From: Gammaproteobacteria bacterium
GTDB lineage: Bacteria; Pseudomonadota; Gammaproteobacteria; Chromatiales; Chromatiaceae
DNA length: 64,000 nt
Direction of reading: 5' to 3'
Assembly (NCBI GenBank): GCA_030065815.1
Contig: JASJCU010000003.1
Span: forward strand, 1-64,000
In this document: one piece after another, positions 1-64,000 of the stretch
Numbering within the stretch: position 1 is the first letter of the stretch
Layout: each line of letters opens with the position of its first letter
Notes under the pieces: generated by a model
Databases searched by the model: none
What the model was told of the DNA's origin: nothing
Seen by the model: the letters and a program-made list of their open reading frames with translations, nothing else
Program-made: the position numbers and the translations under genes

Positions 1-1131
1 CGCCCGCCGTCTTGCTGTCCGCCAGGAAGATACCAGCCTGAGCTCAAATCAGTTTCGAGGTGCCATGACATTTCAGTATCTCCCGGCCTTTATCGTGGTT
101 GTGTGTCTGTGGTTAACGGTCGCCGCGGGGTTTTTAATCCTGAGTTGTTGCGTTGGGGAGATCTCGGATCGCCAATCGATCCACAGCCCCAGACAGCAAG
201 GTCCAGGGACTGCCCGGTCCGTCTGCGCTGCGGCATCGGACCAGAGCCGACAATGCCGGTCAAGCTATGATTCAAAGGCTGTGGAGCTTGCGATTCGAAA
301 CGTGACTCGGATCTCAGTCTGCGTTTCTCGACAGCTGTTCCTAACGACACCATTTCCGGCGCTTCTGACTCGCGAGCGGAAGATGTTCGCGCACAAACTG
401 TCTTATATTGTTCTGTCGAATCCGCAATGACCGTGCGCGGCTGCAGTTCAGCGCGACAAGAGATTGTCGCAGACGTCTCTCGACAGGGTTCGATGGCGTG
501 ATTGCAATCGTGTCGGCGGTCAGCGACTCCAAATGCGCTGTCCGATGTCCATCTGCCGGCGACCTTGTAGCTTCGCGCAGGGGCCGAATCTCTCTACGCA
601 ACGCGGACATCCGCATCGCCGCACCGGCCTTCGGCCAGATTTTGTCGAAGTGCAACATTGCGACCCGAGTTTGAGTCCTTAGACAGAGACCGTCTTCGAC
701 AGCACCATCGACGCGAGCCGACGAGGTCGAACCGTGCGGCGTGAACCGCGCTCCCGACGCAAAGAAGCGTTTCCGAATAGACTGATACACGCGGGTGTGC
801 ACCGCCAATCGGCACGCCTTTGGCTACGCGGGGAGGCTCAGGCGGGCGTCCTCGGCAACCGCTAGCCGCGACTGCCGCACGCGGGTTCTCGGGCAGCATC
901 GGCCGACCTTCATTCACGAAAGCGCGGGGAGGGACCTATCCGGTCACCGACGTCGCGCGTTGAGCCTGGGGAATGGACGGTCAAAGGCGCGCCGCGCTCG
1001 CGGGCTGCTGCCGGACAGCCGCGCAAAGGCACCCGAGTAACAGTGACGACTAGCGGGGCTGCTCTACCGATGCCCGAACCGGCTATCCGATTTAAACGAG
1101 GAGCAGAGCGGTCTCGTCTCGCGGGGCTGAT

Positions 1132-1207
<76 letters not shown>

Positions 1208-1296
1208 GCATTGGACCGCGCCGGGACCCGGCGCGAAAGACGCGGTATTAAAACGGCGCCGGCGCGGCGCGTCAAGTCGCGGCGGGTAGTGCGGCG

Positions 1297-1563
1297 CTAT
1301 TCAGGACGGAAATCGGGAGGCGTCTCGGCGCCGTCGCCGAAGAAGAACTTTTCCATCTGCTCCTCGAGAAAGCTGCGCGACTTCGGATCGACCGGGCTCA
1401 GTCGGTATTCGTTGATCAGCATGGTCTGGTGGCGCAACCACTCCTGCCACGCCTCCTTCGAGACGTTCTCGAACACTCGCTTGCCGAGGTCGCCCGGGTA
1501 CGGCTGACGATCGAGCCCCTCGGCCTCGCGCTTGAGGCGCACACAGTTGACCATCTCACCCAT
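1297..1563 (-). CDS. yggX: Probable Fe(2+)-trafficking protein YggX
   Basis: 88 aa, [54 protein letters not shown] typical of YggX; adjacent to mutY as in many gammaproteobacteria. Confidence 0.95.
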
Positions 1564-1581
1564 AGTTGCTCTCCGTGATCT

Positions 1582-2646
1582 TCAGTCAGCGATTTCGTCG
1601 ATCAGGCGCTTCACCGGCGCCGCGAGCCCGACGTCTTGCCGTCGCCGCGGGTTATACCAGAGCTGGCCGCCGCCCTCCAACACGCCGCAACCCGACCCGT
1701 TCAGCAGGATTTCGACCGGGCGGATGTCGAGATGGAAGTGGCTGAAGGTATGCCGCCGCGGGTCGAGGGCGCGGCCGAGCGCGGCGTCCTGCGCCAGGGC
1801 TTCGCGGCACCAGTGCAGCGGATCGGCGTCGACGGCGATCTCGGGGAGGCTCCACAGGCCGCCCCAGACGCCGCTCGGCGGGCGTTGTTCGAGCAGAACC
1901 GCGCCGGCCGGATCGCGAACGACGAGCATGCAGACGCTGCGCTCGGGCAGCGCCTTGTTCGGCCGGCGCCCGGGAAACTCGCGCTCGCGGCCCTGCGCAT
2001 GGGCGACGCATTGTGTCTGCAGCGGACAGCGCCCGCAGGCCGGGCGACCTCGGGTGCACAGCGTCGCGCCGAGGTCCATCATCGCCTGGTTGTAGTCGGC
2101 GACGCGGCCTGCCGGCGTCAGCTCCTCGGACAGCCGCCACAGGCGGCCGAGCACGCGGCTGCTGCCCGGCCAGCCAGGCACCGCGAAGCAGCGCGCCAGC
2201 ACCCGCTTGACGTTGCCGTCGAGGATCGCATGGCGTTGGCCAAGCGCCAGCGACAGGATCGCGCCGGCGGTCGAACGTCCGATGCCGGGCAGCGCCTGCA
2301 GGGCGTTGGTGTCCGCGGGGATGCGGCCGTCGTGCTGCTCGACGACCTGGCACGCGGCGCGATGCAGATTGCGCGCCCGCGCGTAGTAGCCGAGCCCGGT
2401 CCAGTGGTGCAGCACATCGTCGAGCGGCGCAGCGGCCAGCGTCTGCACGTCGGGAAAGCGCTCGAGGAAACGCGCGAAGTACGGCATCACCGTCGTCACC
2501 TGGGTCTGCTGCAGCATGATCTCCGACACCCAGACCGGGTAGGGATCGGCCGCGCCCTGCCAGGGCAGGTCGTGACGGCCGTGGACGTCGTACCAGTCGA
2601 GGACGCGCTGCGCGAACGTCGGGCTCACGTGCGGGCGGCGCCGCAC
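1582..2646 (-). CDS. mutY: A/G-specific adenine glycosylase MutY
   Basis: HhH-GPD motif [12 protein letters not shown], Fe-S cysteines [22 protein letters not shown]-like C-terminal domain. Confidence 0.95.
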
Positions 2647-2939
2647 TGCCAGCAGATGTCGAAACCGGCGTCGACTTCGGCGCCGCAGGTCTCACACACC
2701 CAGGGCCCGACCTTCGGCAGGTTGCCGCGGCTGGCGCGGAACCCGTCGAGCACGCGCTGGGCGCTGTGCAGGTCGTCATTGTTGATCAACCAGACCCACG
2801 GAAAATTCATCGCCGGCAGTTCACCGGCCGCGCCGCTGAGGTACTCGCCGAGCACCGTGGCCTCGATTCCGTGCGCGTCCAACGCGTCGATCAGCTGGCG
2901 GGCCTCGAGGCTGTCGCGGGCTTCGTAGAACTTGAGCAT
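2625..2939 (-). CDS. DUF2007 family protein with C-terminal zinc-ribbon-like CxxC pairs
   Basis: [42 protein letters not shown]...; [19 protein letters not shown]. Confidence 0.8.
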
Positions 2940-3031
2940 GCGCTATCTGACAAACTTCATCTTGCGTACAATGATGCGCGATCGGACCGGTGCGGCATAG
3001 CCCCGTCGGCGACATAGGCAGTACCCCATCG

Positions 3032-3637
3032 ATGAAGAACGCAAAACAGCTTCTGGTGCTCGGCATGCTGGCCGCGGTGAGTATCGCGGTCGGCCTGTGG
3101 GCCGGGATGCAGGGCCGCCAGGACAGCGGCGCACCGTCGGGCTATCCCGACCTCGGCGGTGATTTCACGCTGACCTCGGACCGGGGCCCGGTCAGCCTGC
3201 AGGACCTGCGCGGCAAGGTCGTACCGATCTATTTCGGTTTCACCCACTGCCCCGATGTCTGTATCACCGCGCTCGGCGCCGTGGCCGCGGGGCTCAAGCA
3301 GCTCGACGAGGCCGAGCAGGCCGACGTCCAGCCGCTGTTCATCAGCATCGATCCGGAACGCGACGACGCGCAGCGCGTCGGCGAGTACGCACGCTACTTC
3401 CATCCCAGCTTCATCGGCCTGACCGGCACGCTCGACGAGATCACCAAGGTCGCCGAGAGCCACTTCGTGATCTTCGAGAAGGTGCCGCTGGAAGACTCGG
3501 AGATGGGCTATACGATGGATCACTCGTCGATCGTCTACGTGGTCGGCCGTGACGGCGTGATCCGCGCGCTGATCCATCACGGCGAGAAACCGGACGCCAT
3601 CGCCCAGGTGCTGCGCGAGACGCTGGACGCGGGCTGA
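3032..3637 (+). CDS. SCO1/SenC family copper chaperone / thioredoxin-like protein
   Basis: YFGFTHCPDVCITALG (CPxxC) and late conserved His (MDHSSIVYVV). Confidence 0.92.
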   Translation: MKNAKQLLVLGMLAAVSIAVGLWAGMQGRQDSGAPSGYPDLGGDFTLTSDRGPVSLQDLRGKVVPIYFGFTHCPDVCITALGAVAAGLKQLDEAEQADVQPLFISIDPERDDAQRVGEYARYFHPSFIGLTGTLDEITKVAESHFVIFEKVPLEDSEMGYTMDHSSIVYVVGRDGVIRALIHHGEKPDAIAQVLRETLDAG

Positions 3638-3689
3638 GTGCCGGCGCACGATCGGGCGCATCCCGGTCGCCGGCCGCGCGCGGCCCGGC

Positions 3690-3899
3690 TCAGATGCCCA
3701 TCAACCACTTGATCACCGACTTGGCGATGAAGCCGAGCATGCCGAACGCGAGCACGAAGAACAGCACGAACGCGCCGAACTTGCCGGCGTTCGACTTCTT
3801 CGCCAGGTCCCAGATGATGAACAGCATGAAGCCGATCATCGCCGTCAGGCCCCAGGTCATCCCAAACTCGGCGACCTTTTCCTCGCTCAGGTTGAACAC
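3690..3899 (-). CDS. DUF2788 small membrane protein
   Basis: 69 aa with two hydrophobic helices: MFNLSEEKVAEFGMTWGLTAMIGFMLFIIWDLAKKSNAGKFGAFVLFFVLAFGMLGF. Confidence 0.7.
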   Translation of the reverse strand: MFNLSEEKVAEFGMTWGLTAMIGFMLFIIWDLAKKSNAGKFGAFVLFFVLAFGMLGFIAKSVIKWLMGI

Positions 3900-3902
3900 C
3901 GG

Positions 3903-4709
3903 TCAGTCGGCGAGGGCGCCGGGGGGCAGCCGGTCGGCGTCCACGAGGTCGCGGTAGACGTGCCAGGACGCATGTCCGATGACCGGGTACAGGACGATGA
4001 AACCGAGCATCAGCGTCGCCACCGAGAGCCCGGTCGCGAGCAGGATCAACAGCGCCCACCAGGTCATCGTCACCGGGTTCTCGGCGACCGCGCGCACGCT
4101 GGTCGCCAGTGCCAGCGGCGTCGTGACGTCGCGGTCGACGAGCAGCGGTACAGCGACGACGGTGACCGCGAACGTGACCGCGGCGACCAGCCCGGCGAGC
4201 ACGGTCCACAGCAGGAACGCACGGTCGTTCTGCAGCACGATGTAACGCACGAAATCCAGCGGGCGTTCGATATCGGCGCTGACGAAATAGTGGAACAGCA
4301 GCATCGAGAACAGCACCCAGGTGGTCCCGCCGAGCACCAGCAGCAGGCCGAAGCGGAACAGGCAGGTACTGCCGCGCCGCCACGCCTCGACGGCATCGCG
4401 GCGGCTCGGCGGCTGACCGGCCTCGATACGGCGGCTCAGCGCATACAGGCCGGTGGCGAGGATCGGGCCGACGACCAGGAAGCCGGACACCGCGCCGGGC
4501 AGCAACGGCCAAAACAGCAGCGTGATCTCGACGATCACGACGCTCAACGCCATGACGATCAGACCGTGCATCAGGCTCGGCCAGCCCGCGGCGCGGAAAT
4601 CGCGCCAGCCGAGGCGTATCCAGCGCAGCACCGCGCCCGGACTGACTTCGCGGATCGGCGGTGGGCTGATGCGCCGTCCCGCAGCCGAGGCCTCACCGTT
4701 CGCCGTCAC
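3903..4709 (-). CDS. DUF2189-like integral membrane protein (GTG start proposed)
   Basis: Multi-TM protein; DWLRLGWRDFRAAGWPSLMHGLIV-type start, GHASWHVYRDLVD near the C terminus. Confidence 0.7.
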   Translation of the reverse strand: MTANGEASAAGRRISPPPIREVSPGAVLRWIRLGWRDFRAAGWPSLMHGLIVMALSVVIVEITLLFWPLLPGAVSGFLVVGPILATGLYALSRRIEAGQPPSRRDAVEAWRRGSTCLFRFGLLLVLGGTTWVLFSMLLFHYFVSADIERPLDFVRYIVLQNDRAFLLWTVLAGLVAAVTFAVTVVAVPLLVDRDVTTPLALATSVRAVAENPVTMTWWALLILLATGLSVATLMLGFIVLYPVIGHASWHVYRDLVDADRLPPGALAD

Positions 4710-5002
4710 GTCTCGTCCTCCGGGCGTCTGCCTCTCGATGCCGCGAGTATACCGGGCGGTCGGCGGACGCGGATGCGGCGACCGGACGCGTCCGCGAGTC
4801 GCCGCGCAGCGGTGCACCGCGTGTCATGAGCAGCGCGCCCGCCGCTCGGCACCGGCTGCCGAGGCCGCGGCGCGGCGCCGATGACCGCGCCGACAGCGAC
4901 GACCGCACGCCGACCCGCGGCCCGCTGCCGCGATCACGTCGCCGGTCGTGACGCTCGGCCGGTCACAGGCACGGGCCGGCGAAGCGGCGGCGGCCGGCGC
5001 GG

Positions 5003-5647
5003 TCAGCCGTCACCGCCGTCGGGCGCGCGCCTGAGCAGGCGCCACAGCGTCGTCTGGTCGGGGAAACCGCTGGGCTCGAGGTCGCTGGCCTGCTGGAATG
5101 CCGCGAGCGCCTGCTGCGTGGGCGGACCGAACGCACCGTCGGTGGCGCCGTCGTAGTGGCCCAGATCGGCCAGGCGTTGCTGCACGCGCCGCACCACCTC
5201 GGCATACAGCACGGCACGCCGGTTGCCGACGACGACGTCGACGGTCGCCGACGCGCGCTCGAGGCGGTCGTCGTTGAAGGCCGCGAGCAGCGTGTTGACC
5301 ACCGGGTAGAGACGGTCTTCGGGGTTGCCGGCACAGTGCTGGTCGATCAACAGCAGCAGCAGTTCGAGCGACTCGAACGACGTGACATCGAAGGTGTCGT
5401 CGAGCAGCTTGTTGTGCGCGGTAACGAAACCCTCGACCCAACCGGCGACCATGTAATACACATTTGAGCGCTGCTCGCGCTCGCGGACATAGACCGCGCA
5501 CGGCAGCAGGCCGGCGCCCTCGATCGCCAGGCTGCCGTCGCGATCGGCGGCGCCCGCCGTTGCGGCCGTGACAACCAGCGATGCCGTCAGTGCGACACAG
5601 TGGAGGCGGCGGCGCAGGAAGCGCCACCGGCTGCGTAATCGATTCAT
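5003..5647 (-). CDS. Secreted protein with C-terminal peptidoglycan-binding (PG_binding_1-like) domain, copy A
   Basis: Signal peptide; C terminus VQQRLADLGHYDGATDGAFGPPTQQALAAFQQASDLEPSGFPDQTTLWRLL. Paralogous to 8631-9227. Confidence 0.75.
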   Translation of the reverse strand: MNRLRSRWRFLRRRLHCVALTASLVVTAATAGAADRDGSLAIEGAGLLPCAVYVREREQRSNVYYMVAGWVEGFVTAHNKLLDDTFDVTSFESLELLLLLIDQHCAGNPEDRLYPVVNTLLAAFNDDRLERASATVDVVVGNRRAVLYAEVVRRVQQRLADLGHYDGATDGAFGPPTQQALAAFQQASDLEPSGFPDQTTLWRLLRRAPDGGDG

Positions 5648-5715
5648 CGCTGGATTATGCGCGATCTGCCGGGCGCTACGCGAGACGCACCGAGCAGACC
5701 CTTAGCGGACCGTGT

Positions 5716-7506
5716 TCAGGTCGACGCCGCAGCGCGCACGCGCCAGGCCAGCGGCAGCCCGAGCAGCACCAGCAGCACGCTGGCCGGAACCGGGATCTCA
5801 CCGGTGATCGCCGGCAGCACGATCGGGTTGATCGCGCTCAGCGCCTGCCGGTCGCTCGGCGGCAGCGAGGCGCTGCCGAGCGAGATCAGGAAACTGTCGC
5901 CGATTTGCAGATCCCAGCCCTGCAGGTCGAACAGCTTGCTGTAAAAGGCCGGCGAGTCGAACAGGTCGACGCCCTCGTTCAGGACATTGCCGATCCCGAT
6001 CGAGCCCTCGATATTGAGCAGGTCGAAGCCATAGGTGATCTGCAGCAGGTCGATGATGAACTCGAGATCGAAATCGAGCAGCGTCTCGTTCATCAGCGTC
6101 GCGTCGAGGAAGAAGGTCGGCGTGACCAGCGTTTCCGCGGCAAGGAAAGTGATATCCGGCAGCAGGTCCCAGGCCGACTCCCACTCGGTCACGAGACTGC
6201 CGCCGATCTCGACGGCCTCATCGAAAGCCAGGCTGACCCACAGCGTCGGATCGAGTTCGAAATCCTGCTGCAGATCGATCGTCGGGCCCATCTGCAGATC
6301 GATGATGTCGTAACCGAGGTCGACGCCGGCGACCGTGACGCTGGTGCCGAACAGGCCGGGCACGCCCGCGGCCGTGGCAATGATGTTGTCGACGTCGAGG
6401 AACAGGTCGAGGAGGTCGTCCTGGCCGGTCGCCTTCAGCGTGCTGGTCGTCGCGTCGAGGCCACCGCTGGCGTCCGGTTGCGGCAGGTGCAGCGTGATCT
6501 CGGCCAGGTCGGCCACGTTGAGCGCGAGCGGGAAGCCGTTGGCGACGTCGGGCAGGCCGAACGCCGACGGGTTGCGGCCGAGTAGCTGGATGCCGCCCTC
6601 GCCGTCGGCATTGAACGACAGGATGGAGGCGCGTTCTTCGATGTTGAACGGCGTGCCGCCCGCGGTACAGCCGACCCCGATCAGGCAGGCCTCGGCCGAG
6701 ACCTCGCCGTTCAGCTCCATGACCGCATCGAGCGACAGCGCCAGCGTCGGGAACGTCGTGTTCAGCGTGTTGGTACCGGCCAACAGGCTGTTGGGGTTGA
6801 AATTGATCGTCGCACCGGGCGCCAGGCTGGTCGTGTCCGGGATGTCGAACGAGGCCTGGTACGACACCTGGGCATCGACCGAGCCGCTGTCGATCTGCAC
6901 GCCGAGTTCGAGTCCCGCGCGGCCGTCGTTGGTGCCCCTGACGGCGACGCCGGTTGCCGCAGACAACGTGGCCGGCGGCGCGGTGCCCAGTGCCGGCACC
7001 GGCAGGCGTGCGCTCTGCCCGTTGCGGCAGGTGCTCGACGAAAAGCCGAGGCGGCGGCACGCCGAGAACGCCACGTCGTAGGCCGCGCGCCGCGTGATGT
7101 CGCCGGCGCGCTTGATGTTACAGGCGACCGCGAAGCGGCCGCAGCTGCGCACCGACGGACGCCGGCCGAGGGCGGCGACCGGCACCCGGCCGGCCTGGCC
7201 GTTGATACAGGTGCTGGTCGAGTTGCCGAGCCCCCTGCAGGCCAGCAGCGCCCCGTCGTAGACGGCGCGCGCCGGATTCGGCACCGTGGCGCCCTCGCCG
7301 ATGATGCCGTTGATCTCGGTGGTCTTGTCGGTCCACGCCGCACCGAGGAACGTGGTCTGGTCGAGCGTGAACGACGTGCCGGTGTCCCACAGGCTCTGCC
7401 CGCCGGTCTGGAATGTCAGGTCGTAGCTAACGGGTACCGCGTTGGCGGCCAGCGGGGCGCACAGCATTGCGGCGAGCAGCGCAAGCTGCGGGGATCTGCG
7501 TGACAT
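5716..7506 (-). CDS. PEP-CTERM-type secreted protein, copy A
   Basis: N-terminal signal peptide; C terminus GEIPVPASVLLVLLGLPLAWRVRAAAST (motif + TM + Arg-rich tail); internal 34-aa repeat with paired cysteines. Confidence 0.75.
   Translation of the reverse strand: MSRRSPQLALLAAMLCAPLAANAVPVSYDLTFQTGGQSLWDTGTSFTLDQTTFLGAAWTDKTTEINGIIGEGATVPNPARAVYDGALLACRGLGNSTSTCINGQAGRVPVAALGRRPSVRSCGRFAVACNIKRAGDITRRAAYDVAFSACRRLGFSSSTCRNGQSARLPVPALGTAPPATLSAATGVAVRGTNDGRAGLELGVQIDSGSVDAQVSYQASFDIPDTTSLAPGATINFNPNSLLAGTNTLNTTFPTLALSLDAVMELNGEVSAEACLIGVGCTAGGTPFNIEERASILSFNADGEGGIQLLGRNPSAFGLPDVANGFPLALNVADLAEITLHLPQPDASGGLDATTSTLKATGQDDLLDLFLDVDNIIATAAGVPGLFGTSVTVAGVDLGYDIIDLQMGPTIDLQQDFELDPTLWVSLAFDEAVEIGGSLVTEWESAWDLLPDITFLAAETLVTPTFFLDATLMNETLLDFDLEFIIDLLQITYGFDLLNIEGSIGIGNVLNEGVDLFDSPAFYSKLFDLQGWDLQIGDSFLISLGSASLPPSDRQALSAINPIVLPAITGEIPVPASVLLVLLGLPLAWRVRAAAST
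6985..7266 (-). repeat. Two copies of a 34-aa coding repeat within PEP-CTERM protein A
   Basis: AVYDGALLACRGLGNSTSTCINGQAGRVPVAALG and AAYDVAFSACRRLGFSSSTCRNGQSARLPVPALG, spaced 60 aa, 22/34 identical. Confidence 0.85.
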
Positions 7507-7977
7507 CTGGATTCGGCCTCGTGGTGGCAGGAACCACCGCCGGCTCCCGATCGGGGAATCGGCAAGCAGATTGCGCGCCAGACCGAGAAAACCGTCGTCA
7601 GATCATAGGCTACGGCCTTTGACACAGACTTCATGTGTGTATCGAAATATTAATAATGTAAACGGCGCTGACAACCCGCTGTCGACCTACGGCGCCGGCA
7701 GGTGCAAGCCACACCGGGCCTGCGATCGACTGGATCCTTCGTCGGGCGGTCGGGCGTCAGCCTCGGGCCGTACGCCAGCCACGATGCCATCGCCGGCGGT
7801 ATGGCAGGCACACGCCGCATGGATACGCGAATCTGGGCAGCCACGTTTGCACCCGCGACGCAAGACCTGCAACGGCTCCACCGGTGATACCAACAACGAG
7901 TCACTGCGCCCAGCCGCCCGTTCGTCAACGGGCACTGGCGATCGCCGGTCGGCCGTCGCGCGAAGCACGGGTGGTGA

Positions 7978-8010
7978 TGGAGCGGGTGAAGGGAATCGAA
8001 CCCTCATTAG
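7978..8010 (-). pseudogene. 3' fragment of tRNA-Gly (T arm to CCA)
   Basis: tggagcgggtgaagggaatcgaaccctcattag is identical to 11104-11136 of the intact tRNA-Gly; the 5' part is missing. Confidence 0.9.
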
Positions 8011-8381
8011 GCCGAACTGCGAAAGCGCATCCACAGCGCACTCTGCAGGAACTCGACGATGTCACTGAAGCCGGGTTTCGAATCGCCGCGGGTGCGCTCG
8101 ACGAACTCGACAGGCACCTCGACGATCCGCGCATCGCGCAACACGGCCTCGTAAAGTAGCGCGATCTGGAACGCATAACCCTGCACACGCAACGCCGACA
8201 GGTCGATCTGCGCGAGCAGCCCGCTGCGGATCGCACGAAACCCGGCGGTGCAGTCGCGTACGCTGTAGGTGCCCGCGAGGAAGCGCGCAAGGATGTTGCC
8301 GGACAGCGAGTTCAGGCGACGCAGCAGTCCCCATTCGCGCGGGATGCTGCCGCCGCTGACGTAACGGCTGCCGATGACGAG
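8011..8381 (-). pseudogene. Internal fragment of GT2 glycosyltransferase gene (copy of ~11713-12083)
   Basis: Near-collinear nucleotide match to the intact gene; encodes VIGSRYVSGGSIPREWG...FRSSA only, no N or C terminus. Confidence 0.9.
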
Positions 8382-8382
8382 A

Positions 8383-8580
8383 ACCGTGTTGAGGTCGACG
8401 CCGCAGCGCGCACGCGCTGGGCCCGCGGCAGTCCGAGCAGTACCAGCAGCACGCTGCCCAGGACCGGGATCTCACCCGTGATCGCCGGCAGCACGATCGG
8501 GTTGATCGCGCTCGGCGCCTGCCGGCCGCTCGGCGGCAGCGAGGCGCTGCCGAGCGAGGTCAGGAAGCTGTCCCTTATCT
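8383..8580 (-). pseudogene. 3' tail fragment of PEP-CTERM gene A (copy of ~5709-5910), stop codon lost
   Basis: SFLTSLGSASLPPSGRQAPSAINPIVLPAITGEIPVLGSVLLVLLGLP... versus SFLISLGSASLPPSDRQALSAINPIVLPAITGEIPVPASVLLVLLGLP. Confidence 0.88.
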
Positions 8581-8630
8581 GCATCATTGATCGCCGCGGC
8601 GAGCCCTCGCCGGAGGCAGAACGCCGGGAC

Positions 8631-9227
8631 TCAGCGAGCCTGCTCGAAGAACAAGGCAAACAGGGTTTTCTGATTGGGAAGCCCGGTGGGCTCGAGGCCC
8701 CGTTCGTCCTGGAACGCTCTCAAGGCATCCGACATGCGTGCATCGAACGCTGCGCCAGGCGAGCCGGCGTCGTAGCCAATGTCGCCGAGGCGGGCCTTCG
8801 CTGCGTCGAGTACCGCACGGTAGACCACCATGGCGCGTTGCCCGCGGCGGATTTCTTCGAGCTCGGACTTCTCGGGCAAACGTGTCGGCCAGATTTGTCG
8901 CATCAGGACCGACGTCGCATCGATGAACCGGGCCTGCGGTGCGAGCTGCTTGCAGACAGAGTGCGTCAAGCCAAGAAGCGTCTGGGTGGTCTGCCACGGA
9001 GTCGTGTCGTAGGTGTTGTCGACGTGCTGATTGACCGCCGTGACGTAACCGTCGATCCAACCCGCGTATTGCTTCAAATCGGTGTTACCCTGATCCCAGG
9101 CAGCGATGAACTGTCCGCAGGTCTGGGCACCGGCCCCCTTGATGGCGAACTGGCCAGTCTTCTCGGCCGCATCGGCACCGAACGCTGTCGCTGCAATCAG
9201 TAATGCCAAATTGAGTCGTCGAATCAC
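8631..9227 (-). CDS. Secreted protein with C-terminal peptidoglycan-binding-like domain, copy B
   Basis: Signal peptide; AKARLGDIGYDAGSPGAAFDARMSDALRAFQDERGLEPTGLPNQKTLFALF; same layout as copy A. Confidence 0.75.
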   Translation of the reverse strand: MIRRLNLALLIAATAFGADAAEKTGQFAIKGAGAQTCGQFIAAWDQGNTDLKQYAGWIDGYVTAVNQHVDNTYDTTPWQTTQTLLGLTHSVCKQLAPQARFIDATSVLMRQIWPTRLPEKSELEEIRRGQRAMVVYRAVLDAAKARLGDIGYDAGSPGAAFDARMSDALRAFQDERGLEPTGLPNQKTLFALFFEQAR

Positions 9228-9242
9228 CTGCTTGCCTCCTCC

Positions 9243-9280
9243 AAAAAAAACGAGGCGTGTAGTGACCTACACGCCTCGTT
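9243..9280 (-). terminator. Rho-independent terminator downstream of PEP-CTERM gene B
   Basis: Perfect stem aacgaggcgtgtag/ctacacgcctcgtt, loop tgac, and a T run on the minus strand (aaaaaaaa on plus). Confidence 0.9.
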
Positions 9281-9301
9281 ACGCATTGCCTATCCGATGC
9301 T

Positions 9302-10663
9302 TTAGGCCGATGCGTCAGGCGCGAGCGGCGCTCGGGCGTGCAGCTTGATCGCAGCAAGTCCCAGGAACATCAGGAACAGGGTTGCCGGCAGCGGGACCGT
9401 ACCGTTACCGCCACCACCGCCGCCGTTCATCCCATTGTCAGTGATCGGCGTTACCGACACGGTGTCAACGGCGCTGGTCGCGTTCACGAACGAAACGCCG
9501 ATCGGGAATGCCAGGGGATTGGTCGGATCGAGCATCAGCGCCGGGTCGATGCCTTCCAGCAGGAAAGACGTGGGATTCACGCCGAACTCCGTGAAGAAAT
9601 CCAGGACCTGGCCGGCCAGGATCGGAATAGTCACGCCACCGACAGTCAGCAGATATCCATCGAGATCCGCAACCGTCGCCAATGACGGCGCTGTCACCGT
9701 ATCGAAGAAGTTGCCCACGGGCGCCTCGTACTCGTAGCCAACAGCTACCGGAGGGTCGACCCACAATGTCGTACCCGCAGGCGCAGCCGGCAGCTCGATC
9801 ACGAACTCGCCGGTTAACGGATCCGGAGGATTGCTAGGCAGCAAGGGGTTGAACTCGCTGCTACCCGGGGTGTTACCCGGACCCTGGGTAAAGAAGCTGC
9901 TCAGGTAGACCGTGGTATCCAGCGCGCTGTCGTTGGCATCCGCGATAATGATTGTGAAATCGTTCTGTGCTGCCGGATTGATCGGAACGTCGAAACGCAG
10001 CACCGGATTGCCATTCGGTGCCAACACGGCATTGAGCTCTGTGCCCGGCAGGGGTGTCATGTCCGGATGGTTGATATTCACCGGCAGACCGGCGATCCCG
10101 TTGCTAGAAGCGACACCTGCCACGTTCTGCCCGTTCACGTACAGGCCGAATCCGTCGACGAAGGGGCTGCCGACGAAGTCGGGGAATTCCTCAGAGCCAA
10201 AGGTCGCGAAGAAGGTCGCCGTGGTGTTCAGGGAATTGTTGAAAAAAGAGATATCGAGCTGCGACACGTCGAAGTGAGAAGACTGCCCGGTGATGGGTGA
10301 CAGCAGACTGTTCTGCGCCGCCGTGGCCGTTGTCATGAAATCGGTCGTGAAGCCATTCACGGTATCCGGGCCATCGGCATAGTTCTCGACCGCACCACTG
10401 GACAGCACGATGCCTGAGACCGGCAGACCGTAGGTACCCGAGAAGTTCGTGTAGGTTCCGGCCTGCCCGAACTCACCACTGTAGGAGGCACCGTTGACTT
10501 GAAGCAACGTGGTGTTCTGGAACAGGGTGTTCGCAAGCCCGAAGGCATCCGATGTCGGTACGATTGCGATTGCCCATACGGGCTGGGACGCAACAACCAA
10601 TAAACCGGCGAGCATTGCCGATCGCATGCGAAACGGTAGGTTGGTTGGATTGGTTTTTTCCAT
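9302..10663 (-). CDS. Choice-of-anchor-L-like PEP-CTERM-type secreted protein B
   Basis: FATFGSEEFPDFVGSPFVDGFGLYVNGQN; C-terminal VPLPATLFLMFLGLAAIKLHARAP; start at MEKTNPTNLP preceded by a GGGGAGA ribosome-binding site. Confidence 0.8.
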   Translation of the reverse strand: MEKTNPTNLPFRMRSAMLAGLLVVASQPVWAIAIVPTSDAFGLANTLFQNTTLLQVNGASYSGEFGQAGTYTNFSGTYGLPVSGIVLSSGAVENYADGPDTVNGFTTDFMTTATAAQNSLLSPITGQSSHFDVSQLDISFFNNSLNTTATFFATFGSEEFPDFVGSPFVDGFGLYVNGQNVAGVASSNGIAGLPVNINHPDMTPLPGTELNAVLAPNGNPVLRFDVPINPAAQNDFTIIIADANDSALDTTVYLSSFFTQGPGNTPGSSEFNPLLPSNPPDPLTGEFVIELPAAPAGTTLWVDPPVAVGYEYEAPVGNFFDTVTAPSLATVADLDGYLLTVGGVTIPILAGQVLDFFTEFGVNPTSFLLEGIDPALMLDPTNPLAFPIGVSFVNATSAVDTVSVTPITDNGMNGGGGGGNGTVPLPATLFLMFLGLAAIKLHARAPLAPDASA

Positions 10664-11103
10664 TATTTTTTCTCCCCACGAAGACGCTGTCCGGTCTTCA
10701 TTTGAAGCACCCGGATATCGACGCGCAGTTACAGGACGAAGCTGCATGCGGGGCCAACCAGACCCCGAGGCAGCGCGGCACTGGGGATCGTCTCCAGCAA
10801 AAAGCGTGCCCGCCCTGAAAAACAGTCATTTAGGGAGATTGAAATTTGGTTTTGTAAAGAATGCGAACAGTCTGCGAAATCTATCGCACGCGGTCGCACA
10901 ACCTCGCCGCTCGACCCCGCGATGCCAAGCCAACCTGTCCTTGGCGCAAGAACCGGGCAAAGCCAGGCAGCCTGAACCGGCGACGCAAGACCTGCGGCCG
11001 CTCCTCCAGTGACGCGAACAACGCGTCGTTGCGCCCGGATTCCCGGTCGTCGACGGGCAGCTGGCGATCGTCGGTAGGCCGTCGCGCGGAGCACGGGAAA
11101 TTA

Positions 11104-11177
11104 TGGAGCGGGTGAAGGGAATCGAACCCTCATTAGAAGCTTGGGAAGCTCCTGTTCTACCATTGAACTACACCCGC
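11104..11177 (-). tRNA. tRNA-Gly (anticodon CCC), CCA encoded
   Basis: Minus strand GCGGGTGTAGTTCAATGGTAGAACAGGAGCTTCCCAAGCTTCTAATGAGGGTTCGATTCCCTTCACCCGCTCCA; anticodon loop TTCCCAA. Confidence 0.95.
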
Positions 11178-11327
11178 CGATCGGACTGGCCCGACGCACG
11201 CCAAACGGTTACCGCGGGCTCGGTCAGCGACGCCAGCCTATCACAATCGACGCAGCGCGGAGACCATCGGCAGCGTACCGCGATCGCGCACCGCGCCTGT
11301 CGTCGGCGACCGCCACGCGCCCCGGCT

Positions 11328-12434
11328 TCAGGCCTGCGGATCGTGCCGGAACGTCCAGTACGAGTTGAGGAAGTAGTTGATCAGTGCCGCCGGCACGATC
11401 CCGGCGAGCTGGTGCCAGTGTGGCGCGACGTCGGGGAACGCGAGGCTCAGCGCGACGAACGTCACGTAGCTGACGGCGAGCGACGCGAACGACACGGCAT
11501 TGAACTTGAGGCCCTTGATCCGGGTACGGTCGCGCGACTTGCGCCAGCGGAACGTCCAGTAGTTGTTGAACAGGAAGTTCCAGATGATCGACAGCTCGAT
11601 CGCGATCGGCGACGCGATGAACTTGTTCACCCCCAGGCCCAGCAGCAGCGCGAACGCCCCGAGGTTGACGACCACCCCCGATGCACCGACCAACGCGAAC
11701 TTGATGAACGTCGCCGAACTGCGGAAGCGCAGCCACAGCGCACTCTGCAGGAACTCGACGATGTCGCTGACACCGAGTTTCGAATCGCCGCGGGTGCGCT
11801 CGACGAACTCGACGGGCACCTCGACGATCCGTGCACCGCGCAATACCGCCTCGTAAAGCAGCGCGATCTGGAACGCGTAGCCCTGCACCCGCAGCGCCGA
11901 CAGGTCGATCTGCGCGAGCAGTCCGCTGCGGATCGCGCGAAACCCCGCGGTGCAGTCGCGCACGCTGTAGATGCCGGCGAGGAAGCGCGCGACGATGTTG
12001 CCGAACAGCGAGTTCAGGCGACGCAGCACGCCCCACTCGCGCGGGATGCTGCCGCCGCTGACGTAGCGGCTGCCGATGACGAAATCGGCGCCGTCCTCGA
12101 TCGCGTGCAGCAGCCGCGGGATGTCGTCGGGCTTGTGCGAGAAATCGGCGTCCATCTCGAACACGACGTCGGCGCGCAGCACGTCGAGCGCGTGCCGCAT
12201 GCCGCGGATGTACGCGGCGCCGAGGCCCGCCTTGTCGCCGCAGATCATGTGCAGGTTCGGCATCGCGGTCTGCTGTGCGCGCACGACCTGTTGCGTGCCG
12301 TCGGGCGAGTTGTCGTCGACGACGAGGACCTGCATGTCGTGATCGAGGCGCCCGAAGACCGTCTGCAGCTGTGCCAGCAGCTCGGCGATGTTGTCCCGTT
12401 CGTTGTACGTGGGAACGATTACGACAATGTTCAC
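11328..12434 (-). CDS. GT2 (dolichol-phosphate mannosyltransferase-like) glycosyltransferase with C-terminal GtrA-like domain
   Basis: VVIVPTYNERDNI, VDDNSPDGT, MDADFSHKPDDI; C-terminal FALVGASGVVVN...FNNYWTFR. Confidence 0.92.
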   Translation of the reverse strand: MNIVVIVPTYNERDNIAELLAQLQTVFGRLDHDMQVLVVDDNSPDGTQQVVRAQQTAMPNLHMICGDKAGLGAAYIRGMRHALDVLRADVVFEMDADFSHKPDDIPRLLHAIEDGADFVIGSRYVSGGSIPREWGVLRRLNSLFGNIVARFLAGIYSVRDCTAGFRAIRSGLLAQIDLSALRVQGYAFQIALLYEAVLRGARIVEVPVEFVERTRGDSKLGVSDIVEFLQSALWLRFRSSATFIKFALVGASGVVVNLGAFALLLGLGVNKFIASPIAIELSIIWNFLFNNYWTFRWRKSRDRTRIKGLKFNAVSFASLAVSYVTFVALSLAFPDVAPHWHQLAGIVPAALINYFLNSYWTFRHDPQA

Positions 12435-12491
12435 GCCAGTTTCCGTGCTTGCGTTGGGGCGATGCGGCGGCCAGGCGCCGGATGCGTTGCG

Positions 12492-14129
12492 TCAGGGTAG
12501 CGCACACGCCAGGTCGCGCGCGCACCGGTACGTGCGCAGCTCGCCGCCGTCGAATCCGGACTCCGCGAGCAGCGTCCACCCCGCGGCTGTCAGCGCGCCC
12601 TCGAGCGCCGCCCTGGCATCGTCCGGGCAATGTGATGTCACGACGCCCAACGTTACCATCGCGTCGTCGGTCGGCGCGGCCGACGTTGCACTCGCGACGG
12701 GCATCGGACGCCTGCCGCGGTCGACGGCACCGCGTTTCCAGCGGAACAGGTCGTCGGGCAGCGCGCGCAGCTCGTCGACGCGGCTGCCGGCCGTTGCGGC
12801 AGCGCCGCCGAGCGGCAGCGGCGTAGACGTGAAGCCCGAGTCGGCGAGTCCCCAGGCGAACACCGGCGGCAACGGCGCCAGCGGCAGCGCGTAATAGGCA
12901 AACGGCATCGCCACGGTCGGCGAACAGATCAGCAATGCGCGCGGCCGGTCGGTGGCCGCCGATGCCGCGTGCCAGGCATCGGCGGCGGCGCGCCAGTCCT
13001 CGTTCTGTGTCGCACCGATCTGGTGGAACGCGACGGCCGAGCGCGCCGCGGCCAGACCGATCAGTGCAACCAGCGCGGCCTGCACCCAGGCGCGGCGATC
13101 CGGCAGAGCGGCAGCCAGCAACAGCGGCGTGCCGAGATAGGTCCAGGCCACGGTACGTTCGATGAACAGCGGCTGTACGAAGCCGATCGCCCAGATGGTC
13201 AACGGCGCGACGCCGGCGAGCAGCACCAGCAGCGTCGCGATCGCCGGCCTGGCACGCAGCCGATAGGCACCGTACGCCGCCAGCGCCAGCAGCAACACAT
13301 CGACCCAGGGCTGGCCGTACCACAGGTAGGGCAGGCCGTGCAGCTGGCGCCAGACCGTGAACGCGCGATCGGGGTCGGCGTGCGGCAGCCAGGCCATCGT
13401 GCCGTTGCCGAGCAGCTCGGTCACGACGATGACGAGCCACGGCAGCCAGAGGACGAACACCAGCGCATTGACGGCGAGCCAGCGCCACAGCACGCGGGGA
13501 TCGCGCGCCGACCACAACCACCACGACAGCGCGAACGCGAGCTGCGTGAAGAACACGAAGAACACGGCGATGTTGTTGGTGTACAGCGCGATCAAGATGC
13601 CGGCCGCGTACAGCGTCGTGCCGCGTCTCGACTCGCGCACCGCGTCCGCGCGCCGACCCGTCGGCGACGCCGACCCGGCAGCCATCACCATGACCAGCCC
13701 GAGCAGCGCGACGGCGAGGCCGAATGCGAGCAGCGCATAGCCGCGCGCCTCCTGGGCGTACTCGATCTGGCCGGCGGACAACGCCAGCAGCATCGCCGCC
13801 AACAGGCCGCCAGCGCGCCCCGCGATGCGACTGGCCGCGACATAGACGAGCGGGATCGTCAGCGTGCCGAACAGTGCGCTCGGCAGGCGCACGCTGAACT
13901 CGGTGTCGGCAAACTCAAGGCACAGCTTGACCAGCGAGTAGTGCAGCGGCGGCGCGTTGTCGTAGCCGCTGAGCCACAGCGTGGTCCACGGCAGCGACGC
14001 GAACTTGATGCTCGCGACCTCGTCGAGCCACAGCGACGCCGCGCCGAGGTTCCAGAACCGCAGCGCCGCACCGACCGCGACGATCAGCGCCAGCGCGCCC
14101 CACGCCCGGTGACGTGACGACAAAGGCAT
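12492..14129 (-). CDS. Glycosyltransferase family 39-like (ArnT/PMT-type) membrane protein
   Basis: N-terminal LGAASLWLDEVASI (DE motif after TM1), many TM segments, YAQEARGYALL. Confidence 0.85.
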   Translation of the reverse strand: MPLSSRHRAWGALALIVAVGAALRFWNLGAASLWLDEVASIKFASLPWTTLWLSGYDNAPPLHYSLVKLCLEFADTEFSVRLPSALFGTLTIPLVYVAASRIAGRAGGLLAAMLLALSAGQIEYAQEARGYALLAFGLAVALLGLVMVMAAGSASPTGRRADAVRESRRGTTLYAAGILIALYTNNIAVFFVFFTQLAFALSWWLWSARDPRVLWRWLAVNALVFVLWLPWLVIVVTELLGNGTMAWLPHADPDRAFTVWRQLHGLPYLWYGQPWVDVLLLALAAYGAYRLRARPAIATLLVLLAGVAPLTIWAIGFVQPLFIERTVAWTYLGTPLLLAAALPDRRAWVQAALVALIGLAAARSAVAFHQIGATQNEDWRAAADAWHAASAATDRPRALLICSPTVAMPFAYYALPLAPLPPVFAWGLADSGFTSTPLPLGGAAATAGSRVDELRALPDDLFRWKRGAVDRGRRPMPVASATSAAPTDDAMVTLGVVTSHCPDDARAALEGALTAAGWTLLAESGFDGGELRTYRCARDLACALP

Positions 14130-14198
14130 CAGGCTAGCGCGGCGACGGCGCGCGGGGCCCGGCCGGCCGCATCGCGGGCCGGCGGATCGTACACGGGA

Positions 14199-16031
14199 TC
14201 AACCCGCCGGACCGCCCGTGTACATCGCCTCGACATCGCCCTGGTAGCGTGCGAGTACCTGCATGCGCTTGACCTTCAGCGTCGGCGTGATCAGGCCGTC
14301 CTCGACGGTCCAGGGTTCGAGCGACAGGTGCAGCTGGCGGATCTTCGCGTAGCCGGGGAAATCCTTGAGCGCGGCCTTTACCCGGCGTGCCGCGGCCGCC
14401 TTGACCTTGGGGTGGTCAAGACTCGCCGGGTCGAGCGGATCGAGCCCCTGTTGCTGGGCGAAGCCGCTCCAATGGTCGCCGTCGACGACGATCAGCGCCG
14501 TCAGGTAGGGCCGGCCCTCGCCGACGACCATGACCTGTTCGAACAGCGGGTCGAGCGCGATCGCCGATTCCATGTCGCCGGGCGGGATCTTCTCGCCGTT
14601 GGACAATACCAGGATGTCCTTGATGCGCCCGGTGATATAGATATGGTTGCTGGCGTCGATGCGCGCCTGGTCGCCGGTGTGCAGCCAGCCTTCCGGGTCG
14701 ATGACCTGCGCCGTCGCGGCATGATTGTTCCAGTAACCGAGCATCATGCCGGGGCTCTTGACCAGCAGCTCATCGTTGTCGCCGATCCTCACCTGCACGC
14801 CGCGGATCGGCACGCCGACCGAGCTCGGGATGTTGTCCTCGAGCGGGTTGGCGCTGACGATCGGCGCGGTCTCGGTCAGGCCGTAGCCCTGGACGATCGG
14901 CACGCCGAGGCCGATGAATACGCGCGCGATCTCCTCGTTCAGCGCCGCGCCGCCGCTGATCGCGGCGCGGATGTTGCCGCCCAGCTTGGACGTGATCTTG
15001 CTCGCGACAAGCCGCTGCAGCAGCGGCCACAGCAGGCTGCCGAGCGGCCAGCGGCCACGCCCCTGCTGGTGCAGGAAACGCCTCCAGCCGATGTTCACGG
15101 TGATCTCGAACAGGCGCTTGGCGAGCCCGCCCTTGTCGTTCATCTGGTCGGCGATGCGCCCATAGACGCGCTCGAAGATGCGCGGCACCGCGACCAGCAC
15201 GCTCGGCCTGACGGTCTGCAGGTCGGCAGCGAGCTGCGCGACCGAGCGCGCATAGGCGACGCAGGAACCGGTCATGATGCACAGGTAGTAGCCGGCCGTG
15301 CGCTCGAGGGTGTGCGACAGCGGCAGGAACGACAGGAACACATCCTCTTCGTAGCAGTCGAGCAGCGTCAGGCCACCGTGCGCGACCGACAGCATGTTGT
15401 GGTGGCTGAGCATCACGCCCTTGGGCCGCCCGGTCGTACCGGAGGTGTAGACGATCGATGCCAGCGCATGCGCATCGGCGCCGTCGCGTCGCTGCAGCGC
15501 GCCGCCGGCGTCGGGCAGCCAGTCGCTGACGATGCGCACGCGCTCGTCCTCGGCCGCCAGCTCGCGCGCCGCGGCGCTGTCGTCGAGCAGCAGCACACGC
15601 TTCAGCGGTCCCTCGTCGCCGACCACGTCGGCGAGCCGGCGCCAGCGCCCGGCGTCCTGAACCAGCAGGATGTTGACGTCGGCCTCGTTGAGGATGTATG
15701 CGATGTTGTCGGGGCGGTCGTCGGTGTACAGCGGCACGTTGACCAGGCCGAGGCCGAGCGCGGCCTGGTCGAACATCACCCACTCCGGGCAGTTGCGCAG
15801 CTGGATCGCGACCCGCCCGCCGCGCGGCGCGCCCTCGCTGCGCATCGCCGCCTGCCAGCGCGCGACCTCATGGGCCATCTGCGACCAGCTGTAGCTGCGC
15901 CAGTCGTCGGCGTCCTTGTCGAAGAAGCGATAGGCCTCGCGATCCGGGCTGCGGCGCACGCGGCATACGAACAGGCCGTCGAGCGTTACCGCCTCGTCGA
16001 GCGAGATCAGGTTCTCGTGCAGCTGCACCAC
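14199..16031 (-). CDS. Long-chain acyl-CoA synthetase / AMP-dependent synthetase
   Basis: IVYTSGTTGRPKGVMLSHHN; VQGYGLTETAPIVSANP; GWLHTGDQARID; GRIKDILVLSNGEKIPP. Confidence 0.95.
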   Translation of the reverse strand: MVQLHENLISLDEAVTLDGLFVCRVRRSPDREAYRFFDKDADDWRSYSWSQMAHEVARWQAAMRSEGAPRGGRVAIQLRNCPEWVMFDQAALGLGLVNVPLYTDDRPDNIAYILNEADVNILLVQDAGRWRRLADVVGDEGPLKRVLLLDDSAAARELAAEDERVRIVSDWLPDAGGALQRRDGADAHALASIVYTSGTTGRPKGVMLSHHNMLSVAHGGLTLLDCYEEDVFLSFLPLSHTLERTAGYYLCIMTGSCVAYARSVAQLAADLQTVRPSVLVAVPRIFERVYGRIADQMNDKGGLAKRLFEITVNIGWRRFLHQQGRGRWPLGSLLWPLLQRLVASKITSKLGGNIRAAISGGAALNEEIARVFIGLGVPIVQGYGLTETAPIVSANPLEDNIPSSVGVPIRGVQVRIGDNDELLVKSPGMMLGYWNNHAATAQVIDPEGWLHTGDQARIDASNHIYITGRIKDILVLSNGEKIPPGDMESAIALDPLFEQVMVVGEGRPYLTALIVVDGDHWSGFAQQQGLDPLDPASLDHPKVKAAAARRVKAALKDFPGYAKIRQLHLSLEPWTVEDGLITPTLKVKRMQVLARYQGDVEAMYTGGPAG

Positions 16032-16163
16032 GCCTCTCCTCTGCTGTGCAAGGGCTGTGGCGCCCCGTCGATGGCCCTTCGATTCGATTTCCGACGCCCC
16101 GAGGGCCCGTGGAGTTTAGTGTAAAATTGCCGCTGATTTCACCACTTTTGGCGACTGTAGACG

Positions 16164-16364
16164 ATGCAGATAGTGCTGAACGGCGAGCCCCGCGAGGTCG
16201 CCGACGATGCGACCCTGGCTGTGCTGATCGATGCGCTCGAGCTGCCGACACCGCGTTACGCGGTCGAGGTCAACGCCGAACTGATACCGCGCAGCGAGCA
16301 TGCCGGCCACGCGCTGCATGCCGACGACCGCGTCGAGATCGTCCAGGCGATCGGCGGCGGCTGA
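16164..16364 (+). CDS. thiS: Sulfur carrier protein ThiS
   Basis: 66 aa, MQIVLNGEPREV..., C-terminal QAIGGG (GG terminus). Confidence 0.93.
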   Translation: MQIVLNGEPREVADDATLAVLIDALELPTPRYAVEVNAELIPRSEHAGHALHADDRVEIVQAIGGG

Positions 16365-16421
16365 GCCGCGCCGCGGCGATCGCCCCGACCCCACCACCTA
16401 CCAGCGGAAACCCCCGAGCCC

Positions 16422-17216
16422 ATGTCGCAGAATGCCCCCGACCCCCTGATCGTCGCCGATCGCACCTTCCACTCCCGCCTGCTGGTCGGTACCGGCAAGT
16501 ACAAGGACATGGACGAGACGCGCGCGGCGATCGCGGCCAGCGGCGCCGAGATCGTGACGATCGCTGTGCGCCGTACCAACATCGGCCAGAATGCCGGCGA
16601 ACCGAACATCCTCGACGTGCTGCCGCCGGACCGCTACACCTACCTGCCGAACACCGCCGGCTGCTACGACGTCAAGACCGCGGTGCGCACCTGCAAGCTG
16701 GCGCGCGAGCTGCTCGACGGCCACGACCTGGTCAAGCTCGAGGTGCTGGGCGACGAGAAGACGCTGTTCCCCGACGTCATCGCGACACTGCGCGCCGCCG
16801 AGGAGCTGATCGCCGACGGCTTCCGGATCATGGTCTACACCAACGACGACCCGATCGTCGCGCGCGAGCTCGAGGCCATGGGCTGCGTCGCGGTGATGCC
16901 GCTGGCGGCGCCGATCGGCTCGGGCCTGGGCATCCGCAACAAGCTCAACATCCGCACGATCGTCGAGAACGCCGGCGTGCCGGTGCTGGTCGATGCCGGC
17001 GTCGGCACGGCGTCCGATGCGGCAATCGCGATGGAACTCGGCTGCGACGGCGTGCTGATGAACACCGCGATCGCCGCGGCCAAGGACCCGGTGCTGATGG
17101 CCAGCGCGATGCGCAAGGCGATCGAGGCCGGGCGCGAGGCGTTTCTCGCCGGACGCATGCCGGCCAGGCGTTTCGCGTCGGCGTCGTCGCCGCTCGATGG
17201 CCTGTTCTTCGACTGA
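16422..17216 (+). CDS. thiG: Thiazole synthase ThiG
   Basis: [74 protein letters not shown]. Confidence 0.97.
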
Positions 17217-17235
17217 CCGGCCGACCGGACCGGCG

Positions 17236-17931
17236 ATGGCCGAGCGGCCGCCACGGCATCGCCGCATCCGCAGCTTCGTGCTGCGCGAGGGTCGCCTGAC
17301 GCCAGGGCAGCAGCGCGCATTCGACACCTTGTGGCCGCGCTGGGGCATCGACTATGCCGCGGCACCGCTCGACCTGGGCGCGGTCTTCGGCAACGCCCAC
17401 CCGGTCTACGTCGAGATCGGATTCGGCAACGGCGAGAGCCTCGCCGAGATGGCGCGCCGCCACCCCGAGCGCAACTACCTCGGTATCGAGGTGCATCGCC
17501 CCGGCGTCGGCCACCTGCTGCTGCGGCTCGACGAGCTCGGCTGCAACAATGTGCGCGTGATCCGCCACGATGCCGTCGAGGTGCTGGCCAATATGCTGCC
17601 GGCCGGGTCGCTGGCCGGTGTCTACCTGTTTTTCCCCGACCCGTGGCACAAGAAGCGCCACCACAAGCGTCGCATCCTGCAGCCGGCGTTCGTCGCCGAA
17701 CTGGCGCGGGTGATCCGCCCCGGCGGGCTGCTGCATGCGGCGACCGACTGGGAGGACTATGCGCAGCAGATGATGGACGTCCTCGGCGACGCCGCCGCGC
17801 TGTTCGCGAACAGCGCCGGCGGACACCGCTTCGCGCCCCGCCCCGACGACCGGCCGTTGACCAAGTTCGAGCAGCGCGGCCGCCGCCTCGGCCACGGCGT
17901 CCGCGACCTGCTGTTCACGCGCCGCGCATGA
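17236..17931 (+). CDS. trmB: tRNA (guanine-N7-)-methyltransferase TrmB
   Basis: EIGFGNGESLAEMARRHPERNYLGIEVHRPGVG; VYLFFPDPWHKKRHHKRR. Confidence 0.96.
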   Translation: MAERPPRHRRIRSFVLREGRLTPGQQRAFDTLWPRWGIDYAAAPLDLGAVFGNAHPVYVEIGFGNGESLAEMARRHPERNYLGIEVHRPGVGHLLLRLDELGCNNVRVIRHDAVEVLANMLPAGSLAGVYLFFPDPWHKKRHHKRRILQPAFVAELARVIRPGGLLHAATDWEDYAQQMMDVLGDAAALFANSAGGHRFAPRPDDRPLTKFEQRGRRLGHGVRDLLFTRRA

Positions 17932-18530
17932 GCCGGCTGCGCATCGACGGCCTGCGCGCACCCGGTGTCGACGCCGCCGAGCTCGCTGTCGCGGCCGCCG
18001 AATGCGTCGCGCTGTTCGGTCCGTCCGGCGGCGGCAAGACGCGCCTGCTGCGCGCGATCGCCGACCTCGACGAGGCCGCCGGCGAGGTGTTTCTCGACGA
18101 CCGGCCGCGCAGCACCTTCGCGGCGCCGGCGTGGCGGCGGCGGGTCATGTACCTGGCGGCCGACAGCGCCTGGTGGCAACCGCAGGTGCGCGACCACGCC
18201 AGCGACTGGCCGGCGGCGCAGCTGGCCGCGCTCGGCTTCGGCGACGACGTGCTCGACTGGGAGGTCGCCCGGCTGTCCAGTGGCGAGCGCCAGCGCCTCG
18301 CGCTGGTCCGTGCCCTCGCCCGCGCGCCGGACGTGCTGCTGCTCGACGAGCCCAGTGCCAACCTCGATGTCCCGAACACGACGCGCGTCGAGCGCTTGAT
18401 CGACGACTGGCGACGCAGCACCGGCGGCAGCGTGCTCTGGGTCAGCCATGATCCCGACCAGCGGCAGCGGGTCGCGGCGCGCGCGTTCGAGATCGCCGCC
18501 GGCAGACTGCGGGTGCGGCCGGATGACTGA
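17928..18530 (+). CDS. fetA: ABC transporter ATP-binding protein, FetA/YbbL-like
   Basis: GPSGGGKTRLL Walker A, LSSGERQRLALVRAL signature, VLLLDEPSANLD; 4-bp overlaps with trmB and fetB-like genes. Confidence 0.85.
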   Translation: MSRLRIDGLRAPGVDAAELAVAAAECVALFGPSGGGKTRLLRAIADLDEAAGEVFLDDRPRSTFAAPAWRRRVMYLAADSAWWQPQVRDHASDWPAAQLAALGFGDDVLDWEVARLSSGERQRLALVRALARAPDVLLLDEPSANLDVPNTTRVERLIDDWRRSTGGSVLWVSHDPDQRQRVAARAFEIAAGRLRVRPDD

Positions 18531-19323
18531 CGGCCTGATCATCCTCAGCCCGTTCGACCTCGCGTTCGCCGCCGCGCTGGTGCTGCTGCTGGCGGCGCTG
18601 TCGTGGCGCCTGCGCCTGGCGATCGGCCGGCAGATGGTGATTGCCGCGGCGCGCAGCGTGGTCCAGCTGCTGCTGCTCGGTCTGGTGCTGAAGGCGCTGT
18701 TCGCGAGCAGCAACCCGTGGCTGATCGGTGCGCTCGCGACCCTGATGCTGGCGGTCGCCGGCTACGAGGTCATGGCGCGCCAGCGGCACCGCCTGAGCGG
18801 CGTCTGGGGCTACGGCACCGGCACGCTGTCGATGTTCCTGTCATCTTTCTCGATTACGCTGCTGGCGCTGCTCGCGGTGCTGCAGGCCGACCCCTGGTAT
18901 ACGCCGCAGTACGCGATCCCGCTGCTCGGCATGCTGCTCGGCAACACGATGACCGGGATCGCGCTGTCGCTGGACAACCTGACGCGGCAGACGCTCGACA
19001 AGCGCGCCCAGATCGAGGCGCGTCTCGCCCTCGGCGACCACGCTGCCGACGCGATCGGCGACATCCGGCGTGACGCACTTCGCGCCGGCCTGATCCCGAT
19101 AGTGAACGCGATGACCACGGCTGGTATCGTCAGCCTCCCCGGTATGATGACCGGGCAGATCCTCGCCGGCAGCCCGCCGATGGAGGCGGCCAAGTACCAG
19201 CTGCTGATCCTGTTCCTGATCGCCGCTGGCACCGGCCTGGGCAGCATGGTCGCGGTCATGATGGGCTCGCATCGCCTGTTCGACAGCCGATCGCGCCTGC
19301 GCCGCGACCGCCTGACCGGGTAA
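18523..19323 (+). CDS. fetB: ABC transporter permease, FetB/YbbM-like
   Basis: MLLGNTMTGIALSLD; SLPGMMTGQILAGSPPMEAAKYQLLILFLIA. Confidence 0.9.
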   Translation: MTDGLIILSPFDLAFAAALVLLLAALSWRLRLAIGRQMVIAAARSVVQLLLLGLVLKALFASSNPWLIGALATLMLAVAGYEVMARQRHRLSGVWGYGTGTLSMFLSSFSITLLALLAVLQADPWYTPQYAIPLLGMLLGNTMTGIALSLDNLTRQTLDKRAQIEARLALGDHAADAIGDIRRDALRAGLIPIVNAMTTAGIVSLPGMMTGQILAGSPPMEAAKYQLLILFLIAAGTGLGSMVAVMMGSHRLFDSRSRLRRDRLTG

Positions 19324-19375
19324 GGGACGACAAAAAATCGACGGGCGGCCGTGACGACAGCCGCGGGAGGTCGAT

Positions 19376-20554
19376 GTGCAGCAGCCGAGCATCCTGTTCG
19401 TCGTGCCGTGGAGGCTGTCCGCGGTGTCCGGCGTCAATCAGGTGGTGATCAATCTCGCGCGGCAGACGCGCGACGCCGGCCGGCTGCGCCCGGTGATCCT
19501 GTGCAACGACTGGGAAGCCGAGAGCTTCGACAGTACCGAGTTCGAGGGCATGCCGCTGTTCAGCGGCCACCTGCGCGCGCCGCTCAGCAGCCACAACCCG
19601 GCGCGCAACCTCGGCGGCTTTGCGCTGCGCATGCGGCGCGACATCGGCGCCTGGTCACGCTTCTTCAAGGCCCAGCAGATCCGCGTCGTCAACGCGCACT
19701 ACGCCGGCGCCGGTTACGCCCTGTTCTCGTTACTGCGTGCGCTGCGACGCCGCCGCTTCCGCCTGGTCTACTCGCTGCACGGACCCGACCTCGCGGAGCT
19801 GCAGACGGCCGGCGCGGCGTCGCGTGCCGCCAACCGCTGGATCCTCCGGCAGGCCGACCAGCTGGTGTGCTGCTCGCAGAGCCTGGCCGGCACGCTGCGC
19901 AGTGCGTTTCGCGTCGACGGACACAGGGTGTGCACGGTGCTGCATGGTATCGACCCCGAGACCCTGAGCCACGCGCGCCAGCTCGACTACCGCCCGGATT
20001 GCGGTGGGTTCGACAACTACCTGGTCAGCGTCGGCGGCTTCACGCCGGACAAGGACCACGAGACCCTGCTCGAGGCCTATCTGCAACTGGTGCGCGAGGG
20101 CCTGAAGTCGGCGCTGGTCATGATCGGCCGCGACACCCCCCATCTCGCGCGGCTGCGCAGCCGGGTGCGGCACAACGGCCTGCAGCGGCACGTGTTCTTC
20201 ATCACCGACCTCGATCACGCACGCACGCTGGCGGCCATCCACAAGGCGCGCTTGCTGGTGCAGGCATCGTGGCACGAGGCGTTCGGGCTGCCGCTGATCG
20301 AGGCCGCGTACCTGCGCACGCCGGTGGTCGCGACCCAGGTCGGCGGCATCCCCGAGGTGCTGGGCGGCTACTACCCCTACCTCGTGAAGCCGGGCGACGC
20401 CGCGGCGCTCGCGCAGACCATCGACGACGCACTGTTCAACCCGACCGAGACCGACCGCCAGGTGCGCCTGCTCAAGCGCCGCGTCGCCACGCGCTTCACG
20501 TGGCAGCGCGCCTACCGCGAGTACGAGCCGCTATGGCTCGGCCAGCGCCGCTGA
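19376..20554 (+). CDS. GT4-family glycosyltransferase (GTG start)
   Basis: SILFVVPWRLSAVSGVNQVVINLAR; EAFGLPLIEAAYLRTPVVATQVGGIPEVL. Confidence 0.9.
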   Translation: MQQPSILFVVPWRLSAVSGVNQVVINLARQTRDAGRLRPVILCNDWEAESFDSTEFEGMPLFSGHLRAPLSSHNPARNLGGFALRMRRDIGAWSRFFKAQQIRVVNAHYAGAGYALFSLLRALRRRRFRLVYSLHGPDLAELQTAGAASRAANRWILRQADQLVCCSQSLAGTLRSAFRVDGHRVCTVLHGIDPETLSHARQLDYRPDCGGFDNYLVSVGGFTPDKDHETLLEAYLQLVREGLKSALVMIGRDTPHLARLRSRVRHNGLQRHVFFITDLDHARTLAAIHKARLLVQASWHEAFGLPLIEAAYLRTPVVATQVGGIPEVLGGYYPYLVKPGDAAALAQTIDDALFNPTETDRQVRLLKRRVATRFTWQRAYREYEPLWLGQRR

Positions 20555-20660
20555 CGGCGCGGTGCGCGCGACTGGACCCGGGACCCCGCGAGCCGGCAAA
20601 CTGCCGGCAGCGAACGATAGGCCGGGCACGCACGCGACCGCCCGGCCGGGGTGACCGTCG

Positions 20661-21047
20661 ATGATCAGTGGGTTCTTGCCGGTGTTGCTGTTGATGCTCG
20701 GGGCCTGGGTCTGGCTCGACGGCGCGCGTGCCCGCGAGTTCGCAACCGCGTTGGTGCGCCGCCATTGCGAGCACAACGGCCTGCAGTTCCTCGACGAGAC
20801 GGTCGCGCTGGCGCGCATCGGCATCCGCTGGACGTCTGAGGGCCTGCGCATTCGTCGTATGTTCCGCTTCGAGTTCAGCCTCGAGGGCGTCGGCCGACAG
20901 ACCGGCTATATCCTGATGCTGGGCATGCGCCTCGAGGCGATCGACGACGGCCTGCCGGTCGACGAGCCGGCGGACGACGGCACGGCCGACCGGCCGGCGA
21001 TCGAATCCGGTGACAACGTGGTGCCGTTTCGCCGCCGCGACAAGTGA
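20661..21047 (+). CDS. DUF3301-like membrane-anchored protein
   Basis: Single N-terminal TM, ARAREFATALVRRHCEHNGLQFLDETVALARI. Confidence 0.75.
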   Translation: MISGFLPVLLLMLGAWVWLDGARAREFATALVRRHCEHNGLQFLDETVALARIGIRWTSEGLRIRRMFRFEFSLEGVGRQTGYILMLGMRLEAIDDGLPVDEPADDGTADRPAIESGDNVVPFRRRDK

Positions 21048-21054
21048 CGGCGCG

Positions 21055-21462
21055 CTACTTGACCACTTTCAGCGACGGCTTGCCACCCGACGGTGGCCGC
21101 GGCTGATCCGGATCGGGATCGTGGTCGGGGCGCGTCTGCTCCGGCTCTTCGACGCCGTCGTCGGGAAACAGCATGCCCTTGCCGTTCTCACGCGCATAGA
21201 CGCCGAGCACGGCATCGGGTGGCAGCGAGATCGGAAACGCCGAGCCGCCGAAGCGTGCCTCGAACGCGATCAGTTCGTTGCCGAGATTGAGATCGCGCAC
21301 GGCGCTCGGGCTGACGTTGAGCACGATCCTGCCCTCCTCGACATAACGACTCGGCACGTGCACGCCGTCACGATCGGCATCGACCAGCAGGTAGGGCGTC
21401 AGATCGTTGTCGACCAGCCATTCGTACAGCGCACGAATCAGGTAGGGGCGATTGGAGGTCAT
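21055..21462 (-). CDS. sspB: ClpXP protease specificity-enhancing factor SspB
   Basis: RPYLIRALYEWLVDNDLTPYLLVDAD; C-terminal GGKPSLKVVK (ClpX-binding tail type); adjacent to sspA. Confidence 0.95.
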   Translation of the reverse strand: MTSNRPYLIRALYEWLVDNDLTPYLLVDADRDGVHVPSRYVEEGRIVLNVSPSAVRDLNLGNELIAFEARFGGSAFPISLPPDAVLGVYARENGKGMLFPDDGVEEPEQTRPDHDPDPDQPRPPSGGKPSLKVVK

Positions 21463-21483
21463 GCGTCGACGCGCAGTCGCGGA

Positions 21484-22113
21484 TCAGCGCCGCATTTCGC
21501 GTTCGAATTCCGTCAGACTGGCAATGAAACCGTTGCGCATGAACAGGTTGCCGGCGTAGACGTTGACCTGGTTGGCGGCCTGGCCGCTGAGTTCGACGCC
21601 GAGCGCCGGAAGACGCCACAGCAGCGGTGCCAGGCTGGCGTCGACCAGCGAGAACTCGTCGCTCATGAAGAACGGCTTGTGGGCGAGAATCGGTGCCGCC
21701 GCGGTCAGGCCCTCGCGCAGCTCCTTGCGCGCCTTGGTCGCGCCCTTGCCGCCGGCGAGGATCTGGTCGACCAGGCCGTACCAGTCGTGCTCGACGCGGT
21801 ACATGTACAACCGCACGCTGGCACGCGAGACCGGATCGACCGGCAGCAGCGGTGGGTGCGGGAAGCGCTCGTCGAGGTATTCGCAGATGATCCGCGAGTC
21901 GTACAGTGCGAGATCGCGGTCGACCAGCGTCGGCACCGTGCCGTACGGATTCAGGTCGATGACGTCCTCGGGCAGGTTGAGCGGGTCGACGTCGATGATG
22001 TCGCAGGTGACGTTCTTCTCGGCCAGGACCATGCGCACCCGGTGGCTGTGCAGACTCTGCGGATCGGAAAACAGCGTCATCACGGATCGGCGGGCGGCAA
22101 CGGCGGTCATCAC
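21484..22113 (-). CDS. sspA: Stringent starvation protein A (GST-like)
   Basis: MTLFSDPQSLHSHRVRMVLAEKNVTCDIIDVDPLNLPEDVIDLNPYGTVPTLVDRDLALYDSRIICEYLDERFPHPPLLP. Confidence 0.96.
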   Translation of the reverse strand: MMTAVAARRSVMTLFSDPQSLHSHRVRMVLAEKNVTCDIIDVDPLNLPEDVIDLNPYGTVPTLVDRDLALYDSRIICEYLDERFPHPPLLPVDPVSRASVRLYMYRVEHDWYGLVDQILAGGKGATKARKELREGLTAAAPILAHKPFFMSDEFSLVDASLAPLLWRLPALGVELSGQAANQVNVYAGNLFMRNGFIASLTEFEREMRR

Positions 22114-22161
22114 ATCTCTCTCCTACACCTTCGCGGCGGCCTGGCGACGACGCCGGACCAT

Positions 22162-22196
22162 AAAAAAGGCGCACAGTATACCAAACTGTGCGCCTT
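22162..22196 (-). terminator. Rho-independent terminator after petABC
   Basis: Stem aaggcgcacagt/actgtgcgcctt with a T run on the minus strand, between petC stop and sspA start. Confidence 0.88.
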
Positions 22197-22223
22197 CCCA
22201 TGCCCGGAGGGCGGCGTGACCGG

Positions 22224-23051
22224 TCAGTGGACGTCCTTCCACCACTCCTTCTTCATGAAGTAGGCGATAACCGTGAACACGGCCAGGAACAGCATTACCC
22301 AGATACCCATGCGCTGGCGCTCGAGCTTCATCGGCTCCGACACATAGGTCAGGTAGGTGGCCAGGTCACGGGCGACCTGATCGTACTCGGCCGGCGTCAT
22401 GCTGCCGGGCTTGACCAGTTCGAGGCGCTCGACGACACGTTCCATGCGGTAGCCCTCGCCCTGCTCGGCGACGTACGCGGCAGCGGCGGCCTCGGTGTCG
22501 AAACTGGCGACGGCGTGGCCGTCATGGTGGGCCTCGTACTTGTACACCGGGTCCTGGATCCCCTGCAGCTCGTACAGTACGTGCGGCATGCCCACGTTGG
22601 CGAACACGGTGTTGTTGACACCGAGCGGGCGCGACGGATCGGTATAGAAGCTCTTCAGGAAGCTGTAGATCCAGTCCTCGCCGCCGGATTTGATGCGCGC
22701 CGTCAGCGTCAGGTCGGGCGGCGCCGCGCCAAACCACTTGGCGGCGTCCTCTTCGGGCATCGCGATCGTCATCAGGTCACCGACCTTGCGATCGGTGAAT
22801 ATCAGGTTGTCCTTGATGTCGTCCTCGCTGAGTCCGACCTCGGTCAGCAGCTTGTAGCGGACATACTGTTTCGAGTGGCAACCCATGCAGTAGTTGACGA
22901 ACAGCTTCGCGCCGCGCTGGATCGCGGCATGGTTGTTGAGGTCGATGTTGGCCTGCTGCAGCTCCACTTTGGGGCCGCCGGCGGCCATGCCGGTCATCGG
23001 CACCAGCGCCAGAACCAGGGCAATGGCAAATACAACAGTCAGCTTCTTCAT
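22224..23051 (-). CDS. petC: Cytochrome c1 of bc1 complex
   Basis: FVNYCMGCHSKQYVRY (CxxCH), C-terminal TM anchor. Confidence 0.96.
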   Translation of the reverse strand: MKKLTVVFAIALVLALVPMTGMAAGGPKVELQQANIDLNNHAAIQRGAKLFVNYCMGCHSKQYVRYKLLTEVGLSEDDIKDNLIFTDRKVGDLMTIAMPEEDAAKWFGAAPPDLTLTARIKSGGEDWIYSFLKSFYTDPSRPLGVNNTVFANVGMPHVLYELQGIQDPVYKYEAHHDGHAVASFDTEAAAAAYVAEQGEGYRMERVVERLELVKPGSMTPAEYDQVARDLATYLTYVSEPMKLERQRMGIWVMLFLAVFTVIAYFMKKEWWKDVH

Positions 23052-24268
23052 CCCGTCACCCTCTCCGGCACCGGCTTGGTCTTGCCCCACTTGCTGTAGA
23101 ACGGCATCAGCAGGAAGAACGCGAAATACAGTGCCGTGAAGATCTGCGCGAGCAGGGTCTTGGTCGGCGTCGAGGCCTGCATGCCGAGCCAGGCGAGGAC
23201 TATGAAGGTGACGACGAAGATCGCGATCGCGACCTTGAAGATCACGTTCTTGTAGCGGATCGACTTGACCGGGCTGCGATCCAGCCACGGCAGGAAGAAC
23301 AGCACGATGATCGCGGCGAACATCACGACGACGCCCGGGAACTGCGAGTTGAACATCGGCGGCACCGCACGCAGCATCGCGTAAAACGGTGTGAAGTACC
23401 AGACAGGCGCGATGTGCTCCGGCGTCTTCAGCGGGTTCGCCGGCTCGAAGTTCGGTGGCTCGAGGAACAGGCCGCCGAAGTCGGGGGCGAAGAACACGAT
23501 GCCGAGGAAGAAGATCATGAACACGCCGACGCCGACGACGTCCTTGACCGTGTAGTACGGGTGGAATGGAATGCCGTCTCTCGGGATACCGTTCTCGTCC
23601 TTGTTCTTCTTGATTTCGATGCCGTCGGGGTTGTTCGATCCCACCTTGTGCAGCGCGACGATATGGATGAACACCAGTGCGGCGAGCACGAACGGCAGCA
23701 GGAAGTGCAGCGCGAAGAAGCGGTTCAGCGTCGCGTCGGAGATGACGTAGTCGCCGCGGATCCAGATCGACAAAGGCTCGCCGATGCCGAACGGGAACGC
23801 CGCGAACAGGTTGACGATGACCTGCGCGCCCCAGTACGACATCTGTCCCCACGGCAGCAGGTAGCCCATGAACGCCGTCGCCATCATCGCGACGTAGATG
23901 ACCACGCCGATGATCCACAGCAGTTCGCGCGGCTGGCGATACGAGCCGTAGATCAGCGCGCGGAACATGTGCAGGTAGACGACGAGGAAAAACATCGAGG
24001 CGCCGGTCGAATGCAGGTAACGCAGCAGCCAGCCGTACTCGACGTCGCGCATGATGTACTCGACCGAGGCGAACGCCTCGTCGGCCGACGGTTTGTACAT
24101 CATCGCCAGCCAGACGCCGGTGACGATCTGGTTGACCAGCACCAGCATCGCCAGCGATCCGAAGAAGTACCAGAAGTTGAAGTTCTTCGGCGCGTAGTAC
24201 TGCGCCAGGTGCTCGTTCCAGACCTTGGTGGCCGGGAAACGCTCATCCACCCAGTCCATGAAACTCAT
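23048..24268 (-). CDS. petB: Cytochrome b of bc1 complex
   Basis: HLAQYYAPKNFNFWYFFGSLAMLVLVNQIVTGVWLAMMYKPSADEAFASVEYIMRDVEYGWLLRYLHSTGAS; HPYYTVKDVVGV. Confidence 0.97.
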   Translation of the reverse strand: MSFMDWVDERFPATKVWNEHLAQYYAPKNFNFWYFFGSLAMLVLVNQIVTGVWLAMMYKPSADEAFASVEYIMRDVEYGWLLRYLHSTGASMFFLVVYLHMFRALIYGSYRQPRELLWIIGVVIYVAMMATAFMGYLLPWGQMSYWGAQVIVNLFAAFPFGIGEPLSIWIRGDYVISDATLNRFFALHFLLPFVLAALVFIHIVALHKVGSNNPDGIEIKKNKDENGIPRDGIPFHPYYTVKDVVGVGVFMIFFLGIVFFAPDFGGLFLEPPNFEPANPLKTPEHIAPVWYFTPFYAMLRAVPPMFNSQFPGVVVMFAAIIVLFFLPWLDRSPVKSIRYKNVIFKVAIAIFVVTFIVLAWLGMQASTPTKTLLAQIFTALYFAFFLLMPFYSKWGKTKPVPERVTG

Positions 24269-24858
24269 ACGGCACCTCCGTCGACCCCGATCAGGATCAC
24301 GTCTTCAGACAGGTATTGATGCGGCGGGACCTCGAGGTTGAGCGGGGCCGGCACCCCGGCGTAGACGCGGCCTGCCAGGTCGAAGAACGAGCCGTGACAC
24401 GGGCAGAAGAATCCGCCCAGCCAGTCGGCACCGAGGTCGGCAGGCCCGACCTCGGGACGGTAGGTCGGCGAACAGCCAAGGTGGGTACAGATGCCGACCA
24501 GGACCGCGTACTGCGGCTTGATCGAGCGGGTGTCGTTCTTGCAGTACTCGGGCTGCTGCGGGACCTCGGAATCGGGGTCGGCGAGCCGGTCGACCAGCTT
24601 CGGCAGATCGGCGAGGTTCTGTTCGGTGCGATGCACGACCCAGCAGACCTTGCCCCGCCACTTGACCCGCAACAGGGCGCCCGGTTCGAGCTGGCTGATG
24701 TCGGCCTCTTCCGGCGCACCCAGCGCCTTGGCGCGCTCCGACGGCGCCCATGACGCAATGAACGGCACCGCTGCGAAACCGGCACCCACGGCTCCGACCA
24801 CCGCCGTGGTGGCGGTCAGGAAGCGGCGTTTCTTGAGGTCTACGCCTTCTGAACTCAT
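24265..24858 (-). CDS. petA: Ubiquinol-cytochrome c reductase iron-sulfur (Rieske) subunit
   Basis: CTHLGCSPTYRPE and FFCPCHGSFFDLAGRVY. Confidence 0.97.
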   Translation of the reverse strand: MSSEGVDLKKRRFLTATTAVVGAVGAGFAAVPFIASWAPSERAKALGAPEEADISQLEPGALLRVKWRGKVCWVVHRTEQNLADLPKLVDRLADPDSEVPQQPEYCKNDTRSIKPQYAVLVGICTHLGCSPTYRPEVGPADLGADWLGGFFCPCHGSFFDLAGRVYAGVPAPLNLEVPPHQYLSEDVILIGVDGGAV

Positions 24859-25030
24859 GGATTGACTCCCAAAGACCCGAAACGGGGGAATCGGCACGCA
24901 TCAGATTCGGGCTGAATCTAAGAATATGCTGAAGTTCCCTAAACGACCGCGGATTCTCCAATACCGCTGCGCACCGGTCAACTAATGGGCATCTATGCAA
25001 AGAATTTGTTCGCCTGAATACTGCGCCAGG

Positions 25031-25771
25031 TCAAACGGGATTGTCGACGTCGATGAACCGGTGTGCGATGCCGAACTGCCCAGCCAGCTCGTCGCCGAGC
25101 GCCTGCACCCCATAGCGCTCGGTGGCGTGATGCCCGGCAGCGAAGTAGTCGATGCCGAGCTCGCGCGCCTGGTGGACCGTGTGCTCGGAGATCTCGCCGC
25201 TGATGAAGGCGTCGAAACCGAGCGCCGCGGCGCTGTCGATCATGCCCTGTGCCGCGCCGCTGCACCACGCGATGCGACGCAGGCCGGGCGAATCACCCAC
25301 GACCAGTGGCGCGCGGCCGAGTGCGCTCTCGATGCGCGTCGCCAGCGTCGCGGCCGGCAACGGCGTGTCCAGGTCAGCGCCCCACAGCAGACCGTCGACG
25401 GCGGCCCCGTGGGAAAACCCGAGGCGATTGCCGAGCTGGCGGTTGTTGCCGAGCTCGGCATGGGCATCCAGCGGCAGGTGGTAGGCCAACAGACCGATCG
25501 CGTTGCGCATCAGCGTCGCGATGCGCCGCCCCTTCATGCCGACCAGCGGCGCCGCTTCGCCGCGCCAGAAGTAGCCATGATGGACCAGCACGAGCTCGGC
25601 GTCGGCGGCGACCGCGGCGTCGAGCAGCGCCTGGCTCGCGGTCACGCCGGAGACGAGCCGCGTGACCGTGTCGCTGCCCTCGACCTGCAGGCCGTTCGGG
25701 CAGTAGTCGTCGAAGGCGTCCGGGTCGAGCCGGTTGGTGCAGTAGGTGACGATGTCGTTGAGGCTGGCCAT
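25031..25771 (-). CDS. Nif3/YbgI-like dinuclear metal center protein
   Basis: DYCPNGLQVEG, LVHHGYFWRGE, FISGEISEHTVHQARELGIDYFAAGHHATERYG. Confidence 0.95.
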   Translation of the reverse strand: MASLNDIVTYCTNRLDPDAFDDYCPNGLQVEGSDTVTRLVSGVTASQALLDAAVAADAELVLVHHGYFWRGEAAPLVGMKGRRIATLMRNAIGLLAYHLPLDAHAELGNNRQLGNRLGFSHGAAVDGLLWGADLDTPLPAATLATRIESALGRAPLVVGDSPGLRRIAWCSGAAQGMIDSAAALGFDAFISGEISEHTVHQARELGIDYFAAGHHATERYGVQALGDELAGQFGIAHRFIDVDNPV

Positions 25772-25938
25772 GTCGGTGCGCGCGTCGCGATTCCCCTCGG
25801 CAGGTGGTTGGCGGGAGCCTGGCGGGCCGCGGCGCGGATCGTCGATTGCGGGTCGCCGCTACGATCGGTCGCTGTCCGGCAGCGCCGTCACGTCGCGCCG
25901 CCTGGAACTTGCGAACGCCGGACTCTCCACACTAGTGT

Positions 25939-27087
<1,149 letters not shown>

Positions 27088-27090
27088 ACC

Positions 27091-27378
27091 ATGGGCATCT
27101 TCGACCATTACCGCCGATCCGACGCCGCGCGCGACCGCGTCGCGATCGCGATCGACGTCGCCAGCGGCGTGCTCGAGGAGTGCCCGGTGTGCCGCACCGT
27201 GTCCGACAAGCAGCGCGACGATCGCCTGCCGGCCGCCGAGCTCGAGGTCCACCAGCGCTTCGACCGCGCCGACCCCAGCGTCGCCGTGTTCAACGGCGAT
27301 CGCGACGATTGTCTGCGCCGGCTCCGATCGGTACGCGACCGATTCAACTACCATTGCCTGTGTCACGATATGGGTTGA
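27091..27378 (+). CDS. Small hypothetical protein with CPVC and CLCH cysteines
   Basis: 95-aa ORF starting 3 nt after the degS-like stop; coherent composition. Confidence 0.55.
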   Translation: MGIFDHYRRSDAARDRVAIAIDVASGVLEECPVCRTVSDKQRDDRLPAAELEVHQRFDRADPSVAVFNGDRDDCLRRLRSVRDRFNYHCLCHDMG

Positions 27379-27391
27379 ACGGATTTCTGCA

Positions 27392-27643
27392 ATGCCTCGT
27401 GCCCTCGCCGCCCTGACTTCATTTTCTTACCGAATCCTGTCGTCCGTCGCCGTGCTGTCCATCGTGCTGAGCGCCGGCATCGCGACCGCGGACGATGCGC
27501 AGACCAGCGACGACCAGTTGCGCGCCGACTGCCGCGCCGAAGGTGAGGCCGGCGGCCTCGACGGTACCGAGTTGGAGGCCTTCATCCGCGAATGCGTCAG
27601 CGACCTGCGGACGGTCGAGATCGGCAATATCGACAGCCGCTGA
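27392..27643 (+). CDS. Small secreted hypothetical protein
   Basis: Signal-peptide-like N terminus (SSVAVLSIVLSAGIATADDA) and acidic mature part. Confidence 0.55.
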   Translation: MPRALAALTSFSYRILSSVAVLSIVLSAGIATADDAQTSDDQLRADCRAEGEAGGLDGTELEAFIRECVSDLRTVEIGNIDSR

Positions 27644-27662
27644 GCGGGGCCGCGGCGGTCTG

Positions 27663-28253
27663 TCAACGCGCCATGGCGAGCGCCAGCACCAGCAGCGCGC
27701 TGGCCGCTGCCCACGACCCCGCGACGCGCAGGCCGATTCGTTGCCAGGCGCGCTTACTGAACCACTCGGCAAACGCCAGCGCATAGAGCATCAGCAGGCT
27801 CGCGGCGATCGCGGTGCCGAGCAGCGCTGCCAACCGGCCGCTGCCGGCGAGCTGCGGCTGCGCCGAATCCAGGCCCAGCAGAACGCCCTGCACCGCACCG
27901 ACGACCAGCAGCAGTGCCCGCGGCAGCTCGATCGCGGCCGCGACCAGCACACCGATCAACGCGGTGGCCGCCAGCAACGGCACCTCGACGTCGGGCGCAA
28001 GCTCGGCCAGCGTCGTCGCCAGCCCGGCGACCAGCATGATGAAGTACGCGACCACCGCCGACTGTACGCGTTGCACGCCCTGCTGCGCGACCAGCACGCC
28101 GAGCGTCAACACGCCGAGCAGGTGGGCCGGTACGAACAGCGGGTGCAGCAGGCCGATGTAGAAGTCGTCGAGGCCCTCGATCGGGCTGTGCGCGAACGCC
28201 GGTAGCGGCAGGCCACACAGCGCGCCCGCGAACCAGCGCACACCACGTCTCAT
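27663..28253 (-). CDS. HupE/UreJ-like membrane protein (second)
   Basis: AFAHSPIEGLDDFYIGLLHPLFVPAHLLGVLTLGVL; ATGA overlap with the upstream HupE/UreJ-like gene. Confidence 0.7.
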   Translation of the reverse strand: MRRGVRWFAGALCGLPLPAFAHSPIEGLDDFYIGLLHPLFVPAHLLGVLTLGVLVAQQGVQRVQSAVVAYFIMLVAGLATTLAELAPDVEVPLLAATALIGVLVAAAIELPRALLLVVGAVQGVLLGLDSAQPQLAGSGRLAALLGTAIAASLLMLYALAFAEWFSKRAWQRIGLRVAGSWAAASALLVLALAMAR

Positions 28254-28840
28254 AGAGCGCCGGTCAGGAATCCCACGCCGGCCAGCGCAATCGCTGCGCC
28301 GCCGGCGCGAACCGCCCAGCGCCCGGCCGGCCAGTGCACCAGCAGGCCGAACGCGATGCCGCCGACGTGCAGCATGCCGGTCGCGAGCACGAAGCCGAGG
28401 CTGTAGGCGAGCGGGCTCGCCGCCACGGGCAGCTCGGTACCGTGCGCGTGGCCGTGGAAGATCGCGAACGCAGCGACGATGACCGCCGCCACCCACAGCG
28501 GCGGCCGCACCGCCAGCGCGACCATCAGACCGAGGACGACCGCCGAACTGGCGATACCGGTCTCGACCGCCGGGATCGGTACGCCGGCGACCCCGAGCGC
28601 TCCGCCGATCGCCATGACCAGCGGAAACACCACCGGCAGCAGCCAGATCGCCGGGTTTCCGAGGAACGCACCCCACAGACCGACCGCGACCATCGCGACG
28701 ACGTGGTCCCAGCCGAGGATCGGATGCAGGAAACCGCTGGTGAAGCCGCCGGCCAGGCCTGCGGACTCGTGGGCCAGCGCCGCAGTGCTGACAACCAGCA
28801 ACAGACCACCGGCGAGCAGGGTGCAGACGCGCATAGCCAC
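28250..28840 (-). CDS. HupE/UreJ family protein
   Basis: GGFTSGFLHPILGWDHVVAMVAVGLWGAFLG; AIFHGHAHGTELP. Confidence 0.92.
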   Translation of the reverse strand: MAMRVCTLLAGGLLLVVSTAALAHESAGLAGGFTSGFLHPILGWDHVVAMVAVGLWGAFLGNPAIWLLPVVFPLVMAIGGALGVAGVPIPAVETGIASSAVVLGLMVALAVRPPLWVAAVIVAAFAIFHGHAHGTELPVAASPLAYSLGFVLATGMLHVGGIAFGLLVHWPAGRWAVRAGGAAIALAGVGFLTGAL

Positions 28841-28900
28841 CTCTATTCGGTGCAGCTCGGATGCCGGCAGTATGCCGCAGCGGGCCGGCCCACGAAATGC

Positions 28901-29998
28901 TCAGGCGCCTTCAACGACCTCGCGCAACGCCGCGATCAACGCGTCGTTCTCGGCCGGCGTGCCGACCGTCGGGCGCAGGCAGTCGGCGAGCAGCGGGTGC
29001 GCACCGTCGAGGTTCTTGATCAGCACGCCGCGCTCGCGCAGACCGTCGAACCAGACGCGTGCGCGTCCCGGCGGCGTGCGCACGAGGAGGAAGTTCGCGT
29101 CGGATGCAAACACGGTGACGCCGTCATGCTCGGCCAGGGCAGCCGCCAGGCGCGGGCGCTCGGTGCGGATCGCCGCGGTCTGCGCATCGAACACAGCCTT
29201 GTGACGCAGCGCGAACGCGGCGCTGGCCTGGGTCAGCACGTTGATGTTGTAAGGCAGGCGCACCTTGTCGAATTCATCGAGCCACTCGGCGGGCCCGGCG
29301 AGCAGGCCGAGGCGCAGGCCGGCCAGTCCCATCTTCGATACCGTGCGCATGACGACCAGGTTGTCGAACTCGCCGAGCCGCGGCATGAAGGTCGCATCGG
29401 TGAACGGCGCGTAGGCCTCGTCGACGACGACCAGTCCGGGCGCGGCACGGATCACCTGCTCGATCGCCGCGGCATCGAACAGGTTGCCGGTCGGGTTGTT
29501 CGGGTAGGCGAGGAACACGACCGCCGGTTGATGTGCGTCGATCGCCTGCAACACGGCCGCCAGGTCGAGACTGAAATCGGCGGCGGCCAGCGGCACGCCG
29601 ACGTAGCGCATGCCACAGAAGGTCGCGATCATGCGGTACATGACGAAGCCCGGCTCGACCGACAGCACGCTGCGCGAGGGCCCGGCCAGCGACATCGCGA
29701 TCATCTGGATCAGCTCGTCGGAGCCGTTGCCGAGGATCACCCGCATGTCTTCGGGCACGCCCATCACATCGCGCAGCGGCGCAGTCAGTGCCGCCGCGGT
29801 CGGGTCGGGATAGCGGTTGACGTCGGCCGCCTGCAGCACCTCGGTCCAGGCCGCGCGCAGCTCGGCCGGCCAGGTGTACGGGTTCTCCATCGCGTCGAGC
29901 TTGATCAGGCCCTGCGCCGGCTGCACGTGGTAGGCGCGCAGCGCGCGGATCTCGGCACGCACCCAGTTCTCGACCAGCCTCTGGCGTTCGTCTGACAT
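28901..29998 (-). CDS. hisC: Histidinol-phosphate aminotransferase
   Basis: KLDAMENPY; GNGSDELI; FLAYPNNPTGN; VVDEAYAPF; SKMGLAGLRLG. Confidence 0.96.
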   Translation of the reverse strand: MSDERQRLVENWVRAEIRALRAYHVQPAQGLIKLDAMENPYTWPAELRAAWTEVLQAADVNRYPDPTAAALTAPLRDVMGVPEDMRVILGNGSDELIQMIAMSLAGPSRSVLSVEPGFVMYRMIATFCGMRYVGVPLAAADFSLDLAAVLQAIDAHQPAVVFLAYPNNPTGNLFDAAAIEQVIRAAPGLVVVDEAYAPFTDATFMPRLGEFDNLVVMRTVSKMGLAGLRLGLLAGPAEWLDEFDKVRLPYNINVLTQASAAFALRHKAVFDAQTAAIRTERPRLAAALAEHDGVTVFASDANFLLVRTPPGRARVWFDGLRERGVLIKNLDGAHPLLADCLRPTVGTPAENDALIAALREVVEGA

Positions 29999-30051
29999 CG
30001 CTGAATCCCGCTACCGCCGCCGCGAAAAGGCGCAGTGTAGCAGTGCCCCGA

Positions 30052-30816
30052 TCAACCGGGCGCGCCGCGCCGTACCGGCGTGACCAGCAGCAGCGCGACG
30101 AACGCGAGTAGCGACAGCGGTGCCAGCCAGGTGCTGACCGCGAACAGCCGGCGCCAGCCGCGGTTGGCCGCACGCACGATCTCGAAGCGCTCGACATAGA
30201 CGGTCTCGCAGGCGCCGTTGCCACGGTCGTGACGGCTGATGCTGGTTCCGCGCACGAAGCCGTTCGCCGGGTTGCGGTACTCGGCGAGGTGGCCGCGCAG
30301 GCGCACCTGGTCGCCGGGGCGCGCGGCGAGGATCGCCTGCTGCACCTCGGGCCGGTCGGCGAGCAGGTGGTTGTTGGACAACGCGTCCTCGCGGAAGCGC
30401 CGCCCGACTGCAGCGTTCGGCCACGACGCCCAGCAGGTCCAGGTCGTGTTGTCGAAGTCCATGTCGCGGTACACGGCCGAGCGGACGTTGTCGCCCCAGA
30501 TCACGCAGATGTCCTTCAAGTTCAGGAAGTCCTGCCACTCGGCGTGGTAGATGTCGGTAAACGAGTGTGCATGGCTCATGCTGACAACCATGCCGTCGAG
30601 CTCGTAGTCGTACAGCGGCTTGATGCGGTAACGCTGGTCACCGGCGGCGACCGCGAACTCGGCGGTGCGTGTCTTGGTCTGGCGCGGTGCCTCGACAATG
30701 CGGCTGTCGAAGAACTCCGGCTCGGGCAGCGCATCGCGCTGCCACCAGCCGGCGACCAGCCCGAGCAGGCTGGCGATGAACAGCCACTTGGACAGTGTTT
30801 CGAGCAGGATCAGCAT
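30052..30816 (-). CDS. Uncharacterised membrane protein with N- and C-terminal TM helices
   Basis: Coherent 254-aa ORF between hisC and hisD; TM at both ends with a soluble middle. Confidence 0.75.
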   Translation of the reverse strand: MLILLETLSKWLFIASLLGLVAGWWQRDALPEPEFFDSRIVEAPRQTKTRTAEFAVAAGDQRYRIKPLYDYELDGMVVSMSHAHSFTDIYHAEWQDFLNLKDICVIWGDNVRSAVYRDMDFDNTTWTCWASWPNAAVGRRFREDALSNNHLLADRPEVQQAILAARPGDQVRLRGHLAEYRNPANGFVRGTSISRHDRGNGACETVYVERFEIVRAANRGWRRLFAVSTWLAPLSLLAFVALLLVTPVRRGAPG

Positions 30817-30872
30817 CGTACGGAAAGCGAATCGGGCATTTCTCTGTTATCGGCAGCCGCAAGCACCGACTT

Positions 30873-31171
30873 GAAGGGACGCAGAGAACGCGAAGAAGCG
30901 CAGAGGACGCAAAGAATCCGCAGAGATTGCAGAGTACGTGGCAGGGCTACTTTGCTTTGCGGCCCCTGCAGTCCGCTACGATTCCCTTTGCGCATTCACA
31001 GTTGATCCTTGGCAGCATCGACGGGAATTTCGTGCGCTCGTGAGGCTCACTGCCGCCTCCAGGCCGGGGACGCAGTGGATGCGGAATATCAACGGGGCCG
31101 CAAAGCACGATCAGATAATCAGCTCTGCGCTCACTGCGCAAGCTCTGCGCCCTCTGCGTCCCCTTTCGCCA
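30873..31171. repeat. Intergenic imperfect inverted repeat, purine-rich GACGCAGAGAACGCGAAG-type arms
   Basis: gggacgcagag (30876-30886) with inverted ctctgcgtccc (31152-31162); further CGCAGAG/CTCTGCG units in both arms. Confidence 0.75.
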
Positions 31172-31187
31172 ATCCGCAGAGGGCGGA

Positions 31188-32489
31188 CTAATCCTTGAGC
31201 CGGTACTCGGCCGAGCGCGCGTGCGCCTCGAGCCCTTCGCCGCGCGCCAGCGTTGATGCCGTGCGGCCGAGCGTGTCGGCACCGTCGGCCGAGACCAGGA
31301 TCAGGCTCGAGCGCTTCTGGAAGTCGTAGACGCCGAGCGGCGAGCTGAAGCGCGCGGTGCGCGACGTCGGCAACACGTGGTTCGGCCCGGCGCAATAGTC
31401 GCCGAGCGGCTCCGACGTGTAGCGGCCCATGAAGATCGCGCCGGCGTGGCGGATCTTGTTGGCATAGGCCTGCGCATCGGCGACCGACAGCTCGAGGTGC
31501 TCGGGGGCGATGAAGTTGCCGACCTCGGCGGCCTCGTCGAGGTCACGACAGACGATCAGCGCGCCGCGCGTGCGCAGTGCCGTGGCGATGATCTCGGCAC
31601 GCTCCATCGTCGGCAGCAGGCGATCGATGCTGTGTTCGACGCGGTCGACGAAGTCGCCGTCCGGGCACAGCAGGATCGACTGCGCGTCCTCGTCGTGCTC
31701 GGCCTGCGAGAACAGGTCCATCGCAATCCAGTCCGGATCGGTCTGGCCATCGCAGATCACGAGGATCTCCGACGGCCCGGCGACCATGTCGATGCCGACC
31801 TGGCCGAACACCGTGCGCTTGGCCGTCGCGACGTAGATGTTGCCCGGGCCGACGATCTTGTCGACCGCCGGCACCGACTCGGTGCCGTAGGCGAGCGCCG
31901 CGACCGCCTGCGCGCCGCCGACCGCGAACACCCGGTCGACGCCGCAGACGTGCGCCGCGGCCAGCACCAGCTCGTTGAGCTCGCCGCCCGGCGTCGGCAC
32001 GACCATGATCAGCTCGGCGACGCCGGCGACCTTGGCCGGCAGCGCGTTCATCAACACCGACGACGGGTACGCGGCCTTGCCGCCCGGCACGTACAGGCCG
32101 ACGCGGTCGAGCGGCGTGACCTGCTGGCCGAGCACGCTGCCATCGTCCTCGGTGTAGCTCCAGCCATCCATCTTCTGCCTTTCGGCATAGGCACGCACGC
32201 GGTCGGCGGCATGCTGCAGCGCGCTGCGCTGCTCGGTCGGGATCGTGCTCCAGGCCTGGGCCAGGCGCTCCAGCGAGATCTCCAGGTCGGCCGCCGACTG
32301 CGGCTGCCAGGCGTCGAAGCGCTTGGTGTAGTCGATCAGTGCCACGTCACCGCGCGCGCGGATGTCGGCGATTACGTCATTGACCACCTGGTTTACAGCG
32401 TCGTCGGACACAGAATCCCAGGCCAGCAGCGCGTCGAGCTGCTCCTGGAAATCGGCGTCGGCGGTGTTCAGTTTGCGTATGTCAGCCAT
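31188..32489 (-). CDS. hisD: Histidinol dehydrogenase
   Basis: [69 protein letters not shown]. Confidence 0.97.
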
Positions 32490-32510
32490 TGTTCAGCACC
32501 GAGTTGGAAA

Positions 32511-32624
32511 CTCAAAGGACTCGAAGACTCGAAGAACGCGAAGATATCTTTGGCCCTCTGATTCGACAACCGAGAATCCTTTGTGTTCTTTGCGCCTTTG
32601 CGGCCTTCGCGTTCGATACTCGGG
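32511..32624. repeat. Second purine-rich/pyrimidine-rich inverted intergenic repeat between hisD and hisG
   Basis: Left arm ctcaaaggactcgaagactcgaagaacgcgaag; right arm ctttgtgttctttgcgcctttgcggccttcgcgttcg. Confidence 0.7.
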
Positions 32625-32633
32625 ATCGAAACG

Positions 32634-33278
32634 TCAATCGCCCACCGCGTCGCGCAGCGCGTCGACCAGCGCCTGCACGGTCGCGTGTTTCATCTTCCAC
32701 GAGGCCTTGTTGACGACCAGGCGCGAGCTGATGTCGTGCATATGCTCGAGCGCGACCAGGCCGTTGGCCTTGAGCGTGTTGCCGGACTCGACCAGGTCGA
32801 CGATCAGCTCCGACAGGCCGACCAGCGGCGCCAGCTCCATCGAGCCGTACAGCTTGATCACCTCGACCTGCTGGCCGCGCGCGGCGAAGAAGGCGCGTGC
32901 AGCGCTGACGTACTTGGTCGCGATGCGCAGGCGGCGCGCGTTGGTGTCGGCGCCGGGACGGCCGGCGACCATCATCCGGCAGCGCGCGATCCTGAGGTCG
33001 AGCGGCTCGTACAGGCCGTCGCCGCCGTGCTCCATCAGCACGTCCTTGCCGGCGACGCCGAGATCGGCCGCGCCCCACTGCACGTAGGTCGGCACGTCGG
33101 TCGCGCGGATCAGCACGAACTTCACCTGCGGGTGCGAGGTATCGAGGATCAGTTTGCGGCTGCTCTCGGGGTCGTCGAGCGGCTCGATGCCGGCCTGCTT
33201 CAGCAGTGGCAGCGTGTCCTTGAAGATGCGCCCCTTGGACAGCGCGATGGTCAACGGCGATTCGATCGATATACCCAT
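32634..33278 (-). CDS. hisG: ATP phosphoribosyltransferase (short form)
   Basis: [55 protein letters not shown]. Confidence 0.97.
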
Positions 33279-33282
33279 GGTG

Positions 33283-34584
<1,302 letters not shown>

Positions 34585-34646
34585 TTAATGATAAAGAAAA
34601 AGCGCCGCCAGCGGGAGGCCGTGGCGCGTCGCGACCGAGCGCGGTA

Positions 34647-34964
34647 TCAGTCGTCGGCGGCGATCAGCGCGGCGCAACCGGACATGTGCGCGAGGTCGAG
34701 GAGTTCTGCCGGTACGTCGACCAGCGACAGCGAGACGCCGTTGCGGCGGGCGACATGCAGCGCCTCAACGAGCAGCACCAGGCCCGCGCTGTTGGCATGG
34801 CCGACGCCGTCGAGCGACACGGTCAGCGCGGCGCCGCCATCGAGCCGGCGCTCGAGCAGCGGCCAGACCTCGGGCACCGAGCCGAAGTCGAGTCGACCGC
34901 TGAGCCGCACGCGGCCGTCGCCGTCGTCGCTCAGGCGCGCCTGATTCGCGGCGTCACTCGCCAC
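34647..34964 (-). CDS. mlaB: STAS-domain protein, MlaB-like
   Basis: VRLSGRLDFGSVPEVWPLL; VSLDGVGHANSAGLVLLVEALH; position downstream of mlaC. Confidence 0.88.
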   Translation of the reverse strand: MASDAANQARLSDDGDGRVRLSGRLDFGSVPEVWPLLERRLDGGAALTVSLDGVGHANSAGLVLLVEALHVARRNGVSLSLVDVPAELLDLAHMSGCAALIAADD

Positions 34965-35574
34965 CGGGATTGCGGTTCTTTTCGGCCAGCGCCGTGATCA
35001 GGCCGTCGATGCCGCTGCGCCGCACGACGGTCGTGAACTGGCTGCGGTAGTTGGTGATCAGGCTGACGCCGTCGATGACGACATCGTAGACCTGCCACTG
35101 CTGTTCGTTTCTGACCAGCCGGTAATCGACCGGTACCGGCGGCGCCGCGCCCGATGCGACGCGCGTCTGCACGACCACCTTGTCGGCGTCCGGCGCCGAC
35201 TTGAACGGCAGGTACTCGATCGTCTGCCCGGAGTAGCCGAGCAGCGCGGTCGCGTAGGTGCGGATCAGCATCTCGCGGAACTCGCGGGTCACGCCGGCCT
35301 TCTGCTCGTCGGTGGCGCGTCGCCAGAAGCGCCCCAGCGCCGACTGCGACATGCGCTGGAAGTCGAAATGTGGCAGCACCGTGGTCTCGACCAGCGGGTA
35401 GATCAGCTTCGGATCGGCCTCGAGCTCGGCACGCCGCGCCGACACCTCGGCCAGCACCTTTTCGCCGGTCGATCGCACCAGCTGCTGCGGATCGTTGACC
35501 GCCGCGGCAGCCGCGTACGACGACAGCAGGAACAGCGCCACGATCAGTGTTCGGTAACCCGTTAGCACACGCAT
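34954..35574 (-). CDS. mlaC: Phospholipid-binding protein MlaC
   Basis: Signal peptide; VETTVLPHFDFQRMSQSALGRFWRRATDEQK; mla operon context. Confidence 0.95.
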   Translation of the reverse strand: MRVLTGYRTLIVALFLLSSYAAAAAVNDPQQLVRSTGEKVLAEVSARRAELEADPKLIYPLVETTVLPHFDFQRMSQSALGRFWRRATDEQKAGVTREFREMLIRTYATALLGYSGQTIEYLPFKSAPDADKVVVQTRVASGAAPPVPVDYRLVRNEQQWQVYDVVIDGVSLITNYRSQFTTVVRRSGIDGLITALAEKNRNPGGE

Positions 35575-36044
35575 CAGTTTGCTCCTTCCTGTGCCCTGCC
35601 GTAGATGAACTGCCCGATCACTTCCTCGAGGACCAGCGCAGACTGGGTAACGGCAATTTCACTATCCGCTTTAAGGACATCCTCGCTGCCGCCCGGATCC
35701 AGGCCGACGTACTGTTCACCGAGCAGCCCGGCGGTCAGGATCTTGGCAAAGGTATCATCCGGAATATTGTCGTACTGGGAATAAATTCCCAAAACGGCGA
35801 CGGCGCGGAAGTCCTCGGCGTCATAATAGATGTCCAGTACACGTCCGACCTCGACGCCGGCCAATGTTACCGGCGCCTTGACCTTGAGACCGCCGATATT
35901 GTCAAAACGTGCGATCACGGGGTACGAATCGCCGCTGTTCACGGTGCCCAGGTTGCTGACCTGCATCGCGAGAAAGAACAGCGCGACGAATCCGGCCGCC
36001 ATGAAAGCACCGACCAGTAGTTCCAGTTGAGTCGTTTTCGACAT
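35574..36044 (-). CDS. mlaD: Outer membrane lipid asymmetry protein MlaD (MCE domain)
   Basis: LLVGAFMAAGFVALFFLA TM; VARFDNIGGLKVKAPVTLAGVEVGRV MCE motif. Confidence 0.96.
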   Translation of the reverse strand: MSKTTQLELLVGAFMAAGFVALFFLAMQVSNLGTVNSGDSYPVIARFDNIGGLKVKAPVTLAGVEVGRVLDIYYDAEDFRAVAVLGIYSQYDNIPDDTFAKILTAGLLGEQYVGLDPGGSEDVLKADSEIAVTQSALVLEEVIGQFIYGRAQEGAN

Positions 36045-36055
36045 ATCTCGCTTCT

Positions 36056-36832
36056 CTAGTTGAACATCAGCGCGGTCAGCACGAAATCCAGGCCGAGCAC
36101 CGCCAGCGACGAATGCACGACGGTGCGCGTCGTCGCGCGGCTGACGCCTTCCGAAGTCGGCACACAATCGTAGCCCTGGAAGATCGCGATCCAGGTGCAG
36201 ACGACGCCGAACACCACGGACTTGATGACACCGTTGAGGATGTCCTCGTTCCAGTCGATCTGCGACTGCATCTGTGCCCAGTAGGTGCCGTCGTCGACAC
36301 CGAGCAGGCCGACACCGACGAACCAGCCGCCGTAGACGCCGAGCATGCTGAACATCGCCGCGAGCAGCGGCATCGACAGGATGCCGGCGATCAGGCGCGG
36401 CGTCAGCACCCGGTGCTGCGGATTGACCGCCATCATCTCCAGACCCGACAGCTGTTCTGTCGACTTCATCAGGCCGATCTCGGCCGACAGCGCCGAGCCG
36501 GCGCGTCCGGCGAACAGCAGCGCCGTGACCACCGGCCCGAGTTCGCGCACCAGCGATGCCGCGACCATGACTCCGAGCGTAGCCTCGGCGCCGAAGCGCG
36601 ACAGGATATAGTAGCCCTGCAGGCCGAGAACCATGCCGACGAAGACCCCGGACACGGCGATGATCAGCACGGTCAGGACGCCGACCGAGAACAGCTGCTC
36701 GAGCAGCAGGCGTGGCCGCCGCAGCATCGCCGGCACCCCGGCCAGCATGCCGAGCATCAGCAGGTTGGCGCGGCCGAGGCGCGCCGAGAACGCGAGTCCG
36801 GAACGCCCGAGCGCGGCCAGCTGGCGGATCAT
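36056..36832 (-). CDS. mlaE: ABC transporter permease MlaE
   Basis: GMVLGLQGYYILSRFGAEATLGVMVAASLVRELGPVVTALLFAGRAGSALSAEIGLMK. Confidence 0.97.
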   Translation of the reverse strand: MIRQLAALGRSGLAFSARLGRANLLMLGMLAGVPAMLRRPRLLLEQLFSVGVLTVLIIAVSGVFVGMVLGLQGYYILSRFGAEATLGVMVAASLVRELGPVVTALLFAGRAGSALSAEIGLMKSTEQLSGLEMMAVNPQHRVLTPRLIAGILSMPLLAAMFSMLGVYGGWFVGVGLLGVDDGTYWAQMQSQIDWNEDILNGVIKSVVFGVVCTWIAIFQGYDCVPTSEGVSRATTRTVVHSSLAVLGLDFVLTALMFN

Positions 36833-37650
36833 GCGCCATCCCCGAACAGGTCCGCCGTCAGCCCCGCTGACGGGTAATGGAACGGCACCGGCCCGTCCGG
36901 CAGGCCGCCGATGAACTGACGCGTCGACGCGCCCTCGCTGCTGCGCAGCTGGTCCGGCGCGCCCGACTCGATGACCTTGCCGCCCGATATCACGTATACC
37001 AGGTCGGCGATCGACAGGGTCTCCTGCACGTCGTGCGAGACGACGATGCTGCTGACCCCGGCCGCGTCGTTGAGACGGCGGATCAGCTGCACCAGCACGC
37101 CCATCGAGATCGGGTCCTGCCCGGTGAACGGCTCGTCGTACATGATCATCATCGGATCGAGCGCGATCGCGCGCGCCATCGCGACGCGCCGCGCCATGCC
37201 GCCCGACAGCTCGCCCGGCATCAGTCGACGCGCACCGCGCAGGCCGACCGCCTCGAGCTTCATCAGCACCAGCTTGCGGATCATCGACGCGTTCAGCCGG
37301 GTGTGCTCACGCAGTGGGTAGGCGACGTTGTCGAACACCGACAGGTCGGTCAGCAGCGCGCCGGTCTGGAACAGCATGCCCATGCGCATGCGCAGTTCGT
37401 AGAGCTCGCGCGTCGACAGCTCGTGGACGTTGAGCCCGTCGACCTCTATCGTGCCGGCGTCCGGGCGCAGCTGCCCGCCGATCAGCTTCAGCAGCGTCGT
37501 CTTGCCGGTGCCCGACGGCCCCATGATCGCGGTCACGCCACCGCGCGGGATATCGATGTCGACGCCGTCGAAGATCACGCGGCTGCCGCGGTTGAACGTC
37601 AGGCCGCGGATGCGTACGAGCGTGTCATTGGGCGCTGCTGCATGGTTCAT
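36829..37650 (-). CDS. mlaF: ABC transporter ATP-binding protein MlaF
   Basis: IMGPSGTGKTTLLKLIGG; LSGGMARRVAMARAIALDPMMIMYDEPFTGQDPIS. Confidence 0.97.
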   Translation of the reverse strand: MNHAAAPNDTLVRIRGLTFNRGSRVIFDGVDIDIPRGGVTAIMGPSGTGKTTLLKLIGGQLRPDAGTIEVDGLNVHELSTRELYELRMRMGMLFQTGALLTDLSVFDNVAYPLREHTRLNASMIRKLVLMKLEAVGLRGARRLMPGELSGGMARRVAMARAIALDPMMIMYDEPFTGQDPISMGVLVQLIRRLNDAAGVSSIVVSHDVQETLSIADLVYVISGGKVIESGAPDQLRSSEGASTRQFIGGLPDGPVPFHYPSAGLTADLFGDGA

Positions 37651-37765
37651 TAAAGGCTCGGTCGGCCGCAAAGCGGGGGCGGGCCTCAAGCCCGGCGGCC
37701 GGCAACTGTGCAAGCCGTCAATTTTCCGCGGCGCACAACGGGGCGTCAAGCGAGGCCGGTAATGG

Positions 37766-38323
37766 TCAGGCGCGACCCATCAGTTCGAGCAGCGTGCGCA
37801 GCTCGCCAACCCGGCCCGGGTCGCCGCAGGGTCCGTCGATGATCAGGGCCTCGGCGCGTCGATCCAGACCGTCGGCGCGCCGGCGCAGCGCGCGCAGATC
37901 GAAGTCGTCGAGCCACCAGCGCACGACGCAGCGCCGACGCTGCGGGTCGCACCAGCGATCGTCGTCGTCGCGTGGCCACTGCGGCAGATGGGTGACGGCC
38001 GGGTCGGCGCGGTCGACGAGCAGCACGATGCGCGGATCGCCGACGGCCGCGGCGACGGCGGCCGCCGCGGCCGCATCGCCGCTGCCCGTGGCGATAAAAC
38101 AGCGGAAGCCGTCCGGTGTGTCGGCCAGGGCCTCGGCAAATGCCGCGGCGTCGAGCGCGCGCCAGTCGTGCGGCATCAGCAGCACGCAGTCGCAGTCGTT
38201 GGCGTAGTAGCCGAGCCGCCAGTCCTCGGGCAGATCGTCGGGGTAGTAGCTGCCCGCCCAGTCGGCAGGCGCGAGCCCCGCCGTGCCGAGCAGCAGGGCG
38301 CGCGGCGGGGTAACATCGCTCAC
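37766..38323 (-). CDS. Uncharacterised protein with DUF72-like N-terminal motif
   Basis: GTAGLAPADWAGSYYPDDLPEDWRLGYYAND; only remotely DUF72-like. Confidence 0.55.
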   Translation of the reverse strand: MSDVTPPRALLLGTAGLAPADWAGSYYPDDLPEDWRLGYYANDCDCVLLMPHDWRALDAAAFAEALADTPDGFRCFIATGSGDAAAAAAVAAAVGDPRIVLLVDRADPAVTHLPQWPRDDDDRWCDPQRRRCVVRWWLDDFDLRALRRRADGLDRRAEALIIDGPCGDPGRVGELRTLLELMGRA

Positions 38324-38353
38324 GGCAGGAATCGACAGGACGACATCGGCGAC

Positions 38354-38539
38354 ATGGGTGAGATTCTACCGTTCCGCAGGCCCAGGGCGAGCGACAAACA
38401 CCGCGGCAAGACGCTGTGCCGCCACGGTCACCACAAGTGGCAGGTCGACAAGGCGCGCGTGTTCGACACCAAGGAGGGCCGCCTGGTCACGCGCTACCGC
38501 TGCGAACGCTGCGGCCAGACCAAGACGCGCGCCGAGTAA
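38354..38539 (+). CDS. Small zinc-ribbon-like protein (61 aa)
   Basis: TLCRHGHHKWQVDKARVFDTKEGRLVTRYRCERCGQTK. Confidence 0.6.
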   Translation: MGEILPFRRPRASDKHRGKTLCRHGHHKWQVDKARVFDTKEGRLVTRYRCERCGQTKTRAE

Positions 38540-38628
38540 GCGCCGGCGTCGGCGCGTCGCTTGGACAAGCCCTGCGGCTTTGGCGACAATCCGCGCTCCC
38601 GACACAGGCCCCTCGACACCCGTCACCC

Positions 38629-39606
38629 ATGCTGCTCGCCATTGCCTCCATCGTGTTCGGCCTCGGACTGCTGGTCTGGGCCGCCGACCGCTTTGTGATC
38701 GGCGCCGCGGCGCTGGCCCGCAACCTCGGCGTGCCGCCGCTGCTGATCGGCCTGACCATTGTCGGCTTCGGCACCTCGGCGCCGGAGATCCTGGTCTCGA
38801 CGATGGCCGCGCTGCAGGGCAACCCGGGGCTCGCGATCGGCAACGCGATCGGCTCGAATATCGCCAACATTGCGCTGATCCTCGGCGCCACGGCGCTGAT
38901 CGCACCGCTGACGGTGCATTCCGACATCCTGCGCCGCGAATACCCACTGCTGCTGTTCGTCAGCGTCGGCGCCTATCTGCTGCTGTTCGACGGCACGCTC
39001 GACGGCGGCGACGGCCTGATGCTGATGACCGCACTGGTGCTGAGCATGCTGCTGCTGGTGCGCATCGGCATGGCGCGCCAGGGTCCCGATCCGCTGGCCG
39101 ACGAGATCGAGGCCGAGATCCCCAGCGACGTGTCGACGCCGGCCGCGACCGGCTGGTTCCTGCTCGGCCTGGCCCTGCTCGTCGTCAGCTCGCGGATGCT
39201 GGTCTGGGGGTCGGTCGAGGTCGCGACCGCGCTCGGTGTCAGCGACCTGGTGATCGGCCTGACCATCGTCGCGATCGGCACCAGCCTGCCGGAACTGGCC
39301 GCCAGTATCATGAGCGCGCTGAAGAACGAACACGACCTGGCGATCGGCAACGTCATCGGGTCCAATCTGTGGAACCTGCTCGCGGTGCTCGGCGTGCCCG
39401 GCCTGCTCGCCCCCGGCCTGGTACCGGCCGAGGCCGTCGATCGCGACATGCTGGTGATGCTCGGCCTGACCCTGGCGCTGTTCGTGATGGGACGCGGCTC
39501 GCGCACCCGCGGGGTCATCAATCGTCTCGAGGGCGGCCTGCTGCTCGGCTGCTTCATCGCCTACCAGGGTCTGCTGGTATGGCAGACGCAGGCCGCGATG
39601 TCGTGA
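38629..39606 (+). CDS. CaCA-family Na+/Ca2+ antiporter (YrbG-like)
   Basis: Duplicated motifs IVGFGTSAPEILVS and IVAIGTSLPELAAS; GNAIGSNIANI / GNVIGSNLWNLL. Confidence 0.93.
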   Translation: MLLAIASIVFGLGLLVWAADRFVIGAAALARNLGVPPLLIGLTIVGFGTSAPEILVSTMAALQGNPGLAIGNAIGSNIANIALILGATALIAPLTVHSDILRREYPLLLFVSVGAYLLLFDGTLDGGDGLMLMTALVLSMLLLVRIGMARQGPDPLADEIEAEIPSDVSTPAATGWFLLGLALLVVSSRMLVWGSVEVATALGVSDLVIGLTIVAIGTSLPELAASIMSALKNEHDLAIGNVIGSNLWNLLAVLGVPGLLAPGLVPAEAVDRDMLVMLGLTLALFVMGRGSRTRGVINRLEGGLLLGCFIAYQGLLVWQTQAAMS

Positions 39607-39640
39607 TGGTCACAGCCGAAACCTGACGCGGAGAATCGCC

Positions 39641-40618
39641 ATGCCAGCCAGCGCCGACACCCTACGCCGCTCCGCGATCAGCGTCGTCGAAATCGAACGC
39701 GACGCCGTCGGCGCGCTGGTCGAGCGCATCGACGACCGCTTCGTGCGCGCCTGCGAGCACATCCTCGCGTGCCGCGGGCGCGTGGTCGTGACCGGCATGG
39801 GCAAGTCCGGGCACGTCGCCAAGAAGATCGCCGCGACCCTGGCCAGTACCGGCACGCCGGCGTTCTTCGTCCATCCCGGCGAGGCCAGCCACGGCGACCT
39901 CGGCATGATCACGGCGAGCGACGTCGTGCTGGCCCTGTCCAACTCCGGCGAGACCAGCGAGATCGTGACCATCGTGCCGCTGATCAGCCGCATGGGCGCA
40001 CCGCTGATCAGCATGACCGGCAGGCCCGGCTCGACGCTGGCCCGCGAGGCCGACGTCAATCTCGACGTCAGCGTCGCCAAGGAGGCCTGTCCGCACGACC
40101 TCGCACCGACCGCGAGCACGACCGCGGCGCTGGTCATGGGCGACGCGCTGGCGATCGCGCTGCTCGAGGCACGCGGCTTCACGGCCGAGGACTTCGCGCT
40201 GTCCCACCCCGGCGGCAGCCTCGGCCGGCGCCTGCTGCTGCACGTCCACGACATCATGCACAAGGGGGCGCAGATCCCGGCGGTCGACCATGGCGCATCG
40301 CTGCGCGACGCGCTGATGGAGATGACGGCGAAGGGCCTCGGCATGACCGCGGTCACCGACGACGACGGCCGCGCGATCGGCGTGTTCACCGACGGCGACC
40401 TGCGCCGCTGCATCGATCGCGGGCTCGATGTCCGCGACGCCCGCGTCGGCGAGGTCATGACCCCGGGCGGGAAACACATTGCACCCGAACGCCTGGCCGT
40501 CGACGCGGTCAACCTGATGGAAGAGAACAAGATCAACGCGCTGCTCGTGATCGACGCCGACCGGCGGCTGTGCGGCGCACTGAACATGCACGACCTGCTG
40601 CGCGCAGGCGTCGTCTGA
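39641..40618 (+). CDS. kdsD: Arabinose-5-phosphate isomerase KdsD
   Basis: SIS domain VVTGMGKSGHVAKKIAATLASTGTPAFFVHPGEASHGDLGM; C-terminal CBS pair. Confidence 0.97.
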   Translation: MPASADTLRRSAISVVEIERDAVGALVERIDDRFVRACEHILACRGRVVVTGMGKSGHVAKKIAATLASTGTPAFFVHPGEASHGDLGMITASDVVLALSNSGETSEIVTIVPLISRMGAPLISMTGRPGSTLAREADVNLDVSVAKEACPHDLAPTASTTAALVMGDALAIALLEARGFTAEDFALSHPGGSLGRRLLLHVHDIMHKGAQIPAVDHGASLRDALMEMTAKGLGMTAVTDDDGRAIGVFTDGDLRRCIDRGLDVRDARVGEVMTPGGKHIAPERLAVDAVNLMEENKINALLVIDADRRLCGALNMHDLLRAGVV

Positions 40619-40632
40619 CACAAGGGACCACG

Positions 40633-41157
40633 ATGCAGGACATCTACCGCAAGGCCGAGGGCATCCGCCTGGTCATCTTCGACGTCGACGGCGTGCTCAC
40701 CGACGGCAGCCTGTTCATCGGCGACGACGGCCAGGAGTACAAGGCGTTCCACTCCAAGGACGGACACGGCATGGTCATGCTGCAGCACAGCGGCGTGCAG
40801 ATCGCGATCATCACCGGTCGCACCTCGGAGGTCGTGCGCATCCGCATGGCCAGCCTCGGCATCGAGCACGTCTACCAGGGCAAGCGCGAAAAGCTGCCGG
40901 CCTACGAGGAACTCAAGCACGCGACCGGCCTCGACGACGCCCAGATCGCCTACGTCGGCGACGACGTCGTCGACCTGCCGGTCATGACCCGCGTCGGACT
41001 CGCGATCGCGGTGCAGGACGCGCACGCGCTGGCCAAGCGCCACGCCCACTGGGTCACGCCGAGCGGCGGCGGGCGCGGCGCCGCGCGCGAGGTCTGCGAA
41101 CTGGTCATGGACGCCCAGGGCAAGCTGCAGGGCCTGTTGCAGGCCTACACGGACTAA
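40633..41157 (+). CDS. kdsC: KDO-8-phosphate phosphatase KdsC
   Basis: LVIFDVDGVLTDGSL; AIITGRTSEVV; YVGDDVVDLPVM. Confidence 0.96.
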   Translation: MQDIYRKAEGIRLVIFDVDGVLTDGSLFIGDDGQEYKAFHSKDGHGMVMLQHSGVQIAIITGRTSEVVRIRMASLGIEHVYQGKREKLPAYEELKHATGLDDAQIAYVGDDVVDLPVMTRVGLAIAVQDAHALAKRHAHWVTPSGGGRGAAREVCELVMDAQGKLQGLLQAYTD

Positions 41158-41166
41158 GGCCCGGAG

Positions 41167-41748
41167 ATGCGCCGCTACCGCCCCTGGCTCGCCGGGCTGC
41201 TGGTCGCCGCCGCCGCGCTCAGCTGGTGGCTGCGCGACGTGCCGCCGCCACCTCCGCCGGCCTCGCCGGCGATGGAGCGCCAGGGTGCGCGCGAGATCGA
41301 TTACTACATCACCGGCCTGGACGTGACGCGCATGACCCAGGCCGGCATCCCGGCACATCGTCTGCGCGCCGCACGCGCCCAGCACTTTACCGATGACGAC
41401 ACGACCCAGCTGACCGCACCACGCCTGACCGTGTACCAGGGCCAGGCGCCGCCGTGGGAGGTCGACGCCGAGGGCGCGCTGGTGTCGGCCGACGGCGACC
41501 TGATCCTGCTCAGCGGCGCCGTGCTGATCGAACGCGCCGGCGACGCCGACAACCGGCCGATGCGCATCGTCACCCGCGAGCTGCGCGTGCAACCGCGCCA
41601 GGACTATGCGGAAACCGACGAAAAGGTTAGGGTAGAAAGCGACACCGACTGGCTCGACGCCAGCGGCATGCAGGCCTGGCTGCGACCGCCGTCGCGCCTC
41701 AAGTTTCTGTCCCGGGTGAGAGGCTACTATGTACCGCCTAGCAACTAG
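41167..41748 (+). CDS. lptC: LPS export protein LptC
   Basis: N-terminal TM; DYYITGLDVTRMTQAGIPAHRLRAARAQHFTDDDTTQLTAPRLTVY; operon position. Confidence 0.93.
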   Translation: MRRYRPWLAGLLVAAAALSWWLRDVPPPPPPASPAMERQGAREIDYYITGLDVTRMTQAGIPAHRLRAARAQHFTDDDTTQLTAPRLTVYQGQAPPWEVDAEGALVSADGDLILLSGAVLIERAGDADNRPMRIVTRELRVQPRQDYAETDEKVRVESDTDWLDASGMQAWLRPPSRLKFLSRVRGYYVPPSN

Positions 41749-42268
41749 CCAGCCGCCACGCCGGCGCTGTGCGCGGCGCGACCTGGTCGTCGCCGTCGCC
41801 GTGCTCGCCACTTGGCTGCTCGCCGCCGGCGCCGCCGTCGCGCTCGAATCCGACCGTCAGCAGCCGATCGAACTCGCCGCCGACAGCGTCGACATCGACG
41901 AGGGACGCGGGATCAGCGTCTACAAGGGCGACGTCGACCTGCGCCAGGGCTCGATACGCCTGCGCGCCGACACCGTGACCGTGCACCAGAAGGGCAAGAA
42001 ACCGTCGCGGATCGTCGCCGAGGGACGGCCGGTCAAGTTCCAGCAGCAGTCCCGGCGCGGACCGGTCAAGGGCGAGGCACGCCGCGTCGAGTACGAGGTC
42101 GACAGCGAGAACCTCGTGCTCAATGGCGACGCGGTGCTGGTCCAGGGCCAGGACAGCATGCGCAGCGACCGCATCGTCTACGACCGCGTGCGCTCGGTGG
42201 TCAAGGCCGGGGCCGCGGCCGACGGCAAGCAGCGCGTGCGTATCTCGATCGAGGCCCCCGGCGACTGA
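41729..42268 (+). CDS. lptA: LPS transport periplasmic protein LptA
   Basis: [71 protein letters not shown]. Confidence 0.95.
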
Positions 42269-42296
42269 TACCCGCGGCGCGCGACCCCAATCCGCC

Positions 42297-43022
<726 letters not shown>

Positions 43023-43173
43023 ATTCCCTCCCGGGCGGGCCGACGCCGCGCCTGCAGGCCGCGCTGACGGACGTCAACACAACGTCGATCAGCGCGCGCC
43101 GTGACGCGCCAAAAACTGCGCTAGAATGGACTCAGACAATGCATAAACAAGATTCGTACCACATAGCAACTGC

Positions 43174-44679
43174 ATGAAGCCTACGATCCAGCTCCGCCTG
43201 GGCCAGCACCTGACGATGACGCCACAGTTGCAGCAGGCGATCAAGCTGCTGCAACTGTCGACGCTCGACCTCAAACAGGAGATCCAGGAGGCCCTCGAGT
43301 CCAACCTGATGCTCGAGACCGAGGAGGACGGCGCGCGCCGCGAGGACAGCGACGGCGACGCCGAGGCGGCCAAGAACACCGACGACGCCAGCGCCGGCGC
43401 CAACGGCGCGGACAAGAGCGCCAACGACCCCAACAACGAGACCGAGGTCTCGATCGAGACCGACAACATGCCGGACGATCTGCCGGTCGACACCGTCTGG
43501 GACGACATCTACGACAGCGTCACGCCGGTCAATGCCGGCGCCGGTGCCGCGGCGGCGGACGAGAACCAGGACTTCATCAACCAGCAGAGCGTCGGCGAAT
43601 CGTTGCAGGACCACCTGCTGTGGCAGGTGCAGCTGACGCCGTTCAACGACACCGACCTGGCGATCGCCGAGGCCATCGTCGACGGCGTCGACGAGGACGG
43701 CTACCTGAAGACCGCGCTCGACGACATCGTCGCCGGCAGCGACGACCCGGATGTCGAGATCGAGGAGGTCGAGGCCGTGCTGCACCGCGTCCAGGCCTTC
43801 GATCCGCCGGGCATCGCCGCGCGCGACCTGCGCGAGTGCCTGCTGATCCAGCTGCGCCAGCTGCCGCCCGGGAGCGACTGGCGCGACCAGGCGATCCGGC
43901 TCGTCGACGAGCACTTCGACCTGCTCGCACAGCAGGACGAGACGCTGATGCGCCGCCGCATGAAGCTCGACCGTGACGACCTGATGGCGGTGATCCACCT
44001 GATCCGTTCGCTGAACCCGCGCCCAGGCACCAGCGTCGCGCAGCAGGCCCCGAGCTATATCGAGCCCGATGTCTTCGTCTACAAGCGCAACCACCAGTGG
44101 CGCGTCGAGCTCAATCCCGAGGCCGCGCCGAGGCTGCGGGTAAACGCCGAATACGCCGGCATGATCCGGCGCGCCGACAACAGCGCCGACAACGTGACGA
44201 TGAAGAACCACCTGCAGGAGGCGCGCTGGTTCATCAAGAGCCTGCAGAGCCGCAACGACACCTTGCTGCGCGTGGCGACGCGGATTGTCGACTTTCAGCG
44301 CAATTTCTTCGAGTATGGTGACGAGGCCATGAAACCGCTGGTGTTGCGCGACGTCGCCGAGGCGCTGGAAATGCACGAATCCACGATATCGCGGGTCACG
44401 ACGCAGAAATACATGCACACGCCGCGCGGCACCTACGAGTTCAAGTACTTCTTCTCGAGCCATGTCAGCACCGCGTCCGGCGGCGAGGCATCGGCGACCG
44501 CGATCCGGGCCCTGATCAAGAAGCTGATCGGCGCGGAAAAGCCCAATAAACCTTTGTCTGACAACAAGATTGCCGCCATCCTTGCCGACCAGGGCATCAA
44601 CGTGGCGCGCAGGACGGTTGCCAAGTATCGTGAATCGATGGCGATCCCGCCATCGAACGAACGCAAGCGCCTGGCCTGA
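43174..44679 (+). CDS. rpoN: RNA polymerase sigma-54 factor RpoN
   Basis: [64 protein letters not shown] box [21 protein letters not shown]. Confidence 0.98.
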
Positions 44680-44707
44680 GAGGCGCTGAACTGCAAGGAG
44701 AAGACCT

Positions 44708-45034
44708 ATGCAAGTCAACCTGACCGGTCATCATGTCGATCTCACCGACGCACTGCGTGCCTACGTTGACGAAAAGATCGCCCGCCTCGAGCGGCACTTC
44801 GACCACGTGACCAACGTCCATGTGATCCTCAGCGTCGAGAAGAAGTCGCAGAAAGCCGAGGCGACCGTGCACATCGCCGGCGCCGACGTCTTCGCCGATG
44901 CCGTCCACGAGGACATGTACGCAGCGATCGATGCGCTGATCGACAAGCTCGACCGCCAGGTACTGCGCCACAAGGAGAAGCTCAAGAGCCACCGCGGCAA
45001 TGGCCACCGCGAGTCCGCCGAGGCCGCGGGCTGA
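44708..45034 (+). CDS. hpf: Ribosome hibernation-promoting factor
   Basis: MQVNLTGHHVDLTDALRAYVDEKIARLERHFD...AAIDALIDKLDRQVLRHKEK. Confidence 0.95.
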   Translation: MQVNLTGHHVDLTDALRAYVDEKIARLERHFDHVTNVHVILSVEKKSQKAEATVHIAGADVFADAVHEDMYAAIDALIDKLDRQVLRHKEKLKSHRGNGHRESAEAAG

Positions 45035-45052
45035 ATCCCAGGCATTCCCGCC

Positions 45053-45517
45053 ATGCTACCCGACGGCATCCTCGAACGACCCAGCATCAGCGTCGCCGAC
45101 CCGGCGTCGAGCAAGAAGCGCGTCCTCGAACAGGCCGCGCGCCTGCTCGCCGCCGCCGGCCCGGAGCCCGAAGCCGAACAGATCTTCGAACGCCTGCTGG
45201 AACGCGAGCGCCTCGGTAGCACCGGTCTCGCCGGCGGCGTGGCCCTGCCACACGCCCGCATGCCGGGTATCGAAGCCAGTCACGGTGCCTTCCTGCGCCT
45301 CGCCGACGCGGTCGAGTTCGATGCCCTAGACGGCCAGCCGGTCGATCTGGTCTTCGCGCTGTTGGTGCCCGAGGACGCGACCGAGGAACACCTGCAGCTG
45401 CTCGGCCGCCTGGCATCGATGTTCAACGACCCGCTGCTGTGCGAACGGCTGCGCGACGCCGAGGCCGAAGAGGCCCTGGCGATCCTGACCGGACACTCGA
45501 CGACCCATGCCGCATAG
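45053..45517 (+). CDS. ptsN: PTS IIA-like nitrogen regulatory protein PtsN
   Basis: GGVALPHARMPGIEASHGAFLRL active-site His; LVFALLVPEDATEEHLQLLGRLASMF. Confidence 0.95.
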   Translation: MLPDGILERPSISVADPASSKKRVLEQAARLLAAAGPEPEAEQIFERLLERERLGSTGLAGGVALPHARMPGIEASHGAFLRLADAVEFDALDGQPVDLVFALLVPEDATEEHLQLLGRLASMFNDPLLCERLRDAEAEEALAILTGHSTTHAA

Positions 45518-46451
45518 TGTCCGGGTACGCGACCTTTTCGACGGCCTCGGCGAGCGCCTGCAGCTGAGTTGGATCGCCGGCCAGGCCGGCGCCGACGAAC
45601 CGCTGCTGCAACCGGGCACCCACGCCATCACCGGCATCATCGCCGGCCCGCTGAACTACATTCACCCGAACCGTGTGCAGGTCATCGGCCCGTCCGAGGC
45701 CGATTATCTCGAAGGCCTCGGCGTCGATGGCCGGCAGCAGGCGTTGCGCCAGCTGTTCGCCGATCAGCCGGCACTGGTCATGCTGGTCGACGGCATCGAC
45801 GCCCCGCCGGAACTGGCGACACTGGCCGACGAGACCGCGACCGCGCTGATGCGTTCGCCGCTGCCCGACAGCCAGGTGCTCGACAACCTGCAGTACTACG
45901 CATCGCTGTTCCTGTCGGAGAAGACCACGCTGCACGGCGTGTTCCTCGAGGTACTCGGCATGGGTGTGCTGCTGACCGGCGACCCCGCCGTCGGCAAGAG
46001 CGAGCTCGCGCTGGATCTGATCACCCGCGGCAGCCGCCTGGTCGCGGATGACGCGCCCGAGTTCACGCGCATCGCGCCGGACATCATCAGCGGCACCTGC
46101 CCCGCCCTGCTGCGCGAGTTCCTCGAGGTACGCGGTCTCGGCATACTCAACATCCGCGCGATGTTCGGCGACAGCGCGATCAAGCGCACCAAGTACCTGC
46201 GCCTGATCGTGCACCTCAAGCGCATGAGCTCGGAACAGATCTCGGGCATGGACCGGCTGTCCGGCGCGCACACCGACCGCGAGGTGCTCGGCGTGTCGGT
46301 GCCGCAGGTGACGGTGCCGGTCGCCCCGGGACGCAACCTGTCGGTGCTCGTGGAATCCGCGGTCCGCAACCACCTGCTGCGCCTGAAGGGCTACGACGCC
46401 GCCGAGGTGTTGATCGAACGCCAGCAGCAGGCGATCCTCGAACAGAGCTGA
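45507..46451 (+). CDS. hprK: HPr kinase/phosphorylase
   Basis: MGVLLTGDPAVGKSELALDLITRGSRLVADDAPEF; EVRGLGILNIRAMFG. Confidence 0.97.
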   Translation: MPHSVRVRDLFDGLGERLQLSWIAGQAGADEPLLQPGTHAITGIIAGPLNYIHPNRVQVIGPSEADYLEGLGVDGRQQALRQLFADQPALVMLVDGIDAPPELATLADETATALMRSPLPDSQVLDNLQYYASLFLSEKTTLHGVFLEVLGMGVLLTGDPAVGKSELALDLITRGSRLVADDAPEFTRIAPDIISGTCPALLREFLEVRGLGILNIRAMFGDSAIKRTKYLRLIVHLKRMSSEQISGMDRLSGAHTDREVLGVSVPQVTVPVAPGRNLSVLVESAVRNHLLRLKGYDAAEVLIERQQQAILEQS

Positions 46452-46521
46452 CTCGCGGTCTGCGACAGCCGGGGCGCTGTGGCGCTACACTAGCAACGTC
46501 GCACCACCCGTCAGGACTGGC

Positions 46522-47409
46522 ATGTCCGAGGACAGCAAGACCAACCAGCCGCCGCGCGTGATCCTGGTCACCGGCCTGTCGGGGTCGGGCAAGAGCATTG
46601 CGTTGCATGTGCTCGAAGACGTCGGCTACTACTGCATCGACAATCTGCCGGTCAGTCTGTTCGACGCGCTGGTGCGCGACATCACGACCCAACCGGCAGC
46701 GGCCCGCGGCCTGACCGCGATCGGTATCGACGCCCGCAATACCGGCGCCGATCTCGGCCGCCTGCCCGGCATGATCAAGCGCCTGCGCGACCACGGCGTC
46801 GACTGCGAGATCGTGTTTCTCGATGCCGAGGACCCGGTGCTGATCCAGCGTTTCAGCGAGACCCGGCGGCGTCACCCGCTGACCGACGACGGCCGCACGC
46901 TGGAAGAGGCGATCACGCTCGAACGCGCGATGCTCGAACCGCTGCTCGACCTGTCGCGACTGAAGATCGACACCACGCGCACGACGCTGCACGAGTTGCG
47001 CGAGATCATCCGTGCGCGCGTCGCCGAGCGCGACAGCGGCGAGATGTCGATCATGCTGCAGTCGTTCGGTTTCAAGCACGGCGTGCCGCGCAACGCCGAT
47101 TTCGTGTTCGACGCGCGCTGCCTGCCGAACCCACACTGGCACCCCGAGCTGCGCCCGCTGACCGGGCGCGACCGACCGGTCGCCGCCTTCCTCGGCGACG
47201 ACCTGCAGGTGCGCGGCATGCTCAGCCACATCAGCGACTTCCTGACCCAGTGGATCCCGTGCTTCGAACGCGAGGGACGCAGTTACCTGACGATCGCGGT
47301 CGGCTGCACCGGCGGCCAACACCGTTCGGTTTACCTGATCGAACAGCTGACCGGATTCCTCAAGTCACAGGGCCGACCCGTAATCAGCAGTCACCGGGAA
47401 CTGCCGTGA
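46522..47409 (+). CDS. rapZ: RNase adapter protein RapZ
   Basis: LVTGLSGSGKSIALHVLEDVGYYCIDNLP; FGFKHGVPRNADFVFDARCLPNPHW; GCTGGQHRSVYLIEQL. Confidence 0.97.
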   Translation: MSEDSKTNQPPRVILVTGLSGSGKSIALHVLEDVGYYCIDNLPVSLFDALVRDITTQPAAARGLTAIGIDARNTGADLGRLPGMIKRLRDHGVDCEIVFLDAEDPVLIQRFSETRRRHPLTDDGRTLEEAITLERAMLEPLLDLSRLKIDTTRTTLHELREIIRARVAERDSGEMSIMLQSFGFKHGVPRNADFVFDARCLPNPHWHPELRPLTGRDRPVAAFLGDDLQVRGMLSHISDFLTQWIPCFEREGRSYLTIAVGCTGGQHRSVYLIEQLTGFLKSQGRPVISSHRELP

Positions 47410-47828
47410 GCGTCGGCGTGCTGCTGATCACCCACCCCGGCATCGGTTCGTCGCTGCTGCACATCGCAACCCGCATCATCGGCAGGACGACGCTGCCGGT
47501 GAAGTGTCTCGAAGTCCCGCCCGACGCCGCGCTCGAACCGGTCTGCGAAAGCGCACGCAGCATGCTCAAGGTACTCGACCGCGGCTCTGGCGTGCTGGTG
47601 CTGACCGATATGTTCGGTGCGACGCCGCACAACATCGCGCGCGAGGTCGCGTGCGGCAACAGCCGCCAGACGGTGCTGTCCGGCGTCAACCTGCCGATGC
47701 TGGTGCGCATCTTCAACTACCCCGGCGACGACCTCGACACGCTAGCCAGCAAGGCCGCCGAAGGAGGCACCCGCGGCATCATGAGCTGCCCGGTCGAGTC
47801 GATCGGCGGCGATGCGACGGAACCCTGA
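47406..47828 (+). CDS. PTS EIIA(Man)-type protein (GTG start)
   Basis: SVGVLLITHPGIGSSLLHIATRIIG; VLTDMFGATPHNIAREVACG; within ORF 47250-47828. Confidence 0.88.
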   Translation: MSVGVLLITHPGIGSSLLHIATRIIGRTTLPVKCLEVPPDAALEPVCESARSMLKVLDRGSGVLVLTDMFGATPHNIAREVACGNSRQTVLSGVNLPMLVRIFNYPGDDLDTLASKAAEGGTRGIMSCPVESIGGDATEP

Positions 47829-47831
47829 GCG

Positions 47832-48101
47832 ATGCTGACGCGCGAGGTCACGATCGCCAACCGCCTCGGCCTGCACGCCCGCGCCGCGGCCAAGCTGGTC
47901 GGGGTCGCCAACGGCTACGCCGCCGACGTGGTGCTCGACAAGCAGGGGCAGCGGGTCAACGGCAAGAGCATCATGGGCGTGATGATGCTGGCCGCGAGCA
48001 AGGGCACGGTGCTGCAGCTGCATGTCGACGGCGAGAACGAGGCCGAGGCGATGGACGCGCTGGTCGCACTGATCGAAGACAAGTTCGGCGAAGGCGAATG
48101 A
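47832..48101 (+). CDS. ptsH: Phosphocarrier protein HPr
   Basis: NRLGLHARAAAKLV (phospho-His) and GKSIMGVMMLAASKGT (Ser site). Confidence 0.97.
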   Translation: MLTREVTIANRLGLHARAAAKLVGVANGYAADVVLDKQGQRVNGKSIMGVMMLAASKGTVLQLHVDGENEAEAMDALVALIEDKFGEGE

Positions 48102-49831
48102 CTGTCGCCTGCCTCGGCACCGGGATCGGCGGCAGCGGCGACATCGCCATCGGCGACGCCTACCACGTCAGTCGCGGCGCGGTCTGCGTCAACCCGAGCT
48201 GGGTCGAGTCGAGCCAGGTCGATGCCGAGGTGCGGCGTTTCGAGAGCGCGATCGCCACGGCCGGGGAACAGCTGCGCCGGGTGCGCCAGCAGATCCCCGG
48301 CGACACGCCGCCGGACATCGCCGAGTTCATCGACACCCACCTGCTGATGCTCGAGGACAAGGCGCTGTCGAGCCAGCCGATCCACCTGATCCGCAGCCAG
48401 GGCTTGAGCGCCGAGTGGGCGTTGCAGCAGCACCGCGATGCGCTGATCCGTGTGTTCGAACAGATCGAGGACACCTACCTGCGCACCCGGCGCGACGACC
48501 TCGACCACGTCGTCGACCGCATCCTCGACATCCTGCTCGAACACCAGGCACCGGCGTTCGACGACCTCGCCGGGCGCATCGTGCTCGCCGAGGACCTGAT
48601 GCCGGCCGACCTGATCCTGATGAAGAACCAGGGGATTGCCGGCTTCGTCACCGACTACGGCGGGCCGATGTCGCACACCGCGATCCTCGCGCGCAGTCTC
48701 GGGCTGCCGGCCGTGGTCGGCGCACGCGGTGTCTGCCGCTGCCTGCGCCACGGCGAGCGGCTGATACTCGACGCGGCCAACGGCGTCGTGCTGGCCGGCG
48801 CCGACACGGCGACGCTGCTGCAGTTCGAGGCGTTGCGCAGCGCCGCGATCTCGCGCACCGCCGAGCTGCGCCGCCGCGGCGCCGGGCCCACGGTGACGCG
48901 CGACGGCGCGACGCTGACCATCAACGCCAACATCGAACTCGCGGAGGACGTCGACGTCGCCCGAGCCAACGGCGCCGACGGCGTCGGTCTGTACCGTACC
49001 GAGTTCCTGTACATGAACCGCGACACGCCGCCGTCGGAGGACGAGCACTACCGCGCCTACCGCGACGTCGTCGACGGCATGCGCGGCCGGCCGATCACGA
49101 TCCGCACACTCGACCTCGGCGCCGACAAGCAGCCGGGCGGCGGCGCGCACGGCGCCGCATCGAGCAATCCTGCGCTCGGCCTGCGCGCGATCCGCCTGTG
49201 CCTCAAGGAACCGGAGCTGTTCTACCCCCAGGTGCGCGCAATCCTGCGCGCGTCGGCGCATGGCCGGGTGCGCCTGATGCTGCCGATGCTGACCAGCGCC
49301 TGGGAGGTCGACCAGGCCAAGCGCATCATCGCATTGGTGATGCGCCAGCTGGATGCCGATGGCATCGACTACGATCGCGGCATCCCGATCGGCGGCATGA
49401 TCGAGGTGCCGGCGGCGGCACTGAACGCGCGCGCCTTTGCGCGGCGCCTCGACTTCCTGTCGATCGGCACCAACGATCTCATCCAGTACACGCTGGCGAT
49501 CGACCGCGTCGACGACGAGCTCACCTACCTCTACGATCCCGGTCATCCGGCCGTGCTGCGCCTGATCCGCGAGGTCATCGACGCCGGCCGTGCGACAGGT
49601 GTACCGGTCAGCATGTGCGGCGAGATGGCCGGCGACCTGGCCTTCGTGCCGCTGCTCCTCGGCATGGGCCTGCGCGAGTTCAGTATGCAGCCGGCCGCGA
49701 TCCTCGACCTGCGCGAGTACGTACGCGATCTCGACAGCGGCGAGCTCGAGCGCATCGCGACCTGCGTACTCGACGATCCGACCCAGCCCGACCCACTCGA
49801 CGCATTCACCCGGACGTTGCACACGCACTGA
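48098..49831 (+). CDS. ptsI: PTS enzyme I
   Basis: GGPMSHTAILARSLGLPAVVG; YRTEFLYMNRDTPPSEDEHYRAYR; FLSIGTNDLIQYTLAIDR; VSMCGEMAGD. Confidence 0.97.
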   Translation: MTVACLGTGIGGSGDIAIGDAYHVSRGAVCVNPSWVESSQVDAEVRRFESAIATAGEQLRRVRQQIPGDTPPDIAEFIDTHLLMLEDKALSSQPIHLIRSQGLSAEWALQQHRDALIRVFEQIEDTYLRTRRDDLDHVVDRILDILLEHQAPAFDDLAGRIVLAEDLMPADLILMKNQGIAGFVTDYGGPMSHTAILARSLGLPAVVGARGVCRCLRHGERLILDAANGVVLAGADTATLLQFEALRSAAISRTAELRRRGAGPTVTRDGATLTINANIELAEDVDVARANGADGVGLYRTEFLYMNRDTPPSEDEHYRAYRDVVDGMRGRPITIRTLDLGADKQPGGGAHGAASSNPALGLRAIRLCLKEPELFYPQVRAILRASAHGRVRLMLPMLTSAWEVDQAKRIIALVMRQLDADGIDYDRGIPIGGMIEVPAAALNARAFARRLDFLSIGTNDLIQYTLAIDRVDDELTYLYDPGHPAVLRLIREVIDAGRATGVPVSMCGEMAGDLAFVPLLLGMGLREFSMQPAAILDLREYVRDLDSGELERIATCVLDDPTQPDPLDAFTRTLHTH

Positions 49832-49904
49832 AACGCCGCGCATCGGCGTCGGGCCGACTGCTACACTCAGCGGCAGTCCCCGACACCGCAGCAAGACCGC
49901 AACG

Positions 49905-51263
49905 ATGAGCGCGCCGCCCGAGCACAGCGACGACACCCGCCTGCAACGCTTGCAGGAGATCCTGGCGTCGGGCGCGGTGCGCGAGGCGTCGCGCCTGCTG
50001 CGCAGTCTCGCCCCGGCCGAGATCGCACACCTGCTCGAGTCGCTGCCGGCGGCGCAACGCGAGATCGTCTGGAACCTGGTCGACGAGGAGCGCGACGGCC
50101 AGATCCTGCTGCTGGTCACCGACGAGGTGCGCGCGCAGCTGATCCGCCACATGGACCCGCAGGAACTGCTTGCGGCGACCGAGAACCTGGATCTCGACGA
50201 CCTCGCCGATCTGGTCCAGCAGATGCCGACGGCGATCACCGCCGAGGTCATGGACGCACTCGACGACCAGCGCCGCAAGCGCCTCGAGGCGGTGCTGACC
50301 TACCCGGAGGACACCGCCGGCGGCCTGATGAACACCGACACCGTGACGGTGCGGCCGGAGGTGACGCTCGACGTCGTGCTGCGCTACCTGCGGCGCCTCG
50401 GCGAGGCTGTGCCGAGCTCGACCGACAAGCTGTTCGTCGTCAACCGCGACGACGGCTATCTCGGCGTCCTGCGGCTGTCGGCGCTGGTCACGCGCGACCC
50501 CGACGACACCGTCGCCGAGGCGATGAGCCTCGACATGCAACCGATCCACGCCGACCTGTCGGAGTCCGAGGTGGCGCGACGCTTCGAGGCACACGACATG
50601 CTGTCGGCGCCGGTCGTCGACGCCGATGGCCAGCTGCTCGGCCGCATCACCGTCGACGACGTCGTCGACGTGATCCGCGAGGAAGGCGAGCACCAGTTTA
50701 TGGGCAGCGCCGGCCTGTCCGAAGAGGAGGACATGTTCGCGCCGGTGCTGACCAGTACGCGGCGCCGCGCGTTGTGGCTCGGCATCAACCTGGCGACCGC
50801 GTTCCTCGCGTCGTGGGTCATCGGCCAGTTCGAGGACACGCTGTCGCAGGTGGTCGCGCTGGCGGTGCTGATGCCGATCGTCGCCAGCATGGGCGGCATC
50901 GCCGGCAGCCAGACGCTGACCCTGGCGATTCGCGGCATCGCGCTCGGCCAGCTCGGCCCGGGCAACGCGCGCGCGCTGCTGCTCAAGGAGCTCGCCGTGG
51001 GCACGCTGAACAGCCTGATCTGGGCCGCCGTCGTCGCCGTGATCGCCGGCATCTGGTTCAGCAGCGCCGAGATTGCGATCCTGATCGCGGTCGCGATCAC
51101 GATCAACCTGGTGTTCGCAGCGATCGCCGGCTCGCTGCTGCCGCTGCTGCTGGAACGGCTCGGCATCGACCCGGCGCTGGCCGGCTCGGTCCTGCTGACG
51201 ACGGTCACCGATGTCGTCGGCTTCCTCGCCTTCCTCGGCCTCGCGACACTGTTCCTGGTCTGA
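49905..51263 (+). CDS. mgtE: Magnesium transporter MgtE
   Basis: N-terminal MgtE domain, CBS pair, GSQTLTLAIRGIALGQL and PLLLERLGIDPALAGSVLLTTVTDVVGF. Confidence 0.97.
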   Translation: MSAPPEHSDDTRLQRLQEILASGAVREASRLLRSLAPAEIAHLLESLPAAQREIVWNLVDEERDGQILLLVTDEVRAQLIRHMDPQELLAATENLDLDDLADLVQQMPTAITAEVMDALDDQRRKRLEAVLTYPEDTAGGLMNTDTVTVRPEVTLDVVLRYLRRLGEAVPSSTDKLFVVNRDDGYLGVLRLSALVTRDPDDTVAEAMSLDMQPIHADLSESEVARRFEAHDMLSAPVVDADGQLLGRITVDDVVDVIREEGEHQFMGSAGLSEEEDMFAPVLTSTRRRALWLGINLATAFLASWVIGQFEDTLSQVVALAVLMPIVASMGGIAGSQTLTLAIRGIALGQLGPGNARALLLKELAVGTLNSLIWAAVVAVIAGIWFSSAEIAILIAVAITINLVFAAIAGSLLPLLLERLGIDPALAGSVLLTTVTDVVGFLAFLGLATLFLV

Positions 51264-51280
51264 CGAGAGGGCCGCCGCCG

Positions 51281-52051
51281 ATGATGTCACGCTGCATCTA
51301 CCGCGAGGAGCACGACGACACCCACCTCGAGATCTGGGAGGAGGACGACCGGCGCAGCCTGTGGTTCGACGACGTGATCCTGCAGTCCGAGATCCACATC
51401 CACGATCCCGCGGTGCTGCCAAACCCGGTCAACCGCGCGATGCTCGCGCACCTGATGTTCGAGCTGCCGCTCGAGCGCGTGCTGCTCGCCGGATGCGGCG
51501 GCGGCGCGATCGCGCGCTGGCTGCACGCCCGCGCCCCGGAGGTCGCCGGCGACGCCGTGGAGCTGTCGCCGACGGTCGCGCGGCTGGCGCGCGAGTACTT
51601 CGACTTTCCGGCGCCGGCATCCAGCCGCTGGCGGCTGCAGGTCGACGACGTGCGCGCGTTCGTCGCGCGCAGCGGTGCGGCCTACGACTACATACTCGTC
51701 GACCTCGAAGAGAACCAATCGACGCCCGACTGGGTCACCGGCGAGGCCTTTCTCACCGCCAGCCACCGCCGGCTGTCGCCGACCGGCGTGCTGACGCTGA
51801 ACCTGATCGTCGACGACAACCTCGGCGCCAGCAGCGCGCTGCAGCGCATCCGCCGCGTGTTCGGACCCGGCATCCTGCTGGTCGACGATCCGGCGCACGA
51901 CAACCTGCTGGTGTTGGCGTTCCGCGCCGCTGCGCCGGCGCCGCCGCCGGCAGACCGGCTGCGTCGTCTGGGCCAGACGTGGGGGATCGATTTCAGCGCG
52001 CTGGCCGGGCGCGTCACGCGGCTGCCGGCTGCCGACGACGCGCCGCGCTGA
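51281..52051 (+). CDS. Spermidine-synthase-like methyltransferase-fold protein
   Basis: VLLAGCGGGAIARWLHARAPEVAGDAVELSPTVARLAREYF; YDYILVDLEE. Confidence 0.8.
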   Translation: MMSRCIYREEHDDTHLEIWEEDDRRSLWFDDVILQSEIHIHDPAVLPNPVNRAMLAHLMFELPLERVLLAGCGGGAIARWLHARAPEVAGDAVELSPTVARLAREYFDFPAPASSRWRLQVDDVRAFVARSGAAYDYILVDLEENQSTPDWVTGEAFLTASHRRLSPTGVLTLNLIVDDNLGASSALQRIRRVFGPGILLVDDPAHDNLLVLAFRAAAPAPPPADRLRRLGQTWGIDFSALAGRVTRLPAADDAPR

Positions 52052-52075
52052 CGCGCGCCACGTCCCTCGGTCTGC

Positions 52076-52633
52076 TCAGTCGGCTGCGCTGTCGCCGCCG
52101 TCGGCAGCGCCCGGGGTCTTGCGCTGGAAGCGCGTGGCGCCACATTTGGGGCACTCGGGGATACGCCCGGTCTTGTCGAAGGACAGCTCCTCGCCGCACG
52201 CGGTGCACTGCAGCACGCCCGGCGCCGTGACCTCACCGCTGTGATACAGGCTGGCCTCACGTGCCTGGTCGGCGAACCCCTTCAGCGCCTGGGAGGTCTG
52301 GTCGGCCATGCCGGCGAACATCTCCAGCATGCGGTTCTGCATCAGCTGCCAGTCGAAGCTGAGCCAGTCGCGCAGCTCCTGACCGGTGTCGGCAAGGAAC
52401 CCTGCCGCCTCGTGCAGGTCGCGTTCGACGTAGCGCGACACGCGGTCGGCCTCCTCGCGCGTCAGCTCCTGCAGTTCGACCGCCTTCTCGCGCGCATCGG
52501 CGAGCGCCTCGCGCAGCCACGGTACGGTCTTCTTCTCGGCATTGTCGGCCGCTTCGTGGACACGCTCGAGCATCGACTCGTAGGCGGCCACCATGCGATC
52601 GACCGGATCCTTCGGTTTGTCAGTCATGACCAT
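52076..52633 (-). CDS. DUF1451/YbeL-like zinc-ribbon protein
   Basis: Long helical N-terminal part and CTACGEELSFDKTGRIPECPKCGATRFQRK; proximity to leuS as for E. coli ybeL. Confidence 0.85.
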   Translation of the reverse strand: MVMTDKPKDPVDRMVAAYESMLERVHEAADNAEKKTVPWLREALADAREKAVELQELTREEADRVSRYVERDLHEAAGFLADTGQELRDWLSFDWQLMQNRMLEMFAGMADQTSQALKGFADQAREASLYHSGEVTAPGVLQCTACGEELSFDKTGRIPECPKCGATRFQRKTPGAADGGDSAAD

Positions 52634-52665
52634 CTATCCTCGTACGCTCGGGATACTGGTCATTT

Positions 52666-52925
52666 TAGCCTGCATATTGCATGAGCATTTGGAGAGCCTG
52701 CGGCTTTCGCAGCCGTTGTGGCGCCGGCTTGGAGCGAAAGTCATAGCCATCGCTATGGCTTGAGCGAAAGCCAAGCAATAGCGAGCGAGAAATCGCAGGA
52801 ATCCAAACAGAACAGCGCCGGGTACAAACTGAAACGTCCGGTTTTTCGCAAAAGCGGAAGGTACCCGCCGTGGTATCAGACAGGCGCAGGGTTGGCGCTG
52901 TTCGGCTCATGCAACATGCAGGCTA
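52666..52925. mobile_element. MITE-like non-autonomous element, ~260 bp, imperfect ~20-bp TIRs bounded by TA
   Basis: Left tagcctgcatattgcatgagc (52666-52686), right gctcatgcaacatgcaggcta (52905-52925), inverted with one mismatch; internal hairpins; no ORF of its own. Confidence 0.72.
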
Positions 52926-52943
52926 GCCCAGTCGTCGGTAAGC

Positions 52944-53390
52944 CTAGGCGACCTCGCGGTTGTCGCCGGTGACCTTCTGCACGGCCGGGTACAGGTGCTC
53001 GGTCTCGGCCTGGATACGATCCAGCACCATGTCGAACATCTCCTGCGTGTCCTTCATGAACACGTCGTACTCCTTGATAACCAGCCGCTTGCTGCGCAGC
53101 TTGCACCAGCGCTTCAGGTACGCCGAGAAGATCCGGTTGATCTCCCGCGAGCCGCCCATGAACCGGTTGGCGACGTTGCGGATCTTCTGATCGCTCGCAC
53201 CGAGTAGCTTGGAGTACATCTCGTTGTCGGTGACGGCCATGTGATCCTTGACGGCCGCGACGTATTCGAAGAACAGGTTGCAGGTGATCTCCGAATCACA
53301 CAGGGAGCGATCACCGAGCAGATGCTGCAGGACATTCGTGAGTTCAGTAATCTTATGGTTCTGGCGATGCAGTTCTTGGTAGCTGACCAT
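52944..53390 (-). CDS. Hemerythrin-like (HHE-type) helical protein, tentative
   Basis: Helical 148-aa protein with HRQNHKITEL, FFEYVAAVKDHMAVTDNEMY and AETEHLYPAV metal-ligand-like spacing. Confidence 0.55.
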   Translation of the reverse strand: MVSYQELHRQNHKITELTNVLQHLLGDRSLCDSEITCNLFFEYVAAVKDHMAVTDNEMYSKLLGASDQKIRNVANRFMGGSREINRIFSAYLKRWCKLRSKRLVIKEYDVFMKDTQEMFDMVLDRIQAETEHLYPAVQKVTGDNREVA

Positions 53391-53629
53391 GTCGTCTCTC
53401 TCCTTATCCAGCCGCTCTGCGGTAGTTATAGTCGTAGCGACGGGAAAACAGACCCGTGAGCTTAACTATGGATACGGCGGTCTCGCCATGGCAATCACCA
53501 ATTGACAGGTTTTTAACCCAGCGCAAACGCTGGCGGCAACGCGTGCAGCGCAACAATTGGCCCCGCGGCGCGCATCGCACCCCCGTGTAAGCTGCGGTAT
53601 CCTTTCACGATTTCCTTGCTCCCCAGTGA

Positions 53630-56185
<2,556 letters not shown>

Positions 56186-56197
56186 CGGAGCCCGAGC

Positions 56198-56710
56198 ATG
56201 CCGCGATCCCAGCACCGAACCCTTCTGCCCGCTGCACTGCTGGTCGGCGCGACGCTGCTGCTCGCTGCGTGCGGCTTCCAACCACGCGGTCAAACGGCAG
56301 CGCTCGCCGGCATCCCGTCGCCGCTGCACATCCGCGGCATCAGCCCGTACTCGGACCTCGGCCGCGAACTGGGCAGCCAGCTGCAGCGCGCCGGCGTCGC
56401 GACATCGCCGGGCATCGCCGGCAGCGCCCTGGTGCTGCATATCCGCGACTACGAGACCGACGCCCGGGTGCTGACCGTCGACAGCCGCAACCGCGCGGTC
56501 GAGAGCGAACTCGAGCACAGCCTGCGCTTCGAACTGCGCTCACCCGACGACCGGGTGCTCGCCGCGGCGCAGACCGTGCGCGTGCTGCGCATCCAGCTGA
56601 CGCCGCGCGAGACGATCCTGGCCAACCGGCGCGGCGCGGCGCAGCTGCGCGAGGACATGGTCGAGGAGCTGGCGCAACGCGTCCTGCAGCGGGTCGCCGC
56701 GCAGCACTGA
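56198..56710 (+). CDS. lptE: LPS assembly lipoprotein LptE
   Basis: Lipobox LLLAACGFQPRG; leuS-lptE-holA synteny. Confidence 0.95.
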   Translation: MPRSQHRTLLPAALLVGATLLLAACGFQPRGQTAALAGIPSPLHIRGISPYSDLGRELGSQLQRAGVATSPGIAGSALVLHIRDYETDARVLTVDSRNRAVESELEHSLRFELRSPDDRVLAAAQTVRVLRIQLTPRETILANRRGAAQLREDMVEELAQRVLQRVAAQH

Positions 56711-56716
56711 CGGCGT

Positions 56717-57742
56717 ATGCGGATCTACCCGGACAGGCTGGACGAACACCTCGCCGGGCAGCTCGCCGCCGTATACCTGATCAGCGGCGACGAACCCTTG
56801 CAGCTCGGCGAGTGCGGCGACGCGATCCGCCACGCGGCGCGTGCCGCCGGCTACACGACGCGCGACGTGCTCGAGGCCGGCAGCGGCTTCGACTGGCAGC
56901 AGCTGACGGCCGCGGCCGCGGCATTCTCGCTGTTCGGCGACAAGAAGATCATCGACCTGCGGATCCCAGGCGGCAAGCCGGGCGCCGACGGCAGCCGCGC
57001 GCTCAGCGCCTATTGCGAGGATCCGCCGCCCGACACCCTGCTGCTGCTGACGCTGCCCAAGCTCGACCGCCAGCAGCCCAACAGCAAGTGGTTCAAGGCC
57101 ATCGACCGGCTCGGCGTGACCATCCAGGTGTGGCCGATCGAGGCCGGCCGGCTGCCACGCTGGATCGAGCAGCGCCTGCGCCAGGCCGGTATCCGGCCCA
57201 GCCGCGACGCCGTGCGCATGCTCGCCGAGCGCGTCGAGGGCAACCTGCTCGCCGCATGCCAGGAGATCGACAAGCTGGTGCTGCTGCACGGCAGCGGGCC
57301 GCTGGATGCCGAGCAGCTGGCCGCCGCGGTCGCCGACAGCGCGCGCTACGACGTGTTCGAACTGGTCGACAGCGCGCTGCGCGGCGACGCCGCGCGCGCC
57401 GTACATATCCTCGACGGCCTGCGCGGCGAGGGCAGCGCGCCGTCGGTCGTGCTCTGGGCGCTGCACCGCGAGATCCGCACGCTGGCAGCGATCTCGACGG
57501 ATGTCGCGCAGGGGATGTCCACCGACCACGCGATCAACCGCGCCAAGGTATTCCGCAAACGTACCGGGCTGGTGCGCCAGGGTGTCGACAGGCTGCGTAC
57601 CGCGCAGTGGCTGGGCCTGCTCGACGCCTGCCATGTCGCCGACGCGGCGATCAAGGGCGTCAACCGGCAGTCCGCGTGGACACTGCTCGAACGCATCACG
57701 CTGGCGCTGTGCGGTCAGCCGCGCATGACCGCGGCCGGATGA
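56717..57742 (+). CDS. holA: DNA polymerase III delta subunit HolA
   Basis: AAVYLISGDEPLQLGECGDAIR; GNLLAACQEIDKLVLL; synteny. Confidence 0.96.
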   Translation: MRIYPDRLDEHLAGQLAAVYLISGDEPLQLGECGDAIRHAARAAGYTTRDVLEAGSGFDWQQLTAAAAAFSLFGDKKIIDLRIPGGKPGADGSRALSAYCEDPPPDTLLLLTLPKLDRQQPNSKWFKAIDRLGVTIQVWPIEAGRLPRWIEQRLRQAGIRPSRDAVRMLAERVEGNLLAACQEIDKLVLLHGSGPLDAEQLAAAVADSARYDVFELVDSALRGDAARAVHILDGLRGEGSAPSVVLWALHREIRTLAAISTDVAQGMSTDHAINRAKVFRKRTGLVRQGVDRLRTAQWLGLLDACHVADAAIKGVNRQSAWTLLERITLALCGQPRMTAAG

Positions 57743-57969
57743 CCGGCGCCCTTCCCGTCGCGAAGGCCTGGCGCGTAGCGGCCGCGCGACTGGCGATCGC
57801 GCGACTGGCGATGGCGTTGGAAGCGGCGGCATCTGCGACTACGCTGAGTGTGGACGCACCGCGTCGTCGACCGGCGACGAGACCGGGACCGGCCGGCCAC
57901 GCGTCGACGCGCCGGCGGACCGGCTGCGCAATGCCGACACGCGATCAACCCGTGCGGGTGCTATGACCG

Positions 57970-60876
57970 TTGAGCGCTGACGACGACAAACCGGGCAACG
58001 CCGTCTCCGCCGATGACGGGGACGACGCGGCGCGCGACGAGCTGGCACGATTGCGCGCCGAGCTGGCCGACTACCGGCTGTTGGTCGACAACGCCAACGA
58101 CCTGCTGGTCAAGGTCGACCTGCGCGGCCGCTTCCTGTTCGTCAGCCCGAGTTACTGCCGCCTGTTCGGACGTACGCCGTCCGAGCTGCTCGGCAAGACC
58201 TTCTTTCCACTGGTCCACGAGGACGATCGCGCGACGACCGCGCAGGCGATGCAGCAGTTGTTCGTCGCGCCGTACACGACCTACATGGAACAGCGCGCGA
58301 TGACCGCGCAGGGCTGGCGCTGGCTGGCGTGGTCAGACAAGGGCCTGCTCGACGATGCCGGCGACGTCGTCGAGATCGTCGGCATCGGCCGCGACATCAC
58401 CGAACAGAAGCTCGCCGAGTTCGCGCTGCGCGACAGCGAGGTCCGCTACCGCGAGCTGTTCGAGAACATGAGCGACGGCGTCGCCGTCTACGAGGCCGTC
58501 GGCAATGGTGACAACTTCCGCTTCATCGAGATCAACCGCGCGGCCGAGAAGGTCCTGCGTATCGATCGCGGCGCCCTGCTCGGCCAGACCGTGACCGAGA
58601 CGTTCCCGGGCGTCGACGAGATCGGCCTGCTCGACGTCTTCCGCCGGGTCTGGCGCAACGACGAACCAGCCTACCATCCGTCCCGGCAGTACAGCGACCG
58701 GCGCCTGACGCTGTGGGTCGACAACTACGTGTTCAAGCTGCCCAACGGCGAGCTGGTCGCGATCTTCGAGGACCTGACGGCGCAGCGAATCGCCGAGCAG
58801 CGCCTGCGCGAGAGCGAGAAACGGCTGCGTGAATCGCAGGCCTACGCGCACGTCGGTTTCTGGGAGTTGTACGCGGACATGCGCGCCGCGGTCTGGTCCG
58901 ACGAGATCTACCGGATCGCCGGCCTAAAGCGCGACGTCGACGCCGGCCCGGCGACGCTCGAGACACTGGTCCACCCCGACGACCTGGCCACGGTGCTGGC
59001 GTCGCTGCGGCGCAGCCTCGCGGACGGTGTCGAGCACCATGTCGAGTACCGCATCCGCCGGCCCGACGGCAGTGAGCGCTGGGTCGAATGTCGTGCCCGA
59101 CCGGTCACCGACGAACGCGGCGTCACGCACAAGCTGAGCGGCTTCCTGCAGGACATCACCGACCGCAAGGCCGCCGAAGCGGCATTGCGGCAGAGCGAGG
59201 AACGCTTCGACCTGGCGATGCGCGGCGCCAGCGACGGCCTGTTCGATTGGAACCTCGGCAACGACACGATATTCCTGTCACCGCGCTGGAAGCAGATGCT
59301 GGGCTACGCCGATGCCGAGCTCGACGACTCGCTGGCGACCTGGCAGGACCTGGTCGCGCCGGAGCACCGCGACGATTTCGTCGCCCAGCTGGATGCCTAC
59401 AAGAGCGGCGAGCGCGACACCTTCGAGATCGAGTACCCGATGCAGCACAAGGACGGGCACGTCGTAGACGTGCTGGCCCGCGCCTACGTGGTCCGCGACG
59501 CCGACGGCGCGCCGTCGCGCGTGGTCGGCACGCACGTCGATATCAGCGCGCGCAAGCGGGTCGAGAAAGAGGTCCAGCACCTGGCCTTTCACGATAGCCT
59601 GACGGGGCTGCCGAACCGCCTGCTGTTCCGCGAGACGCTGGAGCGCATCCTGACCAGGCGCAAGCGTGATCGCCGCCAGTTCGCGCTGCTGATCCTCGAC
59701 CTGGATCACTTCAAGGAGGTCAACGACAGCCTCGGTCACCCGGTCGGCGATGAGCTGTTGAAGGCCGTCTCCGACCGCATCTCCGAGGTAATCCGCGCCA
59801 GCGACATGCTGGCCCGCCTCGGCGGCGACGAGTTCGCGCTGATCCAACTGGAGATCCAGGACGCCGCCGAGGCCTCGGTGCTGGCGGCAAAGATCATCGC
59901 GGCCGTCGATGCGCCGTTCGACATTCTCGGTTACACGATCCATACCAGTGTCAGTATCGGCATCATGGTGCCGCGCGACGGCACGCTCGACAGCACCCAC
60001 CTGATGAGCTACGCCGATGTCGCGATGTACAAAGCCAAAGAGGCCGGCCGCGGGACGTACGCGTTCTTCGAAGACGAAATGACCGAGCAGCTGCAGCATG
60101 AGATGCGCATCTTCGAACAGCTGCGCCGCGCCGGTGACAACCGTGAGTTGTTCCTGCTCTACCAACCACAATATGACCTGCACAGCGGCAGGCTGATTGG
60201 CGTCGAGGCGCTGTTGCGCTGGCGCAACCCGGACGGCGGCGTGATGCAACCGGCGGAGTTCCTGCCGATCGCCGAGCGTCGCGGACTGATCCGGCAGCTG
60301 TCGACGTTCGCGCTCGAAGAGAGCTGCCGGCAAGCGCGCCTGTGGCGGGACGGCGGCGTGCCAATCGAGCATGTCGCGGTCAACCTGTGTGCGGCCCAGG
60401 TCAGCGCCGACGATTTCTACGCATCGGTCCACGATACCGTGTCGCGGCACGGCATCGCGCCGGGGGTGATCGAGTTCGAGTTCACCGAGACGACGCTGAT
60501 GGAGTCGTCGCCCGAGGTGCGCGACGCGATCAACCGGCTGGCCGACGACGGCTTCCATTTCGCGATCGACGACTTCGGCACCGGCTTCTCGTCGTTTACC
60601 TACCTTCGCGATTTCCATGCTGACAAGCTCAAGATCGGCCCGGGCTTCGTCGACCGCTTTCCAGACGACCCCAAGGACACGGCGATCGTCAGCGCGATCA
60701 TCGCGCTGGGCCGCCAGCTCGGCCTGCGGACGGTCGCCGAGGGCATCGAGAATCAGCAGCAGGCCGACCGACTGCGCGACCTCGGCTGCAGCTATGCGCA
60801 GGGGTACCTCTACGCCGAGCCGATGCCGGCCGCGGAAATCGAACGCCTGCTGCAGGATCGCGACGGCGCGGGTTGA
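57970..60876 (+). CDS. Multi-PAS GGDEF-EAL c-di-GMP signalling protein (TTG start)
   Basis: About four PAS/PAC segments; [42 protein letters not shown]. Confidence 0.95.
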
Positions 60877-60995
60877 GCGCGACCGGCGGTATTGCCGCCG
60901 CCGGCCCGCGGCGCGTCGCTCCGTGCTGGCGCGTTGCGATACCGTCGACCGCACCATCGTACCGGCGCGCTGCGCGCCGGCGGCCGTGGCGCTCG

Positions 60996-61946
60996 TCAGT
61001 TGGCGGCCTCGAGCACCAGCGGCGGTGGGAAGTAGGCATCCGCCATCGCGTTGTGCAGCGCGGTGATGTCGATCTGCAGCTCGTCGATGAACTCGTGCAG
61101 CGACGCCTGGCCGAGGTCGGCGACCTCGGTCTGGCGGATCTTGCGGCGCAGCGTGCGGCAGCGGCGCACGACCGGGCTCTTGTTGTCGAGTTCGGCGACA
61201 CTCTCCTCGACGGTCTCGATGCAATGCAGGAACGAGCGCGGGTAGCGCGGGTCCTGGAACAGGAAGCGAAGCACGTCGGCACGGTTGACGCGGATCGCGA
61301 CGTGCCGCCGGTAGATCTGGTAACCGGACATCGAGCGCAGCACGCTGATCCACTGCAGCGTGTCCAGCGAACGCGATTCCAGCACGTCGTCGGGAAACAG
61401 GTCGGTCGAGCGCACGTCGATGATCCGCGTCGTCATGTCGGCGCGCTCCAGATTGCGCCCGATGCGCGAACAGTGATACGCCTCGTCGCGGAACATTACC
61501 GAGCCGAGCAGGCCGGCGATGCGCTGCGAGCCGCCGATGATCTCGTCGAGGTAATCGTAGCGCCCGCTCTTGGTCAGGCCGGTCTGCACGTTCTCCTTGG
61601 CGTACAGATAGAACTCGTTGATCGCCTCCCACGACGAGCGCGGCAGCACGTCGCGCACGGTGCGGCAGTTCTCACGCGCGGCGGCCAGCGAACTGAGGAT
61701 CGACCCCGGATTGTTGGCGTCGCCAATCAGGAAGCGCACGATGTTGCGTTCGCTGGGCTCGCGTTCGACCGCGTGGAACACCTCGTGCAGCCCGGTGATC
61801 TCGACCAGCGGCTCCCAGCCCGGCTTGATCCCGCTCGGCGTGTCGAGCACCAGCTGGGTGTTGACGCGCACCAGGCGCGCCGTGTTCTCGGCGCGCTCGA
61901 CGTAGCGTGCCAGCCAATAGATGTTCTCGGCTACCCGCGACAGCAT
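60996..61946 (-). CDS. Alpha-E domain protein (DUF403)
   Basis: MLSRVAENIYWLARYVERAENTARLVRVNTQL. Confidence 0.95.
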   Translation of the reverse strand: MLSRVAENIYWLARYVERAENTARLVRVNTQLVLDTPSGIKPGWEPLVEITGLHEVFHAVEREPSERNIVRFLIGDANNPGSILSSLAAARENCRTVRDVLPRSSWEAINEFYLYAKENVQTGLTKSGRYDYLDEIIGGSQRIAGLLGSVMFRDEAYHCSRIGRNLERADMTTRIIDVRSTDLFPDDVLESRSLDTLQWISVLRSMSGYQIYRRHVAIRVNRADVLRFLFQDPRYPRSFLHCIETVEESVAELDNKSPVVRRCRTLRRKIRQTEVADLGQASLHEFIDELQIDITALHNAMADAYFPPPLVLEAAN

Positions 61947-61956
61947 GAGCGCCTCC

Positions 61957-63405
61957 TCAATTCGTCTCGACGATCCAGGTGTCTTTCGACCCGCCGCCCT
62001 GCGACGAGTTCACGACCAGCGAACCCTTGCGCAACGCGACCCGGGTGAGTCCGCCGGTCGTGACGTAGGTCTTGCGCCCGCTGAGGATGAACGGGCGCAG
62101 GTCGACGTGACGCGGCTCGAGGGTGTGCCCGACCACGGTCGGCACGGTCGAGATACCGAGCGTCGGCTGGGCGATGTAATTGCGCGGGTGCTTCTTGATC
62201 AGGCCGGCGAAGGTCTTGCGCTCGGCCTTGGTAGCGCGCGGCCCGATCAACATGCCGTAGCCACCGGATTCGTTGGCCGGCTTGATCACCAGTTCGTCGA
62301 GGTGCTCGAGTACGTAGGCGCGCTCGTCCGGATACATGCAGCGGTAGGTCGGCACGTTTGGGATTCCCGGTTCCTCGTCGAGGTAGTAGCGAATGATGTC
62401 GGGCACGAAGGCGTATACGACCTTGTCGTCGGCGACGCCGGCGCCCGGCGCGTTGGCCAGGCCGACGTTGCCGGCCTTCCACGCACGCATCAGGCCCGGC
62501 ACGCCGAGGATCGAGTCGTCACGGAACGCCTCGGGGTCCATGAACTCGTCGTCGATGCGGCGGTAGATCACGTCGACGCGCTTCGGCCCGGACACCGTGC
62601 GCATGAACACGGCATCATCGTCGTCGACGAACAGGTCGCGCCCCTCGACCAGCTCGGCGCCCATCTCCATCGCCAGGTAGGCATGCTCGAAGTACGCCGA
62701 GTTGTAGATGCCCGGGGTCAGCACCGCGACCGACGGGCGGCGCACGTTGCGCGGCGACAGCCCGGCCAGCGTCTCGTACAGCTGGGTCGGGTAGTCGGCG
62801 ACCGGCAGCGGTGCGTAGGATTCGAACAGCTCCGGGAACACGCGTTTGGTTACCAGGCGGTTCTCGAGCATGTACGACACGCCGGATGGCACACGCAGGT
62901 TGTCCTCGAGCACGTACATCGTGCCATCGGCGTCGCGCACCAGGTCCGAGCCGCAGATGTGCGCCCAGACGCCGAGCGGCGGATCGATGCCGACGCACTG
63001 CGGGCGGAAGTTCTTCGATTCGGCCAGCACCTCGGCCGGGAACACGCCGTCCTTGATGATCTTCTGCTCGTGGTAGAGGTCGTCGATGAACAGGTTCAGC
63101 GCGTTGACGCGCTGCTTGAGGCCGGCCTCGATGCGGTCCCACTCCTGGCGGGCGATGATCCGCGGCACGATGTCGAACGGCCACGACCGGTCGATCATGC
63201 CTTCGTCCTCACTGTACACCGTGAACGTGACACCCATCTCCTTGATCGCCAGGTCGGCGGCGTCCTGGCGCGCGGCCAGTTCACCGCTGTCCATGCGACG
63301 GAACAGACCGATCAGCTCCTTGGCCAAGGGCCGCGCGCGGTTGCGGCTGACCATCATCTCGTCGAAAAAGGCCCCGGGGTCGTATTCCTTCAGTTCTATC
63401 GGCAT
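61957..63405 (-). CDS. Circularly permuted ATP-grasp type 2 protein (DUF404/DUF407)
   Basis: EYDPGAFFDEMM; GIDPPLGVWAHICGSDLVRDADGTMYVLEDNLRVPSGVSYMLENR; ANESGGYGMLIG. Confidence 0.95.
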   Translation of the reverse strand: MPIELKEYDPGAFFDEMMVSRNRARPLAKELIGLFRRMDSGELAARQDAADLAIKEMGVTFTVYSEDEGMIDRSWPFDIVPRIIARQEWDRIEAGLKQRVNALNLFIDDLYHEQKIIKDGVFPAEVLAESKNFRPQCVGIDPPLGVWAHICGSDLVRDADGTMYVLEDNLRVPSGVSYMLENRLVTKRVFPELFESYAPLPVADYPTQLYETLAGLSPRNVRRPSVAVLTPGIYNSAYFEHAYLAMEMGAELVEGRDLFVDDDDAVFMRTVSGPKRVDVIYRRIDDEFMDPEAFRDDSILGVPGLMRAWKAGNVGLANAPGAGVADDKVVYAFVPDIIRYYLDEEPGIPNVPTYRCMYPDERAYVLEHLDELVIKPANESGGYGMLIGPRATKAERKTFAGLIKKHPRNYIAQPTLGISTVPTVVGHTLEPRHVDLRPFILSGRKTYVTTGGLTRVALRKGSLVVNSSQGGGSKDTWIVETN

Positions 63406-63431
63406 GACGGACTCTTGGCTGGAAACCAGCG

Positions 63432-64000
63432 TCAGCGGGTTCTTCTTGGACTGGTGTAGCGCAGATCCAGCGTGTAGGGATGATCGCATTGCGGTACCTC
63501 GTCGATCACGTTTGTGTCACCGGTGGTGTGGCCGACAGGCCAGAATCGTGCCAAACGGCGGGATTCGGCCTCGTAGGCATTCACCGGGAAGGTATCCGGA
63601 TTGCGCCCCCCCGGGTGCTCGACATGGTAGGTACAGCCGCCGAGCGAGCGGTCGGACCAGGTATCGATGACGTCGAAGATCAGGGGCGCATGGGTCGGTA
63701 TCGTCGGGTGCAGCCCGGATGGCGGGTTCCATGCCTTGTAGCGCACCCCGGCGACGAACTCGCCGCGCTCGCCGGTGCAGCGCAACGGCAGCGGCCGGCC
63801 GTTGCAGGTCACGACATGACGGGTGTCGGTCATGCCGCGCACCTTGACCTGCAGACGCTCGACCGACGAGTCGACGAAGCGCGCGGTGCCCTGCGCCGTG
63901 ACCTCCTCGCCGAGCACGTGCCACGGCTCGATCGCGAAGCGCAGCTCCATCTCGATGTCGTCGACGTTGATCGTGCCGTAGCGCGGAAAGCGGAACTCGA
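63432..64000 (-). CDS. C-terminal part of DUF2126/transglutaminase-like protein, truncated by window edge
   Basis: ELRFAIEPWHVLGEEVTAQGTARFVDSSVERLQVK...GGCTYHVEHPGGRNPDTFPVNAYEAESRRLARFWPVGHT; frame open to the right edge. Confidence 0.88.
   Translation of the reverse strand, partial: EFRFPRYGTINVDDIEMELRFAIEPWHVLGEEVTAQGTARFVDSSVERLQVKVRGMTDTRHVVTCNGRPLPLRCTGERGEFVAGVRYKAWNPPSGLHPTIPTHAPLIFDVIDTWSDRSLGGCTYHVEHPGGRNPDTFPVNAYEAESRRLARFWPVGHTTGDTNVIDEVPQCDHPYTLDLRYTSPRRTR

Follow-up and report, generated by a model that had tools for sequence, protein, structure and literature searches.

The standard model for gene-order change in mitochondria is tandem duplication-random loss (TDRL), in which pseudogene remnants are the intermediates, and our search of the literature for a bacterial precedent turned up mostly papers on mitochondrial tandem duplications. 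RtT repeats (Rfam RF00391) lie next to tRNA genes and include tRNA ends. tRNA-Gly(CCC) is also a documented target of ICEs, for example, ICEbph-sal and ICEXTD (PMC8704644).

The locus described here surrounds a tRNA-Gly(CCC) gene in a window of 64,000 nucleotides (the whole stretch of DNA that was analyzed). Read along the minus strand, it consists of a FadD-like ligase gene, a PMT_2 protein gene, a GT2-GtrA glycosyltransferase (GT) gene, tRNA-Gly(CCC) and its flank, PEP-CTERM B, PG-binding B, a mosaic (PEP-CTERM A tail, GT interior, tRNA 3' part plus flank), PEP-CTERM A, PG-binding A, and a DUF2189 gene, beyond which lie SCO1 on the opposite strand and then mutY. The features that concern us are as follows.

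5003 to 5647, minus strand: PG_binding_1 protein A (PF01471), partner of PEP-CTERM A
5716 to 7506, minus strand: PEP-CTERM protein A, intact (C-terminal PEP-CTERM motif found by eye and by pattern)
7848 to 8010, minus strand: truncated second tRNA-Gly(CCC) with downstream flank, 84% identical to 10973 to 11136 (E = 1e-42)
8011 to 8380, minus strand: GT2-GtrA interior fragment with neither start nor end, 92% identical to 11713 to 12082, ungapped (E = 1e-152)
8383 to 8583, minus strand: 3' end of a PEP-CTERM A-like gene, 91% identical to 5709 to 5909 (E = 5e-76)
8584 to 10972, minus strand: low-GC block (59.7% GC versus 68% around it)
8631 to 9227, minus strand: PG-binding protein B (PF01471)
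9302 to 10747, minus strand: PEP-CTERM protein B, inside the low-GC block
10973 to 11103, minus strand: flanking sequence downstream of the intact tRNA-Gly; homologue of 7848 to 7976 by self-comparison
11104 to 11177, minus strand: intact tRNA-Gly(CCC), the parent-like copy at the center of the rearranged locus (ARAGORN and Rfam RF00005)
11328 to 12434, minus strand: intact GT2-GtrA glycosyltransferase (PF00535 and PF04138 by Pfam; relatives 69% identical)
12492 to 14129, minus strand: PMT_2-type membrane glycosyltransferase (PF13231)

Self-comparison of the window showed that positions 7848 to 8583 are made up of three abutting truncated homologues of nearby loci, all in the same orientation, as the preliminary description had proposed from coordinates that lie within 9 bases of those we measured. 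The three matches are not due to chance, and the whole 64 kb holds no further direct repeats that reach 60 bp. No further repeated part of the GT gene, of the PEP-CTERM A body or of the intergenic spacers was found elsewhere in the window, and in the genome beyond these places the PEP-CTERM tail alone had a match, a weak one of 62 bp. The tRNA part of the first fragment (7978 to 8010) comprises nucleotides (nt) 42 to 74 of the gene and is followed by ~130 bp of downstream flank (7848 to 7977); positions 7977 to 8010, i.e., the last 33 nt of the tRNA plus one flank base, are 100% identical to the intact copy, and the flank outside the tRNA is 80% identical over 129 aligned bases. The GT fragment corresponds to codons ~117 to 242 of the 368-codon gene. 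The third fragment covers the last ~64 codons of PEP-CTERM A and 7 nt beyond its stop codon, and in it the stop codon and the PEP motif are gone (IPVPAS to IPVLGS). Both joins are as sharp as had been claimed, the first (8010|8011) showing zero microhomology and the second (8380|8383) at most 1 bp of homology, with two ambiguous bases. The homologies, their order, the junctions, the divergence pattern described below and the break in base composition can all be read directly from the DNA.

PEP-CTERM A carries in its N-terminal part an internal 98-bp repeat (6994 to 7090 versus 7173 to 7270; 71%) that encodes a Cys-containing motif, ACRxLGxSxSTCxNGQ, and a relative of the protein (62%) adjoins a PG-binding gene in relative G004. 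More broadly, a PG_binding_1 protein of ~200 amino acids is found repeatedly beside a PEP-CTERM gene across the family (positions 5003 to 7506 and 8631 to 10747 of the window and loci L142, L181, L182, L189, and L190), the PEP-CTERM partners being mutually unrelated; the two proteins may form a functional pair. The PMT_2-type gene travels with the GT gene, the same pair being found in relative G001 by tblastn.

The simplest reading of the mosaic, and the one implied by the preliminary description, is a recent local duplication of the present neighbors with immediate decay. It has in its favor that the pieces share contig and orientation with those neighbors and have no further copies in the genome, but their divergence (8 to 20%) and, above all, its pattern in the GT piece argue against it. 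The GT fragment and the intact gene differ at 29 positions in 122 codons, 21 of them synonymous and 8 nonsynonymous, with no internal stop, so that ~22% of synonymous sites but 3% of nonsynonymous sites differ (dS, 0.26; dN, 0.03; dN/dS, 0.11). When we simulated a fragment that had been neutral since the split, taking mutation rates as equal on both branches, 28 to 30 nonsynonymous changes were obtained versus the 8 observed, and a count as low as 8 was reached in none of the 400 runs made for each setting (omega, 0.03 to 0.1), whereas the simulations fitted well with 0 to 20% of the fragment lineage neutral. A GT fragment that was dead from the split onward is thereby rejected, and with it immediate pseudogenization; together with the 20 to 22% neutral divergence, this makes it hardly credible that the pieces are recent copies of their present neighbors.

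With the G001 orthologue as an outgroup, synonymous changes of the GT piece fell on both branches (6 and 5 third-position changes), and first- and second-position changes fell mostly on the fragment (6 versus 1), as expected under late decay. The p-distance of the flank (0.20) matched the synonymous divergence, and none of the 33 tRNA positions had changed, which has a probability of about 3e-4 if they were neutral throughout. The PEP-CTERM fragment gave a dN/dS of 0.5 over only 64 codons, which is uninformative and does not itself show selection. Taken together, the dN/dS of the GT piece, the simulations, the unchanged tRNA part beside a 20% diverged flank and the outgroup pattern indicate a long separate life as working DNA followed by late truncation. 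Thus, selection maintained a second GT-tRNA-flank-PEP-CTERM locus through most of its independent existence, and its reduction to fragments came late.

On this basis we consider it rather probable that the mosaic derives from a second copy of GT, tRNA-Gly(CCC), flank, and PEP-CTERM A, which diverged while working and was later trimmed to these remains. We infer the sequence of events, and where the second copy came from, as follows. A second, diverged copy would have come to sit head to tail with the resident locus, from which it would have been separated by about 20% at neutral sites while still functional. The head-to-tail join would survive at 8381 as the junction of the PEP-CTERM A end with the GT interior. 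A late deletion, spanning about 577 bp when measured on the intact copy, would then have fused the GT interior to nt 42 of the tRNA, leaving the last 33 nt, and the low-GC block at 8584 to 10972 would have taken the place of the body of one PEP-CTERM A copy. The second copy could be a long-standing paralogue or could have been imported from a sister species; both fit the data, and we favor import because no relative carries two loci. Neither an intact double locus nor a donor version was found in 39 relatives or in 212 family genomes with no close relative among them, and a scan of genome contigs gave GT relatives of 69% at most.

The remnants lie in the order of the source locus and in one orientation, and the novel junction at 8380|8383 joins a PEP-CTERM A end to a GT interior. 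To this extent the tandem duplication followed by deletions that had been suggested earlier agrees with the data; its recent origin and the content of its unit do not. The duplicated PEP-CTERM A body is wholly missing, the duplication being read from the fragments. The unit had been described as PG-binding, PEP-CTERM, tRNA-Gly, and GT, but the two PG-binding proteins are 33% identical and PEP-CTERM B has no detectable kinship to A (a search with A picked up only A itself and the tail fragment, not B), so this duplication did not give rise to the PG-binding/PEP-CTERM pair. The block carrying PEP-CTERM B and PG-binding B was probably acquired later and took the place of most of one copy.

As in TDRL, a segment doubled head to tail appears to have been lost bit by bit, so that incomplete pieces, all in one orientation, remain around a tRNA gene. 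Unlike in TDRL, the setting is a bacterial chromosome, and by the time of the loss the copies already differed at ~20% of neutral sites, which points to import or to a prolonged existence as paralogues. The locus resembles RtT in that a partial tRNA and a flank of ~130 bp are repeated nearby, but 3.1 kb of DNA containing genes separates the copies. No RF00391 covariance-model match was obtained in 7700 to 11400 at E values of up to 5, and we found no other known RNA in the flank (Rfam).

The likeness to ICEbph-sal and ICEXTD (PMC8704644) lies in the same tRNA isoacceptor, a repeated 3' end and an almost identical 18-bp end, and a direct repeat of the tRNA 3' end does stand at both borders (7978 to 8010 and 11104 to 11136). 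The 33-nt repeat might accordingly be read as an attR-like relic of one or two elements that targeted tRNA-Gly(CCC), with 8011 to 11103 as a degenerate island, and a congener (G008) has an island between the halves of its tRNA-Gly. Unlike in those elements, however, there is no integrase on the contig, the genome's three tyrosine integrase (PF00589) matches being on contigs C133, C35, and C90 and none on C39, the contig of the window; the similarity exceeds an att core, continuing beyond the tRNA 3' end for ~130 bp at 80% identity, an extent not generated by attB/attP exchange; gene fragments from the other side of the tRNA are present; and no third att copy was found in the 64-kb window. Because it also leaves the PEP-CTERM and GT pieces unexplained, we regard site-specific integration as quite unlikely. 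Three separate illegitimate captures of short diverged homologue fragments from relatives' DNA, singly or together, during break repair would account for the 0 to 1 bp of junction homology and for short pieces truncated at both ends, at a locus that is break prone in the genus. The pieces are nevertheless co-oriented, follow the cyclic order of one locus and are similarly diverged, for which a single source is simpler, and we judge such captures to be unlikely. The assembly is split into 172 contigs, with 2.6% contamination, and the pieces resemble a sister-species version, so a chimera of related strains co-occurring in a metagenome bin also had to be weighed. Assembler chimeras form at shared k-mers, however, and the junctions here, which share 0 to 1 bp, argue against one; since two such joins within 370 bp would be required as well, this explanation is highly improbable.

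The surroundings of tRNA-Gly(CCC) also differ among relatives. Both sides of the gene are rearranged in most genomes of the genus in which they are readable. SCO1, tRNA-Gly, and FadD stand side by side in congener G007, with no DUF2189 gene beside SCO1, and in G005 DUF2189 and SCO1 come next after tRNA-Gly, so that the intervening DNA of the window represents additions in this lineage or losses in relatives. Seen in this way, ~6 kb 3' of the tRNA and, 5' of it, the GT-PMT pair have the appearance of DNA added in this lineage, unless relatives have lost them. In G002, a polysaccharide-type gene cluster lies on the 3' side of tRNA-Gly, and G005 has other genes on the 5' side (a diguanylate cyclase-like protein and others, named by eye). 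The DUF2189 gene of the window (3690 to 4817) and that of G005 are inverted relative to SCO1 in comparison with that of G008 (L147, 9801 to 10820).

In G008 (L147, G008:C39:14500-31000), an insert of ~7.2 kb splits the original tRNA-Gly(CCC) into nt 1 to 38 (2455 to 2492) and nt 49 to 74 (9760 to 9785), and within the insert is a complete, different tRNA-Gly(CCC) at 2535 to 2608; the island breaks the tRNA gene and brings a replacement. The insert also carries arabinan-type genes (DprE1/DprE2/UbiA-like, named by eye), and inverted similar sequences were seen by eye near both of its ends, at about 2930 to 3000 and 9580 to 9650. In G001 (L148, G001:C66), tRNA-Gly(CCC) is broken after nt 39 (7858 to 7896), and no intact CCC gene was found among the tRNA-Gly matches of that genome. 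A separate arrangement, in which the 5' part of a tRNA-Gly (to about nt 51) is followed by ~110 conserved bases and a full tRNA-Gly, was seen at three loci in two genomes (L149, 5546 to 5812; L150, 5334 to 5595; L152, 4976 to 5196); an RtT match (RF00391) lies near the last of these, at 4738 to 4872.

The breaks in the two congeners, after nt 38 and nt 39, and the start of the window fragment at nt 42 raise the idea that tRNA-Gly(CCC) is a preferred breakage point in the genus and that an unrecognized recombination process could act on its anticodon stem, which we consider very doubtful. We propose no function for the mosaic and do not expect it to do anything; it is a scar. A single scar is of little importance, and this one adds a further example to an ordinary, already known type, with a divergence pattern that is informative. 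It does provide a clean case in which divergence statistics expose a patchwork of apparent neighbor copies as what is left of a second locus that once functioned. It also singles out tRNA-Gly(CCC) as a place of variation in these Chromatiaceae-like bacteria, whose related members likewise keep gaining and losing DNA at this spot.
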